Assembly (NCBI RefSeq): GCF_022682495.2
Contig: NC_071388.1
Coordinates: forward strand, 174,559,622-174,623,621
Length of the DNA stretch: 64,000 nucleotides
Source of the DNA: Desmodus rotundus
Lineage: Eukaryota; Chordata; Mammalia; Chiroptera; Phyllostomidae
Direction of reading: 5' to 3'
Shown here: positions 1 to 64,000 of the stretch, piece after piece
Position numbering within the stretch: position 1 is the first letter of the stretch
Layout: each line of letters opens with the position of its first letter
The notes under the pieces: generated by a model
What the model was told of the DNA's origin: nothing
Databases searched by the model: none
What the model saw: only the letters and a program-made list of their open reading frames with translations
Translations under genes and position numbers: made by a program

Positions 1-240
1 GATTATAGAGGAAAAGGCTGAAGGGTTTGCAGGAACAATTATAAAGGACACGGGGACAATAACAAGTGGGGGTGGAAACAGGGGAGGGAGGTGGGGAAGG
101 TTGGGGTGGTTGGCAGGGCTGGGGTGGTTGGGAGGGGTGGGAGGAAAAGGAAGAAAACTGTACTTGAACAACAATAAAAATATTTAAAAAATGAATAAAT
201 ATTTAAAATAAATAAATAAATAAATAAATAAATAAAATAA
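1..240 (+). mobile_element. L1 3' end (bat-type LINE-1), 5'-truncated by window edge
   Basis: A G-rich 3' UTR stretch (about 60-145) is followed by 'TGTACTTGAACAACAATAAAAAT' type sequence and an A-rich tail that has become an (AAAT)n microsatellite at about 202-240. This G-rich, then tail organisation is typical of young bat L1 3' ends. The left part is outside the window, so length and TSD cannot be judged. There is no coding capacity here. Confidence 0.7.
202..240. repeat. (AAAT)n microsatellite from L1 tail
   Basis: Tandem AAAT units follow directly on the L1 3' end. The simplest reading is expansion of the retrotransposon poly(A) tail. Confidence 0.85.
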
Positions 241-372
241 TATTATATCTATATATGCAGCCAGGTGAACACTTGAAATATTGGAGGAACCACTCTGTGA
301 AGTACATGATTGTTTAAAACACTGTGCTGTACATCTAAAACTAATACAGAATAATATTGGAAAAATATATTT
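241..372 (+). mobile_element. Older L1 3' end fragment
   Basis: The stretch contains 'CACTGTGCTGTACATCTAAAACTAATACA', which resembles the terminal 3' UTR of older mammalian L1 elements (motif of the type 'TGTACACCTGAAACTAATA'). It lies between the younger L1 tail and a hAT element. The family is assigned by motif only. Confidence 0.5.
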
Positions 373-393
373 GGTTGCTACCAACCTCTAATC

Positions 394-617
394 CAGTGGT
401 CCCCAACCTTCTTGGTACCAGGGACCAGTTTCAGTTTTGTGGAAGACAATGTTTTCATGGGCTGCAGGTGGAGGGGAGGAGGTGGGGGATGGCAGGCAGA
501 ACTCAGGAGGTAACACTGGCAAAGCTTTGCTCGCTGGCTGGCAGCTCACCTCCTACTGTGCAGCTGGGTTCCTAAGAGGCCCCAACCGGGTCCACTTCCT
601 GGGGTTGGGGACTCTTG
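394..617 (+). mobile_element. Short non-autonomous hAT DNA transposon with TSD
   Basis: The element starts CAGTGGTCCCCAACC and ends in the inverted form GTTGGGGACTCTTG. It is flanked by near-perfect 8-bp duplications, CTCTAATC (386-393) and CTCTGATC (618-625), as expected for hAT transposition. At 224 bp it has no transposase and is probably an internally deleted copy of a mammal-wide family. The exact subfamily name is not certain. Confidence 0.75.
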
Positions 618-625
618 CTCTGATC

Positions 626-3600
626 CATTCCTAACGCTTTTCCTCAACATCTCCTGCTTTGTATGCATTGCTGTATGCAATTTCCTTGGTGACAGTAATG
701 AGAAGTGCCAGAGGCTATTCAGGAGATAGGGTTCTGCCTGACTCACAGGAGGAGGGAGACCGAGCCTGACTCTGGGCCAGGGCTTGGGGACAGAGGGAAA
801 CTGCTGAGTGCAGCTCTTTGTAGACACCTACATTTGGGAGGACAATTTCAAGTCATGTTGGAAAGAAATAAGACAATGGAACAGTAAATATGCATGTTTA
901 TTTTGAGAAAGAAGGGACAGAAATTTATTGATGTGAAAGAGAAGAAAGTAGAACAAAACTAGACAAGGGGTCACAAGTGAGGTAAGGAGTCACACAGGCC
1001 AAAGGTACAAAAGAAAACACAGTGAAGATATCCAAGGGGGGAAAGGTGGGCAACAGAATGAAACACAGAGGAAGAAAGTGTTAAAATTTCATAACACCAT
1101 GGTTTTAAGGAACTTGCTCTACATGGTCTTCATGGTCATTATTTGTGAACATGGCTTCTCCTTCTCTTTTCTTCTAAACTTTCTTTGAGGATGGACTCCA
1201 GGTGTGGTTTGCCCATGTGGTGGGAAAAACGGGTGCCCCCAGAGGTCCAGCGCACACCCAGCCGGGCACTGGGGAGTCTTGAATGTCTGTGAGGAGATGA
1301 GGGAGGCCAAGTGTTGAGTGAGCAGATGGTAAAAGATGTAATTAGGGTCTTGAAAATTCTGATGACGAGTCTACCTCCAGTCTTGTGGTCTTGAAACTTT
1401 ATCTCTTTAAGAATTTATTCAAGTACAAATATGGGTAATAATCTTCCCTATTACCTTCTTTTTTTCTTTTCTCACTGACTAAGGCTATTCCTGGCCATGT
1501 ACCTTGAATAAAATAGAATAAAATAAATAGAATAAAAGAAAATAAACATTTAAATTACAATGGAAAGCTATGTTCATTGTGGAAAGAGTGTGAATCAACT
1601 CCAATTTCTTTCAGACATATCGATAGCTGTAGCTATAGGTATATATGCATATGTTTTGGTACCATGCAGTTATTTGAGAAATTGTTATTTTATTTACTAA
1701 TATAACATGACTATCTTCCCATATCATCTGAGTGAGATGTCAACAAATGTTGTTTGAAAGCAAGTTATATTGGAATAAGTCTACACGGTGAATCATTTAT
1801 TCTGTAACATGAAAATCAGATGTTTGGAACAAATGGTATCACTAGTGAGGAAAAGAGCAAATTCTTCCTAAGAACTTGAATAATCATAAAATATACAGCT
1901 CTTTACTGTAGTGCTTAGTATAAGAAAAGCCATTTGGAAGGCAGGACAAGGGTATAGCCTCTTTTAATAGCATTTTTGATACATTCTACAAAGAAATTTG
2001 GTAATGATTAGTGAATTAATATCTGTAAAGCATTTTACAGTCAATTCAATTTAAAACTATACACTATATTATCCATAACTATTACTTTAGGCAATGATTT
2101 TGCCTTTTATTTTTTTTCTACAAAGAAGAAAAAAACATCTTTCAGGATAGGAAAATGTTCAATGTATTTTCTATTTCTTAGTTTTTAACTCATATTCTAC
2201 TAAAAAACTGAGATACTCTAGAAAATGATGTAATGTCAGAATTATAATACCTGATTTATTATTCACAGTGTAATTTTTTTATTAAATCCATTTTCAATCC
2301 CATTATCATTTTTAAACTACTTAGCCTCCAATCAAAAGGAAAATGCCCATTTCTTCATCTTTATTCATGTCTTTCACATTCCAATGTGCTAGAGGGAGGT
2401 TTTCTCCATTTGTAAATGTAAAACTCTGGATTGCTCATTATATCTGAAAAACAGAAGGATGTGGTGGAAAAGAATGATGAGAAAGCTCTACAACAGCAAC
2501 CATTTGCTTATTGTGATTGCTGCCCTAGAATAGTACCTGCTATTTCTGTCTTCACCAATACCATTTGGTTCCCTTGCTAGTATTATTTATTCTTCCTCTC
2601 TTTTTCTGGGGCCTTAGATGGGTTAGTCGTCTGAGACTTGAAAGTGTAGTTTTTCCCCTTCTGAATCATAATTGATGAAAGTTTTCCTCCAAAAGTAGCA
2701 CTAGGCTGAAGTAAAGTTCTTTAAAAGGCTATAGTAAGGAAGCAAACGATTTTTTTCCCTAATGGATGTAAATTGAAATGTAGTGTATGTAATGGGCCCT
2801 TAGAAGACCTAACTGATTTATAACATGAAAGTGTATTTCCTCCAAAACCATGTTTCCTGGAACTTTATTTTCAAATGACAAGTCTTAGAAGGAAACATGA
2901 AAGGTCTGCTACTATTTTAAAAGTCTGGGTTATTAAAAAATATAAAGGCATTTCCAGATAAGAGATACACAGTTCAGAAGAACTGTCTTCTAACACGAAT
3001 CTTGTTTTACTTTTTTACTTGGCATAACAAGAACTTGACACTCAATTTTATAGATGCCATCTGTTTTTGGTTGACCTTAATTTTCTGGATGACTGCTTTT
3101 CTTCAAATATTTTAAATCATGACTAAATTTCATTTAACAAGAAATGTTTAGGTTAGTTTGTGAACAAGAAATCAGATGTTTTGAATCCAAACATATTTTA
3201 ACAAGCTGATTTGTAATTATGCTAATGCTAGGATAAAGCCCATTTTTAAATTTGGCTCTTTAAAGACTAACAAAGAGTAGGGCCATATTTATTTTAATTT
3301 CATTTCATTCTGACATTTCATAAACAATGGTGTGACATTTATCATAAAGGTAAATTCTGCCTTGTTAATAGTAAAAAACTAACTACAACTTTAAAAATTT
3401 AACCTTAAAATTAGAATTTATGATAGATTAATTCACATTTAAGTTGACAAGTTTTAGTTTATTTTTGACAACAGTCAGCATTTCCCAAATTGATGTGATC
3501 CTAAACTTTATGGAATGTTTGTTAAAAAGACACTGAGTCTCACTCTGATACAATGAGGCCCAGGTTTAATCCTATGCCCACATGACTTGTAGGACCCAGT

Positions 3601-3830
3601 GGGGATAGAAAACACTGGTTGTCAACCTCTGTGACGTATTCAGTTATCTGGGGACAGTCCAAACGTCAATGCTCCGTTCTTCTCCCAAGACCAATTCATA
3701 CAGACTCTCTGGGACTTGGGCTTTGGAATATGAAAGTAAAAACTCCAATTCGCTGCCCATGTGATTACTCCATACTGATGGGAAATGGATTACACAGTTA
3801 TGTGAAAGGCCCTCTGTAGATGGTCACTAG
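626..3830. other. Unique AT-rich intergenic DNA, no gene seen
   Basis: No coding frame with recognisable protein, RNA gene or clear young transposon was seen. About 1500-1545 is an A-rich AATAAA-like simple stretch. About 2740-3460 is AT-rich single-copy-looking sequence with homeodomain-like TAATT cores, which could be conserved regulatory DNA or nothing. Only an alignment to other mammals would tell. Confidence 0.5.
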
Positions 3831-3837
3831 ATTTCTG

Positions 3838-3965
3838 AGAGCTGGAATGTCAGCTCCATGAGGGCAGGAAACCGCAGTGTCTCATAACCGCTGTTCCTTC
3901 AGCCCCAAGCACAGTGACTCTCACATATACTGTGGATGCGCAGTAACTATTTATTGGGTGAGTAA
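3838..3965 (+). mobile_element. L2 LINE 3' end fragment
   Basis: The sequence reads like the L2 terminus: 'GGAATGTCAGCTCCATGAGGGCAGG', then 'AGCCCCAAGCACAGTGACTCTCACATA', then 'CAGTAACTATTTATTGGGTGAGTAAA'. This follows the order of the L2 3' consensus. It is old, diverged and non-coding. Confidence 0.7.
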
Positions 3966-4794
3966 ACAGTTCCTGTTGGCTGAAATTATAATTGCCTTCA
4001 AATACTGAGCTCTTCCTACAAATGGATTTTAACAAGTGGACACCAAATATTGTCAAAAAATGGTTAAAATTAATACATATTATGGTGGACGTGAGAGACA
4101 GCCAGTGAAGCCAGGGGAAGACTGATTCCAAGGTATCCCAGGTGAGCCCCCGCTTTCCCCGTGAATCCCAGAGTGGGTGCCCATCTCAGCAGCCAATACT
4201 GCCCGTTGATAGGCAGCACACATGGCAATCACATGTATGAGCCTCCATCTCTACTACTAGGGATGGTGCAGGTAGCAGCCAGGCTCTGGGCAGTAGGAGA
4301 GCAGAACTGCCCACCTTTGCCTACCACCCAACGATCCTGCACCTGGTCCTTCAAAAAGCACATACTTACTGAATTTTGGCCCAACGCCTCCTGCCCACGT
4401 CTACTTTGCCTCCCGTTTATCAGCCATTGCCAGTGTGAGTTTGGCACTCTGAGACTGTCATTTTGTTGTGTGACCACAATAGCACCTAGTGTTGCGCCAA
4501 CCATACAGTTGTGGCCAATTCTCATACTTAGAGATGATGAATAATACACAAAAGAAGATGACCGGGAAAATACCACACCTTAGTGATAGGAAACGAAAAG
4601 GTAATGATAGAGGATAGCGAAATGGCAGAAGCTTTTAATGTTGTTTTCAATTTGCTTTTTGTATATATGCTCAGATGTGAACAGTTGGCCAGAATGATTC
4701 TCAGCTGTGAGAGACGATTAGAAGGCCAACTGGACTGGGAAAGAAGTAATTAAAGAGTACCTGGAATGTCTGGATGCAGTTGAACTAGGAGGGC
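3966..4794. other. Unannotated intergenic sequence
   Basis: Two opposed open frames (4161-4544 on plus, 4229-4576 on minus, 127 and 115 codons) overlap here. Neither shows a recognisable domain, signal peptide or start context. I see no repeat family I can name. Confidence 0.4.
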
Positions 4795-4985
4795 CAGATT
4801 GGCAGTGTAATGCATTGGAAGGAGATTTGGAAGAATATTCAGAACATCCCGGTTCTAGTTTCAACTTACTGACTAATGGAGTGACATTGGGAAAAGAAGG
4901 CCTCTGAACCTTGCCTTCCATACCTGTGAAATGGAGATAATATTACCTACCTCCTAGGGTTGTACAGAGTAAATGAAAGAAAGTC
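4795..4985 (+). mobile_element. MIR SINE, sense
   Basis: The order of motifs follows the MIR consensus: a box-B-like 'CCGGTTCTAGTTTCAACTTAC', then 'GAGTGACATTGGG', 'CCTGTGAAATGGAGATAATA' and 'CCTAGGGTTGTACAGAGTAAATGA'. It is diverged, as expected for this ancient family. Confidence 0.8.
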
Positions 4986-5617
4986 ATGCAGTATCATTTG
5001 GACGTAATGCATGTTTAACTATTGCAGATGTCACTGCTCCGCTGCCAGCCTTTGTTTTTGAGAAATGGAGGACAGTTCTCTGCAGGATGGCAAACAATGA
5101 ATGCATCAGTTTGCTCTAATACTTATGAAATCAATGGGGGAAAATCATCAAACAACCAATTAGTAACATTTTAAAAGAATGAAGAGGTTGGAAAGTAATC
5201 TATATGGCTTTAAGGAGACCAAACGGTGCCTTACTAACTTTATTACCCCCCATAATTCAGGAAAAGCCCCAATGATAAGGAAATGGCAGTGGAATCCTGC
5301 AGGATTGTCAAGATATCATTGTAAGTGGAGCTGTTAAAAACTCCCCGTATCATGCTTATTTGGGGCATATGCATGGTTATCACTGATTAACTATCAATAT
5401 ATTGTATGGTGTGCCCTGTACTAAAGAATAATAATAGAGTAAGCCATCAGCTCAAGTATTTCACATAAAGTTGAGTCAATTTAGCAGGATTTCATAAGAC
5501 TTGATTTGAATACACTGTAGACTCTGAAACATGGGGTATTCTCTAACATTATCAAGAGTAAAAGAAATCAAGCTACTTGTAATCAATCTCCAATCGTTGA
5601 CAGAATTAGAGTGACTG
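4986..5617. other. Unannotated intergenic sequence
   Basis: AT-rich, no recognisable gene or named repeat between the MIR and the first Ves SINE. Confidence 0.4.
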
Positions 5618-5802
5618 GCCCTGGCTGGAGTGGCTCAGTTGGTTGGAGTGTAGTCCCATACACCAGAGGGTCATGGGTTTGATTCTCGGTTAGGGCACAT
5701 ACCTAGGTTGTGGGTTCGATCCCCAGTTGGGAGGCGACCAATCAAAGGTTCTCTCTCTTACCCTTTCTCTCTCTCTAAAATCAATAAATATATATTAAAA
5801 AA
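5618..5802 (+). mobile_element. Ves-type tRNA-derived SINE, sense
   Basis: The head is GCCCTGGCTGGAGTGGCTCAG, followed by an internal RNA polymerase III box-B-like GGTTCGATCCC (about 5715), a CT-rich stretch and a short A-rich tail. Near-identical TSDs flank it: AGAGTGACTG (5608-5617) and AGAATGACTG (5803-5812). Ves SINEs are a bat family, and this is the strongest lineage marker in the window. The body is diverged, so the copy is probably not young. Confidence 0.93.
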
Positions 5803-5894
5803 AGAATGACTGCACTATTGTTTTACCAAATGATCAAGTGTGGTAGAAGAGAAGAAATCTTCCATGTCTACCCATTATGATAGACCTGGGTGCC

Positions 5895-6290
5895 CTGAGA
5901 GCAGCGTTTCTCTGAGGGGTTGCCTGCTAATCATCAACTGCAGAATCATCTGAAGAACTTGTTAAAAAATAGAAACTTGGACCCTGATTGGGTAGCTTGG
6001 TTGTTTTAAATTGTTGTCACCATATGCCAGTGTTACAGGTTTGATCCCCAGGCAGGGCACCTACAAGAATCAACCAATGAATGCATAAATAAGTGGAACA
6101 ACAAATTGATGTTTCTCTCTCTGTCTCTCTCTTCCTCTCTCTCTCTAAAATCAATTAATAAAAAAAAAAGCAAACTGGTAAGCCTCTTTGCAGACTTATT
6201 GAATGGGAACTCTAAGTGGAGCTCAGAATGTACATTTTATCAAACACCCTGGATATTCTCACACTGAAGTTTGTGATTTGCAGGGGAGAA
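5895..6290 (+). mobile_element. MER5-like hAT element split by a Ves SINE
   Basis: The left part (about 5895-5980) reads like MER5: 'GCAGCGTTTCTCTGAGG...ATCATCTGAAGAACTTGTTA'. The right part (about 6171-6290) continues it with 'GACTTATTGAATGGGAACTCTAAGTGG' and 'CACACTGAAGTTTGTGA'. The two halves are separated only by the SINE, so the MER5 copy predates it. Non-coding. Confidence 0.6.
5981..6169 (+). mobile_element. Ves-type SINE, sense, nested in MER5-like element
   Basis: The sequence begins ACCCTGATTGGGTAGCTTGG, has a box-B-like GGTTTGATCCCCAGGCAGGGCAC, then 'AACAAATTGATGTTTCTCTCTCTGTCTC' and an A-rich tail. The flanks AAACTTGG and CAAACTGG are only roughly alike, so the TSD is weak. Confidence 0.88.
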
Positions 6291-6654
6291 TGGTATTATA
6301 CCAATTAAACATTTTTACTATGAATTTGGCTCAAAGAATTGAGAATATCATTAAACACTCAGATGAGGGTAAATATGAAGGGATAGTAATTATTCTGAAA
6401 AATTGAAATACAAATCAATGATTTTGAAAAATTTAGAAGTGAGTCATGTGAACATAAAATGAATTTCAATGAAGAAAGCAAGAAGATATATTTAGAAAAC
6501 AAACTCTATGGTGTAATAATAATCCTCCCTTTGGATTAGGAGTTTTCAGGTTACCTCTTCAGAGGATATTCCCTCCTTCCTAGATTTTTCTCCTTTTCGC
6601 CTCCAGGCAGAGAATACTGTTATTAGGTTAATGAACCAAATAGCTACACTCCCC
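6291..6654. other. Unannotated AT-rich intergenic sequence
   Basis: No recognisable gene or named repeat seen between the two MER5-like elements. Confidence 0.35.
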
Positions 6655-6830
6655 AGGGCTCAGTAGTTCCCAAGGTTACACATTAGAATGTCGTGGTTCA
6701 TTTTTTAAGATACCAATTCTCAGGCCCTATTCTCAGCCTAATCAGGATTTTTACAGGTGGGGCAGAGGCACTGGTGTTTTCTAAATGCCCCCAAGTGATT
6801 CTAGAGACAAGACTGAGAACCACTATGTAG
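6655..6830 (+). mobile_element. MER5-like hAT (MER5A type)
   Basis: The motif order is 'CAGTAGTTCCCAAGG', 'ACCAATTCTCAGGCCC', 'AATCAGGATTTTTACAGGTGGGG' and 'CAAGTGATTCTAGAGACAAGACTGAGAACCACTATG'. This matches the MER5A layout from one terminal inverted repeat to the other. Ancient and non-autonomous. Confidence 0.7.
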
Positions 6831-9800
6831 ATAAAAAAAAGGTAGGGTACAGATGAGGGATGAAAGGAAATTAACATGATTTCTTACCCAGTTATGTTTA
6901 CGTGCAAAAATAGAATTTTTAAGTATTTAAGCAAGTATATCTGAATTAACAATGCTACAAGTTGGTTTTCCCTTTGTAATATTCTTACATCTTACTCCCT
7001 CTTCAGCCTCATTGTCCTTGCCAAATTTAAGGTTTTCATCTTGAATGGGTACAATTTTAGAAGTCCTGAAAGCTGGCCTGTTTGTTTTGATTTTTAAGGC
7101 TGCCTGCAGCCTAATGTGAGGATGTTTCCCTGGCAGTCCCTTTATTTTCTAGTGACAGGCTTTGTGGATCTGTCAGGAGAGTCCTATACAGTAGTCCTAA
7201 TTCTGTCTTTTCAATGCCTGAGTTTGGGATCAGGCACCTGAATAAGTAGAAGGCAGGTTATATTGGAGGGGTTTGTGACCCCTAGTTTGGCCATAACTCT
7301 CTGCAGCAAAGCTAGGCTGGTTTCCTTCTTATTGACTGATTGATGAATTATTTGGTCACTCATCAAGTTTATATTAAACACCTGTAATATTACAAGCATT
7401 TTACTGGCCACTGAGTATAGTATATTAAGATAAAATACCTAATCATCGTTTAATAAGCAGCTCAGTGTTATTTCTTTCTCTCCAGTTTTCTTCCCCATTC
7501 TTCTTCCCACCTCTTTCTTTCCCTCCTTTGCATAGAAGAACCTGCTTCTACCATTAATAAGACCTGGGCTAAGAGTCCATGCAAGTCTATTACATGCCTA
7601 AGTGTTTAAAAATGATAAAACAAGCTTACAAACTGTTAAGTATTCTATATTCTACTATGCTGAAGAATTTATCCTTGTAATGAGGGAGAACTGTTTGAAT
7701 TTAGAATTCTCAGTCTCCTCAGAATTTTGAGCTAGAATATGGCCATTCTGGGAGAGTCCACTCTGGCACCCCACACCTGGCTCCCTCCTTTTCTTTTCCC
7801 ACCTCTGACTCCTCCAACTCTTAGAGGGGCCTCACATACATGCACACAATGAAGCTTGCTTGTCCACGCTCTGGCCAAGGCGTCTCTCCAACCCCTGCCA
7901 ATCATCAGCCCTTGGCTACCCTGGGAGTGTGTACACCAGTGTGGCTAGCCCTTGGGAGGGTAGGCCCTGGGAGGAGATTCCGGCAGGCACTGGAAGTGGC
8001 TGAGGGTTATTTAAGCTGGCAGTGTTAATGTCTTCCATTCCCAGAGCATGGTCAGTTTCGGGGGACGATGTCAGAGGAGGCTGCTGGTGGGCATTCCACT
8101 TGGCCCCAACAAGAGGGATGCAACTAAAGGAGAGCCTGGTGGGACACTTCTTAAGTGTGGCATCCTCTAAAGTTGGGGTTCCTTTTACCTGGGTGTAAGA
8201 GTGGTTCTGGCCTTATTTGTCTGCTTATTATGCTAATTTGACATTTATGGAGCACCTCCATTAACTGTAAGTGTAGTGGGTACTATGTTTGTCAGTGCAG
8301 AAAAGGAATAACGAAGAAAAGTGAAGAAAACTTGGTTTTTCATCTTCTAGTCTCATTTGGTTTCTCCATTAATATCCTTGGACAGACTGCACACCTCTTG
8401 GACTACGTCCCTTTGAAGGTGTCCACATATAATTTTTGTCATGAACGCTTAAGGACTCTACTGACCAGAGCTTATTGTGTCAGGCTGGGAGCAGAACATG
8501 CTTAGTGAGGTTTTAACTGTGGCACATTGTACATATTACATATAAGTAGGAGTTAGGCTTTACATTCAAGACACAATTCCTAATTTGAGAAATCTTTGCA
8601 TCCATTTCAGATTATGCTTTAATAAACACAAATAAATTTATCTGTGTCAAAATCGAATTTTATTTTATACTTTCCTTGATGATAAGTGAAGGGAGCTCAG
8701 AATCAGTTACAACAGTTGACTTCTGGGCCCAATAATAAATATGCAAACAAATGCTAAAGTAGAAATCCAATTTGAAATAAGTCAGGCGAAATTACATAGA
8801 GAAGATTAGCTTAAATGGGTACTTTCTACCCGTCCTTTTTTATGTGGTGCTGTATGGAGAGTGGAAAATCAGAGACTGAGGTTGTAACTCAAGTTACACT
8901 GAGCACACTCAGGTTCTTCCCAAACACCTTGCACTTTTGCAAGACTCTTGGGGGCAGCTGTTAGGTTATGTTGTGAGTGTCTGAGAAGAAGCATACCTGG
9001 TAGTAAACCTCTCTAGGTAATCCTAAAATATGGAAAGATAATTGTGAAAAAATAGTAGTAAGTACTCCATGAAGAAGTAAGTGTTCTTTAAGAATAAGGA
9101 AAGTCAGTTGGCAATGAAAATCCTTGAAAAATATGCTGTGGGCTTTTGAGAGAAAAAAGCATGAAAGGAAAAGGCATTTCCAAAACCAAATCTGAGTGTA
9201 AATTGGATAGGAGATCTCTGGGACTGTGTACCTTGATTGCTAAACCCGAGTAAATTGTATACAGGGAAAACTTTCTGTGTATTTATTGTTGAATAATTTA
9301 GTTTATCCTGCTGATTGAAAAAATATCTAAACCAATACCAAATTGACTTTAAATTGTTTTCATATTAAGACCGATGAGAACAATTTTAAAGTTTATTCTG
9401 GTTGCCTTTAAATACATTCCAGCTCTTTTCATAAAAATGGCTCATTTGGCAATTGATTAAGGCACTTTGATTAAAATGACTAACATTCAAATAATCAAGA
9501 TAGTAAAAAAAAACTTTACGACATTCATGAAAAGCCTAGTTTTACAGTATAATCCTTGAAAATCATTAGCTATGTTCTGATGATCAAATAATAAATACAT
9601 AAGTGAATTAAAAACATAAATGCAAGCTCGTCTAAATTTAATTTGCTTTAGATAAAATCCACATACATGTTTTAATATTGAATTTTAATGATGTAAATAT
9701 TTTAGGGAGAAAGCAGGAGTTCGAGAGTAAACATAATAAATTAATTATAAGTTTCTAAGAAGTTATCCCCAGGTAGCCTTTATTCTTTACTCTTGGCTTT

Positions 9801-11386
9801 TGGTGAAGCATTGCATGAAAAACATTGTAAATCTCTCTCTTCCTGTCTTCCTTACACATTTTTTTCTTCTCTGAATGGGTGAAACCATGTTAGAATGTAT
9901 TCTTTTACCTGGACAAATCTTCTTCTCCTGGAGGTTGTGGGAGGGAGAGTTTTAAAAGTTAGCCATCAATGGTTTGAGGAACACGAATTCATGAAGAAGG
10001 AAGAGAAGCGTCCATGTTCCTTTCTATTCTCCACCTCAAAGATTCAACTTTTTAATTTATATTTTAATTTATAAATTATGTATACCTATGGCTAACTACA
10101 ATTTAGGATTACAGTGGAGGGCACATTTACCCTAAGAACATGAACACAGAAACAGAAATCTTCACGTGAAGGACAGAAAAAGCCTACCAAAAAATTGGAT
10201 TAATACTATTGCAGTATTCTTGCTGAAGCATGAAATCTAGCCATTCTTTTCCAGTTTGAGGAATTTGTGGATGTACGGCTGGATCTACATTAGGTCAACA
10301 AAATGAACATTTTAGGTAAAGCTTTTGAGGGGATCCAAGTAAATGGCAATAATTCTTTTTAAAAAGGAAATGAATTGTTTATTTGATTTGTGCTGCTTGT
10401 ACTCACATAAGATTGTATTGAACCTGGAAGACAACTTATGTATTTATTGAAAGGTATATGCTTGGTCCAGTACATAGTGTGAAAATTATCTTCACAGTGC
10501 ACTTTCTCTCTGATGGTAAGACCCACTTAAAAATTCAATTGATTTAAGAAGTTGCTTGATGTTTAATAAAATCAGCAAGGAGATAGTAACGATAATGCAG
10601 TACTTTTCAAATTCCCCTAGTAAAGTGCTAGAATAGCTAAGGAAAGTAAGTGTGACCTCCTGCTCCTCCAACTTTGAATGCGATATCATGCATTGCATCT
10701 AGGAGGAAGGGCCAAATTATCTTCCCTTACAGAGTTTTGTATTTATCATTAAAATTCACTCCAAATTTACATTCTTTCCCATAATGTATCTATAATTCTT
10801 CTTATGTTAATATGTTTTAATTTGACATCTAATAGTATTTTAGAAATGTACTGTTTACCATGGGGTTCCTCACATCTCCAGAATCACCTTCAATTCCCCC
10901 AAGCGTACTCTCTCATGACTGGAGAATCATCGTCCTGAAGAATAGTTCCATCAAGTTGTGATGATTTTGTAAAATGACCTTCTTAACCCCAGGGAAGATT
11001 CTATCCTGGGAAATAATTTTCTAGAAGTACTTGGTGATGTTGGAAACACAAGGAGCCATTTATCTCCAGGATCATCTTTTTCAACGCTTGTTGCTGCAGT
11101 TCTTCTGATTACATCATTTTCCCCCCTCGTCTCAAAATTTTACAATTACTCAACTACAAGTTTATGACTGCTGCAGGGAGAGAAACTCTAGAAATTGACC
11201 TTGCTTTACTGTCTTAATCATTTTTTCCCCTTCAACAGCAATAACAAAAAATTATTGAGTTTCTTTTATTGCCAGGTCACACTCCTAGGGAATTAAAGAA
11301 GTACAGGCATGATTCTTGCTCTTAACCTACATAATAACAGTAGATAACATAGATGATACACACAGAAAGATAAATAATTATAAAAG
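6831..11386. other. Mostly unique intergenic DNA
   Basis: No exon, RNA gene or clear transposon was recognised. The sequence is AT-rich. About 9280-9680 has dense TTGATTAA/CTTTGATTAA-type cores, which resemble homeodomain and TCF/LEF sites but can occur by chance at this composition. 7735-8190 is locally more GC-rich, with no recognisable product. Confidence 0.45.
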
Positions 11387-11397
11387 GTAGCAAAACA

Positions 11398-13426
11398 GGG
11401 ACTTCTGGCCAAGATGGAGGCATAGGTAGACATGCTTCGCCTCCTCACACAACCATAAGAAGTATCACAACTAACCGCAAAACAAAATACAACCAGAACT
11501 GCTAGAAAAATCAAACTGTATGGAAGTCTGACAACTAAGGATTTAAAGAAGAAATATTTATCCAGATGAATATTTGTAGGGTAGGAGGGGTGGAGTCGGG
11601 GAGTTGCGGTGGTGGTGATGAGCTGACGAGGTGGCAGCAGGGAGGCAGCAGCAGTGGTGGCTGGTGGAATGGGCAGTCCCACATTCATGTGTGGTGGATA
11701 AAAACCAAGAGGAACACTTGGAGAGTGGGCCATCCCAGCCTTAGGCCAGACTGCACAGCCCAGGGTTCCAGTGCTGGGAAATAAAGCCTCATAACTTCTG
11801 GCTATAAAAACCAGTGGAAGTTGGGGTGGTTGAAAAAAATTCCGATCTCTCAGGAGAGTTCGTTTAAAGGATCCACATGGCCCTAGAATGTACGCAAACC
11901 CACCTACTCTGGGATTCAGCGCCAGGACAGCAGCTAGAAGGGTGCCAGTCACATTAAGAAAGTGGGGTGACTGGAAATGGGGCGATAGTCCAGTAAGCAG
12001 CATTTTTCCCTCTCTCATCCCTCCCCGACATATAGCACCACAGAGAAGCGAAGCAAATATTTGCCCCACCTTGGCAAATACCTAAGACTCCGCTCCTTAC
12101 AATGTAACAGGTGTGCCAAGATGGGGTCAAAGTAGTTCAGAATACACAAAAACAAACACAGAGAGGTTGCCAAATTGAGGAGACACAGAAATATGGCCCA
12201 AATGAAAGAACAGATCAAAACTCCAGAAAAAGAACTTAGTGAAATGGAGGTAGCCAACCTATCAGATGCAGAGTTCAAAACACTGGTGGTAAGGATACTT
12301 AGAGATCTCACTGAGTATAGCAAATGCATAAGGGAAGAAATGAAGGCTACACTAAGTGAAATAAAGAAAAATCCACAGGGAACAAAAAGTTAAGGGAAGG
12401 AAGTCACGATTCAAATCAACAATTTGGAACATAAGGAAGAAATAAATAGTCAACCAGTACAGAATGTAGAAACAAGAGTTCAAAAAAAATATGGAGAGAA
12501 TAAGAAGACTCTGAGACATCTCCAAATGTGCCAATATCTGAATCATAGACATGCCAGAAGGAGAAGAGGAAGAGCAAGGAATTGAAAACTTATTTGAAAA
12601 AAGAATAAAAGAAAATCTCCCTAATTAGGTGAAGGAAATAGACACATAAGTCCAGGAAGCACAGAGCCCCAAACAAGCCCAAAGAAGACCATACTAAGAC
12701 ACATCAAAATTAAAATGCCAAAAGTTAAAGAGAGAATCTTAAAAGCAGCAAGAGAAAAGCAGAGAGTTACCTACAAAGGAGTTCCCATAAGACTGTCAGC
12801 TGATTTCTGAAAAGAAACTTTGCCAGCAAGAAGGGGCTGGAAAGAAGTATTCAAAGTTATGAAAGGCAAGGATCTACAACCAAGATTACTCTATCCAGCA
12901 AAGCTATCATTTAGAATGGAAGTCCAAAAAAGAGTTTCCCAGACAAGGTAAAGCCAAAGGGGTTCATCATCACCAAGCCCTTATTATATGAAATGTTAAA
13001 GGGAATTATTTAAGAAAAAGAAGAAGATCAAAACTATGAACAGTAAAATGACAACAAATTCACAACTATCAAAAACTGAAGGAAAAAACAAAAACAAAAA
13101 CAAAAACAAACTGAGTAGACAACTAGAACAGGAACAGAATCATAGAAATGGAGATCACATGGAGGGTTATCAGTGGGGAGGAAGAAGGGGGAGACTGGGG
13201 GAAAAGTACAGGGATTAAGAAGCATAATTGGTAGGTACAAAATAGACAGGGAGATGTTAAGAACAGTATAGGAAATGGAGAAGCCAAAGAACCTATATGC
13301 CCGACCCATGGACATGAACTAAGGGGGTGAATGCTGGAGAGAAGGGGTGTGCTGGGTGGAGGGGAGCAAGGGGAAGGAATTGGGACAACTATAATAGCAT
13401 AATCAATAAAGTATACTTTAGAAAAT
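11398..13426 (+). mobile_element. Full-length HAL1 (half-L1) retrotransposon
   Basis: The 2,029-bp element starts GGGACTTCTGGCCAAGATGGAGGC, typical of an L1/HAL1 5' end. It continues through a 5' UTR, a decayed ORF1 and a 3' UTR ending 'TAATAGCATAATCAATAAAGTATACTTT'. It has no reverse transcriptase ORF2, which is the defining HAL1 trait. TSD GTAGCAAAACA flanks it exactly on both sides (11387-11397 and 13427-13437), showing one complete insertion mobilised in trans by L1 machinery. Stops in ORF1 show the copy is dead. Confidence 0.88.
12193..12950 (+). pseudogene. Decayed HAL1 ORF1 (L1 ORF1p-like RNA-binding protein)
   Basis: The frame opens at the ATG of 12193 with MAQMKEQIKTPEKELSEMEV. It runs 66 codons, charged and coiled-coil-like, as expected for the ORF1p N-terminal half, before a TAA at 12391-12393. 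Downstream, ORF1 C-terminal-like segments can still be read, for example 'KERILKAAREKQRVTYKGV' and 'LLYPAKLSFRME' (about 12730-12920), with further stops. ORF1p is a nucleic-acid chaperone that coats its own RNA. This copy cannot make a complete protein. Confidence 0.75.
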
Positions 13427-13449
13427 GTAGCAAAACATGAATGATATAT

Positions 13450-13540
13450 TATTCAATTAATTATTTCAGTCAACAAATGCATACTGACTGCCTACTCTTA
13501 ATCGGGTATTAGGCAAAGCCATGGGGCAGATCCAAAAGGG
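13450..13540 (+). mobile_element. Ancient LINE-type 3' fragment
   Basis: It contains 'TCAACAAATGCATACTGACTGCCTACT...GGTATTAGGCAAAG', resembling the widespread mammalian 'CAACAAATATTTATTGAGCACCTACT...' repeat head (probably L1ME4-like). Short and uncertain. Confidence 0.4.
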
Positions 13541-14044
13541 AATAACATGTATTTACACATCAACAGAATCTCATGTGACATAATTAATATGGCGGTTCAT
13601 GTATGTGGAACCTGTGGCTAGCTCTTCGGGAGATTTAGTGAAAGGAAGAAAGTTTCCTCTATTTTACTAGCTGCATCTGTCTATTTTTGGTGTCACTTCC
13701 TTTATTTTCTAGTTTCACAGTTTATCATGGGAATTATTCTCCTTCCAGTTTCTTGGGATTTTGCCCTCCTTTTGGATCAGTGCACCTTTTTGCCTTCTTA
13801 GCTCTTAGGACTTGACAATGGAATGAGAATAATGCCAAAGCAAATACGAGGACTTCCAACTTTGTTCTCCCACCTTCAATGCTGCCAGAAGTCCTTTTAC
13901 ACACCCCATGTAAGTCCTTTCTTCTAGTCTCAAGAGCAGCTAATACAAACTTTTACTGTTATCCTCCACACAGCCTCAGCAATCCTGTGAGCAGGTACCT
14001 TTCTTCGCTTCACAGAAAAGATTTAGAAACTTAGAATGCAACAC
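13541..14044. other. Unannotated intergenic sequence
   Basis: No gene or named repeat recognised. Confidence 0.35.
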
Positions 14045-14290
14045 CATCAATTTCTGTCTAAATGCCAGGCATGCTCCCACCTTGGATCCTTTGAGCCAGC
14101 TGTTCTCTTTACCTGGATCACTCTTCTCCCAGACATCTGCTTGGCTAACCCACTTTTCTTTTTAATGTCTTTGCTAATTGTCGCCTTCTCAATAAGGCTT
14201 GCCTTATTAAAACTCTCATTCCACTCCTCCCACAGACATCCTCTATTCCTCATTCATGTGCAGGCTTAATAAATATTTGTTGAATGAATG
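14045..14290 (+). mobile_element. L2 LINE 3' region
   Basis: The order 'TGTTCTCTTTACCTGGATCACTCTTCTCCCAGACATCTGCTTGGCTAACCC', 'TTTGCTAATTGTCGCCTTCTCAATAAGGCTTGCC' and 'TTAATAAATATTTGTTGAATGAATGG' follows the L2 consensus end. Ancient relic with no coding capacity. Confidence 0.7.
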
Positions 14291-14799
14291 GTGCATTCTT
14301 ACACATGTTAACACTTCTCTCTCCTACCTAGTAAAAGAGAGGTTCCTCTTCCAGCTAAGGGATAGTTCCGCTTACCTCCGGTCTATTTTCTAGGCCCAGA
14401 TCTTCAGAAATCCAAATCACCAGTTATCCAATATCTTCATTGCTTGAACTCTTCTCCATTAGCACACATTTTTCAGTCTCTCACATACACAGAAAAACAA
14501 TTATCCTCTCTATTCTAGATCTTTCCTCTAGCCAGCTTACAACTAAACTTCTTGAGAGAAGAGTCTTCAAACTGTGTCTACTGCTTCATTTCCTGTTCAC
14601 CCCTTGACTTCAATCTGACTTCACTGTTTGATGATTGGAAGAAATTGTTTCCAGAAAAACGATCAGTGGCTTCTTATTAGATTGGGCCCTCTTCAGGGTC
14701 TTATAACATTCACAGCTCCCTCCATCATACATTTTATTGCATGATGAAGGGCTTTGTTGTTATCTTACCCACTGATCTTTTTATTTTATTTATTATCCA
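14291..14799. other. Unannotated intergenic sequence
   Basis: CT-rich to AT-rich sequence with no recognised gene. Part may be more decayed L2, but I cannot support it base by base. Confidence 0.3.
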
Positions 14800-15330
14800 T
14801 TTTTTGTTATTTGTTCCACAAATATCTATTGAATGTTAATGTGTACAGACACAATAATAAGTCCTGAGGAATTACTGGTAAACTGACAGGAAGTTTTTGC
14901 TAAACACAGCTTACAGCCCCATGAAAGAAGCTGGCATTAAACAGAGAAGCAAATAAACAATTGTATAATTAGGACTGCCATCATGGTTTTGAAGAAGGCT
15001 TATCTGGGGTTTAATAAGGGAATTGGAGCTTTCAAAAGACTTGAAGAAGAAATCCTTGGGAAGGGGATGTGGGGGCTGAGAGGTGAAGGAGAGCAGAAAT
15101 TAGCTGGTCAAAGACAAGTGCAGGACTGGGAGAAATGGGATGTGTAAAGTGCTGAGGTTGGAGGGAGCATGGAGTCTGAGAACCTGGGCGAGAGCTGACA
15201 TGGCTGGAGTCCAAGGATATAAGGGACTAGTGACTGATGGAGCTGCTAGTGGGAGTTGGGGGCCACATGACACAGTGACTTTTAGAAGAGATTAAGGATT
15301 TGGGTCTTTAATACCAAGAATATGTGGGTG
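14800..15330 (+). mobile_element. Ancient LINE-type 3' UTR relic (L1ME4-like)
   Basis: It begins 'TTGTTCCACAAATATCTATTGAATG' and continues into the purine-rich 'TGAGAGGTGAAGGAGAGCAGAAATTAGCTGGTC...GACATGGCTGGAGTCC' and 'AAGGATTTGGGTCTTTA'. This motif order recurs in several other places in the window. The family name is a best guess. Confidence 0.45.
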
Positions 15331-15349
15331 TCTTTAGGATGGAGGTTGT

Positions 15350-15430
15350 ATCTTCTTTATATATTTATCCCTAGCTACTAGTTCAGGGCAAGAATTATCA
15401 TAGAAGCTCATTAAATGTTTATTAAATGAA
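15350..15430 (+). mobile_element. L2 3' terminus fragment
   Basis: 'TTATCCCTAGCTACTAGTTCAGGGCAAG...AGAAGCTCATTAAATGTTTATTAAATGAA' resembles the last ~80 bp of L2. Confidence 0.55.
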
Positions 15431-17814
15431 AGAAGAAATAGAATCCGGAACTAGGTCTCAAAGACTCAATGTGATTGACCAGGAAGAAGAGGTGGAGGAG
15501 GTGGCAAATTTCTTTGCCAATGAATGTGTTTAAAGAAACATGGAGATGTAAAAAGAAAACATTTTGCTTTAGATGGGGCAAGGGGTTCGATGTGACTGGG
15601 AGGGGTGGGGCAGGGAGAAAAGGAAGAAAGGGATTAGAGATGATGAGGGCACTCAGGGGAAGGAGCTCCGAGAAGGGGCTGCGGAAAGAGATGCTGCAAG
15701 AGTTCAAAGAAAGGTAAGGTCATGAAAGGTCAGAACCGTCAGAAAAATCGTCTCAGAATCAGAGCATTTGGGAGGTTAGGTGAGGATCTATATTTTGTTT
15801 GAAAGGACAGTTAGGTCCTAGACAAGCACAGAGATATGGGAAAGCATTCTTGACATGAGAAATGAAACAAATTATGGCTTGGAGGCCAGAATATACTGGA
15901 ATTCTTCTTTTTCTAGTAAAAACTTTGTCCCTCTTTGACCTCTGTACATATTTCAGCATTTTCTCCCCCTTGGTCCATTTCCCATAATGAATTGTGTGAA
16001 AAAAGTCTTTACCAAAAACTTGCCTAAGTCTTTAAAAAAATCCTAAAGAAAGTATTTTGCTTTTAGCAGATGTTTTGTTTGATTCAAAGTAACTTAGGAA
16101 ACATGAGGAGAATGCCCATATTTGTTCATAAATGTAGATTCGCTAATACATTTTGGGCTGCATGGTATTTAGTTTATTAGCTCACATCAGCCTCTTTTCT
16201 TGCCAGCTGAAGAACAGTAATATGATTTTGTTCCAAATTTTACATTTTGCCAAAGGTCTGTTTCTCAGCTGCATTTTGGGGAACAGCTGTCAGCTCCAAG
16301 CAGTCTGATTGCTTTTCATGAATGATAAATCACTTGCCCTGGACACTGATTTGTTTAGGTAGGATAGGAAGAGACCTCTCTGTCCTAGTAAGTTAGCAGA
16401 AGAACTGGTAGGGCGAGGGTGGTGGGGGAGACGTGTGAAAGTCTGGTGGGTGTTTCTTTAGTACTTAATGTTCATGTCATGTTAATTTCATCTTGAGTGA
16501 ATACTGGAAAGAAATTCTCTTTCCTAGTGGTTCTGAAAGCAGCAGGAAAAAGCAATGGTCCTTTCTCTATTAGAAGCCATTATCAATTTACTACTGGGTT
16601 ATCTGTTTGAAAATAAAAAAGAAGATTCTCTGGAGTTACATATTCTTTTGTTTAAAAAATCGCCCATACAAATTGTAAGGGTTAAAGGGGTGTTAGAAGT
16701 TACAAACAAAAATGTCGAATTTCATTAAACTATCCAATTAGTGAGACTCAGCAGTCCATGACAGTATTTATCAAATTCCCAGCTTAGCTAAGACCTTATC
16801 TGCTCCATTTTCCCTTGCACAAAATCACAGAAATCTACATTTGCTGTTTCACATTCCAGGGGGACAGAGGAAAGGCTGGAGGTGGGTGGGGCACATCTCA
16901 TCTTTCAGTGATGTTTACTGCTTGAATTTAATTTTGGAAGACCAGTTTTGAGGTGAGAGGTGAGAGAATTGAAATCTTTCTTTTGCCTTGAGATTTGTTC
17001 ACGATGGTGTTGTCCTGGAGTTTGCTTCTGATGGGCTTTTTCCCACATCTTTCTGTGAGAGACTTGAGAGATCTATCTGCATAGCTTTCCTTGAATATAA
17101 GAAATGTAATTGGTAAATCACAGATTTTCACTAAGAACAGTCGGTGGCCCGTGATGGCATAATAGTATGCTTTGGACCCTAAATTTGTAAAAGTGTCCAC
17201 CTTCACTCTAAGCATACGACCCCGTGCCTTCATTCTCTGAGCCCCCATCCTCTGCAGGGGTGGCTTGGGGACTGGTGGCTCCAGCCAAACTGACTCGGTA
17301 CAATCAGACAAAGCTGAAACCCAATTGGCATCATTCCTCAGCTGGATGTCAGCAGGCTGGGCACTTACTGCAGGGATGCTCTTTTATTTTAATAAGTAAT
17401 TTATTTAATGAGCCGACAATGGCAAAATGTCAAATTCAGAGACTTCAAGGATGAACAGCACAATTACAAGGAGCAGGAAGTCTATTGGGTTTGCGATATT
17501 CAGTGTCCTCAGTAATGATGTTCCTTGAGCTGATTTTAAAATCACTTGGCAACTGATTTGACAAAGGATCTCTGCCATTAGTCTTGAGAGAAGTAATGAC
17601 ATCCATATTCAGTTTTAGAGTTAGTAAAATGAAAACGGCAGGTGCTGGGTGTAGACGGTGTGAGCTGTGGCAGGTGGGCATGTTTTGTGAGAGGAGAGAG
17701 GGAGGAGAGAGGTTAGGAGTCATATAGTTGGCCCAACGGGACAGGCTTTCACTTGCCTTGTCACCCACATGGCTTCATCTGACGCTTGCCTTTAGGTTGG
17801 GCAAAGGAGAAGAA
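15431..17814. other. Unannotated intergenic DNA
   Basis: Nothing supportable. A 127-codon minus-strand frame at 16928-17311 has no recognised domain. The first ~280 bp are purine-rich and may be more LINE relic. Confidence 0.35.
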
Positions 17815-17965
17815 AGAGCTCTCCACTTTGGTTCTGCTATCAATTAAATGTGTGTCCTTGGACACCTCACTCAGGCTCTGAGGTATTTGTTTTCTCGTGT
17901 TGAATGGAAGAGCCTGAGTTTGAAGGGGATGAAGTTCCTTTCCAGCTGTGATTTCCCTTAAAGTA
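17815..17965 (+). mobile_element. MIR SINE fragment, sense
   Basis: Motifs 'TGTGTGTCCTTGGACACCTCACTCAGGCTCTGAGG' and 'GTTTTCTCGTGTTGAATGGAAGAG' fit the MIR core 'GTGACCTTGGGCAAGTCACT...CTCATCTGTAAAATGG'. Diverged. Confidence 0.5.
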
Positions 17966-18114
17966 ATATCCCCTCCAGTGTACAAATGTGTTCTTTAATT
18001 CCCCAATACTGGTTGGTTGTGAGTTCAAATCCCATAAAAGAGGTGAGTCAGTTAACCTAAAGGTAGAATATAAAGGTTTATTTAAAGTAATTCTACTGAT
18101 CCAACCTTAATTTA

Positions 18115-18235
18115 ATAGTTATCTATTGCCTACCTTCCCACCAGGCACTGTTTTAGACACCAGACATATAGCAGTGACATTAGCTGTCACAGGGCTAAGT
18201 TCCTATTCCCTCATTGATAAAGTTAACATCAAGGA
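18115..18235 (+). mobile_element. Ancient LINE-type 3' fragment
   Basis: 'AATAGTTATCTATTGCCTACCTTCCCACCAGGCACTGTTTTAGACACCAGACATATAGCAGTGACA' follows the widespread 'CCTACTATGTGCCAGGCACTGTTCTAGGC...' mammalian repeat. Family likely L1ME4-like. Confidence 0.5.
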
Positions 18236-18769
18236 GTTCTAACTCACTGCACTTTGGAATGAATATTTCTTCTAGGAGCCTGTATCCAAATTTTATATTA
18301 TTATTATTATTATTATTTTGCCAAGTGAGAAAAAGTTGCATTGTGCACTGTGCTATGTCTGATGTGTTTAGCTGGCATATTCTTCAGCCATTCCAATTAG
18401 TTTTTTCTTCCTATGTTAGAATTTAATTAAAACTCATATTGCTTCATTCTTTCCTTCTGACTCTGGAGGGCTCTGCGATATGCCTATGATCCTTTCTAGG
18501 CTCAAATGCAGGGATGAAAAACCTGTTCTTACTTGGATTCTGAAGTTCCGTGCTTGAACTTGTTCTGTGTTGCTCCTCTCCTGGCAACGGGGCATAAATG
18601 TGAGAAACTGACTTGCACATGCTGGCTGGCTTTGCTTCTGAAAGGAATAATGTGCATAGCTGGTCTCCGATTGATGTGTGGGAGCTGCCGTTTGGGGGTG
18701 TATAGCACTCTGTATTTTTCACCCTGCTTAGAATTCTAAGGCTCAATGGCCAACATCTGTCGTCCCTCA
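18236..18769. other. Unannotated sequence with short (ATT)n
   Basis: A small (TTA)n tract lies at about 18296-18317. The rest shows no recognised repeat or exon. Confidence 0.4.
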
Positions 18770-21700
18770 GTTTAAAATTTTTAAATTAACTTTTTATGAT
18801 TATAACAGTAGTAACATTTATTATTAACTTTCAGAAAATATAACACGTATAATAAAAAAAATAAAAATTACCCATGATCCCTGACTCTGAATTAATCATT
18901 ATTAGCCTATTTGCATATCTTTTACAATATATATACAGTTTTGTATTCTGTTTATTTTTTTGTCCTCAATAGTATCTTGTGAAAATATCCTTAATAGTAT
19001 TAAAAATCTTAGAAGATTTCATTTTAATGCCTGCATGGTGTTTAATCATACAGTCTTATTACAATTTATATAACCAATAACTTATTTTTGGATGTAGTTT
19101 CTAATTTATTATTCTTTTAAAATACTGTGAGTAATAGCCTTGCTATATATTTAAAAAATCTCCACATGTAGTTCCTTAGGAAATATTTTAAGAAATAAGA
19201 TTATTGGATAACTTGACACATATCACCTAATTATTGTTTAGAATGGTTCAATATATACTCTTGCTAGAATCTTGTATCCACATTTTAGAAAAATCTATGC
19301 CAATTTGTTAGGCAAAAATAAAAAAAAATCTCACTATTGTTTTATTTTCCACTGTTGGAATCCTAGTGAGACTGAATATGTGGTTCATATGTTTATTGGC
19401 CATTTGTTATTTTTGTTAATTCCATGTATTGTCGCTGCTTCTTTATCTGTCTTTCATTGATCTGTGTGGTACACTGAGTAATGGCCTCCCAAGGATGTCT
19501 GTAACCTCATCTCCAAAACATGTGAATTTGTCACTTTACCTGGCCGAAGCGATTTTGCAGCTGTGGTTAAATTAAGGACTTTAGGATCAGGAGATTATTT
19601 TGGTTTATCTAGGTGGGGTCATTACAGAAAGGTTGGAGTCAGAGCAGATGTGATGATGGAAGCAGAGGTCAGAGCAGAGAGACCTGATTATATCATACTG
19701 AGGGCTTTGAAGCTAGGAGAAGGGGCGAGAAATGCTGGTGGCCTCTAGAAGCTAAAAACAGTAGGGAAAGGGATTCTTTTCTAGAGCAGCATCTAGAAAG
19801 AATCAGCCCTTGGACATCTTCAGCCCAGTGAAACTGATTTTGGATCTCTGAACTCTAGAAATGTAAGAAAATAAAGTTGGATTGTTTTAAGTCACTAAAT
19901 CTGTGGCAATCTGTTAACAGCAGCAGAAAATGAATATAATGTGTTCTTATTTTTCTCACTGATGTGTAAATAAAATACTCTTTTATATAATCAAGTTATT
20001 AAGTCATCATAAATATTACAAATATTTTTCCCAGGTTGCAGTTTACTTTTAAGTATTTTTATGGTGTTTTCTGACAGAGTTTTGTTCTTAACTTTTAAAA
20101 TATTGTTGTTATATTAGATAAGCTTTATTTGAGTGGCATACAAATTTTAAAAATTATGCAGTCAAATCTGTGTATCTTTTCCTTGGTGATATATTCTATT
20201 GCTTTTAAATCAATTTTATTTTCACCAATGTTACTTCCAGCATTTTTATGGTATGTGATTTTTCATTTATCACTCTTTATTAAGTGTTTATACATTTTTA
20301 GTTCAAGGCTATCTAATCTGTCCTATTAATCTGTCAAGTCCTGTGCTATTACTATTCCATTTAAATTATTGTACTTTCATAAAAGTTTTTATATCTAGTA
20401 CAGCCAAGTCCTCATTCATTACTCTTTTCATTAACATTTTTTAAAAGCTGGTCTCAACATTTTATTTTTCCAGATGAGTTTTACAATCATTTAGACAAGT
20501 TAAAAAATTTCATAGGTATTTTAATTTGAGAATTACAATAAATCTGTAAACTAATTTGGAAATACTGCATCTTTTTAATATTAGCTCTTCTTATAGAAGA
20601 TGGTATATTTTTCTATTTACAAAACTTAAAAATTATATTTCTTTAAAGTTTTGTAGATTTATTGATGTAATCTCAGATGTTATTCGGTAAGATTAGTTTT
20701 AGGCATTTTGTATGTTTGGTTACTATTGAATTAGAATGATTTTCTATGGGACTTACAAATCAATTTCAGCTGATGAATTGGAAAGCTCTCTATTTTTATA
20801 TATATATCTTCTGCTTTGTTGAACTTTACTAATTATGAGTTTTTTAGTTGATTCTCTTTTTTTTAGGTACATAATTATATCACAAGTAAATGCTGGTGAT
20901 TTTGTCTCCTACATACTGAAAATTTACTCTTTTTCATTTCCAAGTTTTAAAGTATTGACTAGAACTTCTTGAACCATGTTGAATGTGAACAGTAATATGA
21001 TGCGTCTTCATCTTATTCAAACTTTAAACGTAATGTCTCAAATAGTTTACATTCAGTATGGCTCTGGTTTTAGTTTAAGAATGGCCTTAATTGTATGTTA
21101 AGGAAGTGTTCTCTTCCTAGTTTAAAGCAAGGATTGAAATTATTTGAGTTCATTTTTCTAACTGCATCTATTGAGCTAATATTTCAGATGAATTGTTTTC
21201 TGAATAATAAACTCAATTTATGGTTCTAGGATACACTCTATTTTGCTTATTGGACATTCTTTACAATATGCTATAGAATTTAGCTGGCTAGATTATTTAT
21301 TAGAATTGCTGAATTTATATTTATAAATGTGACATGACTGTGGTCTTAATATTTTCCTCTCTCCATCAAATTTTGGCATTAGGGGCAGCATTTAGGTTCC
21401 TAAAATGCTTTTGTTGTTTACAGTTTTTTTTTCCTATATCCTGAAGCATATATTGCATCGGCATTTAAAAGCAGTCACCCACAAAAGCCAGCTATTTTGG
21501 GTCATTTTGGAGGTCATTTGTTTTTGAGTTTATTCAGTTTCTTTTATGATTTCCTCTAATCAGTTTTCTTCTACTTAATTCATTTTCGGTAATTTATATT
21601 TTTTCACAAAAGCGTCCTTTTATTGAAGTCTCAGTAAATTAAGTTTCCAAAGAATGGTTTGTATGACTATATTTTCAGTTTTTCCAAGATGTTACTTAAC

Positions 21701-22060
21701 TACTATCATTCTAGATGCATAGGAGAGAAGTTAATGTGTTACATGTAATGGATATTTTAGGGCGTCATTCTCTCCTCAAACTGGTTGAAAAGGGCTGGAA
21801 TAGTTATTCATTAATACTTTAAAATAGTTGTAAAAATGTTCTTATCTGTTTTTGTATTCTCTCTTTCCTTATGTTCTCTTATATATGGATACTTTTTTTT
21901 TAATCTGCTACAATTTTCCCTGAAGAACCGGTTCTTGGATTTCATTTATGATTTGGTTATATCTGCTTTGTTTTTATTATTTCTTTCTTTCAGATTTTAT
22001 TAGGTTTCTTTTGTTGAACTTGTTGTAATCATTTGATTTGAGTATCTGACTCATTTCAAA
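18770..22060 (-). mobile_element. Ancient L1 (L1M type), antisense, 5'-truncated
   Basis: Read on the minus strand, this is an old L1 3' half: ORF2 reverse-transcriptase and downstream region, then 3' UTR near 18770-19460. Plus-strand landmarks include 'TTTATATCTAGTACAGCCAAGTCCTCATTC' (~20390), 'AGAATTACAATAAATCTGTAAACTAATTTGG' (~20530), 'GACTAGAACTTCTTGAACCATGTTGAATG' (~20960) and 'GAACCGGTTCTTGGATTTCATTTATG' (~21930). All are in L1 ORF2 order. No long frame remains. An MLT1 LTR splits it. Confidence 0.8.
19462..19939 (+). mobile_element. MLT1-type MaLR solo LTR nested in L1
   Basis: An LTR of the ERVL-MaLR class: 'TGTGGTACACTGAGTAATGGCCTCCCAAGGATGTC', 'CAGATGTGATGATGGAAGCAGAGGTC', 'GGCCTCTAGAAGCT', 'AAGAAAATAAAGTTGGATTGTTTTAAGTCACTAAATCTGTGGC' and 'ACAGCAGCAGAAAATGAATATA'. 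It sits inside the L1, so it inserted later. No internal retroviral genes are present. Confidence 0.85.
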
Positions 22061-22099
22061 GAGAATAATAGGAACAGTCTGAGTAGAACTGAATGATTA

Positions 22100-23330
22100 A
22101 GGAAAAGCATGGGTGGAGTTGGTACATAGAAATATCAGCTTGGAAGGATAGAGGTAGGATCTAGGAGGGCCATGAATGCAACAGTGAAGACTTTATTTTG
22201 AATGGCAATCATTGGCTGTTATTGGTTGTAGAGCTAGGAAAAAGTTATTTGCTCAGTGGACAGTTTTACCCCAGAAGCTGACCAGAACCCACCGTCTTGT
22301 AAAGAGGATGCGTGCTGATTAACCTGTTCCTCGGCTATCAGGTGTCTGTGGAAGGCTTGCTGTGAGTGCTACGTATGCAGTGCTGTCTTAGGGACAGGAC
22401 AAACCTTGGAGGACCTGGGACATTTTTTTAGCTTTTTGTTGCAAAAATGAACTAAATTTGTGGCAACATCAAAGAAAAAAGGTCATAGTTCAGATATGGA
22501 ATAAATAGAGAAGATTTTCTGAAAAGGCAGAGTTTGAGCTGAGTTGGAAGAAGGAAAGAAATGAAGGGTTCAGTAACATATCTGACTAGTTTGGAGACCA
22601 GTGTGGATTGAGCCTAATGGAGGTGTGAGTGTAGATCGCGAGGTGAGAGAATGGGTTGATAATAGCCAGAGCATATCAAGTTTATGGAGAATCAGTACAA
22701 GTCAACACCAATGGCGCTTTAGTGCTGTAAATGGTAGGAAGCCATTGAAGGTTCTTGATACCAGTGAGTCGATAAAAATGCCCTTAAACTGGCAATAGTA
22801 TTTAGGTTGGATTGGGGGTGGAAGGAGAGACCAGACTGACAATTAGGTGTGCAGCTGCAGTAGTTCATTTATACAGTGCTAAAGGTGCGAATTTAGTGAC
22901 TCTACTGGAATACAAATGAAAGGGTGATTCTGAGAGGTGACATGAGAAACCAAAGAAAGACAGGGAAAGAGTAAATTAATCTCTCAGTTTGGATTCTTAA
23001 ATATTTGAAGCCAGATGGTTGTAAAGAGATCTTATTTGAGAAGAAATAAAGGTACAGAATTTTGGACTTCTTGAGTTTGAGGTTATGGCTGGACATACCC
23101 TTGGAGGGCGCCTGTAGTTGGTAGGAAACATGGAACTCATGTGCAGAGGAATGAGGAACATAGAGGCAAGATTGCCCAGAACCATGGACTTGAATGAGTC
23201 ATGGACTTCTCTATTTGTGTTCTCTAAACACAAATAGAGAAGAACAGAAGACTGTCCCTTTATCCCATGGAGCTAAACAATAGTTCTGGAGATTGGTGGA
23301 GAATAAATTCAGGCAAGACATAAGCTACAA
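22100..23330 (+). mobile_element. Ancient LINE-type 3' UTR relic(s)
   Basis: Purine-rich segments in a recurring order: 'GGGCCATGAATGCAACAGTGAAGACTTTATTTTGAATGGCAATCATTGG' (~22168), 'GGTAGGAAGCCATTGAAGGTTCTTGATACC' (~22735), 'GCAGCTGCAGTAGTTCATT' (~22850) and 'GGACTTCTTGAGTTTGAGG' (~23064). These match a mammal-wide LINE relic (L1ME4-like), possibly two copies. Confidence 0.5.
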
Positions 23331-25088
23331 AGGGGGTGGCGTTATATGAGAATTGAAGCCAGTAGGTATAAAGTCACATGTTGGCGTAGCTGGGCAGCAA
23401 AAGGAGAAACATGTTCTGCTTGAAAGAAGGAAAGCATGGTCAAGTGAACAATAACATTAATAATTCTAGGAAAGTGTTTTGTATAGTATAAACATCAGAT
23501 TAGTTTTGAAGGTATGCAGGGAAAGGCAGAAAGAAGATCTATGGAGAAAAATATGTAAGTACAAGAGCAAAGTTTAGTTTTTCTTTGAAATACATTAACT
23601 ATACTGACCCAAATGCATTAATCAAATTGAATAAAACATAGTTTTAGATGTTAGTAGAAGTTCAAACAAATGAAATGACATAGTCTACTTTCAGAAAGGT
23701 ACGTTAGGAGTGATAAAGAATAAAGTGCTATTCAGTATTAGTTAGTATATATCCAAGAGCAAAGGAATTGACGATTAATGACAAATATGAACGAAGTTAA
23801 GCCTGAGAATTTGTAGGATGGTTAAAATCCAGGGTCAGTCTGTTCTAAAGAATAAGTGAATGGTTTATCAATATTTTTGACTTGGCCCTTCAATAAATGG
23901 AATCTGTGTGACTTTGAAGTTTATAAATCAAAGTGACTTTGATATGAGCTTTTCTGAAATAATTGAAAAAATATTGAAATTTTTCATTTTTCTTTTCTCT
24001 TGAGTTGTTACTTGGAATTTGTACACTTCTCTCAGAGTAATAAAATTTAATCTAAAGTTCAAGGTAGCTATTTATATTTTATTAAACTCTTAAGTTTCAG
24101 GTAATATAACTTCTTGGAGTGGTGATTTACATACGGCTGAAACTTTGAAAACTTTACAGGAAAAGAACTGGTTACATAGCTTTTTTTTTTTTTTAAGAGA
24201 GGAGTGGTAGACATTTTTGTTTCTGAATAGAGAAAAGAAGATAAAAATGTATATGTCAAAGTGTGATTTAAAAGACTGTTCCCTTGCTTGTGCTGAGGAG
24301 GAGAGAAGGGGACTGGAGGAGCTGGAGGACTGAATTAGAAACGAGGAGAGGGTGCTTGGAAACGGGTCATCTAGCAGGAGGCCAGTGCAAAGATCAGAGT
24401 GTGTGGGAATGCTTAAATGAAAATGGAGAAGGGCTGCAGAGGAAGAAAGGGATGGGACCTAGGGAGAGTCGGCAGGAGCCCCCTGAACGGGTCTGACAGT
24501 GTTCTTTTGTGCAAACCGCCTCTGAAGACCCAAGGACATGTCTTTACAGCTACCCTTCTACACAATTAAAAGTCCATCATGATAAAGCCAGCACCTCTCT
24601 CTAGTTGCCAGAGAAACATTCTTTCTTCCCGTAGAAATGTGGTTTCTCTTAAACATAGCATAGTATTTTTTCTCTAAATACCTTTTTTTATTCGGCTTAA
24701 TTTTGTTCTCCACTCTGGAAAAATTCCTTAAAGAAAAGAATGATTTCACTGGGCTCTGTACATATTCAGACAGATTCTGCCCGCGCTGCTGGGAAGATGG
24801 TCAGAGCCAGACTGTGGGGGAACCTGGGGCATCTACGCTGCGCCTCTGGTTCTGGGATGTTCTCGAGTGAATCAAAGTTCTGAGGTTCCCTGCCCAGTGT
24901 AGTTCCCATGGGGTCATGAATCAGAAAGGAAGGGCATTTTTTTTTTTTTTTTTACCATCTGTGAAAATGTGCAGAGAACTTTCTTTGATGAATTTGCCAC
25001 ATCCATTATATGACTATGAAAGAGTTGAGTTTGCTTTAGATGAATGGTATATTTTGAAAAAAACTGAAGAACAAACTGGAGAGGAAGG
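23331..25088. other. Unannotated AT-rich sequence with T tracts
   Basis: Oligo(T) runs at about 24180-24194 and 24937-24953 may be antisense poly(A) remnants, but no element body is recognisable next to them. No exon or RNA gene seen. Confidence 0.4.
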
Positions 25089-25388
25089 TCAGTGGAATGG
25101 TGAGGGGCATGAACTCTGGAGCCAGAATGACTGTGTTCATATCCAGAGCTACTGCCAACCACCTGAGTGACCTTGGCCAACGGCTGAATCTTCCTGTGCC
25201 TCATTTCCTCATCCATTAAATGAATAAGATGTAATGTGGTAATATCTATCTTATAATGTAATATATGATAATACTAAAATAATAATAATAATTTTTATTA
25301 TAAGGTTGTACTAATTAAATGAGTTGGTGTGTATGTTAAGCACTTGGAACTACACTGGGCACATACGAAGCACTTCATAATTTAGTTA
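25089..25388 (+). mobile_element. MIR SINE, sense, near full length
   Basis: Near-complete MIR order: 'TGAACTCTGGAGCCAGAATGACTGTGTTCATATCC', 'GAGTGACCTTGGCCAACGGCTGAATCTTCCTGTGCCTCATTTCCTCATCCATTAAATG', 'AAGGTTGTACTAATTAAATGAGTTG' and 'TAAGCACTTGGAACTACACTGGGCACATACGAAGCACTTCATAA'. An AT-rich expansion (AATAATAAT at ~25280) lies in the middle. Confidence 0.92.
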
Positions 25389-25989
25389 TTATTAACTAGT
25401 GAATTCAATGTCACAGACTGACCCTACATTTTACATGTTCTGTAACATGTGGGTTATGGTTTGAGGTGAAAGTTGTCTTATCAAGCACCCCCACCACCAT
25501 TTCCTTTGTTTCTGTAGAAACCAAATTATACTTTTCCCACTTGAAAATGACAATAATGTTGTTTGCTTGCCATCTGGATATTGTGTTCTGTATTTTTGTT
25601 TTAGTGCCAAGATAAAATGAAGATCTTTGACTAACTACTTCAATATAACTCAGCTGAATTGATTTAGTTCAGCTATTGGCTCCATCCACTCTGATGAGGC
25701 AGCTCTGCCAGGCTTTAAAAAAATATGATATTTCAATGAGTCACTTGCTAATTTTTAAAAATAAAATCTCCTTATTGAAACTGGAAGACAAAACTTATTG
25801 GCTTATATGGCACTCAAAATTATAAATAAGGTGACTAAAGTCAGTGATAGAAAAAATTTTAAGGGAATTATTATGCTCTGTCTTCCAAGAAATTGCTGAG
25901 AAGTGCCCATTTGCTTGAAAAAGACCTTAAGATTTTGGGTTACTTTTTAATTTCTCATAAGGTTATGTTTTAGGATAGAAATTTATAGA
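25389..25989. other. Unannotated AT-rich intergenic sequence
   Basis: No named repeat or exon recognised. Confidence 0.35.
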
Positions 25990-26460
25990 CACATTATTCA
26001 TTCATTTAATTTACTTATTATAAAACATATTGAGCATCTACTTCAGTAAGGCAGCCTATTGTCCTAGATGCTAAGGGTACAAAGCTAAATGAGACATGGT
26101 TCTAGTCCTCAAGGAGCTAACCATTTTGTGGTGGGGATGAGATGATGTATGAATACCTATAACATAGGACATAATTTCCTAAATAGCATATCAAAAAAGA
26201 TAAGGGGAGTGCAATAAAGATTTGGAGGAGGGAAGTAGCAACAGTAGTATGAAGGGTTAGCAAAATTTTCATGAGTTAAATGGTGTTTGAGTTGGATATT
26301 TTAAGGAGAGGTAACATTCAGACAATAAGAAAAATGGGCAATGGAAGTTTTGGCGAAGAGAATGGCATGATAAATGTGGAGAGATGGGAAAGGATAGGGG
26401 ACATTTTTAGGGAGGAAACAGTACTCAGTTTGGTGAACAAGGAGTGGGGTGCAAACTTTA
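25990..26460 (+). mobile_element. Ancient LINE-type 3' UTR relic
   Basis: It starts 'TTCATTCATTTAATTTACTTATTATAAAACATATTGAGCATCTACTTCAG', followed by 'CTAGATGCTAAGGGTACAAAGCTAAATGAGACA' and 'TCAAGGAGCTAACC'. The remainder is the purine-rich body of the same relic family (L1ME4-like). Confidence 0.55.
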
Positions 26461-26461
26461 T

Positions 26462-27180
26462 GTAATGAACACCTGCTATGTGCTTGGGGCTGCTCCAGGC
26501 ACTGGAGATACAGAGCTGGACAAGCAAACCAAGTGCCCTAGCATGCATATGAGGGGGTGGAGACAGATAATACATAAATAAACAAATAAGATAATTTAAC
26601 AATGAGAGATGCTATAAAATAAAAATAAAATAATGTAATGACAAGTGACAGGGTTGGAAGGAGAAGTTACTTTAGAGCAGGTGGGACAGGGGAGACTTCT
26701 CTGAAGGGGTGAAATTTGGTATGAGGTTAGAATAATGAGAAGGATTTAGTCTTTTTAAGGCCTGGGAGAGGGAACTGCAAGGGTATGGATAAAAGAGGCT
26801 TTATGCGATGAACAAAAGGGCCAGTGTGGCTGGAGAGTCTTGGCCAGTGGTGAAAATGATACCAGAGGAGATCAGAGAGACAGATAGAGGCAAGGTCCTG
26901 GATTTTTAAGATTAGGGCAACCGTTTTGGAGTATATCCCAAATGCAAGGGGACACAATTGGAGGGTTTTATGCAAAGGAGTGATGATTTCTGAATTATAT
27001 TTTGGAAAGAACACTAAGACTACTGTGCAGAGGATGGATGGTGGAGTATGGGGACAAGATGGAAATTAGGGAACTCTCTTGGAATTTACTATAGCAAATA
27101 GGCAGGAGAAGATGCTGTCTTAGATGAGGGTAGTAGCAGTGGAGATAATAGCTCATTCTGAAAAGATAAAGAGCCACAAC
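26462..27180 (+). mobile_element. Second ancient LINE-type 3' UTR relic, head-to-tail
   Basis: A second copy begins 'TGAACACCTGCTATGTGCTTGGGGCTGCTCCAGGCACTGGAGATACAG'. It continues through 'GGGCCAGTGTGGCTGGAGAGTC', 'GGAGGGTTTTATGCAAAGGAGTGATGATTTCTGAATTATATTTTGGAAAGAACACT' and 'GGTAGTAGCAGTGGAGATAATA'. This is a clearer match than the copy just upstream. It is in the same orientation, so the two lie in tandem. Confidence 0.6.
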
Positions 27181-27500
27181 CTGAAGGACTTTGCATTTTT
27201 CCAGTCTCAAGATTTAAAATTTATTTCTGAGGGAAAAAGGAAGGTAAAAGTATTTATGGAGTTAGATTTTTCCAAGGTCTATATTTTGATTTATTTTTTC
27301 CTGTGGAAGATGATTATTTTCAATACAGATTACTAATTGATTAGTACATTACATAATAATTACTTCTGTAGTAACCTAGTAATTTGACAAAATGAGTGTC
27401 TTAAAAAGTTGTCCACTTTATAATTGTCATAAAATTGGATTTTCTTTCCTCTTGGGAATGTTTTCAGGAAGACTGAGCAGAGATATTTTTTTAAAATACA

Positions 27501-27710
27501 TTTTTAAAAAAGATTTTATTTATTTTTGGAGAGAGGGGAAGGGAGAGAGAAAGAGAGGGAGAGGAACATAGATCAGTTCCTTCCCACACTCTCCCAACAA
27601 CCTGGGACCTGGCTCGAAACTCAGACCTGTGCCCTGATCCTGACCGGGAACTCAGCTGGTGTCAGGTTGCAGACTGGCACTCGATCCACTGAGCTACGCC
27701 AGCCAGGGTG
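27501..27710 (-). mobile_element. Ves-type SINE, antisense
   Basis: On the plus strand it reads tail first: 'AAAGATTTTATTTATTTTTGGAGAGAGGGGAAGGGAGAGAG'. It ends 'ACTCGATCCACTGAGCTACGCCAGCCAGGGTG', the reverse of the tRNA-related head. No clear TSD found. Confidence 0.92.
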
Positions 27711-29555
27711 AGGCCAATTTTTTTTTTTTTTAGCATAATGAGTCCATATTATACTATGGGAAGTGGTCAACAGTAATAAAACGAACTTTTGTCTTACAGA
27801 TGCTCTCGTTTGAGAAGTCTGGAAATCCTATGGCAGGAAGGCCCAACTCAAATGTTTATAAGGCTGGGAAGCCAATGTGAATAATGTAAGTTGTGAGCTA
27901 TGAGGAATGGAAAACTAAAATGCTTATCTTTTTCTAAAAGTGAGCAGTTATTTCTCAGTTGTGGCAATGTGGACATTCTAATTTTTTAAAGAGAAGAGTC
28001 TGGAAAGTGAAAAGATGACAACTAATTATAAGAAATTACTACACTGCATAGGCTAAAGTAAAACGTGCTTGTAGGCTTGTTTCAGCGTGGGGCCACCACT
28101 TTACAGCTTCCGAAATGGAGTCTTTAGCAACCCTCAGGAAGGCTCTGCTTCCACTAATCTCTGATGAAGCCAGAAACAAAGCTCAGTGCCTTGAAAACTG
28201 GGACCCAATGGAAGGGAGTAGAGGAGAAAAGCCTGTGAGAGTTGTGGGGGCAGGCTGAGCAGGAAGAGGGGGCAGAAGAATGAAAGAAGGGTGTTCGGTG
28301 AGGTGGGCGGTGTGGTCTGGTGGCGACAGGACGGGACAGGCACGGAAACGCTCTGTCATCATCGGGACCCCACGGGCGTTTGTGATCACCTGACAGGAGT
28401 TAGTCCCTGCAGGTCTTGTAGACACTACAGATCTAAGGGGTTATCTAATCTTGAAGTGATACAGGCCTTTGGAACCTGTGACTTCATTTTGAGGAATTAT
28501 AGGTATTAGCTTATTTTTAACTCTTTTTATTGGACATGGCTTCCCACTGGCTTTCTTGCCCATGCTGCTGGAGTGCTCTGATTCTTCGTGATCTTCTCAC
28601 CAGCTGAGTGTACGGTCCTGATTATGGTGACATTTATAAATTAATTAGCTAGGTACTCTTCTGTGGCCCCTGCATTATTACGATATTTGATAACAATGAA
28701 TTAACATTTTTTTTCATATGTTTACCTTATCTTTCCAAATTTTGAGCAAGTTTGAAGGCTGAAGATCTTAGCATATCCTTCTTGTATCCAGGGGAGAATT
28801 TAACTGTAGCCACCCCCACCCCCAATGTTTCCTCTCTACAAGGTAACAAAATACTCTTAAAGAACATAAAATCAGAGTTAGCCAACCACCTTGTCTGTGT
28901 GAAACAAGAAAAACCTTTTTGATTAATTTTTTTCTCCACTGGATTGAGAATTGATCTTTAAATCACCTAATTGATGGCTATCTTATCACAGCACACGCAT
29001 AGCTTCTGTGTTACGGAGCCCAAGAATCCCTCTATCCAAAGCAGAAGATGGTAACAGTTCATAAACTTGGAATTTACCCAAGCCATTTAATTAGCAAGTA
29101 TTTAATGAGTTTGTTTGTTTGGTTTGTCAACCAATCTTTAGAATTGTAGCTACTTTGCAGCTCAGTGTCTACCACGGTTGCACAGAGCCATTTGGATCAA
29201 AGATCATCAGAGAAAGGCACAGCCAAGGAAACCTGCATTTGCAGAACACATTAGAGAGAACGGATGTTATCTTTCCTTCCCTACACTATATTGCTGCTGA
29301 AAGAGACTTGCCTTGCAATAGGCCTAGAGAAGCTATAACAAATGTTAGTGGGTATTTGAAAGTAAATCTTAATACGACATGGAAAACAATGACTTAGATT
29401 TTTGACAGAAAGAGGCAATACATCAAGTATCACTTTGTTAAGGTTCAAGTGTAATGCATTAGCTGAAGATTATCAAATATTTTGGGGGATTATTTGTGTG
29501 TATAAGATTCTGGGCACCCTGGGGGACATGAAGGAAAATTAAAAAGGTGAACTTC
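27711..29555. other. Unannotated intergenic sequence
   Basis: An oligo(T) run lies at 27718-27731. Otherwise no recognised repeat. Open frames here (for example 29119-29397, 92 codons) lack recognisable domains. Confidence 0.4.
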
Positions 29556-29559
29556 CTGC

Positions 29560-30470
29560 CTTTGAGGTCCTTCGAGTTTAGTGAGGAAGAAGACTCCCTA
29601 AATAAGCAGTAATATTTTATAATGTGTATACAATTAACTAAATACACAGTGGGGAAATGGAGGGAGACTAATCTGGCTGAGGAATTCTGAGAGTCTTATT
29701 AAATAGTTAGAATTTGATGAGAGCTAGAAGGACAGATGCCCACGGGAAGGATGTGGAGAAGGAAGGTGTCCAGGTGAAGAGGACCAGGTGAGCAGGGGTG
29801 CAAAGGTAACAGAGTGTTGAGAACATTTAAGAATTGTGGATTGTCTCAAATGGCAGGAGGAAAGAATTTCTGCCAGGTATGTTGGGGCCAAAAAGGTGGG
29901 GGTATATTTGCAAATTAAGAATAGACTAAAACTAGCTTCTCTCTCAGGATTTGTTTATGTGCCCACCTCTCAGGTAGAAGAGAATGTATTCTGGGAGAAC
30001 CATATTTTTTTCTGTTTTTCACTTAACATCAGTAAAACTTAACATTCTTGTTAATCTTTATAACCTTGGCATTTACATGAGTGGAAAATGAGGCCCTTTA
30101 TAAATGTTGAATCTAGTAAGTGAGGGCCTCGGCTATGTAAAGTTTTGAAAGTCAGTTGAGGAAGTTTGGGTTTGGTTCTGTGTGCGACAAGGAGCCTTAG
30201 AAACTTTTTGAAAAAGGGAATTTTATGATCAGAGCTGTGCTTTCTGAAGATAACGCAGGCAATGGTATATAGAACAGATTACAGAGAGGAAAAGCCCAAG
30301 GCAAGGAGAACTGTCAGTCATTGCGATAAAAATCTAGGTGATCGGGCAGAGTTTGGAATGAGCAGGCAGGGGTTGTGGGAGTAGAAGAGAGAAATAAACT
30401 CAAGTAGATTTGGCAACATTTTGATGTAGAGAATGAAGAAGAGGAAAAGGAAGACCTGGAGTTACCGGTA
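29560..30470 (+). mobile_element. Ancient LINE-type 3' UTR relic(s)
   Basis: Segments 'GAGAGCTAGAAGGACAGATGCCCACGGGAAGGATG' (~29718), 'GCCTCGGCTATGTAAAGTTTTGAAAGTC' (~30125), 'GGGAATTTTATGATCAGAGCTGTGCTTTCTGAAGATAACGC' (~30215) and 'GACCTGGAG' fit the recurring relic order (L1ME4-like). It is interrupted by unassigned sequence around 29850-30100. Confidence 0.5.
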
Positions 30471-31959
30471 CCTATCAAACTCAGGTTACTTCAAAACCTT
30501 TCAACAATTTGCCACTTCTGTGTGATTAAACAGGCTGCCCCAGATCTTTCGTTTCTGTCTTGCTGGTGAAGTCCAGCATGAAATGGTTGTCTTTAGAAGC
30601 AAAAGTTGGACAAGCCAAAGCTTGATATTATCACCAAATTGTTGCTGCTGATGAAAACTTTTGAGGAGCTTTGAAAGCAGGAGCCATATGTACGAAAGAC
30701 GAAGGGCTCCAAAGGAAGGGTTGGGGATGAGTAAACACAGAGACTCCTGTCAAATTTGCAGATAAGGAACAAAAGTGTCATTTATGCCTCTGAGGTCATG
30801 CTTAATGATTCGGGGATGTCTTCAATGTGACAAGTTCGTGCAGCTGGATTCAATTGTTTCTTTAAAGCATTTGCTTAGGTGAGGATTGTGGTGAGAAGTC
30901 CTATTTTCCCCTGCTTTTAGGGAATCCTATTTTTTCTTGAGTTGGAGAGTTGTGTATGAAAATCAATAAAATGTACTTCACAAAAAATTGTTTTCCTCTA
31001 GTGAGGAACTATTTTGGCTGCTATCTTCATCATTGTGCCTATATGAGCTGAAAGAAAACATTCATAGTAATTGTACACTATAGTTTGTCAAATTGGGAAT
31101 GGTTTCCAAAACAATAAATGTAAGGAAACCCATGACTTTACCAAGGATTTCATGTTGGTTCATGAAATAATAAAATTTCAAGAAAGCACTTTCTGACAGC
31201 CTTGGAAGTTTGTGTAGGATTATTCAGTACCCGCAGATAAGGTACTATTTAAAGGAATTGAGAAAATATCAACAGTGAAGACATCAAAACAATACCAGTT
31301 ACCTATGGATTGTTGGAATCCAGTGATGTCAGAAAAAAGGAAGTATGTATGCAATTTACCACTTGCAAAGTATTTTTTGTTTAAAGATGATGGATGTAAC
31401 TGTATGTATAAGAAGCATCATGGAGGGCCTCTAAAATGACATATGCTATAGCGAAGTAGCAGCCGTTTTCTAACAGGGAAAAGTATCTATTCTGGAGTCC
31501 TTGGTGTTTGTAGCATTCAACTCAAAGCAAGGATGAGGCCATTTTTTATTGGGTTGAATATTGAGTAGCCTGTGGAGTAGGAACTGGCATAAAACCAATG
31601 AGATCACTTTTCGTTAGATAAAATGTTTCATTATGAGATGAACACCAAAAATTAATTTATTCAAATGATGTTTATTGAACATTTATCTTGTAAAAATTTG
31701 CAGTAATACAAATAAAAGAAAAAGGACAAATGTACTTCCCAAGAGTACGTTTGGTAATAACTAAGTTATTTATTAGAGGTAGGAGTACCCTTTGGCAAAA
31801 TTGAGATGGGGTGGGATGGCTTTCAGTGTCCTTGTTTCCTGCTTTTTTTTTTCCTCCATATTATTTCTCTCCTTTCAGTTCCCTCCTTGTCATCTCCTGT
31901 CCGCTTTCCCGGACCTCTTCTGTCTTAGAGGAATGTCAGAGGAAAGGCTAATTCGCCCT
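30471..31959. other. Mostly unannotated sequence
   Basis: A small ancient-LINE-like piece may lie at about 31655-31740 ('TTTATTCAAATGATGTTTATTGAACATTTATC'). No exon or RNA gene seen. Confidence 0.35.
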
Positions 31960-32110
31960 ATGGCAATGTTCCCCAGCAGCTGACTCACCTGGGTGTCCTG
32001 AGGGTGGGGATGGATGGAAGGGTGTTCCCAGAGACTCTGACTTCATTCTTCCTGAAAGGCATCTGGGCATTTATGGCTCTGATGCAGGCATGGTTGAGAA
32101 CCAAATGGTC
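31960..32110 (+). mobile_element. MER5-like hAT fragment
   Basis: Motifs 'GGCAATGTTCCCCAGCAGCTGACTCACCTGGG', 'TTCCCAGAGACTCTGACTTCATT' and 'GCTCTGATGCAGGCATGGTTGAGAACC' follow the MER5 layout. Ancient. Confidence 0.55.
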
Positions 32111-33039
32111 TTCAAACATTCCCCCTCACATAATTTTGAAAAAGATACTTTCACTTTGCACATTTTAAAGTTGATATCAAAAATGTTTTAAGTTAAGTTT
32201 AAGCAGCTTTAAATCATGTAATTTTCTACATATTACAAATATTGATTATTTTAAAATAAAGCAAATAAATTTTTACATGAGTCCAATGAACCAAAGACTA
32301 TGGGATTTGTTACCTATCTACCATCATCCATTTGCAGTTGGAAATTTTACATTATTCTTTTTCTTTCTTGAACTCCTATATCCATTCTATTTCTCTTACA
32401 TAATTTCAGATTTATTGATTATTTTATTATGCTTGTGCATGACTATAGACAGTTGGTAACTAGTCTTTGCACATTCTCCGACACTGTTTTGTTGATGTAA
32501 AGCCAGTTCTTCAAAAGCAGGAAGGGATGCAAACCCATTAATTTACATTTTGCTAAATGACAGTCCTTACCCCATCGCATGCTCCCTATGAAATCTGGCA
32601 CTTTACTGAAGTTCTAATTAACTACTGATTTTTGCAGTGTGTATCACTTCTTGGCAAATGTGCGTGGTGTAGTACTTATCACACTCCTATATTACATTTC
32701 AAGTAGAATAATCAAGTGTATTTTTCATTAGAAAATTGATTTCCTTCAACCTTTTATCAGTTCTATTGGCTCCCTCTGAATTGTAAAAGTCAATAATTTT
32801 AGATGCTTCTCAAGCAATAGTCTCAGTGTGACTTGAGATCAACTTCTAGTACCCATTTCCAAGAGGTTTGGAGCCCCCTTGCTCCTCTTCCTCCTCTTCC
32901 TCTTTAGTCTCCACTTCTACTCCTTACCTCTGCCCTCTTCTCCTCCCTTTCTGCCACCAGAAGCCCAATTTTAATTCAGGCCCCATGTGCCCAATTTTAA
33001 TTAATGAATATTCATGCACAAATGATCTGGTTTTTCCTT
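32111..33039. other. Unannotated AT-rich sequence with a (CCT)-rich patch
   Basis: A short CCTCTT-rich simple stretch is at about 32880-32905. No gene recognised. Confidence 0.4.
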
Positions 33040-33255
33040 TGCTAGTGATTGGGGAAGTGGCTGTCATACCTTATCGTGAATCAGAATCACCTGGATAACT
33101 TGTTACAACACAGAAAATCCTGGTTTCTGACTCCGGTTTCTGATTTAGTGGGACTTGGGCGGGGCCTGAGAACACGTATTTCTAACAAGCTCTCGGGTGG
33201 CGCAGACGCAGCAGCTCGGCGGACCGCAGTTGGGAAGCCCTGGTGTAGGGTTTAC
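33040..33255 (+). mobile_element. MER5-like hAT element
   Basis: 'AATCAGAATCACCTGGATAACTTGTTACAACACAGAAAATCC', 'TTTCTGATTTAGTGGGACTTGGGCGGGGCCTGAGAAC' and 'TTTCTAACAAGCTCTCGGGTGG' follow the MER5 core. Its 3' part is unusually CpG-rich for the region ('GGTGGCGCAGACGCAGCAGCTCGGCGGACCGC', ~33197-33228). Confidence 0.6.
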
Positions 33256-34080
33256 TCTTGTGATTCATTCAGGTCCGTAAGCCATAGGAGAATTGGGAAA
33301 GTTTGTCCTTCCTGGTAGAAAAACATCCAGGCAGAGAAGACTTTATTTTCTTCTCTCGCCCCGTCCATCTCCTGGCTTCCTGTTTTGGATGCTGTCATGC
33401 CCATGTAAGGTCCAGGTTTTGGAGCTGCTGTAGCCATCCTGTGACAGTGCAAGAGAACCAAGAAGATTTCAGAGATGCCTTTCCACATCCTGACATTATG
33501 GAGCTCCTGAAAAACCTGCCTGGTATTGTTACGTAAAAAAAAAATTTTAAGTTTTTTTTTCATGCTGTTGCAGACAAAAGCATTCACCACAGATGCTTTG
33601 ACTGCCCCTCTCAAACCATCATGCCATCAACTGCGTGCTTAGAATAAAGACATAGACTGCAAACAATGTTATCACAGAATTGTGGTGCTAAAACCATAAT
33701 GCCTTTTCTTAAAATAACACCAAGTTTTTTTCTAATAAACATGACGCATTTGGGTATGGTGTCTCAGGGTAAAGGGTTAGAGGAAGCTATGTAGACTGAG
33801 TGTCTCTGTGCATAGGTTGGATCTCAACAAACTGAAATACTGTATCTAGAATGCTGTTTCATGCATTGAAGTTCAAGTATGGGAGCCATCCTAGTCAAAT
33901 TTACTGATGACACGTAGCTAGGGAGACAAGAGAATGTGGGATGTTCAGGACTTTCTGGTGGGTGGGGAAGATGACTTATTCTTGGTAGCTTTGGAGAAAG
34001 GAATTGGTATGAATGAAGAGAATTTATAAAAAGGCACATTTTGTCTCTCTATAAGGGGACAAATTTTCCAACACCTAGAG
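33256..34080. other. Unannotated intergenic sequence
   Basis: An unresolved repeat may lie at 33330-33640 (LTR-like wording such as 'GCTGCTGTAGCCATCCTGTGAC'), but I cannot name it. The last bases, ACCTAGAG at 34073-34080, are the left TSD of the following hAT. Confidence 0.3.
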
Positions 34081-34281
34081 CAAGGGTGTCAAACTCAATT
34101 TCACCAGGGGCCATATCAGCCTCGTGGTTGCCTTCAAAGGGCTGGATATAATTTTAGGACTGCATAAATGTAACTACTCCTTAACAGTTAAGCGAGGCTG
34201 CTGGATGGAAACAAGGTGCTGGGCTGGATAAAACAAGGTGGAGGGCTGGATTTGGCCCGTGGGCCTTGTGTTTGCCACCTG
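34081..34281 (+). mobile_element. Non-autonomous hAT transposon with perfect 8-bp TSD
   Basis: The 201-bp element begins CAAGGGTGTCAAACTCAATTTCACC and ends GGGCCTTGTGTTTGCCACCTG, imperfect inverted termini of a hAT family. ACCTAGAG flanks it exactly at 34073-34080 and 34282-34289. It has no transposase and would depend on an autonomous partner. The intact TSD suggests moderate age. Confidence 0.88.
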
Positions 34282-34289
34282 ACCTAGAG

Positions 34290-35274
34290 TGTGTGTTTAA
34301 AGAAATTTTCACTATGAGGTGACACATTCTGCATTGTTTTTCTGTTCACGGAGAAGTTGAGAAACCACTTGAAGTCCTGTGGTTTATCTTTCAACAAAAG
34401 AAGCATCACAAGAAACTAAAATTTTCCCATAACATGTATTAGGTTTAAGCTTATGAAAATGCTGGTATTCAATCATTTTTGACTTAGAAAAATGGCAATT
34501 TCATATGATTCTACCTAATGGAAATAGGATTCCATTCTACCCTGGGGTAGAACATGGAGTCTTTTAGTAACTGATTGAAAGGGCAACATCTAAGCCATCA
34601 ACATTCATCATTATGTAGGTAGTGTGGATTGCATAAGCCACAGAGTTGTATGCAGTTCCTGGAACCTTCTAAGAAGTCTTGATAAAATGAGTTACTGGCC
34701 TGGAATGAGCCCTTGCTCCAATTAACTCAGAAGGTATGTTTTGTTTATTTCTGTTTTCTTATGTTTTTATAAGTAAGGATGTTTCTTCAGAATATCCTAG
34801 ATTTTTCCAAGAAGCTACTGTTTATTTTGAGTCTGTGTCACTTCATTGGGAAATTAACTTTATAATTTCTAATCAAGGAAGTACCAGCATTTTTATATTA
34901 GCTTTATAGTTACTCTTTCAAGTGCCAAAGGATTTTCAGAATTTTAGTATTTGGGGGGTGTTATTCTGTTTTTTCCATAATGTTTATAATTTTCATCATC
35001 ATCATTATTATTGTCATTGTTGTTCTTGTTATATAACTTCTTGATCTATGACTGTCTGGAATTTAAAGTTCAATTTCTTTTGAGTTCATGCCTAAACTGT
35101 TACCTTGATATTTTTGGCTGTCTTTAATGGACATTTTAGGTTTTACTTATACAGGATGATTCTGTTGCCTTTTTTGTTTTGTCCTTGCAGTGGCTACTCA
35201 TACTTCTTCTTCAGATCTCGACTTCTTCTAAGAAGCCTTCCATGATTTTGGTTATTTATTTTTAATTTTATAAA
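34290..35274. other. Unannotated AT-rich sequence
   Basis: No recognisable element or gene. A short ATCATTATT simple stretch is near 34993-35025. Confidence 0.35.
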
Positions 35275-35745
35275 TACTCCTATAACCTCTTTTTATGTGC
35301 TTGACACTGTTTTAAGTGCTTTATGACACTAACTTATTTGATCTAATATGTTTAAAGATTTTATTTGTTTTATTTTTAGACAGAGGGGAAGGGAGGGAGA
35401 GAGGGAGAGAAACATCAATGTGTGGTTGCCTCTTGCCCCCCCTACTGGGGATCTGGCCTGCAACCCAAGCATGTGCCCTGACTGGGAATCAAACCTGTGA
35501 CCCTGTGGTTCTCAGGCCAGCACTCAATCCACTGAGCCACACAAGCCTGGTCAATTTATTTGATCTTTACAATAAACCTTTGAGGTAGAGATATTATTGC
35601 CCCATCTTATGGATGAGACAAATGAGATACAGTAAGGTTAACTTGCCCAAGGTCCCAGCTAAGAAATGGTGGAGCAGGATTTGAACAAGTTGTTCTGGCT
35701 CCTCCATCTATTTTTCCTACCACCATGCTATGCTGCTTCAAACTT
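35275..35745 (-). mobile_element. MIR SINE, antisense, split by a Ves SINE
   Basis: The left piece 'TGCTTGACACTGTTTTAAGTGCTTTATGACACTAACTTATTTGATCT' continues after the Ves as 'TTACAATAAACCTTTGAGGTAGAGATATTATTGCCCCATCTTATGGATGAGACAAATGAG...AACTTGCCCAAGGTC'. This is the reverse of the MIR consensus. The order shows the Ves landed in a pre-existing MIR. Confidence 0.88.
35351..35550 (-). mobile_element. Ves-type SINE, antisense, nested in MIR
   Basis: The antisense tail starts 'TTTAAAGATTTTATTTGTTTTATTTTTAGACAGAGGGGAAGGGAGGG' and the head ends 'CAATCCACTGAGCCACACAAGCCTGG'. A perfect 11-bp TSD TTATTTGATCT occurs at 35334-35344 and 35556-35566. About a dozen extra bases sit between the TSD and the recognisable ends. 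Confidence 0.93.
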
Positions 35746-35849
35746 TATTATGATTCTTTTTTAATGATAATATTAATGTCTCCTCACCCCCCGTCCCCCG
35801 CCGTGTGTAGCAGTCATTTCTATCTCATTAACTACTATGTGCAGACCTT

Positions 35850-35975
35850 CAGAGATTCTAAGCTCCTTCTGAAGGACAGTGACAATGTCTTTTTTGTTTC
35901 CTATTGAATTCTAGTACCTTCTAAGACAGTATTTAATACATAATTGTTATTCAATACATATTTGTTCAGTAAATG
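35850..35975 (+). mobile_element. L2 3' terminus fragment
   Basis: 'AGATTCTAAGCTCCTTCTGAAGGACAGTGACAATGTC', 'TTCTAGTACCTTCTAAGACAGTATTTAATACATAATTGTTATTCAATACATATTTGTTCAG' follows the L2 end. Confidence 0.65.
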
Positions 35976-38900
35976 GACATGTATGTTCATTGTAAACATT
36001 TAATGAAGGTAATATTTCTAAAAAGAATGAAATAATGACAACATCTCTTAAGTACAATCCCAATGTGCTCTAGTTATACTGGAGGAAAAGGGAATTTATA
36101 CTGACAAGTGGTATTTTGAAAATTTCAAATGTCTAAAAAAGATTAAAGCTAACCAGGATATCAAGACTGGTATCGGGCTGTTCACTTTGAAGCAAAGCTG
36201 CTGCTATTCAAACCTTCAGCACTCCCAGCCACAGGAAAAGGCAGACAGTTCTGAAAGCTTACAGGCTAGAAGGAAATTGTCATTCCTTGGAATGGTCCTG
36301 AAAAGGGAGGTAGAGCTGTGGACTCTGACTTTACTGTAAGACCTGATAACCCTGAAGAAATATGAAAAACATATAAAAAAGGGCATGAGCCAGATTAAAA
36401 GCCAAGTTGGAGCTGTGTTATCACAGGTCCTCAAGAAATCATCAGCTGGGCCAGAAATAAGGCAGGCTGCAGGCAATTACAAATTGTCATTAAAGTTAAA
36501 AATATGACCCACAGCACTGTTGCTGAATTGCTTCAGGCTACTAAAGCTCCATGCTGTCAGTTGCGACACAAAGCATGAGAAAGGACAGTCAAAATACTGT
36601 GTTATTTCTATATTTTGGTACAAAAATGAAAATCTGTACATTTTTTATACAATTAAAATAAGTGAGCACAGAATGATTTTCATGCCATAAAGCAAGGGAA
36701 GGCAGAGAATAGATGTTAGATCTACTCAAAGAACAGCATTCAAATGGTACTTCATAATTGCTGGGTTTATGTGGTGATATAATCAGTAACAAGGATGACT
36801 GTTTAACTGGTCCTCTCCAACAGTTTTTGAAGTCAAAAATTGTAGACAATGGACAGTATGTATAGGTAGTTTGTTTGATGAATTACAAAATGCATAAGGA
36901 TAAAGGCCAAGTAAATAACATTTCAAGTAGCTGTTTAATGTGCTGAAAAAATTCACACCAACGATGAGATTTAGATGAAAGAAAATTCAATTCTGAATGA
37001 GGGCGCAAGGATTAAATGCATGTCAAGATGAACATCACAGTATGGGTGCATTCCTTGTATAACAATTGCACCCCTTACTTCACAGCATGGTAGAGTTTAA
37101 TTTAACTGAAGAGGGGGTAAATAAGCTAAATAGAAATAATTTAGTAAAAAAAAGGAAGGATTTTTAATGTCAAGGACAAAGCAATTTGTAATTTGATTTT
37201 TTAATATGTCGACAATAGGTAGTATCAAGTCATCAAACAGTGGAAAGGACAGGCTACTAATTGAAATAGAAAGTGGAAACATTAATGAAATTGATTAGAA
37301 GTGACAAAGCAGCTGGATTTGTCATCATTTCAGCAGATGGAATAGCTATGACTGATGAAATGACAAGGCTTTGAAACAAAACTGGAAATTAAATGTACAG
37401 CCAGATAATTCTGGCACCAGAAATGTACAATTGCATAAAATTTGAGGAACAGGCCAGGAAAAGATCTTGAGAAATGCTCCCGAATGATGTTACAGAATAC
37501 AATTGTTTGTCACTTGACTCAAACTTGCCACTTGTGACAACTGTTGGAAGTCTGAGAGTCGGTGTAGTAAAATACTTGATGCCATCACTTGGGTTTAGAC
37601 GGCTATATCACAGGTATCAGGACTGCTTTCAAGTGAGCATCTCCTTGTGCTTGTTTTACAACTTCTGGTACATGAGCTTTGTCACGTTACAAACAAAGGC
37701 AATGTTTTCTGAACTGTGTACCTTGAGCACTATGGACCCCATGAGGTGCTAAGAGACATTCTGTGAAATGGTTCCTTGGTTAATTAAATAAGTCTGGAGG
37801 TTTATAATATGATTCACTCTTAGAGAGGAGAACCAACACTCATAAGCATAGCAAAGGCAAAGTTCTATGAGAAAGTGAGAATTTCCTAAGCTTCTGTGAC
37901 TACTGAAATTAATTTTTAAGAAACACTCCTGCTATCTCAGAGGTACTATTGCTTTTTGGTGCAGTTTGGAAAATGTTACCTTTGTCTCCCCAGAGCATTC
38001 GTGTACCTGGGCTCTTATAAGTTCCTACACCTGAACTCTGGGAGAATGATGTAACCCTGTAAAGAATCTGGCTGGCCATGAAATGTTTGCTCAACAGTTG
38101 ACATTTAAATGTATTTGATTGTATTTGGAAAGATGTTGCCCTATTTTGCCTGCTTCAATTTGTGTGAGTTATAGACTCAGTTTTTTAGATGATCACAGAC
38201 AGGCTGCAATTCTACTTTGTTGAGAGGATTTGTCTATTGCATAGTCTTTACTTAAGGTGGCAATTCTGGGTAAGGAAAGCAATTCTAGTGGTCAATGATA
38301 CCAAGTTCTGCAGACACAGGAGCATCTCTTCAGACTTTAGTTAAAAAATCAAGACATCCTTAGGTCAAGCATTTCTTCTTTCATCGCCTCACATTTATTT
38401 TTTTTTAAATTAAGGCAGTTGTCTAAGGACACTGTGAATAGTTCCCTAAATTCATAGAATAGGCCCAATTTCTAATTAATTTAAAAAGTAACAATGTGTA
38501 TATCACATGACTTTTTTAACATCAAAAATTCCATGTGAAATACCATATTACTAAACCAAGGGACAAAAACTGCGAAGATAGGGGGAATGGTCAGGAGTGA
38601 GGAAGAAGAAGTCCAGTTATTTTCACCAATCCTAAAGTAGGGTGGAGGAAGAAAGCTCATAAAGTGGAGTGTAACATTCCTCAGCAAACTGCACACAATT
38701 AATCAGCCACACGTTGTATAACAGAGTTATTTTTACCTAAATTTCTGTGATGTGTTTATACGGGCCAACCCTGAGAGTCATGTTTTTGTAGCACATTTAG
38801 TTAGGAGGCTGTCTTTTGGACTTCTTTACTTGAGCATTTTAGCCACGACTGCTTACTCACCTGTGGGTCTAGTTCCCCAGAATAATGCGCCCAGCGCGGC

Positions 38901-40977
38901 CCCAGGGATTGCTGAGTTCTGTCTGCTTCAGCCTGATCGCAGCGTATCTGTCTCCTTCCTATTTCTTGGCAAACTCACTTGCTGCCCTAGTTTTAGATAT
39001 TTCATCTACAAGTGAACATTATGATTTTCAAATGATATTTCTGCCGTTCTGATTTTTTCCCGAGGTTTTAAACTTAACAATTATAATTGAGATTGAGATA
39101 GAAGCAATCAGAAGTATACTCTCAAGGAAGAAAATCTCCCGAATGGGGTTCAGTTAATGAAATATTATCTTTGGTTTCAATTTTCTTACAAAAAGAAGAA
39201 GTTATTACTGTAATTCCTACAATTAGTGTGGACCCTATTTTTCAAATGTAACCAGATATAATCTATAGAATGTTAGCAGTAGTCTTCATTGGTGGTTTTA
39301 TTTATTGAAGAAGTTTTACAGGCAGAATGAGGAAGAGCGCCCCACATTAGGATTAGGTGGGCCATTTCCTTGGCTAGAAGGGACAAGAGCACTGAAATTT
39401 TAGATACGTATACTAATAAATTGCTTAAATTTGTGCTCAGCTAATCTCTGCCTTTTGTGTGGGAGAGGAATAAGTATGGTTTGATCCATTTCTTAGTCTG
39501 TTTAATATTCCTTCATCCTACACAGCAAGAAGAAAGGAAGAGGGAAGTGGGAAGAGAAAGGTATTTTATTATGAAAGCACTTATTACATGCATTTCCAAC
39601 AGTTACATTTATAAAGCTAAGCTATAATATACATGTAAATCAAAGTTCAAAACACAGCTTGGCTTCAGTGAGTACAGACTACCGTTGGCTAAAATGGCAG
39701 GAGAAGTGACATCAAGTTAGAATATAATCTGGGATGCATGATGCTCACCGGCTTTCCCATTGCATGTCACTGGTTACTGCCTTTAGGGACTGTGGGAAGC
39801 CCATCAGGACCCAATAACTATAGCATAACTTTGGGGAGTGCTTCTAAAGACTGGGGGATACCTATTGCAGTGATCTTATACTGGGGATTGGCTTTTGGAA
39901 GGTGGTCAGCTGTTTTTGTTTGTGATGAGAAATAACACATGTGGGATGGTTTCTCTAAATAACAAAATATTATAAATTTCACTATAGAAGCTTTGCCTTT
40001 ACAAATGCAGTTTTCCAAAACTCAGAGCTGAGTAACTTAGAGTTGTAGGACATGTCAGGACAGAGCCAGTATTGGGTGTCCTGAGCCTGTGGAGCAGAGA
40101 CATTTCTCCTGGAAAGTGACAAGCTGTCACTAGAAAGTGAACTGTTTTCCTTCATTGGTTTCTAAGAGTTTGGCCTTTTAGAGAGTTTCTATATCTAACT
40201 GAAATTTTGGTGACATATTTTATTCTCCCATCAACTTCCACACAATGAAGTATCTTAAGTAGGTCAGCTGGCCCTGCATTGAATCAACTCTTATCTGCTG
40301 AATACTTTTATTTTAGGCAAAGACTGGACTCAAGAAACCTGATTCTGCACTGCTACCAAATGAGGGGGAATCTCCACATATTCCATAGTCCCATCCTGAG
40401 TACGGGGTTGGTAAAAATAGAGGTGGTGTCCCAAGTAAAACTTGAAGCATGGTGAAGTAGAATAGCATTTTGAGAATACTTTTGGAAGGTCTTTGTTTCA
40501 GTCCATTTCTCTACACGTCCTTCTCACTTTCTTTAATCGTATAAACTATTTTAAGATTTGGAAGATTCTTACATCATCTTGTCTGATGAACACTCACTGC
40601 CTATTGGAAAATCCCTTTTTCTTCCCTCATGATTGAGTCACGAAGTATCAACAAGGGATATATCAGAGTTCTTCCCCCTGTTCTCTTCTCTCTTGCCTTT
40701 TCTTCTTTCATTATTTCCTTTTCCTAGTCAAGTCACTTGAAAGGATTTCCAGAATTTAATAAAGAATTAGAATTCTTTTTAGGATCATGACAATGGGAGT
40801 AGAAAAAGTTGTCATTTGATAGACTTTTATCACAAGGAATTGACAAGAGTGGAAACAGATTGGAGAGAGAGGAGAAGAAAGTGAAAGAATGTAGCCTCAA
40901 ACTAGAAGAAAGGCAGGGTAACAGGCCATGTAGGCAGGTTTAGGGCACACACCATAGTTGGGGAAAAGATGATGAGT
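35976..40977. other. Mostly unique DNA, possible conserved non-coding sequence
   Basis: Apart from T/A-rich patches (for example 38398-38410), no repeat family or exon was recognised over about 5 kb. The stretches 36400-36560 and 36930-37450 have even composition and many TAAT/ATTA cores, as often seen in developmental enhancers. That is only an impression, with no direct evidence of conservation. No promoter or CpG island seen. Confidence 0.4.
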
Positions 40978-41396
40978 TTAGTTTTGAACATTTTTAAAAA
41001 CTATATTTTATTGATTGTGCTATTACAGTTCTCCTATATTTTCCCTCTTTGCCCGCTCCACCCAGCCCCTCCACCCCCACTCCCTCAGGCTCTTCCCACA
41101 CCATTGTTCAGTTGGTGTCCATGGATCACGATGTGTGTTCTTTGGCTACTCTATTTCCTATGCTGTATTGTACATCCCCATGGCTATTCTGTAACTACTG
41201 ATTTGTACCTCTTAATCCCTCACCTTTATCACCCATCTGCCTCAGATCACCCACTCAGATGCCTCTCCTGTCTGGCAACCACCAAAATGTTCTCTGTATC
41301 TATGATTCTGTTTCTGTTCTGCTTGTTTGTTCATTTTGTTTTTTAGATTCAATTGTTGATAGATATGTATTTGTTGCCATTTTATTGTTCATTTTC

Positions 41397-41438
41397 TCCT
41401 TCTTCTTCTTCTTCTTCTTCTTCTTCTTCTTCTTCTTC
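41397..41438. repeat. (TTC)n microsatellite inside HAL1
   Basis: About 14 tandem TTC units lie between the antisense 3' UTR and ORF1 end of the HAL1. The sense copy has 'AAGAAAAAGAAGAAG' at the matching place (13013-13026), so the tract is an expansion of a native (GAA) run. Confidence 0.92.
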
Positions 41439-41449
41439 AAGAAGACCTT

Positions 41450-41960
41450 TCATGTTTCATATAATGCTGGTTTAGTGATGATGTACTCCTTTAGCTTTTT
41501 CTTGTCTGGGAAGCTTTTTATCTGTTCTTCAATTCTGAATGATGGCTTTGCTGGGTAGAGTAATCTTGGTTGTAGGGCCTTGCTTTTCATTACTTTGAAT
41601 ATTTCTTGCCAGTCCCTTCTACCTTGTAGAGTTCCTTTTGAGACATTAGCTGATGGTCTTATCGGGGGTCCCTTGTAAGTAACTAACTTCTTTTCTCTTG
41701 TTGCTTTTAAGATTTTCTCTTTGTCTTTTACCTTTGGCACTTTAATTATGATGTGTCTTCAGGTAGGCCTCCTGGGTTCATTTTGTTTGGGACTCTCTGC
41801 ACTTCCTGGACTTGTATGTCTATGTCTGTGACCAAGTTAAGGAAGTTGTCTGTCATTATTTTTTCAAATAGGTTTCCAATTTTTTGCTCTTTCTCTTCTC
41901 TTTCTGGCACCCCCATGATGTGAATGTTGGTATGTTTGAAGTTGTCCCAGAGGCTCCTTA
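41450..41960 (-). pseudogene. HAL1 ORF1 remnant (ORF1p C-terminal domain)
   Basis: A 96-codon open frame at 41450-41740 (minus) begins MPKVKDKEKILKATREKKLV and contains 'YKGPPIRPSANVSKGTLQG', 'LQPRLLYPAKPSFRIEEQIK' and 'FPDKKKLKEY'. This is the conserved C-terminal nucleic-acid-binding part of L1/HAL1 ORF1p. Upstream on the minus strand to about 41960 the reading resembles more ORF1 but is broken. This half is less decayed than in the sense copy at 12193. It is not a host gene. Confidence 0.8.
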
Positions 41961-42046
41961 CCTATCCTCATTTCTTTGGATTATTTTTTCTTTTTGATGT
42001 TCTGATTGGTTGCTTTTATTTCTTTTTCTATATTTGTTTAATTTTT

Positions 42047-42515
42047 CTCTTTTTTTATTAATTGTTGTTCAGTTACAATTGTCCTCATTTTTCCCCCATT
42101 AGTCTCCCCTGCCCTCCCATTCCCACATCTTCCACATTCAATCCTACCCAACCTCCTCCCACCATTGTCTTTGTCCATGGGTCCTTTATACATATTCCTT
42201 GACTCTTCCCCTTCTTCCCCCATTGTCCCCCTCCCCACTCCCCTCTGGCTACTGTCAGTTTTTTCTTTATTTCCATGTCTCTGTTTCTGTTTTGCTCACA
42301 TGTTTGTTTTGTTGATTTGGTTCAACTTGTAGGTTAGATCATGTGGTATTTGTCTTTCACCACATGGCTTATTTCACTTAGCATAATACTCTCCAGTTCC
42401 ATCCATGCTCTCACAAAAGGTAGGAGTTTCTTCTTTCTTTCTGCTGCATAGTATTCCATCGTGTAAAATGTACCACAGTTTTTTGATCCATTCATTTATT
42501 GGTGGACATTTATTC
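42047..42515 (-). mobile_element. 5'-truncated L1 nested in the antisense HAL1
   Basis: The plus strand shows an antisense tail 'TTTTTTTATTAATTGTTGTTCAGTTACAATTGTCC', a C-rich 3' UTR, then the L1 3' body 'GCATAGTATTCCATCGTGTAAAATGTACCACAGTTTTTTGATCCATTCA'. HAL1 sequence resumes after about 42515 ('CATTTGATTCTTGGCTTCATCTACTCTACTGTTGATCCC'). The TSD is not clear. Confidence 0.75.
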
Positions 42516-44002
42516 ATTTGATTCTTGGCTTCATCTACTCTACTGTTGATCCCTATAAATTATTCTTTATTTTAATTAATGTATCCTTCATTTTTGACTG
42601 GATCTTTTTTATGGTTTCCATGCCCTTTTTTTTTTTATTCTGTTTAAGTTCTCTGAGTGTCCTTATAACCAGTGTTTTGAATTCTTATCTAGTAACTTGC
42701 TTATCTCTATTTGTTTACTTCTTTTTCCAGAGTTTTGTTCTGCTCTTTCATTCAGGCCATGTTTCTTTGTCTCCTCATTTTGGCTGCCTCCCTATGTTTC
42801 TATGTATTAGGTAGAGCTACTATGTCTTCCAGGTTTGGTAGAGTGGCCTAATTTAGCATGTGTCCTACAGGGTCCAGTGGCACAGCTGCCTCTGTTACCC
42901 AAGCTGGGTACTCCAGGTATGCTCACTGTGTGGGCTGTGTACACCCTTCTGCTGTAGTTGAGCTTTCATTGCTGTTGGTACATCCAAGGTCAGCCACTAC
43001 TTGTCTTTTGTCTGGGGTCACACAGGATAAGCTACAAAGTGATCTGCAGATGGCTGCTACTTGTGCTGGGCTTGGAGGTGACTGGGAGAGGCCAAATTGT
43101 GAACCAAGACTGGCTGCTGCTAGTGCTGGGCCTGGGGCAATTTAGTGAGAGGTATGAGACTCACTGATGTCACATGCTGCTTGTCTAATTTAGAAAAATC
43201 TGAAGCATGGACAAACACAAACCATTCATATAGAAAAGCCACTGGAAATAGCTTGGGTGAGCCTGAAATTTAGGTGGGGTGGAGCCTTAGGGAATTGCCA
43301 GGGTGGGGCAAACAGTGTGAGCCAGTTTGATGGAGTCTCAGATATCGTGCCCACCTGCTGGCTGTGTTGGAGGACAGCTCAGAAAAGGAACAGTGGCCTC
43401 TTCCAGCACTTCTGTCTGGGAGTAAGCTGCCCCCTGGCTCTCACCCTGATGCGAGACAATTCAGTCCTCCTCATATGTTTCTGATGCTTTTCAATCTGCT
43501 GCCACCATGCTAGAGCTCAGAAGGAGTGAGTCTAAGTAAGTCTGTGTGTAGGCCCCTTAAGAAGAACTGCCAGGGCATCCAGCAGTTCCTGTTTTTTACA
43601 GTCTCAATCCCCACTGGTTTTTATAGCCAGAAGTTATGGCCACTTCTCTTCCTTGCACTGGAACCCTGGGTGGGGGAGCCTGGTGTGGGGCTGGGCCCTT
43701 CACTGCTTAGATATCTCTCCCAGTTTTTATCCACCACACGTGAGTGTGGGACTAGCCCATACTGCATCTCCACTTATTTTACCAGTCATGATGTAGTTTC
43801 CTCTTTAATTCCATAGTTGTAGAACTTTAGCTCAATTTCTGATGGTTTCGAATGCTAGTTGTTCTATAGTTTAGTTATAATTTTGATGTAGTTGTGCAAG
43901 AACATTGCCATGTTTACTTATGTTGCCATTTTGACCAGGAGTCCTTAGTTTTGAACATGTTGCATTAAGATTATCAGGAGCAAATATTTGGAAGGTACAT
44001 TA

Positions 44003-44160
44003 GAAACTAATAACAGCTATAAAAAAATTACCCCAAACATAGCAGCTTGAAACAATAGAAATTTATTCTCTTCTAGCTGTGGAGGTCAGAAGTCTGAAAT
44101 GGGTCTCACTTAGGGAAAATCAATTTGTTAGCAGGGTGATACTCTTTCCAGAGCCTCCAG
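44003..44160 (-). mobile_element. MLT1-type LTR fragment, antisense
   Basis: 'GAAACTAATAACAGC...AAAAAATTACCCCAAACATAGCAGCTTGAAACAATAGAAATTTATTCTC...GCTGTGGAGGTCAGAAGTCTGAAATGGGTCTCACT' is the reverse of an MLT1 3' end. It stops at 44160, where a hAT element begins. Confidence 0.75.
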
Positions 44161-44304
44161 CAGGGATGTCCAAACTTTTTGCTTTTCTGGGCCACACTGG
44201 AAGAAGAGTTGTCATGGGCCACACATTAAATACTTTGTGACAAGTAATCACAAAAAAATCTCATAATGTTTTAAGTAAATTTACAAGTTTGTGTTGGGCC
44301 ACAG
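44161..44304 (+). mobile_element. hAT-like DNA transposon fragment
   Basis: It starts CAGGGATGTCCAAACTTTTTGC, then 'TGGGCCACACTGGAAGAAGAGTTGTCATGGGCCACAC' and 'AAAAAAATCTCATAATGTTTTAAGTAAATTTACAAG'. The 5' terminus is good, but the 3' terminus is not present, so it is truncated. Confidence 0.6.
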
Positions 44305-44309
44305 TAACC

Positions 44310-44640
44310 ACTGGAGTGCCTCTGGTGTGCTAAGCACTGTGCTAGATCCTGGGGATAGAATACTGAATAAACCAGTCAGTGGCTGGGGGTGGAAGGGAGA
44401 AGTTCCACAAGAAAATAGGCAGCTATACCATACCACAAAGAGTGCTGCCGTGGGGCTGAAGAACCGAGAGTATTATGGGAACACATGTAAGAGGTGCTCT
44501 ATCCAGGCATTGGCTCCAGGGAAGGCTTCCTATAAAGAATAACATCTAAGTTGAGTCCTGAAAAACAAATAAGAATTATCCAGGCAAATATAGAGATGGG
44601 GAAAGGGCATTATGACCTTTCCTGAGAGAAGGGTTAGCAG
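44310..44640 (+). mobile_element. Ancient LINE-type 3' UTR relic
   Basis: 'GAGTGCCTCTGGTGTGCTAAGCACTGTGCTAGATCCTGGGGATAGAATACTGAATAAACCAGTCAG', then 'GGGAAGGCTTCCTATAAAGAATAACATCTAAGTTGAGTCCTGAA'. This fits the recurring family seen elsewhere in the window. Confidence 0.6.
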
Positions 44641-44689
44641 GTACAAAAGATGAGGCAAGAGAAAGAAAGGTTGAAATCTGTACTCAACA

Positions 44690-44775
44690 CTTTCTTCCTG
44701 GGCATCCTTGGGAACCACTTAAACTGTCCAAGTCTGAGTCCCTTCATCTATAAACGAGGCTGGTGATGTCTCAAG
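44690..44775 (+). mobile_element. MIR SINE core fragment
   Basis: 'CTTGGGAACCACTTAAACTGTCCAAGTCTGAGTCCCTTCATCTATAAACGAGGCTGGTGATG' follows the MIR core. Short. Confidence 0.5.
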
Positions 44776-45068
44776 AAATTGTCAAGGAAATGGTAGCGCT
44801 GGATTTAAAATATTATCTAGGGATAATATGTCTTGCTTTTTTTTGTCTTTTGTTTTTCATTAGTTACATAGTAATTAATTGGTGATCCTCCCTGCCACAA
44901 AAGAACTAAAAAACAAAATAACAAACATAAAATCCCAACCTGAATATGCTCTAGATTTCTTAGCTTGAATCCAGGTTACTTATTCTAATAGCATCAATGT
45001 AACTTAGATTATGAAATGATTAATAATGATTTTAATTTGTCTAGCACAGTTGAAGTAGTACTCTTACC

Positions 45069-45112
45069 TCCAGCTTTTATATATGTGTATATATGTATAT
45101 ACATACATATGT
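45069..45112. repeat. TA-rich simple repeat (TATATGTGTATATATG...)
   Basis: Alternating purine-pyrimidine TATATG/TATACA run directly before an L1 tail. Confidence 0.75.
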
Positions 45113-45119
45113 TTTTACT

Positions 45120-45310
45120 GAAGACTTATCCATTTAAAAATTTTTCTCCAATTACAGTTGACATTCAATAGTATATTAGTTTCAGGTTTGCAGCATAGTG
45201 GTTAGACATTTACAAAACTTATGATGTGATCACCCTGATAAATCTGGTACCCACCTGGCACTATACGTAATTATCACAGTTTAATTGACTATAGCCTCAT
45301 CTTCTAGTTT
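45120..45310 (-). mobile_element. L1 3' UTR fragment, antisense
   Basis: 'TCTCCAATTACAGTTGACATTCAATAGTATATTAGTTTCAGGTTTGCAGCATAGTGGTTAGACATTTACAAAACTTATGATGTGATCACCC...TACCCACCTGGCACTATACGTA' is the reverse of a laurasiatherian-type L1 3' UTR. Confidence 0.8.
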
Positions 45311-45854
45311 TCAAGATACTTTGACAAATCAGATGAACATATGCCCACATCGCTTAAAATAGACCAAGCATGGACCTAAAATACAGCATGTGTTTTCTTT
45401 GATTTCGCTAATGTATTTATTTTTGTAAGAAATTTTCTTCCAGGAAATCCCGAGTTTGTTAAGCTGGAGGTGTTCTTTCAGATGTTGGTAACAGTTGGGG
45501 ACAGTGGGCATGACTAAGAGGGAGTGAAAAGCATTATTTTAAGTGAGAACAGTTTAATCATGCTGACTGATGAACGCATTCTGCAATTTAGAACAATTTG
45601 TCCTTTCTGTGAAAGTCTGCCTTATCATCATTTGTCATTGTTCTTGCTATAAATATAGTAAGCACATAAGGAATTCTGGGAAATACTTATTATTTTCAGT
45701 GTAGGATTTATAAAAGTTATTTATTGTTCAATAGTTAGATAAGCACCTGAAATTCATAGGAAATTGAGAGAAGATACAGCACAGTGAGTCACGAAGTGTC
45801 AGTGAAGAGGTTCTGTACAAAGACATTCCCATATTAGAGAAGCCTTGCTTAAAA
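45311..45854. other. Unannotated AT-rich sequence
   Basis: No gene or named repeat recognised. Confidence 0.35.
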
Positions 45855-46015
45855 TTCAGTCCCCACTACCTGGCCTGAAAAATTAATCAGCATCTATGCC
45901 TCAGTTTACTCTTCTATAAGATGAGAGTGTAAACAGTTCTTTCCTCAAAGGGTACTTAAAATAATTAAATGAAATAATACCTCAGAGATAAATATTATTA
46001 GGTATCATTGTGAAA
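45855..46015 (+). mobile_element. MIR SINE fragment, sense
   Basis: 'CATCTATGCCTCAGTTTACTCTTCTATAAGATGAGAGTG...CTCAAAGGGTACTTAAAATAATTAAATGAAATAATACC' follows the MIR 3' half. Confidence 0.7.
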
Positions 46016-46478
46016 CCTTTCCCCCCCTCTAAGTTTAGTTCATGTTGCAATTGCTGAACTGAAGATCAAAGGTAGAGACAGGTAGGAATCAACGACCCTG
46101 GGAATCTTTCCCAATGAGAGGGTCAAAAGAAGCAGCTGGACATGCACTCAAGTGACATGAAATGCAAGACATCGAGCGTCAGTTTTGCAGGCTGGCATAG
46201 CTTCATGCATGCATAGGTCCCGCATAAATTGTTTGGATAATTCTAAAAGTAATGAGGTGTCAATAAATTGAGTCCAGGAAGGTCCAAATAAGAGCGATAT
46301 GATTGTAGAAGTTGGCCCCCAAAGGTATTTTAAGCTGTTGCCTTTTGAATATGATTTTATCCTAATAAGCTAATTAAAACTAAAAGTGTGAAAGTGAGTC
46401 TGAACATGAACTTATTTTTGATTCTTGTTTAATTTTTTTCGTAATGCAGCACTTTCTATTCCTCTCTTTTGAGATATA

Positions 46479-46610
46479 CAAGGTGGGGGCAAAAGTAGGT
46501 TTATAGTTATGAGGACACAAAACAGAGAATTTGTTCTTATATTATCATTTATCAAGTATTTATTATTTTCCACACAGGTAACTGTAACCCTACTTTTGCC
46601 CTCCCCCGCA
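46479..46610. mobile_element. MITE-like element with ~28-bp terminal inverted repeats
   Basis: The left TIR (46482-46509, GGTGGGGGCAAAAGTAGGTT...) and right TIR (46579-46608, antisense GGGGGAGGGCAAAAGTAGGG...) match at 24 of 28 positions. TA dinucleotides lie at 46477-46478 and 46611-46612, compatible with a mariner-like TA target. At 132 bp it cannot encode a transposase. The family name is uncertain. Confidence 0.75.
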
Positions 46611-46612
46611 TA

Positions 46613-49100
46613 TTTGCCATCGAGAACACTTCAGCACAGATCACTCAGGCTGCCTGAATTAATGCTGCAGCCCCTCCCATTGCAGATGTGGGCCATGAAT
46701 TAGTGGAGACCCACTCGCAGTCACGCAGGCAACTTGCTAAGTGCTCTTCATCTCTCCTGTGCTCTGCAGAGCGCACCACTCAATGCTTGTCTATAGGCAT
46801 TCCTAATTAATAGGGGTCTTTGCTTTTAATAACATCCTATATACTTTTAATTCTGAGATGTTCTTAATACTAATGACAATTCCACTCTTAAAAGGATCTG
46901 GACAACAGGCCAGAAATGCTCTTTAGTGAATTTATTAGACATTATTTAGGCTGATAACAGTCTGTTTTGTGAATCAGGGGAAACTGAACAATTACTCAGA
47001 TGTCCCTTGAGCAAGGATCACATTGGGTCTGAAACAGATTGCTGCTTTTTTATTCTTCTCTCCAGTGCTTCCTGTTACCTTACTGCCTTTAAGAGTATGC
47101 CAACTATATTTTAATTAAAAGAGTGTTTGCTTGACTGTAAAAGAGGGAATATACACATGAATCTATGTGACAATATGCTACCATGACCCACATCTAACGC
47201 TCTCTGGCTTTTCTTGAATAAAGGCTTCATGACAAGCCATTGCAGGAAATACTTCAGGGCTTTATAAGCCTAATTAGAATTTCATTAGCCTAATCATAAA
47301 TTACCTGGGTTCAGGTCTGCTTGTTACCTTTTCCCTCTCAGTTTGGATTTTTACCCACAGTTTTCCTCTTTAATGTGGCAGCTGCTTGGATCCTATGTGA
47401 AGGATAGGCTTGAAATGTATGCAGTCAAGGGGCTCTCTTTCTCAGTCTGTTTGAAGTGCACCTGGAAATCGTAGGCTTAGCAGGAAGAGAAAAAGCTCAA
47501 ATGCTGACAGCCACTGCAGCTTGAAGTGTTAAAGGGGAGGCACTCTAAGGGGACACAGCTACATGCTGCCTTGGCACCAAGGATGCTTTGGTCTTAAACA
47601 AAAAAAATACAGATCTCATTTTAAAAGACTGCATGCGGTTTCCTCCCCCTGATCTGAGTTTCAAGATCCACTTAGAATTAAAATCCAGGCAACAGTAAAA
47701 AATCAAAAGTTTAAAATGTTACACATAAACTCATCAGTTTATGGAAAGGAAGACTACTGAGGACAGTACATCTGGAATGTAGTACAATAGCTCTGAGAGC
47801 TGTGTGCTGTTCAAAGAAATGAGCCCTGTGTCACTTAAGACAATCTGCTGGCTGCTCTGAGGCTGGCATTTTGCAGCACCGTCTAAATTCACCTGAATTT
47901 GATTTATGTGCATGTAAACACTGTAATGAGAAGAATTACTATGACTGTGGAGGATGCTATCTGAATGGGTGCCAAGATGTTGGTTGGTTATTGGTGCAAT
48001 GCCAAGCTTTTTTTTCTTTTTCAATTTATGTATGCTTTCAAATCACAAAACTGCTTTGGTCAAGAAGCAATTATAAATGGCTGTGGAATATTGTGCTTGT
48101 TTTTAATGTAGATAGATCATTCTGTACTTTAAATTGTTCAGGGCTTTAATTGACAAGATGTGTGGCATCTTTTCTTGCTTGGTTTGATCTGGTTTTCTGT
48201 ACATCCAAGGGTACTAAGGGTAGACTGTCTCTGACGCCACTTATAGGATTGCATTGATATCTCTCTATACCTAGTTATTTTTTCAAAGTTGTTGGTATAA
48301 TTGAAATCTTACATAGATTTTAATATCCATTTAGTGTTCATATTGATGACTTCAGTTGGAATTCTAATTGCACTTAATTTCTACCTCTTAACCCATCTGG
48401 AAAATATCATGGCATTAGACCAAGAGTTTAAGCTATTTAATTTCTCTAGCTCCTGAAGGAAAAGTTCATCTACTTTTATGATTCCCTGCCAAGGCTATGG
48501 GAATGGATTCTCTAATAATGAAGATTTTTCAAGAAAATCTTTAAACTTTTTGAAAAGCATATAGCTTATTTTAACTTCAGAAGACCTGAGGGAAATCTTG
48601 CGGAACTCTAGATGCATACCCCAGGCCAGGATGCTGACAGCTACCCGGCCATCAATGGAGCGTTTCTTCTTAAGTTCCTGCTCAGGACAGGGGAGAGATT
48701 CCATCACTTCTAGACACTTCCTGGCATAGGTGTACCAAACTGGGGTAATAATTCAGTATCAGATACTCTGCTTCTGCAATATTGTCCTAATAAGTCCAGC
48801 TAAACTCAGAGTTCAGAAACATTCCTCTTCTTAAAACTTAAGCATAGTTAGGACAAAAGGACAAAAAACTAGAGACCTCAGACAAAAAAAAAAAAAAGAG
48901 AGAGACTACTAGGAAGCCTGGCATTACAAATACAATTAGGGCAATAAGGCTGGAATTGATCTTTTAATCAAACATTCAAACATTGAAATTTATACTGAGT
49001 GCCTACTACATACAATGTACTATGTGAGGTATTGTGTTGTCAGGAAAAATTGTGGGAAAAAAATTGTAAACTACTGAAATAGCCCAAAAAGGAATAAGAA
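46613..49100. other. Mostly unique DNA, possible conserved regulatory sequence
   Basis: No transposon was recognised over ~2.5 kb except an oligo(A) tract at 48882-48896. The 47180-47480 segment carries two AGCCTAAT copies (47267-47274 and 47287-47294) 20 bp apart, beside TAATTAG and ATCATAAATTA. A Cys-rich 92-codon frame at 47871-48149 has no family resemblance. Enhancer function is a guess. Confidence 0.4.

Positions 49101-49101
<1 letters not shown>

Positions 49102-49145
<44 letters not shown>
49102..49145. repeat. (ATT)n microsatellite
   Basis: About 15 uninterrupted TTA/ATT units. Likely length-polymorphic. Confidence 0.95.
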
Positions 49146-50023
49146 GAGTATCCTGTCTAGCACAACCTTGTTGGTTATCTCCAATTTTCATGGTCCTTTA
49201 GCAATTTTATAACTCTCTAAGTTGTAGAGAACTGATAATACCGCAAATGATTTTTGTCCATGGAAATGTTAATTAATTGTGTCTGATGGAATGAAATTGA
49301 TTATAGCCCTGTGAATAGACCTGTCTGGCTCTACTTGTAAATTTATTTTAGAATTCTTTATCTGATTATATGTGTACTGTACTTTAACTCCTTCTCTGAA
49401 CACATGTAACATCTTACTGGCCCCCTCTTTAATCATTGAGTTAAATAAAATCTTTGACATGCTCATTTTATATTTGTATAAGGGTCATGATTATACCATC
49501 TTTTAAACACTCTCTTTAGCAATTTGGCAATAAAGAACATGACTCATATTTGCTCTTATTTTGTTTGCTTTTTAACTGGGGAGATGGGGAGATGAACCAT
49601 ATTGGTGACTACAAGTTGACATGCAATTCTGATCGGAGCTCTCCCAGTCAATGAGGTTGGTGTTACTATATAGTTCCAGGTGGACTGTACCAATCAATAG
49701 CTATGTGCATTTACTACTCTTTCATTCCCTTTAACTAGTTGATTACTTGCAAGTGAGAAAATTCATGTGGCTACTGTAACCACAGGGATTGAAAAACAAT
49801 TTTTAGGAATTTTTTCCATCTCTTATCAAAGTAAGAGTTTTATTAATATTTAGAAAACAATAAGTCATGGAAAATATCAAAAATTGGAAACAATGGAAAA
49901 GCAAGATAATAAAAACAAGAGGTCACAATTCTACTAAATAATGCCAACATTTTGGTGTATTTTCGTCTGGACCTCTTATGCTTACTTTTTTTGTTTTTGT
50001 TTTTTGTTTGGTTTGTTTCTCTT
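49146..50023. other. Unannotated AT-rich sequence
   Basis: No gene or named repeat recognised. A T/G-rich simple stretch is at about 49985-50015. Confidence 0.35.
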
Positions 50024-50600
50024 GTATAGTGTATGTAGGCTGGATAATGGTTCCCCCAAATATCCACATCCTAATCTGTGGAACCTGTGAATGTGTGAGG
50101 TTGCAAAGCAAAGGGGAATTGAAGCTGCAGATGGAACTAAGGGATCAGTTGACCTTAAAATAGGATTATTTAGGTGGGCCTACTATGATGACAAGGGCCC
50201 TAAAATGTAGAAGAAAGAGAACCAGAAGATGGTATTGTGAGAACTGTCAGTTGCTGGAGAAGGGGGTCACATGCAAAGGAAGGTAGGTCCCCTATAGAGC
50301 AGTGATTTTCAAACCATGTGCCACAAGAATGTTTAAAACCTACAATACCTGACTATTTAGTCAGAGGCACTGACCTCTTTCCACTTTAGATTGTCAAGTA
50401 AAAGGAAATGACAACAGCCAACACAACAATAGCTGTCTGGTGTGAACGAATAAAAATTATACCTATTTTTTTTGTCAGCTTGTCAAAAAATATAGTTTTT
50501 GGTGTGTCACAGAATTTGAGTATGTAGTTTATGTGTGCCATGAGATGAAAAAGGTTGAAAATTGCTGCTCTAGAGGCTGCAAAAGGCAAGAAAACATAAT
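50024..50600 (+). mobile_element. MLT1-type MaLR LTR, split by a hAT element
   Basis: 'GTAGGCTGGATAATGGTTCCCCCAAATATCCACATCCTAATCTGTGGAACCTGTGAATGTG', 'AATAGGATTATTTAGGTGGGCC' and 'GACAAGGGCCCTAAAATGTAGAAG' follow the MLT1 5' half. After the hAT insert, 'TAGAGGCTGCAAAAGGCAAGAAAAC' resumes it. The MLT1 3' end is missing or too decayed to see. Confidence 0.82.
50300..50567 (+). mobile_element. Non-autonomous hAT transposon nested in MLT1
   Basis: The 268-bp element begins CAGTGATTTTCAAACC and ends GGTTGAAAATTGCTG, an imperfect inverted repeat of the start. CTATAGAG (50292-50299) and CTCTAGAG (50568-50575) form an 8-bp TSD with one mismatch. The body ('GCCACAAGAATGTTTAAAACC', 'GTGTGAACGAATAAAAATTATACC') matches a hAT family I associate with bats. 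No transposase. Confidence 0.87.
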
Positions 50601-52889
50601 TCATAGCAGAACCAAGTAAATACTCCTCCCTGCCTCCTTTTCACCTTCTTCAGTGCCCAGGGTGACAGTACCTGAAAGAAGAAGGACAAGGCAGACTCCG
50701 AAGATCTGGACACAGTCTTACAGACATGAGCACAGAAAGTAGCAGAGTGACGTCATTAGTCCTGAAAATACATGACTGGTGATTGGTACAGAATTCAACA
50801 AAACTTCTTGGGAAAAAATCTCCTTCAAATACACTGAGTGACAATTTTTAAATGCAGTTAAGACAGTGACCATCTTGAAATGAAGTCTCAGGGGATGATC
50901 CGCACAATTTTCAGAGTAAAAGAAGGTACTTTGAGGATGGATAAGCGATGCTTCATTTGGTACCATGGTTCAAGTATTTGCTAATTCCTAGTGGGAGAGA
51001 GTTAAAAATAAATTTTAGAACCATCGATATTATTTTTAATATGTTATTTATAATCTGCTGCATGGTAGCCTATCTGTAATTCTTACTCTATAGGGCAGGC
51101 TAATGATTCTTAATACAACCTTTTGTAATCTTCCTAAAGGATTATAATAACATATCTCTCCAGATATTTTTACAGCTAGATACCTTGGCAAAGTTGAAAT
51201 ATTTGACAATCGTAGTCAGAATTCCTGTACCTAGAGTGCGCATACCAGGTAAACAATACCTCTTCCTCTCCCTTCCTCCAAGCCCATATGGGATATTGCC
51301 TTTGTCTGACTGTGCCTCACAAAACAGTCACATCTTGACTTTGTACTTGCAGAGTCTAGTCCTTGAGCAAGAATAAAATGATGCAATGAGTTGGGGAAAA
51401 TGTGAAATTTTTCAATTAGCTATTTCTCAGATTCCCTAGATTAAGTAGAAAGGAGGCTTTAAGCTTTTATGCTAATTTGAGTAAAATAAAGAAGGCTTGA
51501 TTTTTTGATATGCAGAAAAAAGTAAAACGGGAAAGGAAATGAACTCAAAGATCCAAGCATAATGTTAATTATTACATTTTAATTTTTCTACTTATTAAAA
51601 GTTTCTCAGCTACTGCTTCATTATTTCTTTTACTTGTTTTACAGGTAATTTTATTTAATGAGCCATTGAGGGTGGATCAGGACAGATTGGAGTGTTTTTT
51701 AGAGGATTTTGTGGGCTGGAAGGTGAGCTCATAAGAGACAACCTTTTAGAAATGATGCACAGTGTTCAACAGCAAGAAGACAACTGAGTGAAAAGTGTGT
51801 CATTCTAGGATGGAGTTGGCCCTTAACTCTGCTATGAGCTGGTATAAAATTAGAAAAGGAGAGCATTCAGTGTTGACCTAGAAAGACTGAAGAAAGGTTA
51901 TAATTTCATTATGATACGTATTTTTTAATGAGGTAAGTTTTATATGGGATTACCAGGAGGATGGGGGCCATTACAGATATTTATTGAAACTATTGGGAGT
52001 AATAAGGAAGAACACTGAATAAAATGGCAACAATTGCTCAGGAGCTAGCCAGCAGTTGCTCTGCTTTATTTTCCCAAGGTAGAGACATTTGCTTAGAACG
52101 AAATGGATTTCGAAATAATCACTTTCTTCCTGAATGTGTCTACCCAGAAAGAAGACACTATTAAACCATCAATGCAGCCCCTCCCTATTGCTCACCTAGG
52201 TATTAAAACAAAATGTTTGCAAACCAAGGACCTCATTTTCCAGAAAGGCCTGTAAGTTAACAACCTTGCTTATAGAACCTTGATTTGCAACAACATAAAT
52301 ATTTACCTAAAAACTTAAGTTCCTAAAATATCAATGGTTTAGAGATAAAAGACGGAGGACCATGATGCTATGTAAAGAAGTATATTAGAAGGCCACTTTG
52401 GAGATGTAAATTTGCAACAAATAGTGTCTGAATCTGTGGTAATTTCAACATTCAATTGTGTGACTACATTAAGTATTCTAATTCCCCATTCTTGTTTTGC
52501 ATATGTAAATATGGTATTTTGTACTTGTGGAGTTGTTTAGATAATTACAGCATTGGAGTCTGAGCTCAAGAATTAAATCCTTCAAAGGTACAATTGGCTG
52601 AGAAAAAAGTGGAACATTTTTTTTCCATTTTTGCTTTTTTGCGTTATGAGAAAAACAAAGCTCTTTTGGTCAACTTAAGTTGTTACTGCTGACCTTTCAA
52701 AGTGAAGTGGCAGTTTGTGTGTGGAAGCTGAAACTAATGACGCAAGAAGAAAATAAATAAATGGTGATTAAAAAAAGAGAGTAAGAGTAGTGTGGAAAGA
52801 TGCCAAATGGTGCGTATGTGGCAAATACTTATGCAGTTTTAGGGGGCTTTGTACTCAAGGGAAGGTATAGGTCAAAGATTGAATGACTT
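50601..52889. other. Unannotated intergenic sequence
   Basis: No recognisable exon, RNA gene or named repeat across ~2.3 kb. Confidence 0.35.
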
Positions 52890-53000
52890 GTTGATTTATT
52901 CAATCAATATCTATTGAGCACCTAATAGGTGACAGGCACTCTGCACAGTGCTGGTAATTCAGCAGTGAACAAGGCAGATGAAACTGAGGCCCAACTGGAC
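52890..53000 (+). mobile_element. Ancient LINE-type 3' fragment
   Basis: 'TTATTCAATCAATATCTATTGAGCACCTAATAGGTGACAGGCACTCTGCACAGTGCTGGTAATTCAGCAGTGAACAAGGCAGA' closely follows the common mammalian repeat head. Confidence 0.65.
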
Positions 53001-53269
53001 AGGACCCAGAGGAAGGATCACTGAAGTCTCAAGGCCAGGATAGTGCAGTTGCAGTGCTGACTAGGAGGGCAGCACATTTCTCAGTTTCTATCTCGTTAAT
53101 CCAGATGAAGCTCCTTATTAACCAGACAAGGGTCTGAAAACGTCTTTGGAACCTTGCCTACTTCGCAGGTTCCTTGGACCTTGAAGGCACTGGTTGGGAC
53201 TGGAGACTACATTCAGAGAGTTGTCCTTCTGAGTATATTTTGATGATCCAGGTCTGGGGTTTCTCAAGC

Positions 53270-53760
53270 AGACCATTCATACCAATAGTTAGCAAATATT
53301 TATGTAGCTTCTTTTAGGTTCCAGGCACCGTGAAGATAACAGTGACAAAATATTTAGACTCTGCCCTTATGTAGTTTTGAGGCTAGTGAAGGAGACAGAC
53401 ATTAATCAAAAAATAAAAGAAACAAAAGTAATATTACAAACTGAGATCAGAAGTTAGTTCTGTCTGTAAGACAGAACAAGGCCTCTCAATTGTGCTAGGG
53501 TCTGAAGAATAGAATTTAGTAAGGGAGTGGGAGAGAGAGGCACATTCCAGAAATAGGTCAACTTATGAGAATTCCTCAGGTTAGAGAGACAGAGAGCTGT
53601 AATGGTTGGACTGCGGAGAATGTTGGCAAGAGTGATAAGATTATACAGGCAGGGTAGGCAAGCAGGTAGCTACAAAGAGGAAAGGAGAATTCTCTTAATA
53701 CTAACAGTTGGGCTGGTGGTGGTTCCAGCAAGTACACAAAGTGGGGAATGGAGGGGTGGT
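53270..53760 (+). mobile_element. Ancient LINE-type 3' UTR relic
   Basis: 'TAGTTAGCAAATATTTATGTAGCTTCTTTTAGGTTCCAGGCACCGTG', 'GGAGACAGACATTAATCAAAAAATAAAAG' and 'GGCACATTCCAG' continue the same family. The last part (GAAAGGAGAATTC...) is unsure. Confidence 0.5.
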
Positions 53761-53899
53761 GCGGGGGTGGGGAGGCCTTAGATAATTTTTTTTCAAGTTA
53801 GGTTAACATTAGATAGATTTAATGAATAAGAGTAGTTTGTTATAACATTGTAAATTCAAATGCAGCAGGACACTATTACAAAGTATGTTCACCATTGCT

Positions 53900-54010
53900 T
53901 TATCCATATCTAGTCACTTTCTCTATTTCATGGGCTTTAAGGCGTGGTTTGATAACACATTTCTTATACTCTAGCATAGTGCCTGCCTGGAGTGCAGTAA
54001 AAAAAATTGC
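53900..54010 (+). mobile_element. L2-like 3' fragment
   Basis: 'TATTTCATGGGCTTTAAGGCGTGG...CTCTAGCATAGTGCCTGCCTGGAGTGCAGTAAAAAAAATTGCTGGTTGA' resembles a decayed L2 end. Confidence 0.4.
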
Positions 54011-54166
54011 TGGTTGATAAGTTCAATTTAATAAAAATAATTTCTGTGCTATAGACTACAACCTCATGAAGGCCTTCAATGTATGATGAAAATCCAGGCA
54101 TGGAATGTGGGAAAATAAATGGGAATGATAACTAAATAATTTACATATTCATCTCAAAAGCTGAAT

Positions 54167-55033
54167 TGCCCAAGTCCTGGAGAACAGATTTATTTTTTTA
54201 ATCACTGATATCTTTGGATAATTCAGAGGCAATTTCTTACATTAAAGCCTGAGACTTTACAATTGCGAGAATTCTGTCTGCACAACCTATCCAAAAAAGG
54301 TACATCTGATGTTTGAAAAAACTTCAAAGTCATTGAAAGACAAGATCCTGCATGTTCTCATGCTTGTTCTGTACTGTAAACTCTAGTATCCGGACTAGTA
54401 TGCTGACTTGATAATAAATCCATTTCTAGTTTGGGTCGGGTTTAAAACAGCAGTTTATAAGCAGGGGTCCATAGAAACCTGGAAGCACGCAAGACTTTGC
54501 AGGGCACAAAGTCATGGGCACTTTGAAGGGAATCAATTTCCAGACCCTCAGCTTCTACATGCAGTCTTTCCTGAAACTAATCTCCCAGAGAGAATGGCTG
54601 TGGTGGGCCAGTTATCTTCCCCAACTGCCTTGCACAATCACTCTATTCTATACGAGAAAATTGTGCCTCCCACCCATCTCCAGTCTCACCACCGTGAATA
54701 GCAGTGATGTTGAGACTGCCCGCCTTGGCTCCCGGGGGCGGGGGGGGGGGGGGAGGCTCCTGGAAGACGGGGCAGAGGGACGCTGATGAGAGTTCCTGGT
54801 GCGTGCGGCACTTTATTTCCATATCGTTTCAGCAACAGACTGGTGTCTCTCTGTCTGAGTCTATCTCACAAGGAATTTGAACTTATAGGTAAGGAAGAAT
54901 GAGATGTGATTTATCACGCTTATTAAAATAAACATGGAAGTCAGACATTTTCTGTTGGAAACTGAGTCTGATTTGGTTGATTGGCTTGACAGAGAAGACA
55001 GGCTTTGCCAATTAGTTCGATGGCAGACATGTT
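54167..55033 (+). repeat. Inverted repeat, left arm
   Basis: The outer end is at TGCCCAAGTCCTGG and the inner end at GATGGCAGACATGTT. Open frames of 97 codons (54408-54701) and 90 codons (54514-54786) occur here and are mirrored in the right arm, but have no recognised domain. They are probably chance frames that the duplication copied. Confidence 0.93.
54734..54753 (+). repeat. G-rich tract G5-C-G14 in left arm
   Basis: A 20-base run of G with one C, able in principle to form G-quadruplexes. The mirrored tract in the right arm is C17 (55646-55662), so the two differ by one base and three in length. It is the only difference within the inner 541 bp of the arms. Confidence 0.9.
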
Positions 55034-55365
55034 TGATAAATTTATTAAATTAAATTTTCAGCTCCAAAGTTTTGACAAATATATGTTTAAAGCATGTATC
55101 AATGTAAAATATATTGGTGAATACATCCTCTTCAATGATTTAAATTTACAGTAAATGCTTTAGAAGTCAATTAAAAAATGTAAGAGGGGCTACATAGTTT
55201 CTCCAAAGCTCATGAATTTAAAATATTAGCTGATGGGAATAAGAGAATGTGTGGCAGCCCAGAGAATGAAAATAGCCCCCCAAACCTCTCACTAGGAAAA
55301 TGATTTAGCACTAATGAAATATTTTAAACATTAAGCAAACAGGTTTCCCGCAGAATGATTTATAG
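55034..55365. other. Unique spacer between inverted-repeat arms
   Basis: 332 bp of AT-rich sequence, not mirrored on either side. No gene or named repeat recognised. It would be the loop of any hairpin. Confidence 0.85.
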
Positions 55366-56225
55366 AACATGTCTGCCATCGAACTAATTGGCAAAGCCTG
55401 TCTTCTCTGTCAAGCCAATCAACCAAATCAGACTCAGTTTCCAACAGAAAATGTCTGACTTCCATGTTTATTTTAATAAGCGTGATAAATCACATCTCAT
55501 TCTTCCTTACCTATAAGTTCAAATTCCTTGTGAGATAGACTCAGACAGAGAGACACCAGTCTGTTGCTGAAACGATATGGAAATAAAGTGCCGCACGCAC
55601 CAGGAACTCTCATCAGCGTCCCTCTGCCCCGTCTTCCAGGAGCCTCCCCCCCCCCCCCCCCCGGGAGCCAAGGCGGGCAGTCTCAACATCACTGCTATTC
55701 ACGGTGGTGAGACTGGAGATGGGTGGGAGGCACAATTTTCTCGTATAGAATAGAGTGATTGTGCAAGGCAGTTGGGGAAGATAACTGGCCCACCACAGCC
55801 ATTCTCTCTGGGAGATTAGTTTCAGGAAAGACTGCATGTAGAAGCTGAGGGTCTGGAAATTGATTCCCTTCAAAGTGCCCATGACTTTGTGCCCTGCAAA
55901 GTCTTGTGTGCTTCCAGGTTTCTATGGACCCCTGCTTATAAACTGCTGTTTTAAACCCGACCCAAACTAGAAATGGATTTATTATCAAGTCAGCATACTA
56001 GTCCGGATACTAGAGTTTACAGTACAGAACATGCATGAGAACATGCAGGATCTTGTCTTTCAATGACTTTGAAGTTTTTTCTCACATCAGATGTACCTTT
56101 TTTGGATAGGTTGTGCAGACAGAATTTTCGCAATTGTAAAGTCTCAGGCTTTAATGTAAGAAATTGCCTCTGAATTATCCAAAGATATCAGTGATTAAAA
56201 AAATTTGTTCTCCAGAACTTGGACA
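55366..56225 (-). repeat. Inverted repeat, right arm
   Basis: It begins AACATGTCTGCCATCGAAC and ends GAACTTGGACA. Differences from the left arm lie at 55907, 56032, 56082-56083, 56127, 56216 and 56223, plus a 4-bp indel near 56200. Mirrored open frames at 55695-55988 and 55613-55882 (minus) have no known homologue. Confidence 0.93.
55646..55662 (-). repeat. C17 homopolymer in right arm
   Basis: Mirror of the left-arm G tract, G17 on the minus strand. Prone to slippage and sequencing error. Confidence 0.92.
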
Positions 56226-58734
56226 TTTTAAAATATACTCACTGGTCATTTGTACTAAAGGAAATAGTTTAAATAGAAATCTTAGTCAACACTCTATTTC
56301 TCATAGGGATTTACTTTGCTATGTAGAAATCACCTAACCTGTGATAATTTTCTGAAATTGCAGGCCTAAATTGACGAGGACTAAATTGTAGAATGCCATG
56401 AACTATAGTTCACATCTCAGAATGTGCTTGGGAGAGTGAGCTAATTGTTGAGACAGATGCAAGGAGGAAACGGATTGGCCCAGCGTGTTTCGTGTGCAGA
56501 GTCAGTACACCCTTCAAACCGGAACAGATTGGTTGTACGTAGATACGTGTCAGAGCTGAAGAATGCCACTTGCTGTTGCTACCAGTCTGCAGTCTTCTTC
56601 CCAGGAAAAACATCTGATGATGTTTTTACCTCATTGCTAAATAAGGACTAGGTATTTTATCTGAGAGCAAGTGTTACCTCATCTTCCTCATGATTGTAAA
56701 AATACTAGTGACAAAAAATTCTCTAAATAGACAAAAATTTAAATGGTTTGTATGAATTGCACTACACAACTATTACATGACCACTGAATAAGAATTTTAG
56801 ATTCAGGTAAGAAAAAAAAAGAGGTAATTCATGATGAAGGAATATTCCCTGAAGCTTTGTTATCCTCGCGATGGTCAGAAGGTCAGAGGCCTGGGATCTT
56901 AGTAACAAGAGTCTGGAAGGGTACGACTGAACACATTAGATAAGGCTTTATAGGTGGTTAGATTTTATGGGGTTATAAAGGCTCTATTCTTTCTCCCTCC
57001 AAAGATTTTTAACTGGTTGCCAAGTTAGGAAAAACAGCTATAATGCAAAGCATTTAACCCTGAGGAAAACGTGCTAAAATAATGCTTTCAGGGTTTTGAG
57101 AACCAATGATATCCTTTCTTTCCTTGCTGAATCTTATGGGAGCTTTGCTTTTCTTGAAGATGTGTCGATGGTTTTCTTCCTTTCCGATCTCCAGGAGGAA
57201 GCTGTTTTTAGCTGAGGGCTGCTGCTTTGCCTATCACTGCAGTGTGTAGGACGCCTGGTAGAGAAGGCAGCTGGAGAGGAGGAAGTCGGAAAGTGACTGA
57301 GTGTAAAGGAGAGAGCTCTGGAATAAAAAGAGAATGTTCTAGGACTTCTGCACTCAGCAAGTGCAGCTTTTTTTTTTTAGGCACAGCAGCCTAGGACACC
57401 CCCGGGCAATTTCATTTGTTTGGTGTTCTGGGGAGATCTGATTTATTTGTACTATTTCAATGATACTGTGAAGCTAAAAATATGTTTTCTGTGCATAGTA
57501 ATTAACGACAGTCTGCAGAATGGAATATTCCGAGACTTAGAGAATGCTAGGCACTTTATTCCTGCAGCCAGCAGATGGTGTTAGTGTACTATAAAAAAGC
57601 AAATAAACTGGGCCTGGTGAAGCTGGAAGGTTCAGTTTCGTTTTGCTTTGTTATTTAAGCTTGACAATACCCATATATATATTCTGTGGGTATAGCATGT
57701 TTGAGCCCAGTCTGATCCTAAACTTGTTTTATGATGATATCATTATTTTTTACTGTTACAAATTAACTGTCGGTTTCAATCTGCCCCATGTTTCAGCTGC
57801 CTTCGGGGATCACCTTGTCAGTTATGCAGCTTTCCAATTTTATGGCTGAGATCGAGAATGATTCCTTAAAGGCATATGGGAAACACACTTTGTCTTTAGA
57901 ATGAAATGTGGGAAAGTGGCTATGAGCTTTGCTACATGACCAATATTGTAGGTGTGCAGGAAAAATAGATAAGGGCAAACCGCTAAGGCCCTTGTTCAGC
58001 TGGAAATTTGAATGTCTCGACATTTACTCAGGTGCAGTCATTCAGGGAAGCACTGATAGTGACCTCCTTGAAATGGAGTTAGGTGAGTTCCAACGTTATC
58101 CTACAGAGTTATGTCCAAAATGTGAAAATGTAAAGAGGAACTTGTGGGCAACTGCAATGCTTCCAGATCCATAGGAAATTCTTTCGCTGAGACTTAACGT
58201 GTCATATGAAGTCATTCGTAACTCCTCACTTCTAATGCTATTGAGTTCCCACTAGGTGTCTGCTCTTGTTCCAAGTGCTGGAACGTCTGTGCAAACTTAT
58301 TGAGCAGAAACTTGATTGCTCCTAATCTTTTCTTGACGTTTAAGGGCAAAAAGACATTAAGATCCTCTTTATGGAGTCGGCAGAGCACCACTGGTTGATG
58401 GCAAGCTTGAAGGAGAAAGGGGTGATATTCCAGCTTGTCCCAGTCAAAGATTTCCATCAGCAACACACTGTCATAAGTCTGTCTCTGAATTCCGCTGCCA
58501 GCTCACACTCTCTCTAGGGAAGTACCGAGAGATGGGGAGAAGTCCCCAAAGCCAGTATTATAGGCTAGCCTGTGTTTTCAAATGTTGAATAGACAGAGTG
58601 AGCATGGGTTCAAGCCTCCTGCCAAACTATCTGAGTCTACAGAATGTTTATCCCTCTAACTTTCTAAGTAATGTGATACCTTCTCCTGGAATTTGCCGGT
58701 TTTTATCAGAATTAAGTAACAATGGTTATCCTAC
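56226..58734. other. Mostly unique intergenic sequence
   Basis: No recognised gene or repeat family. An oligo(T) run is at 57370-57379. A possible CTCF-like site is listed separately. Confidence 0.4.
57568..57583 (+). promoter_or_regulatory. Possible CTCF-like motif
   Basis: CCAGCAGATGGTGTTA resembles the CTCF core CCASYAGRKGGCRSYR with a few mismatches at the 3' side. A single motif found by eye is weak evidence, and chance matches are common. Confidence 0.2.
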
Positions 58735-58925
58735 AGCATGCTCAACATGGGCCAGGCCCTTTCCAGCTATTATTTTGATCTTTATAACCCTTGTTCAGGA
58801 AAGACATTTTTATACTTGTTTTATATAAGTGACACAAGAGGGTAATTAAGTTGCTTGGTTAATAGCCAACCCTGGAATTTAATAAAGGTCTGTCCATGCT
58901 CTTCCCACTATGCCGCAACTCTCTC
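58735..58925 (-). mobile_element. MIR SINE, antisense
   Basis: 'GGGCCAGGCCCTTTCCAGCTATTATTTTGATCTTTATAACCC', 'TAATTAAGTTGCTTGGTTAATAGCCAACCCTGGAATTTAATAAAGGTCTGTCC...CTCTTCCCACTATGCC' is the reverse of the MIR order. Confidence 0.75.
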
Positions 58926-60743
58926 TCCTCTAAGCATTGTTTGCTGTAACACTGCTCTCTGTTGGTTAGAGCAGGTATGGAAGAGAGATACAGACAGTGA
59001 CCCCAAGATTTGCGCTGAGACCATGACAGTTGTAGAGGTGTCAGAAGGCACAAGGTAGCATATTCAGGGCCCTGAGGAGTCCTATCATATGGTCCGCAGA
59101 GCTTTGCAATGTTGGGAAAATCAGCAGACATGGCCTGGAGGTTCAGCCAGCAGAAATGGGGTGGCTTGTTCTGAGCAAAGGCTTCAGAGCAGCAGACAGA
59201 CTGTGGAGTTAAAGGCAGGCAAACAAAGCATCGTCAGAAAGACCACAGCAGGAAAATCTTTGCTTGAATACAGGATATGGAGGAAGGATAGCACTGCATC
59301 CGTCTTTCAACTCTACTCTCCAGCAAAGATAACAACACGACCAGCAGAAGCATTTTGAAACTCAGAAGCCACCGCTATTTATTTATAGAGAGAAAGTGCA
59401 CAAGGTGGGATAAATGCACAGAAACCCTTTGAACACTAAGCGTAGTGCAAATGGGTCCGCTATTGATTCATAGCGGAAATGTTCATGTCTGCCTCACAAC
59501 GAATATTACTCCTGAGACCACCTTTAACAAAATATTTAGTCTGACCTCTCCAGACTGCATTTACAAGCCCATTTGTCTCTTTGTGTTTTAGGGCTTTTTG
59601 CCGAGTTGTAAGTAGGCCCTGTGCAGCAGTCCCAGAAGACTTTCACAAGAGAGTTTCAGACAGTAGAAAATAATCCTACGTGATTGTGCAGTGAATTCCA
59701 TTGAAAGGTGCCTTAGAAACACTATAGGAGAAGAACGAGAAATTAAAGGACGTTAACGTAAAGGGACATAAAAGGCACATTAGGGTTTAAAATCAGCTGG
59801 TGTGGCAGACCTTGGAATGTAGGAAGCAAACTTGTCAGACATCGCCCAACTTGACTCCGTTTCCATCCGCACATGACTGAATCTGTTGCGACTGTGGACA
59901 TAGCCAAGTGTGGAGAAATGCTTAGGGAAGTTTAAGAAATCCATTAGAATCATTAGATCTCTTCTGAGCTAGCCAGAGTAATCAAATTTATGTCTAAGTG
60001 GAAACCAGTTTAGCTGCCGATCTTACTTACCTTTCATAAGAGTTGAAAAAAAAATCTTATGCAAGATTCACTCACAAATACCTTTTAATGTTCTTTAAAA
60101 ACATTCTACTCATCTCCAGTCAAAAATGGCCTCATAGTTGTGTTATTAAAGGCTGTTTCTCAAAATGTATTGTGACTTCATTTTAATAGTCTGTGGTCTC
60201 AGATTATGCACAGGATGGTTTGGAATTGAGTCATCTGTGACTATAACATAAGTGATGTAAAAAAATAAAATAAAATAAATCAGGCTGCATATTTATTTGA
60301 TTGCTCTGAGTTCTCAGTGCATTATCTGGATTGCCTGTCCACTTGTGTCTGGGTTAGTGTCAGAAGTTTTCAATTGCAAGTCCCTCCTGGGCAGGACTGA
60401 TGTCGTCTCCATCACTTTGAGAGCCCCAGGCTCCTCATCCAATAAGCATTTCTTGAGTGCCCATTATGGGCAGGAGTTCTTGGCTGGCACACAGTGCTCT
60501 TCCATCTGCATAAATAAATATGTGCAGGGAATCAAAGCTTCTCTCATTTTTATTCTTTCTGCAAGATTGTCTTTCTTATCTCCCAGTCCTGTAGAGAGAA
60601 GAAAGAAGAATATCAGGCATGTTGTTGTTTTTTGAATCTTGAGTTTTAAATTCAAAGCTAAGGCTAATGATGTTGGTACAATTGGCTCTGTCTTCGGGGG
60701 CTTGCCATTGTGTGCTGTATGGCAGATGTTTGGTTGTGTCTAA
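58926..60743. other. Mostly unannotated sequence
   Basis: Possible L2-like piece at about 60370-60500 ('CTCCTGGGCAGGACTGATGTC...CATTTCTTGAGTGCCCATTATGGGCAGG'). A-rich (AATAA)n patch at 60258-60280. The 89-codon frame at 59089-59358 has no recognised domain. Confidence 0.4.
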
Positions 60744-60850
60744 CTTCCTTCCTTCCTTCCTTCCTTCCTCCTTTCCTTCCTTTTTTTATTGTTCAAGTAC
60801 AGTTGTCTTCATTTCCCCCTTCCTTTCTTCCTTCCTTTCCTTTCCTTTCA
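60744..60850. repeat. (CTTC)n microsatellite with L1 tail stub
   Basis: CTTC/CTTTC tracts at 60744-60780 and about 60817-60850 flank a short antisense L1 3' end at 60781-60817. The microsatellite may have grown from the L1 tail. Confidence 0.85.
60781..60817 (-). mobile_element. Very short L1 3' end, antisense
   Basis: 'TTTTTTTATTGTTCAAGTACAGTTGTCTTCATTTCCCC' is the reverse of the terminal ~37 bp of bat L1 (compare the L1 at the window start and the nested L1 at 42047). Confidence 0.65.
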
Positions 60851-61567
60851 TGATTTTGCTTTAATCTCCTCATAGTCAGAAAACAGCCACCCACTAACAT
60901 CTGGGAAGCACTTTTGGTCATTGAGCTACCTTGAGCCTGTAAGCCACACGATATTCGCAGAAGATCTAGGAGATCAGGAACTCACATATAGCAATCAGTA
61001 TCTTTAGGTAGATCCCAAAGGTGTATCAATCTTGAGAGCCTCATGTGTTCAAACCTCTGGCTGTGGAAATGTTGTTGGCATGGCTGTATGAACATCTGGA
61101 GTTTTTGCCTTTTGATACAAACCACTTACATTAGTAGAAACTATTATAGTTTTCGATCCTTTGGTCACCTATTCTGGACAATGTTGACAAAGGTAGGAAA
61201 TGAAATACAGCCATCCAGCTATATCTGCAGGGTATTGGTTTCAGGACACGCCCCCCTGCCCCACCACCCCTTACTCAAATCTGCTGATGCTCAAGTCCCT
61301 TACATAAAACAGTGTAGTATTTGTATATAACCTACGCATATCCTCTTGCGTTCTTTAAATCATTCCCAGATGCCTTATAATACCTAACACAATTAGCCTT
61401 GGGAGTGACTGATAATTCTATTCTCAGACTCATGATCTTGCCACAAGCTTTTGGCCCGAAATGCCCACTGTTATCTTATTGCTGTGCTGCTCCTGCCATG
61501 TCAGGAAGGACCAAGTTCAAGTCACACTGGGTCCTGGGGAACGTCCTTTTCAGGGAGTTGTTCAGGT
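60851..61567. other. Unannotated intergenic sequence
   Basis: No recognised gene or repeat. Confidence 0.35.
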
Positions 61568-61700
61568 TTACTACTTATGCACATGGACTTCGCAGATAGG
61601 TCACCTGAACTCAGATCCTAGCTTTGCCCATTTTTCACTGTGTAAACTTGAGAAAGTAATTTACCTTTTAAACCTCCATTTTTAAATTTCTGGTAAATGG
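61568..61700 (+). mobile_element. MIR SINE fragment, sense
   Basis: 'CACCTGAACTCAGATCCTAGCTTTGCCCATTTTTCACTGTGTAAACTTGAGAAAGTAATTTACCTTTTAAACCTCCATTTTTAAATTTCTGGTAAATGG' follows MIR in sense. Confidence 0.75.
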
Positions 61701-61704
61701 ATAA

Positions 61705-61920
61705 CAGTAACAGACAACATTTATTTAAACTGTTTCCATGTGACAGATCCTGTGTTCAATGTTTAACATGTACTAACTCATTTAACTATACAATAACCTG
61801 TGAGGTGGAGATTATTTCTCACACTCATTTTACAAATGAAAAAGTAGGGGAAAACCCCCCAGAAGTACATTTTCTGGGGGTACGCAACTAGTAAATGTTC
61901 CTGCTGGACTTCAATCCCAC
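61705..61920 (-). mobile_element. MIR SINE, antisense, abutting a sense MIR
   Basis: 'AACATTTATTTAAACTGTTTCCATGTGACAGATCCTGTG...AACTCATTTAACTATACAATAACCTGTGAGGTGGAGATTATTTCTCACACTCATTTTACAAATGAAAAAGTAGGGG' is MIR reversed. With the sense MIR just upstream it makes a loose inverted pair. Confidence 0.8.
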
Positions 61921-64000
61921 TGACTAGTTTGCGTTCTAGAAGTGGCAACACTTCATATAAGTCTTGAACTCTTAACTGGGCCTGGCATCTTTGAGCCCAA
62001 ATAAATGTCAGTTAACTCTATTAGCAAGGAGGCTACACTCTGTCTCTAGTGGTTTTGTCCACCTAGTTTTCAATTTGCTCAATTGAATTTCTGAAGGGGT
62101 AAAATTCTGTTAGGAGACTGAGCTCAGCCTCAATACAGAGGTAAATTTGTATTAATGGCAATTTAGAAAACCAGTCTAATCTTAGATTCCTGTAAACTCT
62201 AGAAAATTTTAGTAAGGTTTTACCCCTTCCCTTCTTCTGCACATTCCTCTCCTTCTCACTTTATGAATACATTTTATAAGTGTATTCACTGATTATCCCC
62301 AACTAAACACAAATATTAAACAAAGCCTTACTCTTGTGCACCAATAATAAAACCAAAAGTTGCCATTTACTCCATAAATCAGGATTCTAATCTCCATAGA
62401 TGATCTATGCACTTGATCTGAGTAGGAACAACACTGTACGGACCCCCCAGTACTCCCTCTGGAGAAGGTCAGGTCACCATTGTGGCCGCAGGATTGGCCA
62501 CTGAGCCCCAGTAGAAATAGCAGTGAGTTGGTCAGACTGACAGCTTCGACTGCCCCCAGGGTAAAACATGTTCGGAGGGAAGGGTCAATGAAAGCTAATT
62601 ATAACTTGAGGGTATTGCCTTGATTGTATGAGGCCAGGGTTAGAATCCCTTGCAAGTTCTGCTCTATTTTTGGGAAATAATTTTTGGGGGAATGTGGATA
62701 GAGCCAGAGAATAAGGGAGAATGCCAGAAGGAGCCTTGTAATAGCTCACAGCTGTCCTTTAACCGGAAGTCAGCCTGCCATTTTCCTCTCATCTGCTGGG
62801 TCTTGGTTTGTGAGGTTTTTTTTTTTTTTTCACTGCCTCTTCCCTGTCACAGAAAATGTGACTTTCCTTATCTGTAAGGTGTCTTAATTCAGTGGAAAAT
62901 AGAATTGAGTCCACTGCCCACTCCCTGTTCCAGGAATGTTTTTCTCAAAATAGGAAATATATAATATGTAGGCTGGATGACTAGAATTAGATTGGATCAG
63001 TATGAAACAGGGAGATTTGTTTGCTTCAGAAAAAAAATCTCCCACTGCCTTGTCTGGCTGCCGAATCCAGGACAAATATCTGACTCAGACGTATAAAAAT
63101 CAAGCCATTCTGGGTGGATTATTATAATGATGATCCTCCCCATGGATTCCTATGTGCCCTTTTGACAAAGCCTTTTTTGGCCAAACTGGTGTTTCTAGTT
63201 GAGATTTTGAAACCATCATATTTAATGCCTCCTCTTCTTGATTAAGTCAAAAGAGAAAGAAATGGACTTTCCTATAGAGATAGGCAAATCTTTTCTTTCT
63301 TTCTCTCTTTTAATAATGAGCTCAACTATGAAGTCTGTCTGTTCTTTAGACATCCACATGAAATTAATCACCTCAAAATGAAGAGGGGGAAAGTTGGAAG
63401 TATAATATTTTATGTACGAGTTTTTTTTTTTCCTTCAAAACACCCATCTGGGTGAAAACTACCAAATTTATGGCTATCCAGGATCAGATTCTTATTTCTA
63501 TCTACCTGTTGGATAATAAAAGCTCAGACTTGTTCTACTATTTCAGTATACCACAGAGCAACAATAAAAATGCACGCCACTCTACCTCCAGCAAAATGTC
63601 TGGGAGGAAAGAAGGAAAAATGCTTCCTAGCATGTTTGGAATTTCTAGTGCCTTTAATTGAGAAATAGGGAGGGTCACAAACCAGAGCTGAGTGTAGATT
63701 CCTTACTGGGTGAAGGATTTCCACGTAATAGGACTCACAGAATGCCAATAAAACTTGCACCTTAGAGAAGATCTTTTTTTTTACTCCCCCAAATCTCTCA
63801 ATTGAAAACTTCATTCTTCCATTAAAAAAAGAATTGTGCTTTGTGATTTAAAAAGTCTATTTTATTTCTTCTTCAAGTTGAATGTTAAAGTTCTGCCTTG
63901 TGCCCTTAACTTAATGGATATTCTCAAAACTGGCAGCTTTTCTTTCATGCAGGAAGACGGAATAATTCTGAATTAAGAGCACCAAAATAGGTTAAGGATA
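61921..64000. other. Unannotated sequence to window end
   Basis: An oligo(T) run is at about 62817-62830 and another at 63421-63431. No exon, RNA gene or named repeat recognised in ~2 kb. Confidence 0.35.

What the first reader, a model, noticed from the sequence alone, without database searches (positions are those of the whole stretch)
54167..56225. 867/860-bp near-identical inverted repeat around a 332-bp spacer, not a known transposon
Direct comparison shows the two arms are reverse complements at about 99 percent identity, while neighbouring repeats are ancient and heavily diverged. This implies a recent inverted duplication or ongoing arm-to-arm gene conversion. Long inverted repeats are unstable and can form cruciforms. 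If transcribed they give long double-stranded RNA, a source of endo-siRNA, ADAR editing or innate sensing. Best candidate for something undescribed in this window.
Basis: partly seen in the sequence, partly recalled or inferred. Interest (0 to 1): 0.75.

Follow-up and report, generated by a model that had tools for sequence, protein, structure and literature searches.

The report
Young inverted duplication with single-copy spacer
A stretch of about 860 letters of apparently non-coding DNA, probably from a mammal, has a near-identical backward copy 332 letters away; this looks like an ordinary, fairly recent DNA-copying accident, although an assembly error is not excluded.

Summary
The inverted repeat is in the sequence as described. 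Strict arms are 54170-55033 (864 nt) and 55366-56222 (857 nt): 851 identical sites, 6 substituted sites (5 events), 7 gap positions, 332-bp spacer. BLASTN finds no further copy of arm or spacer in the window. No element-level target-site duplication and no Rfam or Pfam match. Flanks and spacer halves are unrelated, apart from one marginal 300-bp comparison. All 5 substitution events lie in the outer 37% of the arms. The 8 nt just inside the strict arms still pair at 6 of 8 (chance 0.0065), the 8 nt outside at 5 of 8 (0.037), and a direct ACAT borders the right arm (0.12). Best reading: a recent replication-based (fold-back or template-switch) inverted duplication, a common human variant class (PMC12350158). 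Misassembly is the main rival; an unnamed foldback transposon is less likely. The decisive genome-wide copy count could not be made: the genome search did not complete in 11 tries. Species, transcription and small RNAs are untested; hairpin RNA function is only potential. Interest is low.

The parts
54170..55033 (+). left arm of the inverted repeat (864 nt); slightly favoured as the original copy
   Evidence: no shared sequence between its two borders when treated as the insert
55034..55041 (+). inner edge: 8 nt, 6 of 8 paired with 55358-55365 (2 mismatches, then ATAAAT); proposed fold-back seed
   Evidence: chance of at least 6 of 8 is 0.0065, of a run of 6 is 0.001; in AT-rich spacer-like sequence 0.015 and 0.003
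55034..55365 (.). 332-bp spacer between the strict arms; its halves are unrelated to each other
   Evidence: (spacer halves, p 0.41)
55358..55365 (-). inner edge partner of the proposed seed
55366..56222 (-). right arm (857 nt), reverse complement of the left arm; slightly favoured as the copy
   Evidence: direct ACAT at 55367 and 56223 (chance 0.12)
54734..54753 (+). G-rich run in the left arm, interrupted by one C; site of the 3-nt length difference between arms
55646..55662 (+). matching run of 17 C in the right arm

Best explanation
A recent, single-event inverted duplication of non-coding host DNA. Shown: two arms 99.3% alike in ungapped columns, a unique spacer, no target-site duplication at the outer ends, and short inverted similarity at the inner edge. 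Inferred: during replication or break repair the growing 3' end at the far side of the spacer folded back, or switched strand, onto the short inverted match at the inner end of the left arm. It copied about 860 nt outward and then returned to the original template near its point of departure, leaving ACAT on both sides of the new copy. Later mutation, perhaps with some arm-to-arm conversion near the centre, gave the few differences. No function need be assumed; hairpin RNA or fork stalling are possible by-products.
For: Sharp edges: flank-to-flank, flank-to-spacer and spacer-half comparisons are at chance in 7 of 8 tests; the eighth, outer flanks of 300 bp, had p 0.045 but p 0.30 at 600 bp and 0.99 at 1500 bp. 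Inner edge 6 of 8 inverted matches, P 0.0065. No other copy of arm or spacer in 64 kb. No target-site duplication across the whole element (best 3 nt, P 0.31) or around the left arm (0 nt). Precedent: most human inverted duplications show 1-15 bp microhomology and are ascribed to replication (PMC12350158, passages). Human fold-back events leave a single-copy spacer, with short inverted homology at its edge in many (PMC3907307, passages).
Against: No outgroup, reads or host genome were available, so the event itself is inferred. The seed could simply be the continuing arm with a 2-nt difference. The outer edge also frays (5 of 8 matches, P 0.037), so the seed is not unique to the inner side. 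ACAT alone is not significant (P 0.12). The P values are not corrected for several tests. The length, about 860 nt, is above the human median of 284 bp.
Confidence: 0.6

Rival explanations
1. Assembly artefact: a fragment of the other haplotype, or a wrongly closed gap, was placed inverted beside its own allele.
For: Divergence of about 0.6-0.7% is of the order of allelic difference (recalled, no call), the differences include two length changes in simple runs, and there is no target-site duplication. Inferred; no reads were seen.
Against: The right arm runs on into a right flank unrelated to the left flank, which a simple hairpin read artefact would not give. The inner-edge match (P 0.0065) is not expected of a misjoin.
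Confidence: 0.22
2. Older inverted duplication kept alike by arm-to-arm gene conversion, strongest near the centre.
For: 5 of 5 substitution events lie in the outer 37% of the arm (about 0.007 one-sided, positions). Conversion is proposed for long-kept inverted repeats in nematodes (PMC1803023, passages).
Against: No convincing trace of more diverged homology outside the arms (p 0.045 at 300 bp only). The pattern fails if the inner 2-nt mismatch counts as arm. 5 events is a small number.
Confidence: 0.1
3. Unnamed non-autonomous foldback transposon with about 860-bp terminal inverted repeats.
For: The overall form, two long inverted arms around a spacer.
Against: No target-site duplication (best 3 nt, P 0.31), no second copy in the window, and no Pfam match in 4 of the 19 stop-to-stop frames of at least 50 aa in the element (frames, scan). 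Genome-wide copies untested.
Confidence: 0.06

Closest known systems
Human polymorphic inverted duplications (PMC12350158, passages seen)
   Same: short inverted extra copy, little or no long breakpoint homology, replication-based origin proposed
   Different: here about 860 nt against a median of 284 bp; seen in one assembly, polymorphism unknown
Fold-back inverted duplications with a disomic spacer (PMC3907307, passages incl. abstract seen)
   Same: single-copy spacer and short inverted homology at its edge
   Different: those are large and go with terminal deletions, translocations or rings; this one is interstitial, and its spacer (332 bp) is below their sequenced range of 766-70,466 bp
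Local template switching, four-point model (PMC7954356, passages seen)
   Same: copying of a nearby stretch in reverse makes a new inverted repeat
   Different: their gold-standard fragments have median 12 and maximum 128 nt
Long inverted repeats of the human genome (Lirex, PMC5414712, passages seen)
   Same: arm identity above 85% and arm-to-spacer ratio about 2.6, so inside their 'recombinogenic' class, of which over 100 are stated for human
   Different: ratio far below 16, above which that paper calls the recombinogenic ability strong

Membership tests
replication-based inverted duplication | near-identical inverted copy close to the original | tested here: met
   851 of 857 ungapped sites, 332-bp spacer
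replication-based inverted duplication | microhomology of 1-15 bp at the junctions | tested here: inconclusive
   inner edge 6 of 8, P 0.0065; ACAT P 0.12; outer edge 5 of 8, P 0.037
replication-based inverted duplication | ancestral locus with one arm in relatives | not testable with these tools
   no relative's genome was reachable; the genome search (own genome) unanswered
foldback or other DNA transposon | target-site duplication at the outer ends | tested here: not met
   best 3 nt, P 0.31
foldback or other DNA transposon | dispersed copies with the same ends | tested here: inconclusive
   none in the 64-kb window; genome search not answered
hairpin-RNA / endo-siRNA locus | foldable long hairpin | tested here: met
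   853 of 867 arm bases pair with the other arm, MFE -1761.9 kcal/mol on the + strand
hairpin-RNA / endo-siRNA locus | transcription and 21-24 nt reads | not testable with these tools
   no RNA data held
gene-converted palindrome | arms more alike within than between species | not testable with these tools
   no relatives available

The most novel reading that the evidence does not exclude
A long inverted repeat whose centre is kept identical by ongoing arm-to-arm conversion and whose transcript is a natural source of long double-stranded RNA in a bat or other mammal.
Probability: 0.04. Interest if true: 0.55.

Novelty: new member of a known kind. Interest (0 to 1): 0.2.

Why it matters
If real, it is a well-preserved example of an interstitial fold-back duplication, and relatives or other individuals could date it and show which arm is new. 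It could also be a site of fork stalling or of double-stranded RNA. As it stands it changes no general view.

Tried and rejected
Searches with nothing found: Rfam on the whole window (0 matches); phages and plasmids by blastn of the 2059-bp element (no match); an exact 21-mer in viral contigs and an exact 24-mer in genome contigs (0 each; these collections are not expected to hold mammalian DNA, so this says little); Pfam on 10 of the 17 window ORFs of at least 110 aa, none of them in the element (0 families), and on 4 of the 19 frames of at least 50 aa in the element (0 families); tRNAs (0). Considered and set aside: arms that encode a protein (no Pfam match in the 4 frames scanned); simple tandem origin (TRF lists nothing in the element); older homology beyond the arms; small inverted triplication (PMC13334657, passages), which needs two direct copies and one inverted, whereas only two copies are found here.

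Corrected: started the left arm one base too far in; one search also used other inner edges (right one at the seed); one search placed three of the five substitution events 10 nt too high; one search compared the outer 8 nt one base off and found 2 of 8. One search repeats the edge tests and lists the substitutions with right coordinates and replaces these; the outer edge is 5 of 8, which weakens the special status of the inner seed. The age (about 1.3 million years, 0.4-3.1) rests on a rate of 2.2e-9 per site per year that I recalled, and assumes no conversion.

Full report
Observation. The arms exist as described. Local alignment pairs 54170-55041 with the reverse complement of 55358-56222. 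Leaving out the last 8 nt on each inner side, where only 6 of 8 match, the strict arms are 54170-55033 (864 nt) and 55366-56222 (857 nt), with 851 identical and 6 different sites and 7 gap positions. The differences (left/right) are C/T at 54176, G/A at 54269, TT/GA at 54313-54314, T/A at 54364, G/A at 54489, 4 gap positions at 54187 and 54189-54191 by an A/T run, and 3 at 54737-54739 in a G-rich run. BLASTN within the window finds no other copy of arm or spacer. The other three inverted pairs of at least 60 nt listed for the window are 72-79% alike.

Nature. The element holds no Rfam family, and no Pfam family in the 4 of 19 frames tried. The left arm is richer in G+C (0.44) and CpG (observed/expected 0.38) than the window (0.38 and 0.19); the 300-bp stretch from 54601 is joint third in CpG count among the 300-bp windows examined at steps of 100. 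That may mark an old regulatory element but is not evidence of one.

Edges. Beyond the arms the flanks are at chance, except a marginal 300-bp comparison (p 0.045) that vanishes at 600 and 1500 bp. The 8 nt inside the strict arms pair at 6 of 8 (P 0.0065; run of 6, P 0.001; 0.015 and 0.003 if the null is drawn from the AT-rich spacer), the 8 nt outside at 5 of 8 (P 0.037). For an insertion of the right arm alone, ACAT lies at both borders (P 0.12); for the left arm alone nothing is shared; for the whole element 3 nt are shared (P 0.31). None of these P values is corrected for the several tests made. Together they lean to fold-back or template-switch copying with the right arm as the new copy, without proving it.

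Age and conversion. 5 substitution events in about 860 sites give roughly 0.6%. With a recalled mammalian rate this is about 1.3 million years, 0.4-3.1. All 5 lie in the outer 37%, about 0.007 one-sided and 0.014 two-sided (positions; method). Conversion near the centre, clustered errors of copying or chance could each give this; counting the inner 2-nt mismatch as arm removes it.

Consequences. RNAfold pairs 853 (+ strand) and 854 (- strand) of 867 arm bases across the spacer. Arm-to-spacer ratio is 2.6. By Lirex's rule such repeats count as recombinogenic, and over 100 are stated for human, but strong ability is put at ratios above 16 (PMC5414712 passages). Fork stalling at inverted Alus was not frequent in eukaryotic cells with a 52-bp spacer; against that, a yeast site with 6-kb arms and a 280-bp spacer, stable in wild type, breaks when DNA polymerase alpha is reduced (PMC7999016 passages). 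So strong instability here is unlikely in normal cells and possible under replication stress (inference). No transcript or small-RNA data were available.

Known kind. Inverted duplications are the commonest class of the 733 non-mobile-element inversions in 1,019 humans (277 events), and most bear 1-15 bp microhomology (PMC12350158 passages). Fold-back events with single-copy spacers, and 2-8 bp inverted microhomology in 13 of 21 sequenced junctions, are described in human disease (PMC3907307 passages). I filed this as a new member of that kind, with the caveat that the defining comparison with an ancestral locus could not be made. Three paper searches that included a bat term (rows shown 15 of 564, 10 of 48 and 8 of 54) show no title on such a structure in bats; the term also matches other words that begin with bat, so this is weak.

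Limits.

Noticed in passing
11669-13436 and 40981-43760: A diverged inverted pair in three aligned pieces (153, 155 and 1071 columns, 71-78% alike), about 28 kb apart; probably two old copies of one interspersed repeat (family not identified).
   Followed up: partly
54601-54900: CpG-enriched, G+C-rich core of the arm (10 CpG in 300 bp; window mean about 2), with a splice-donor-like AG|GTAAGG near 54888; possible old regulatory element or exon, untested.
   Followed up: no
33001-33400 and 28101-28600: Two other CpG-rich spots, the first the richest of the window (12 CpG in 300 bp).
   Followed up: no
5620-5734 and 35437-35550: Short inverted pair, 74% alike.
   Followed up: no
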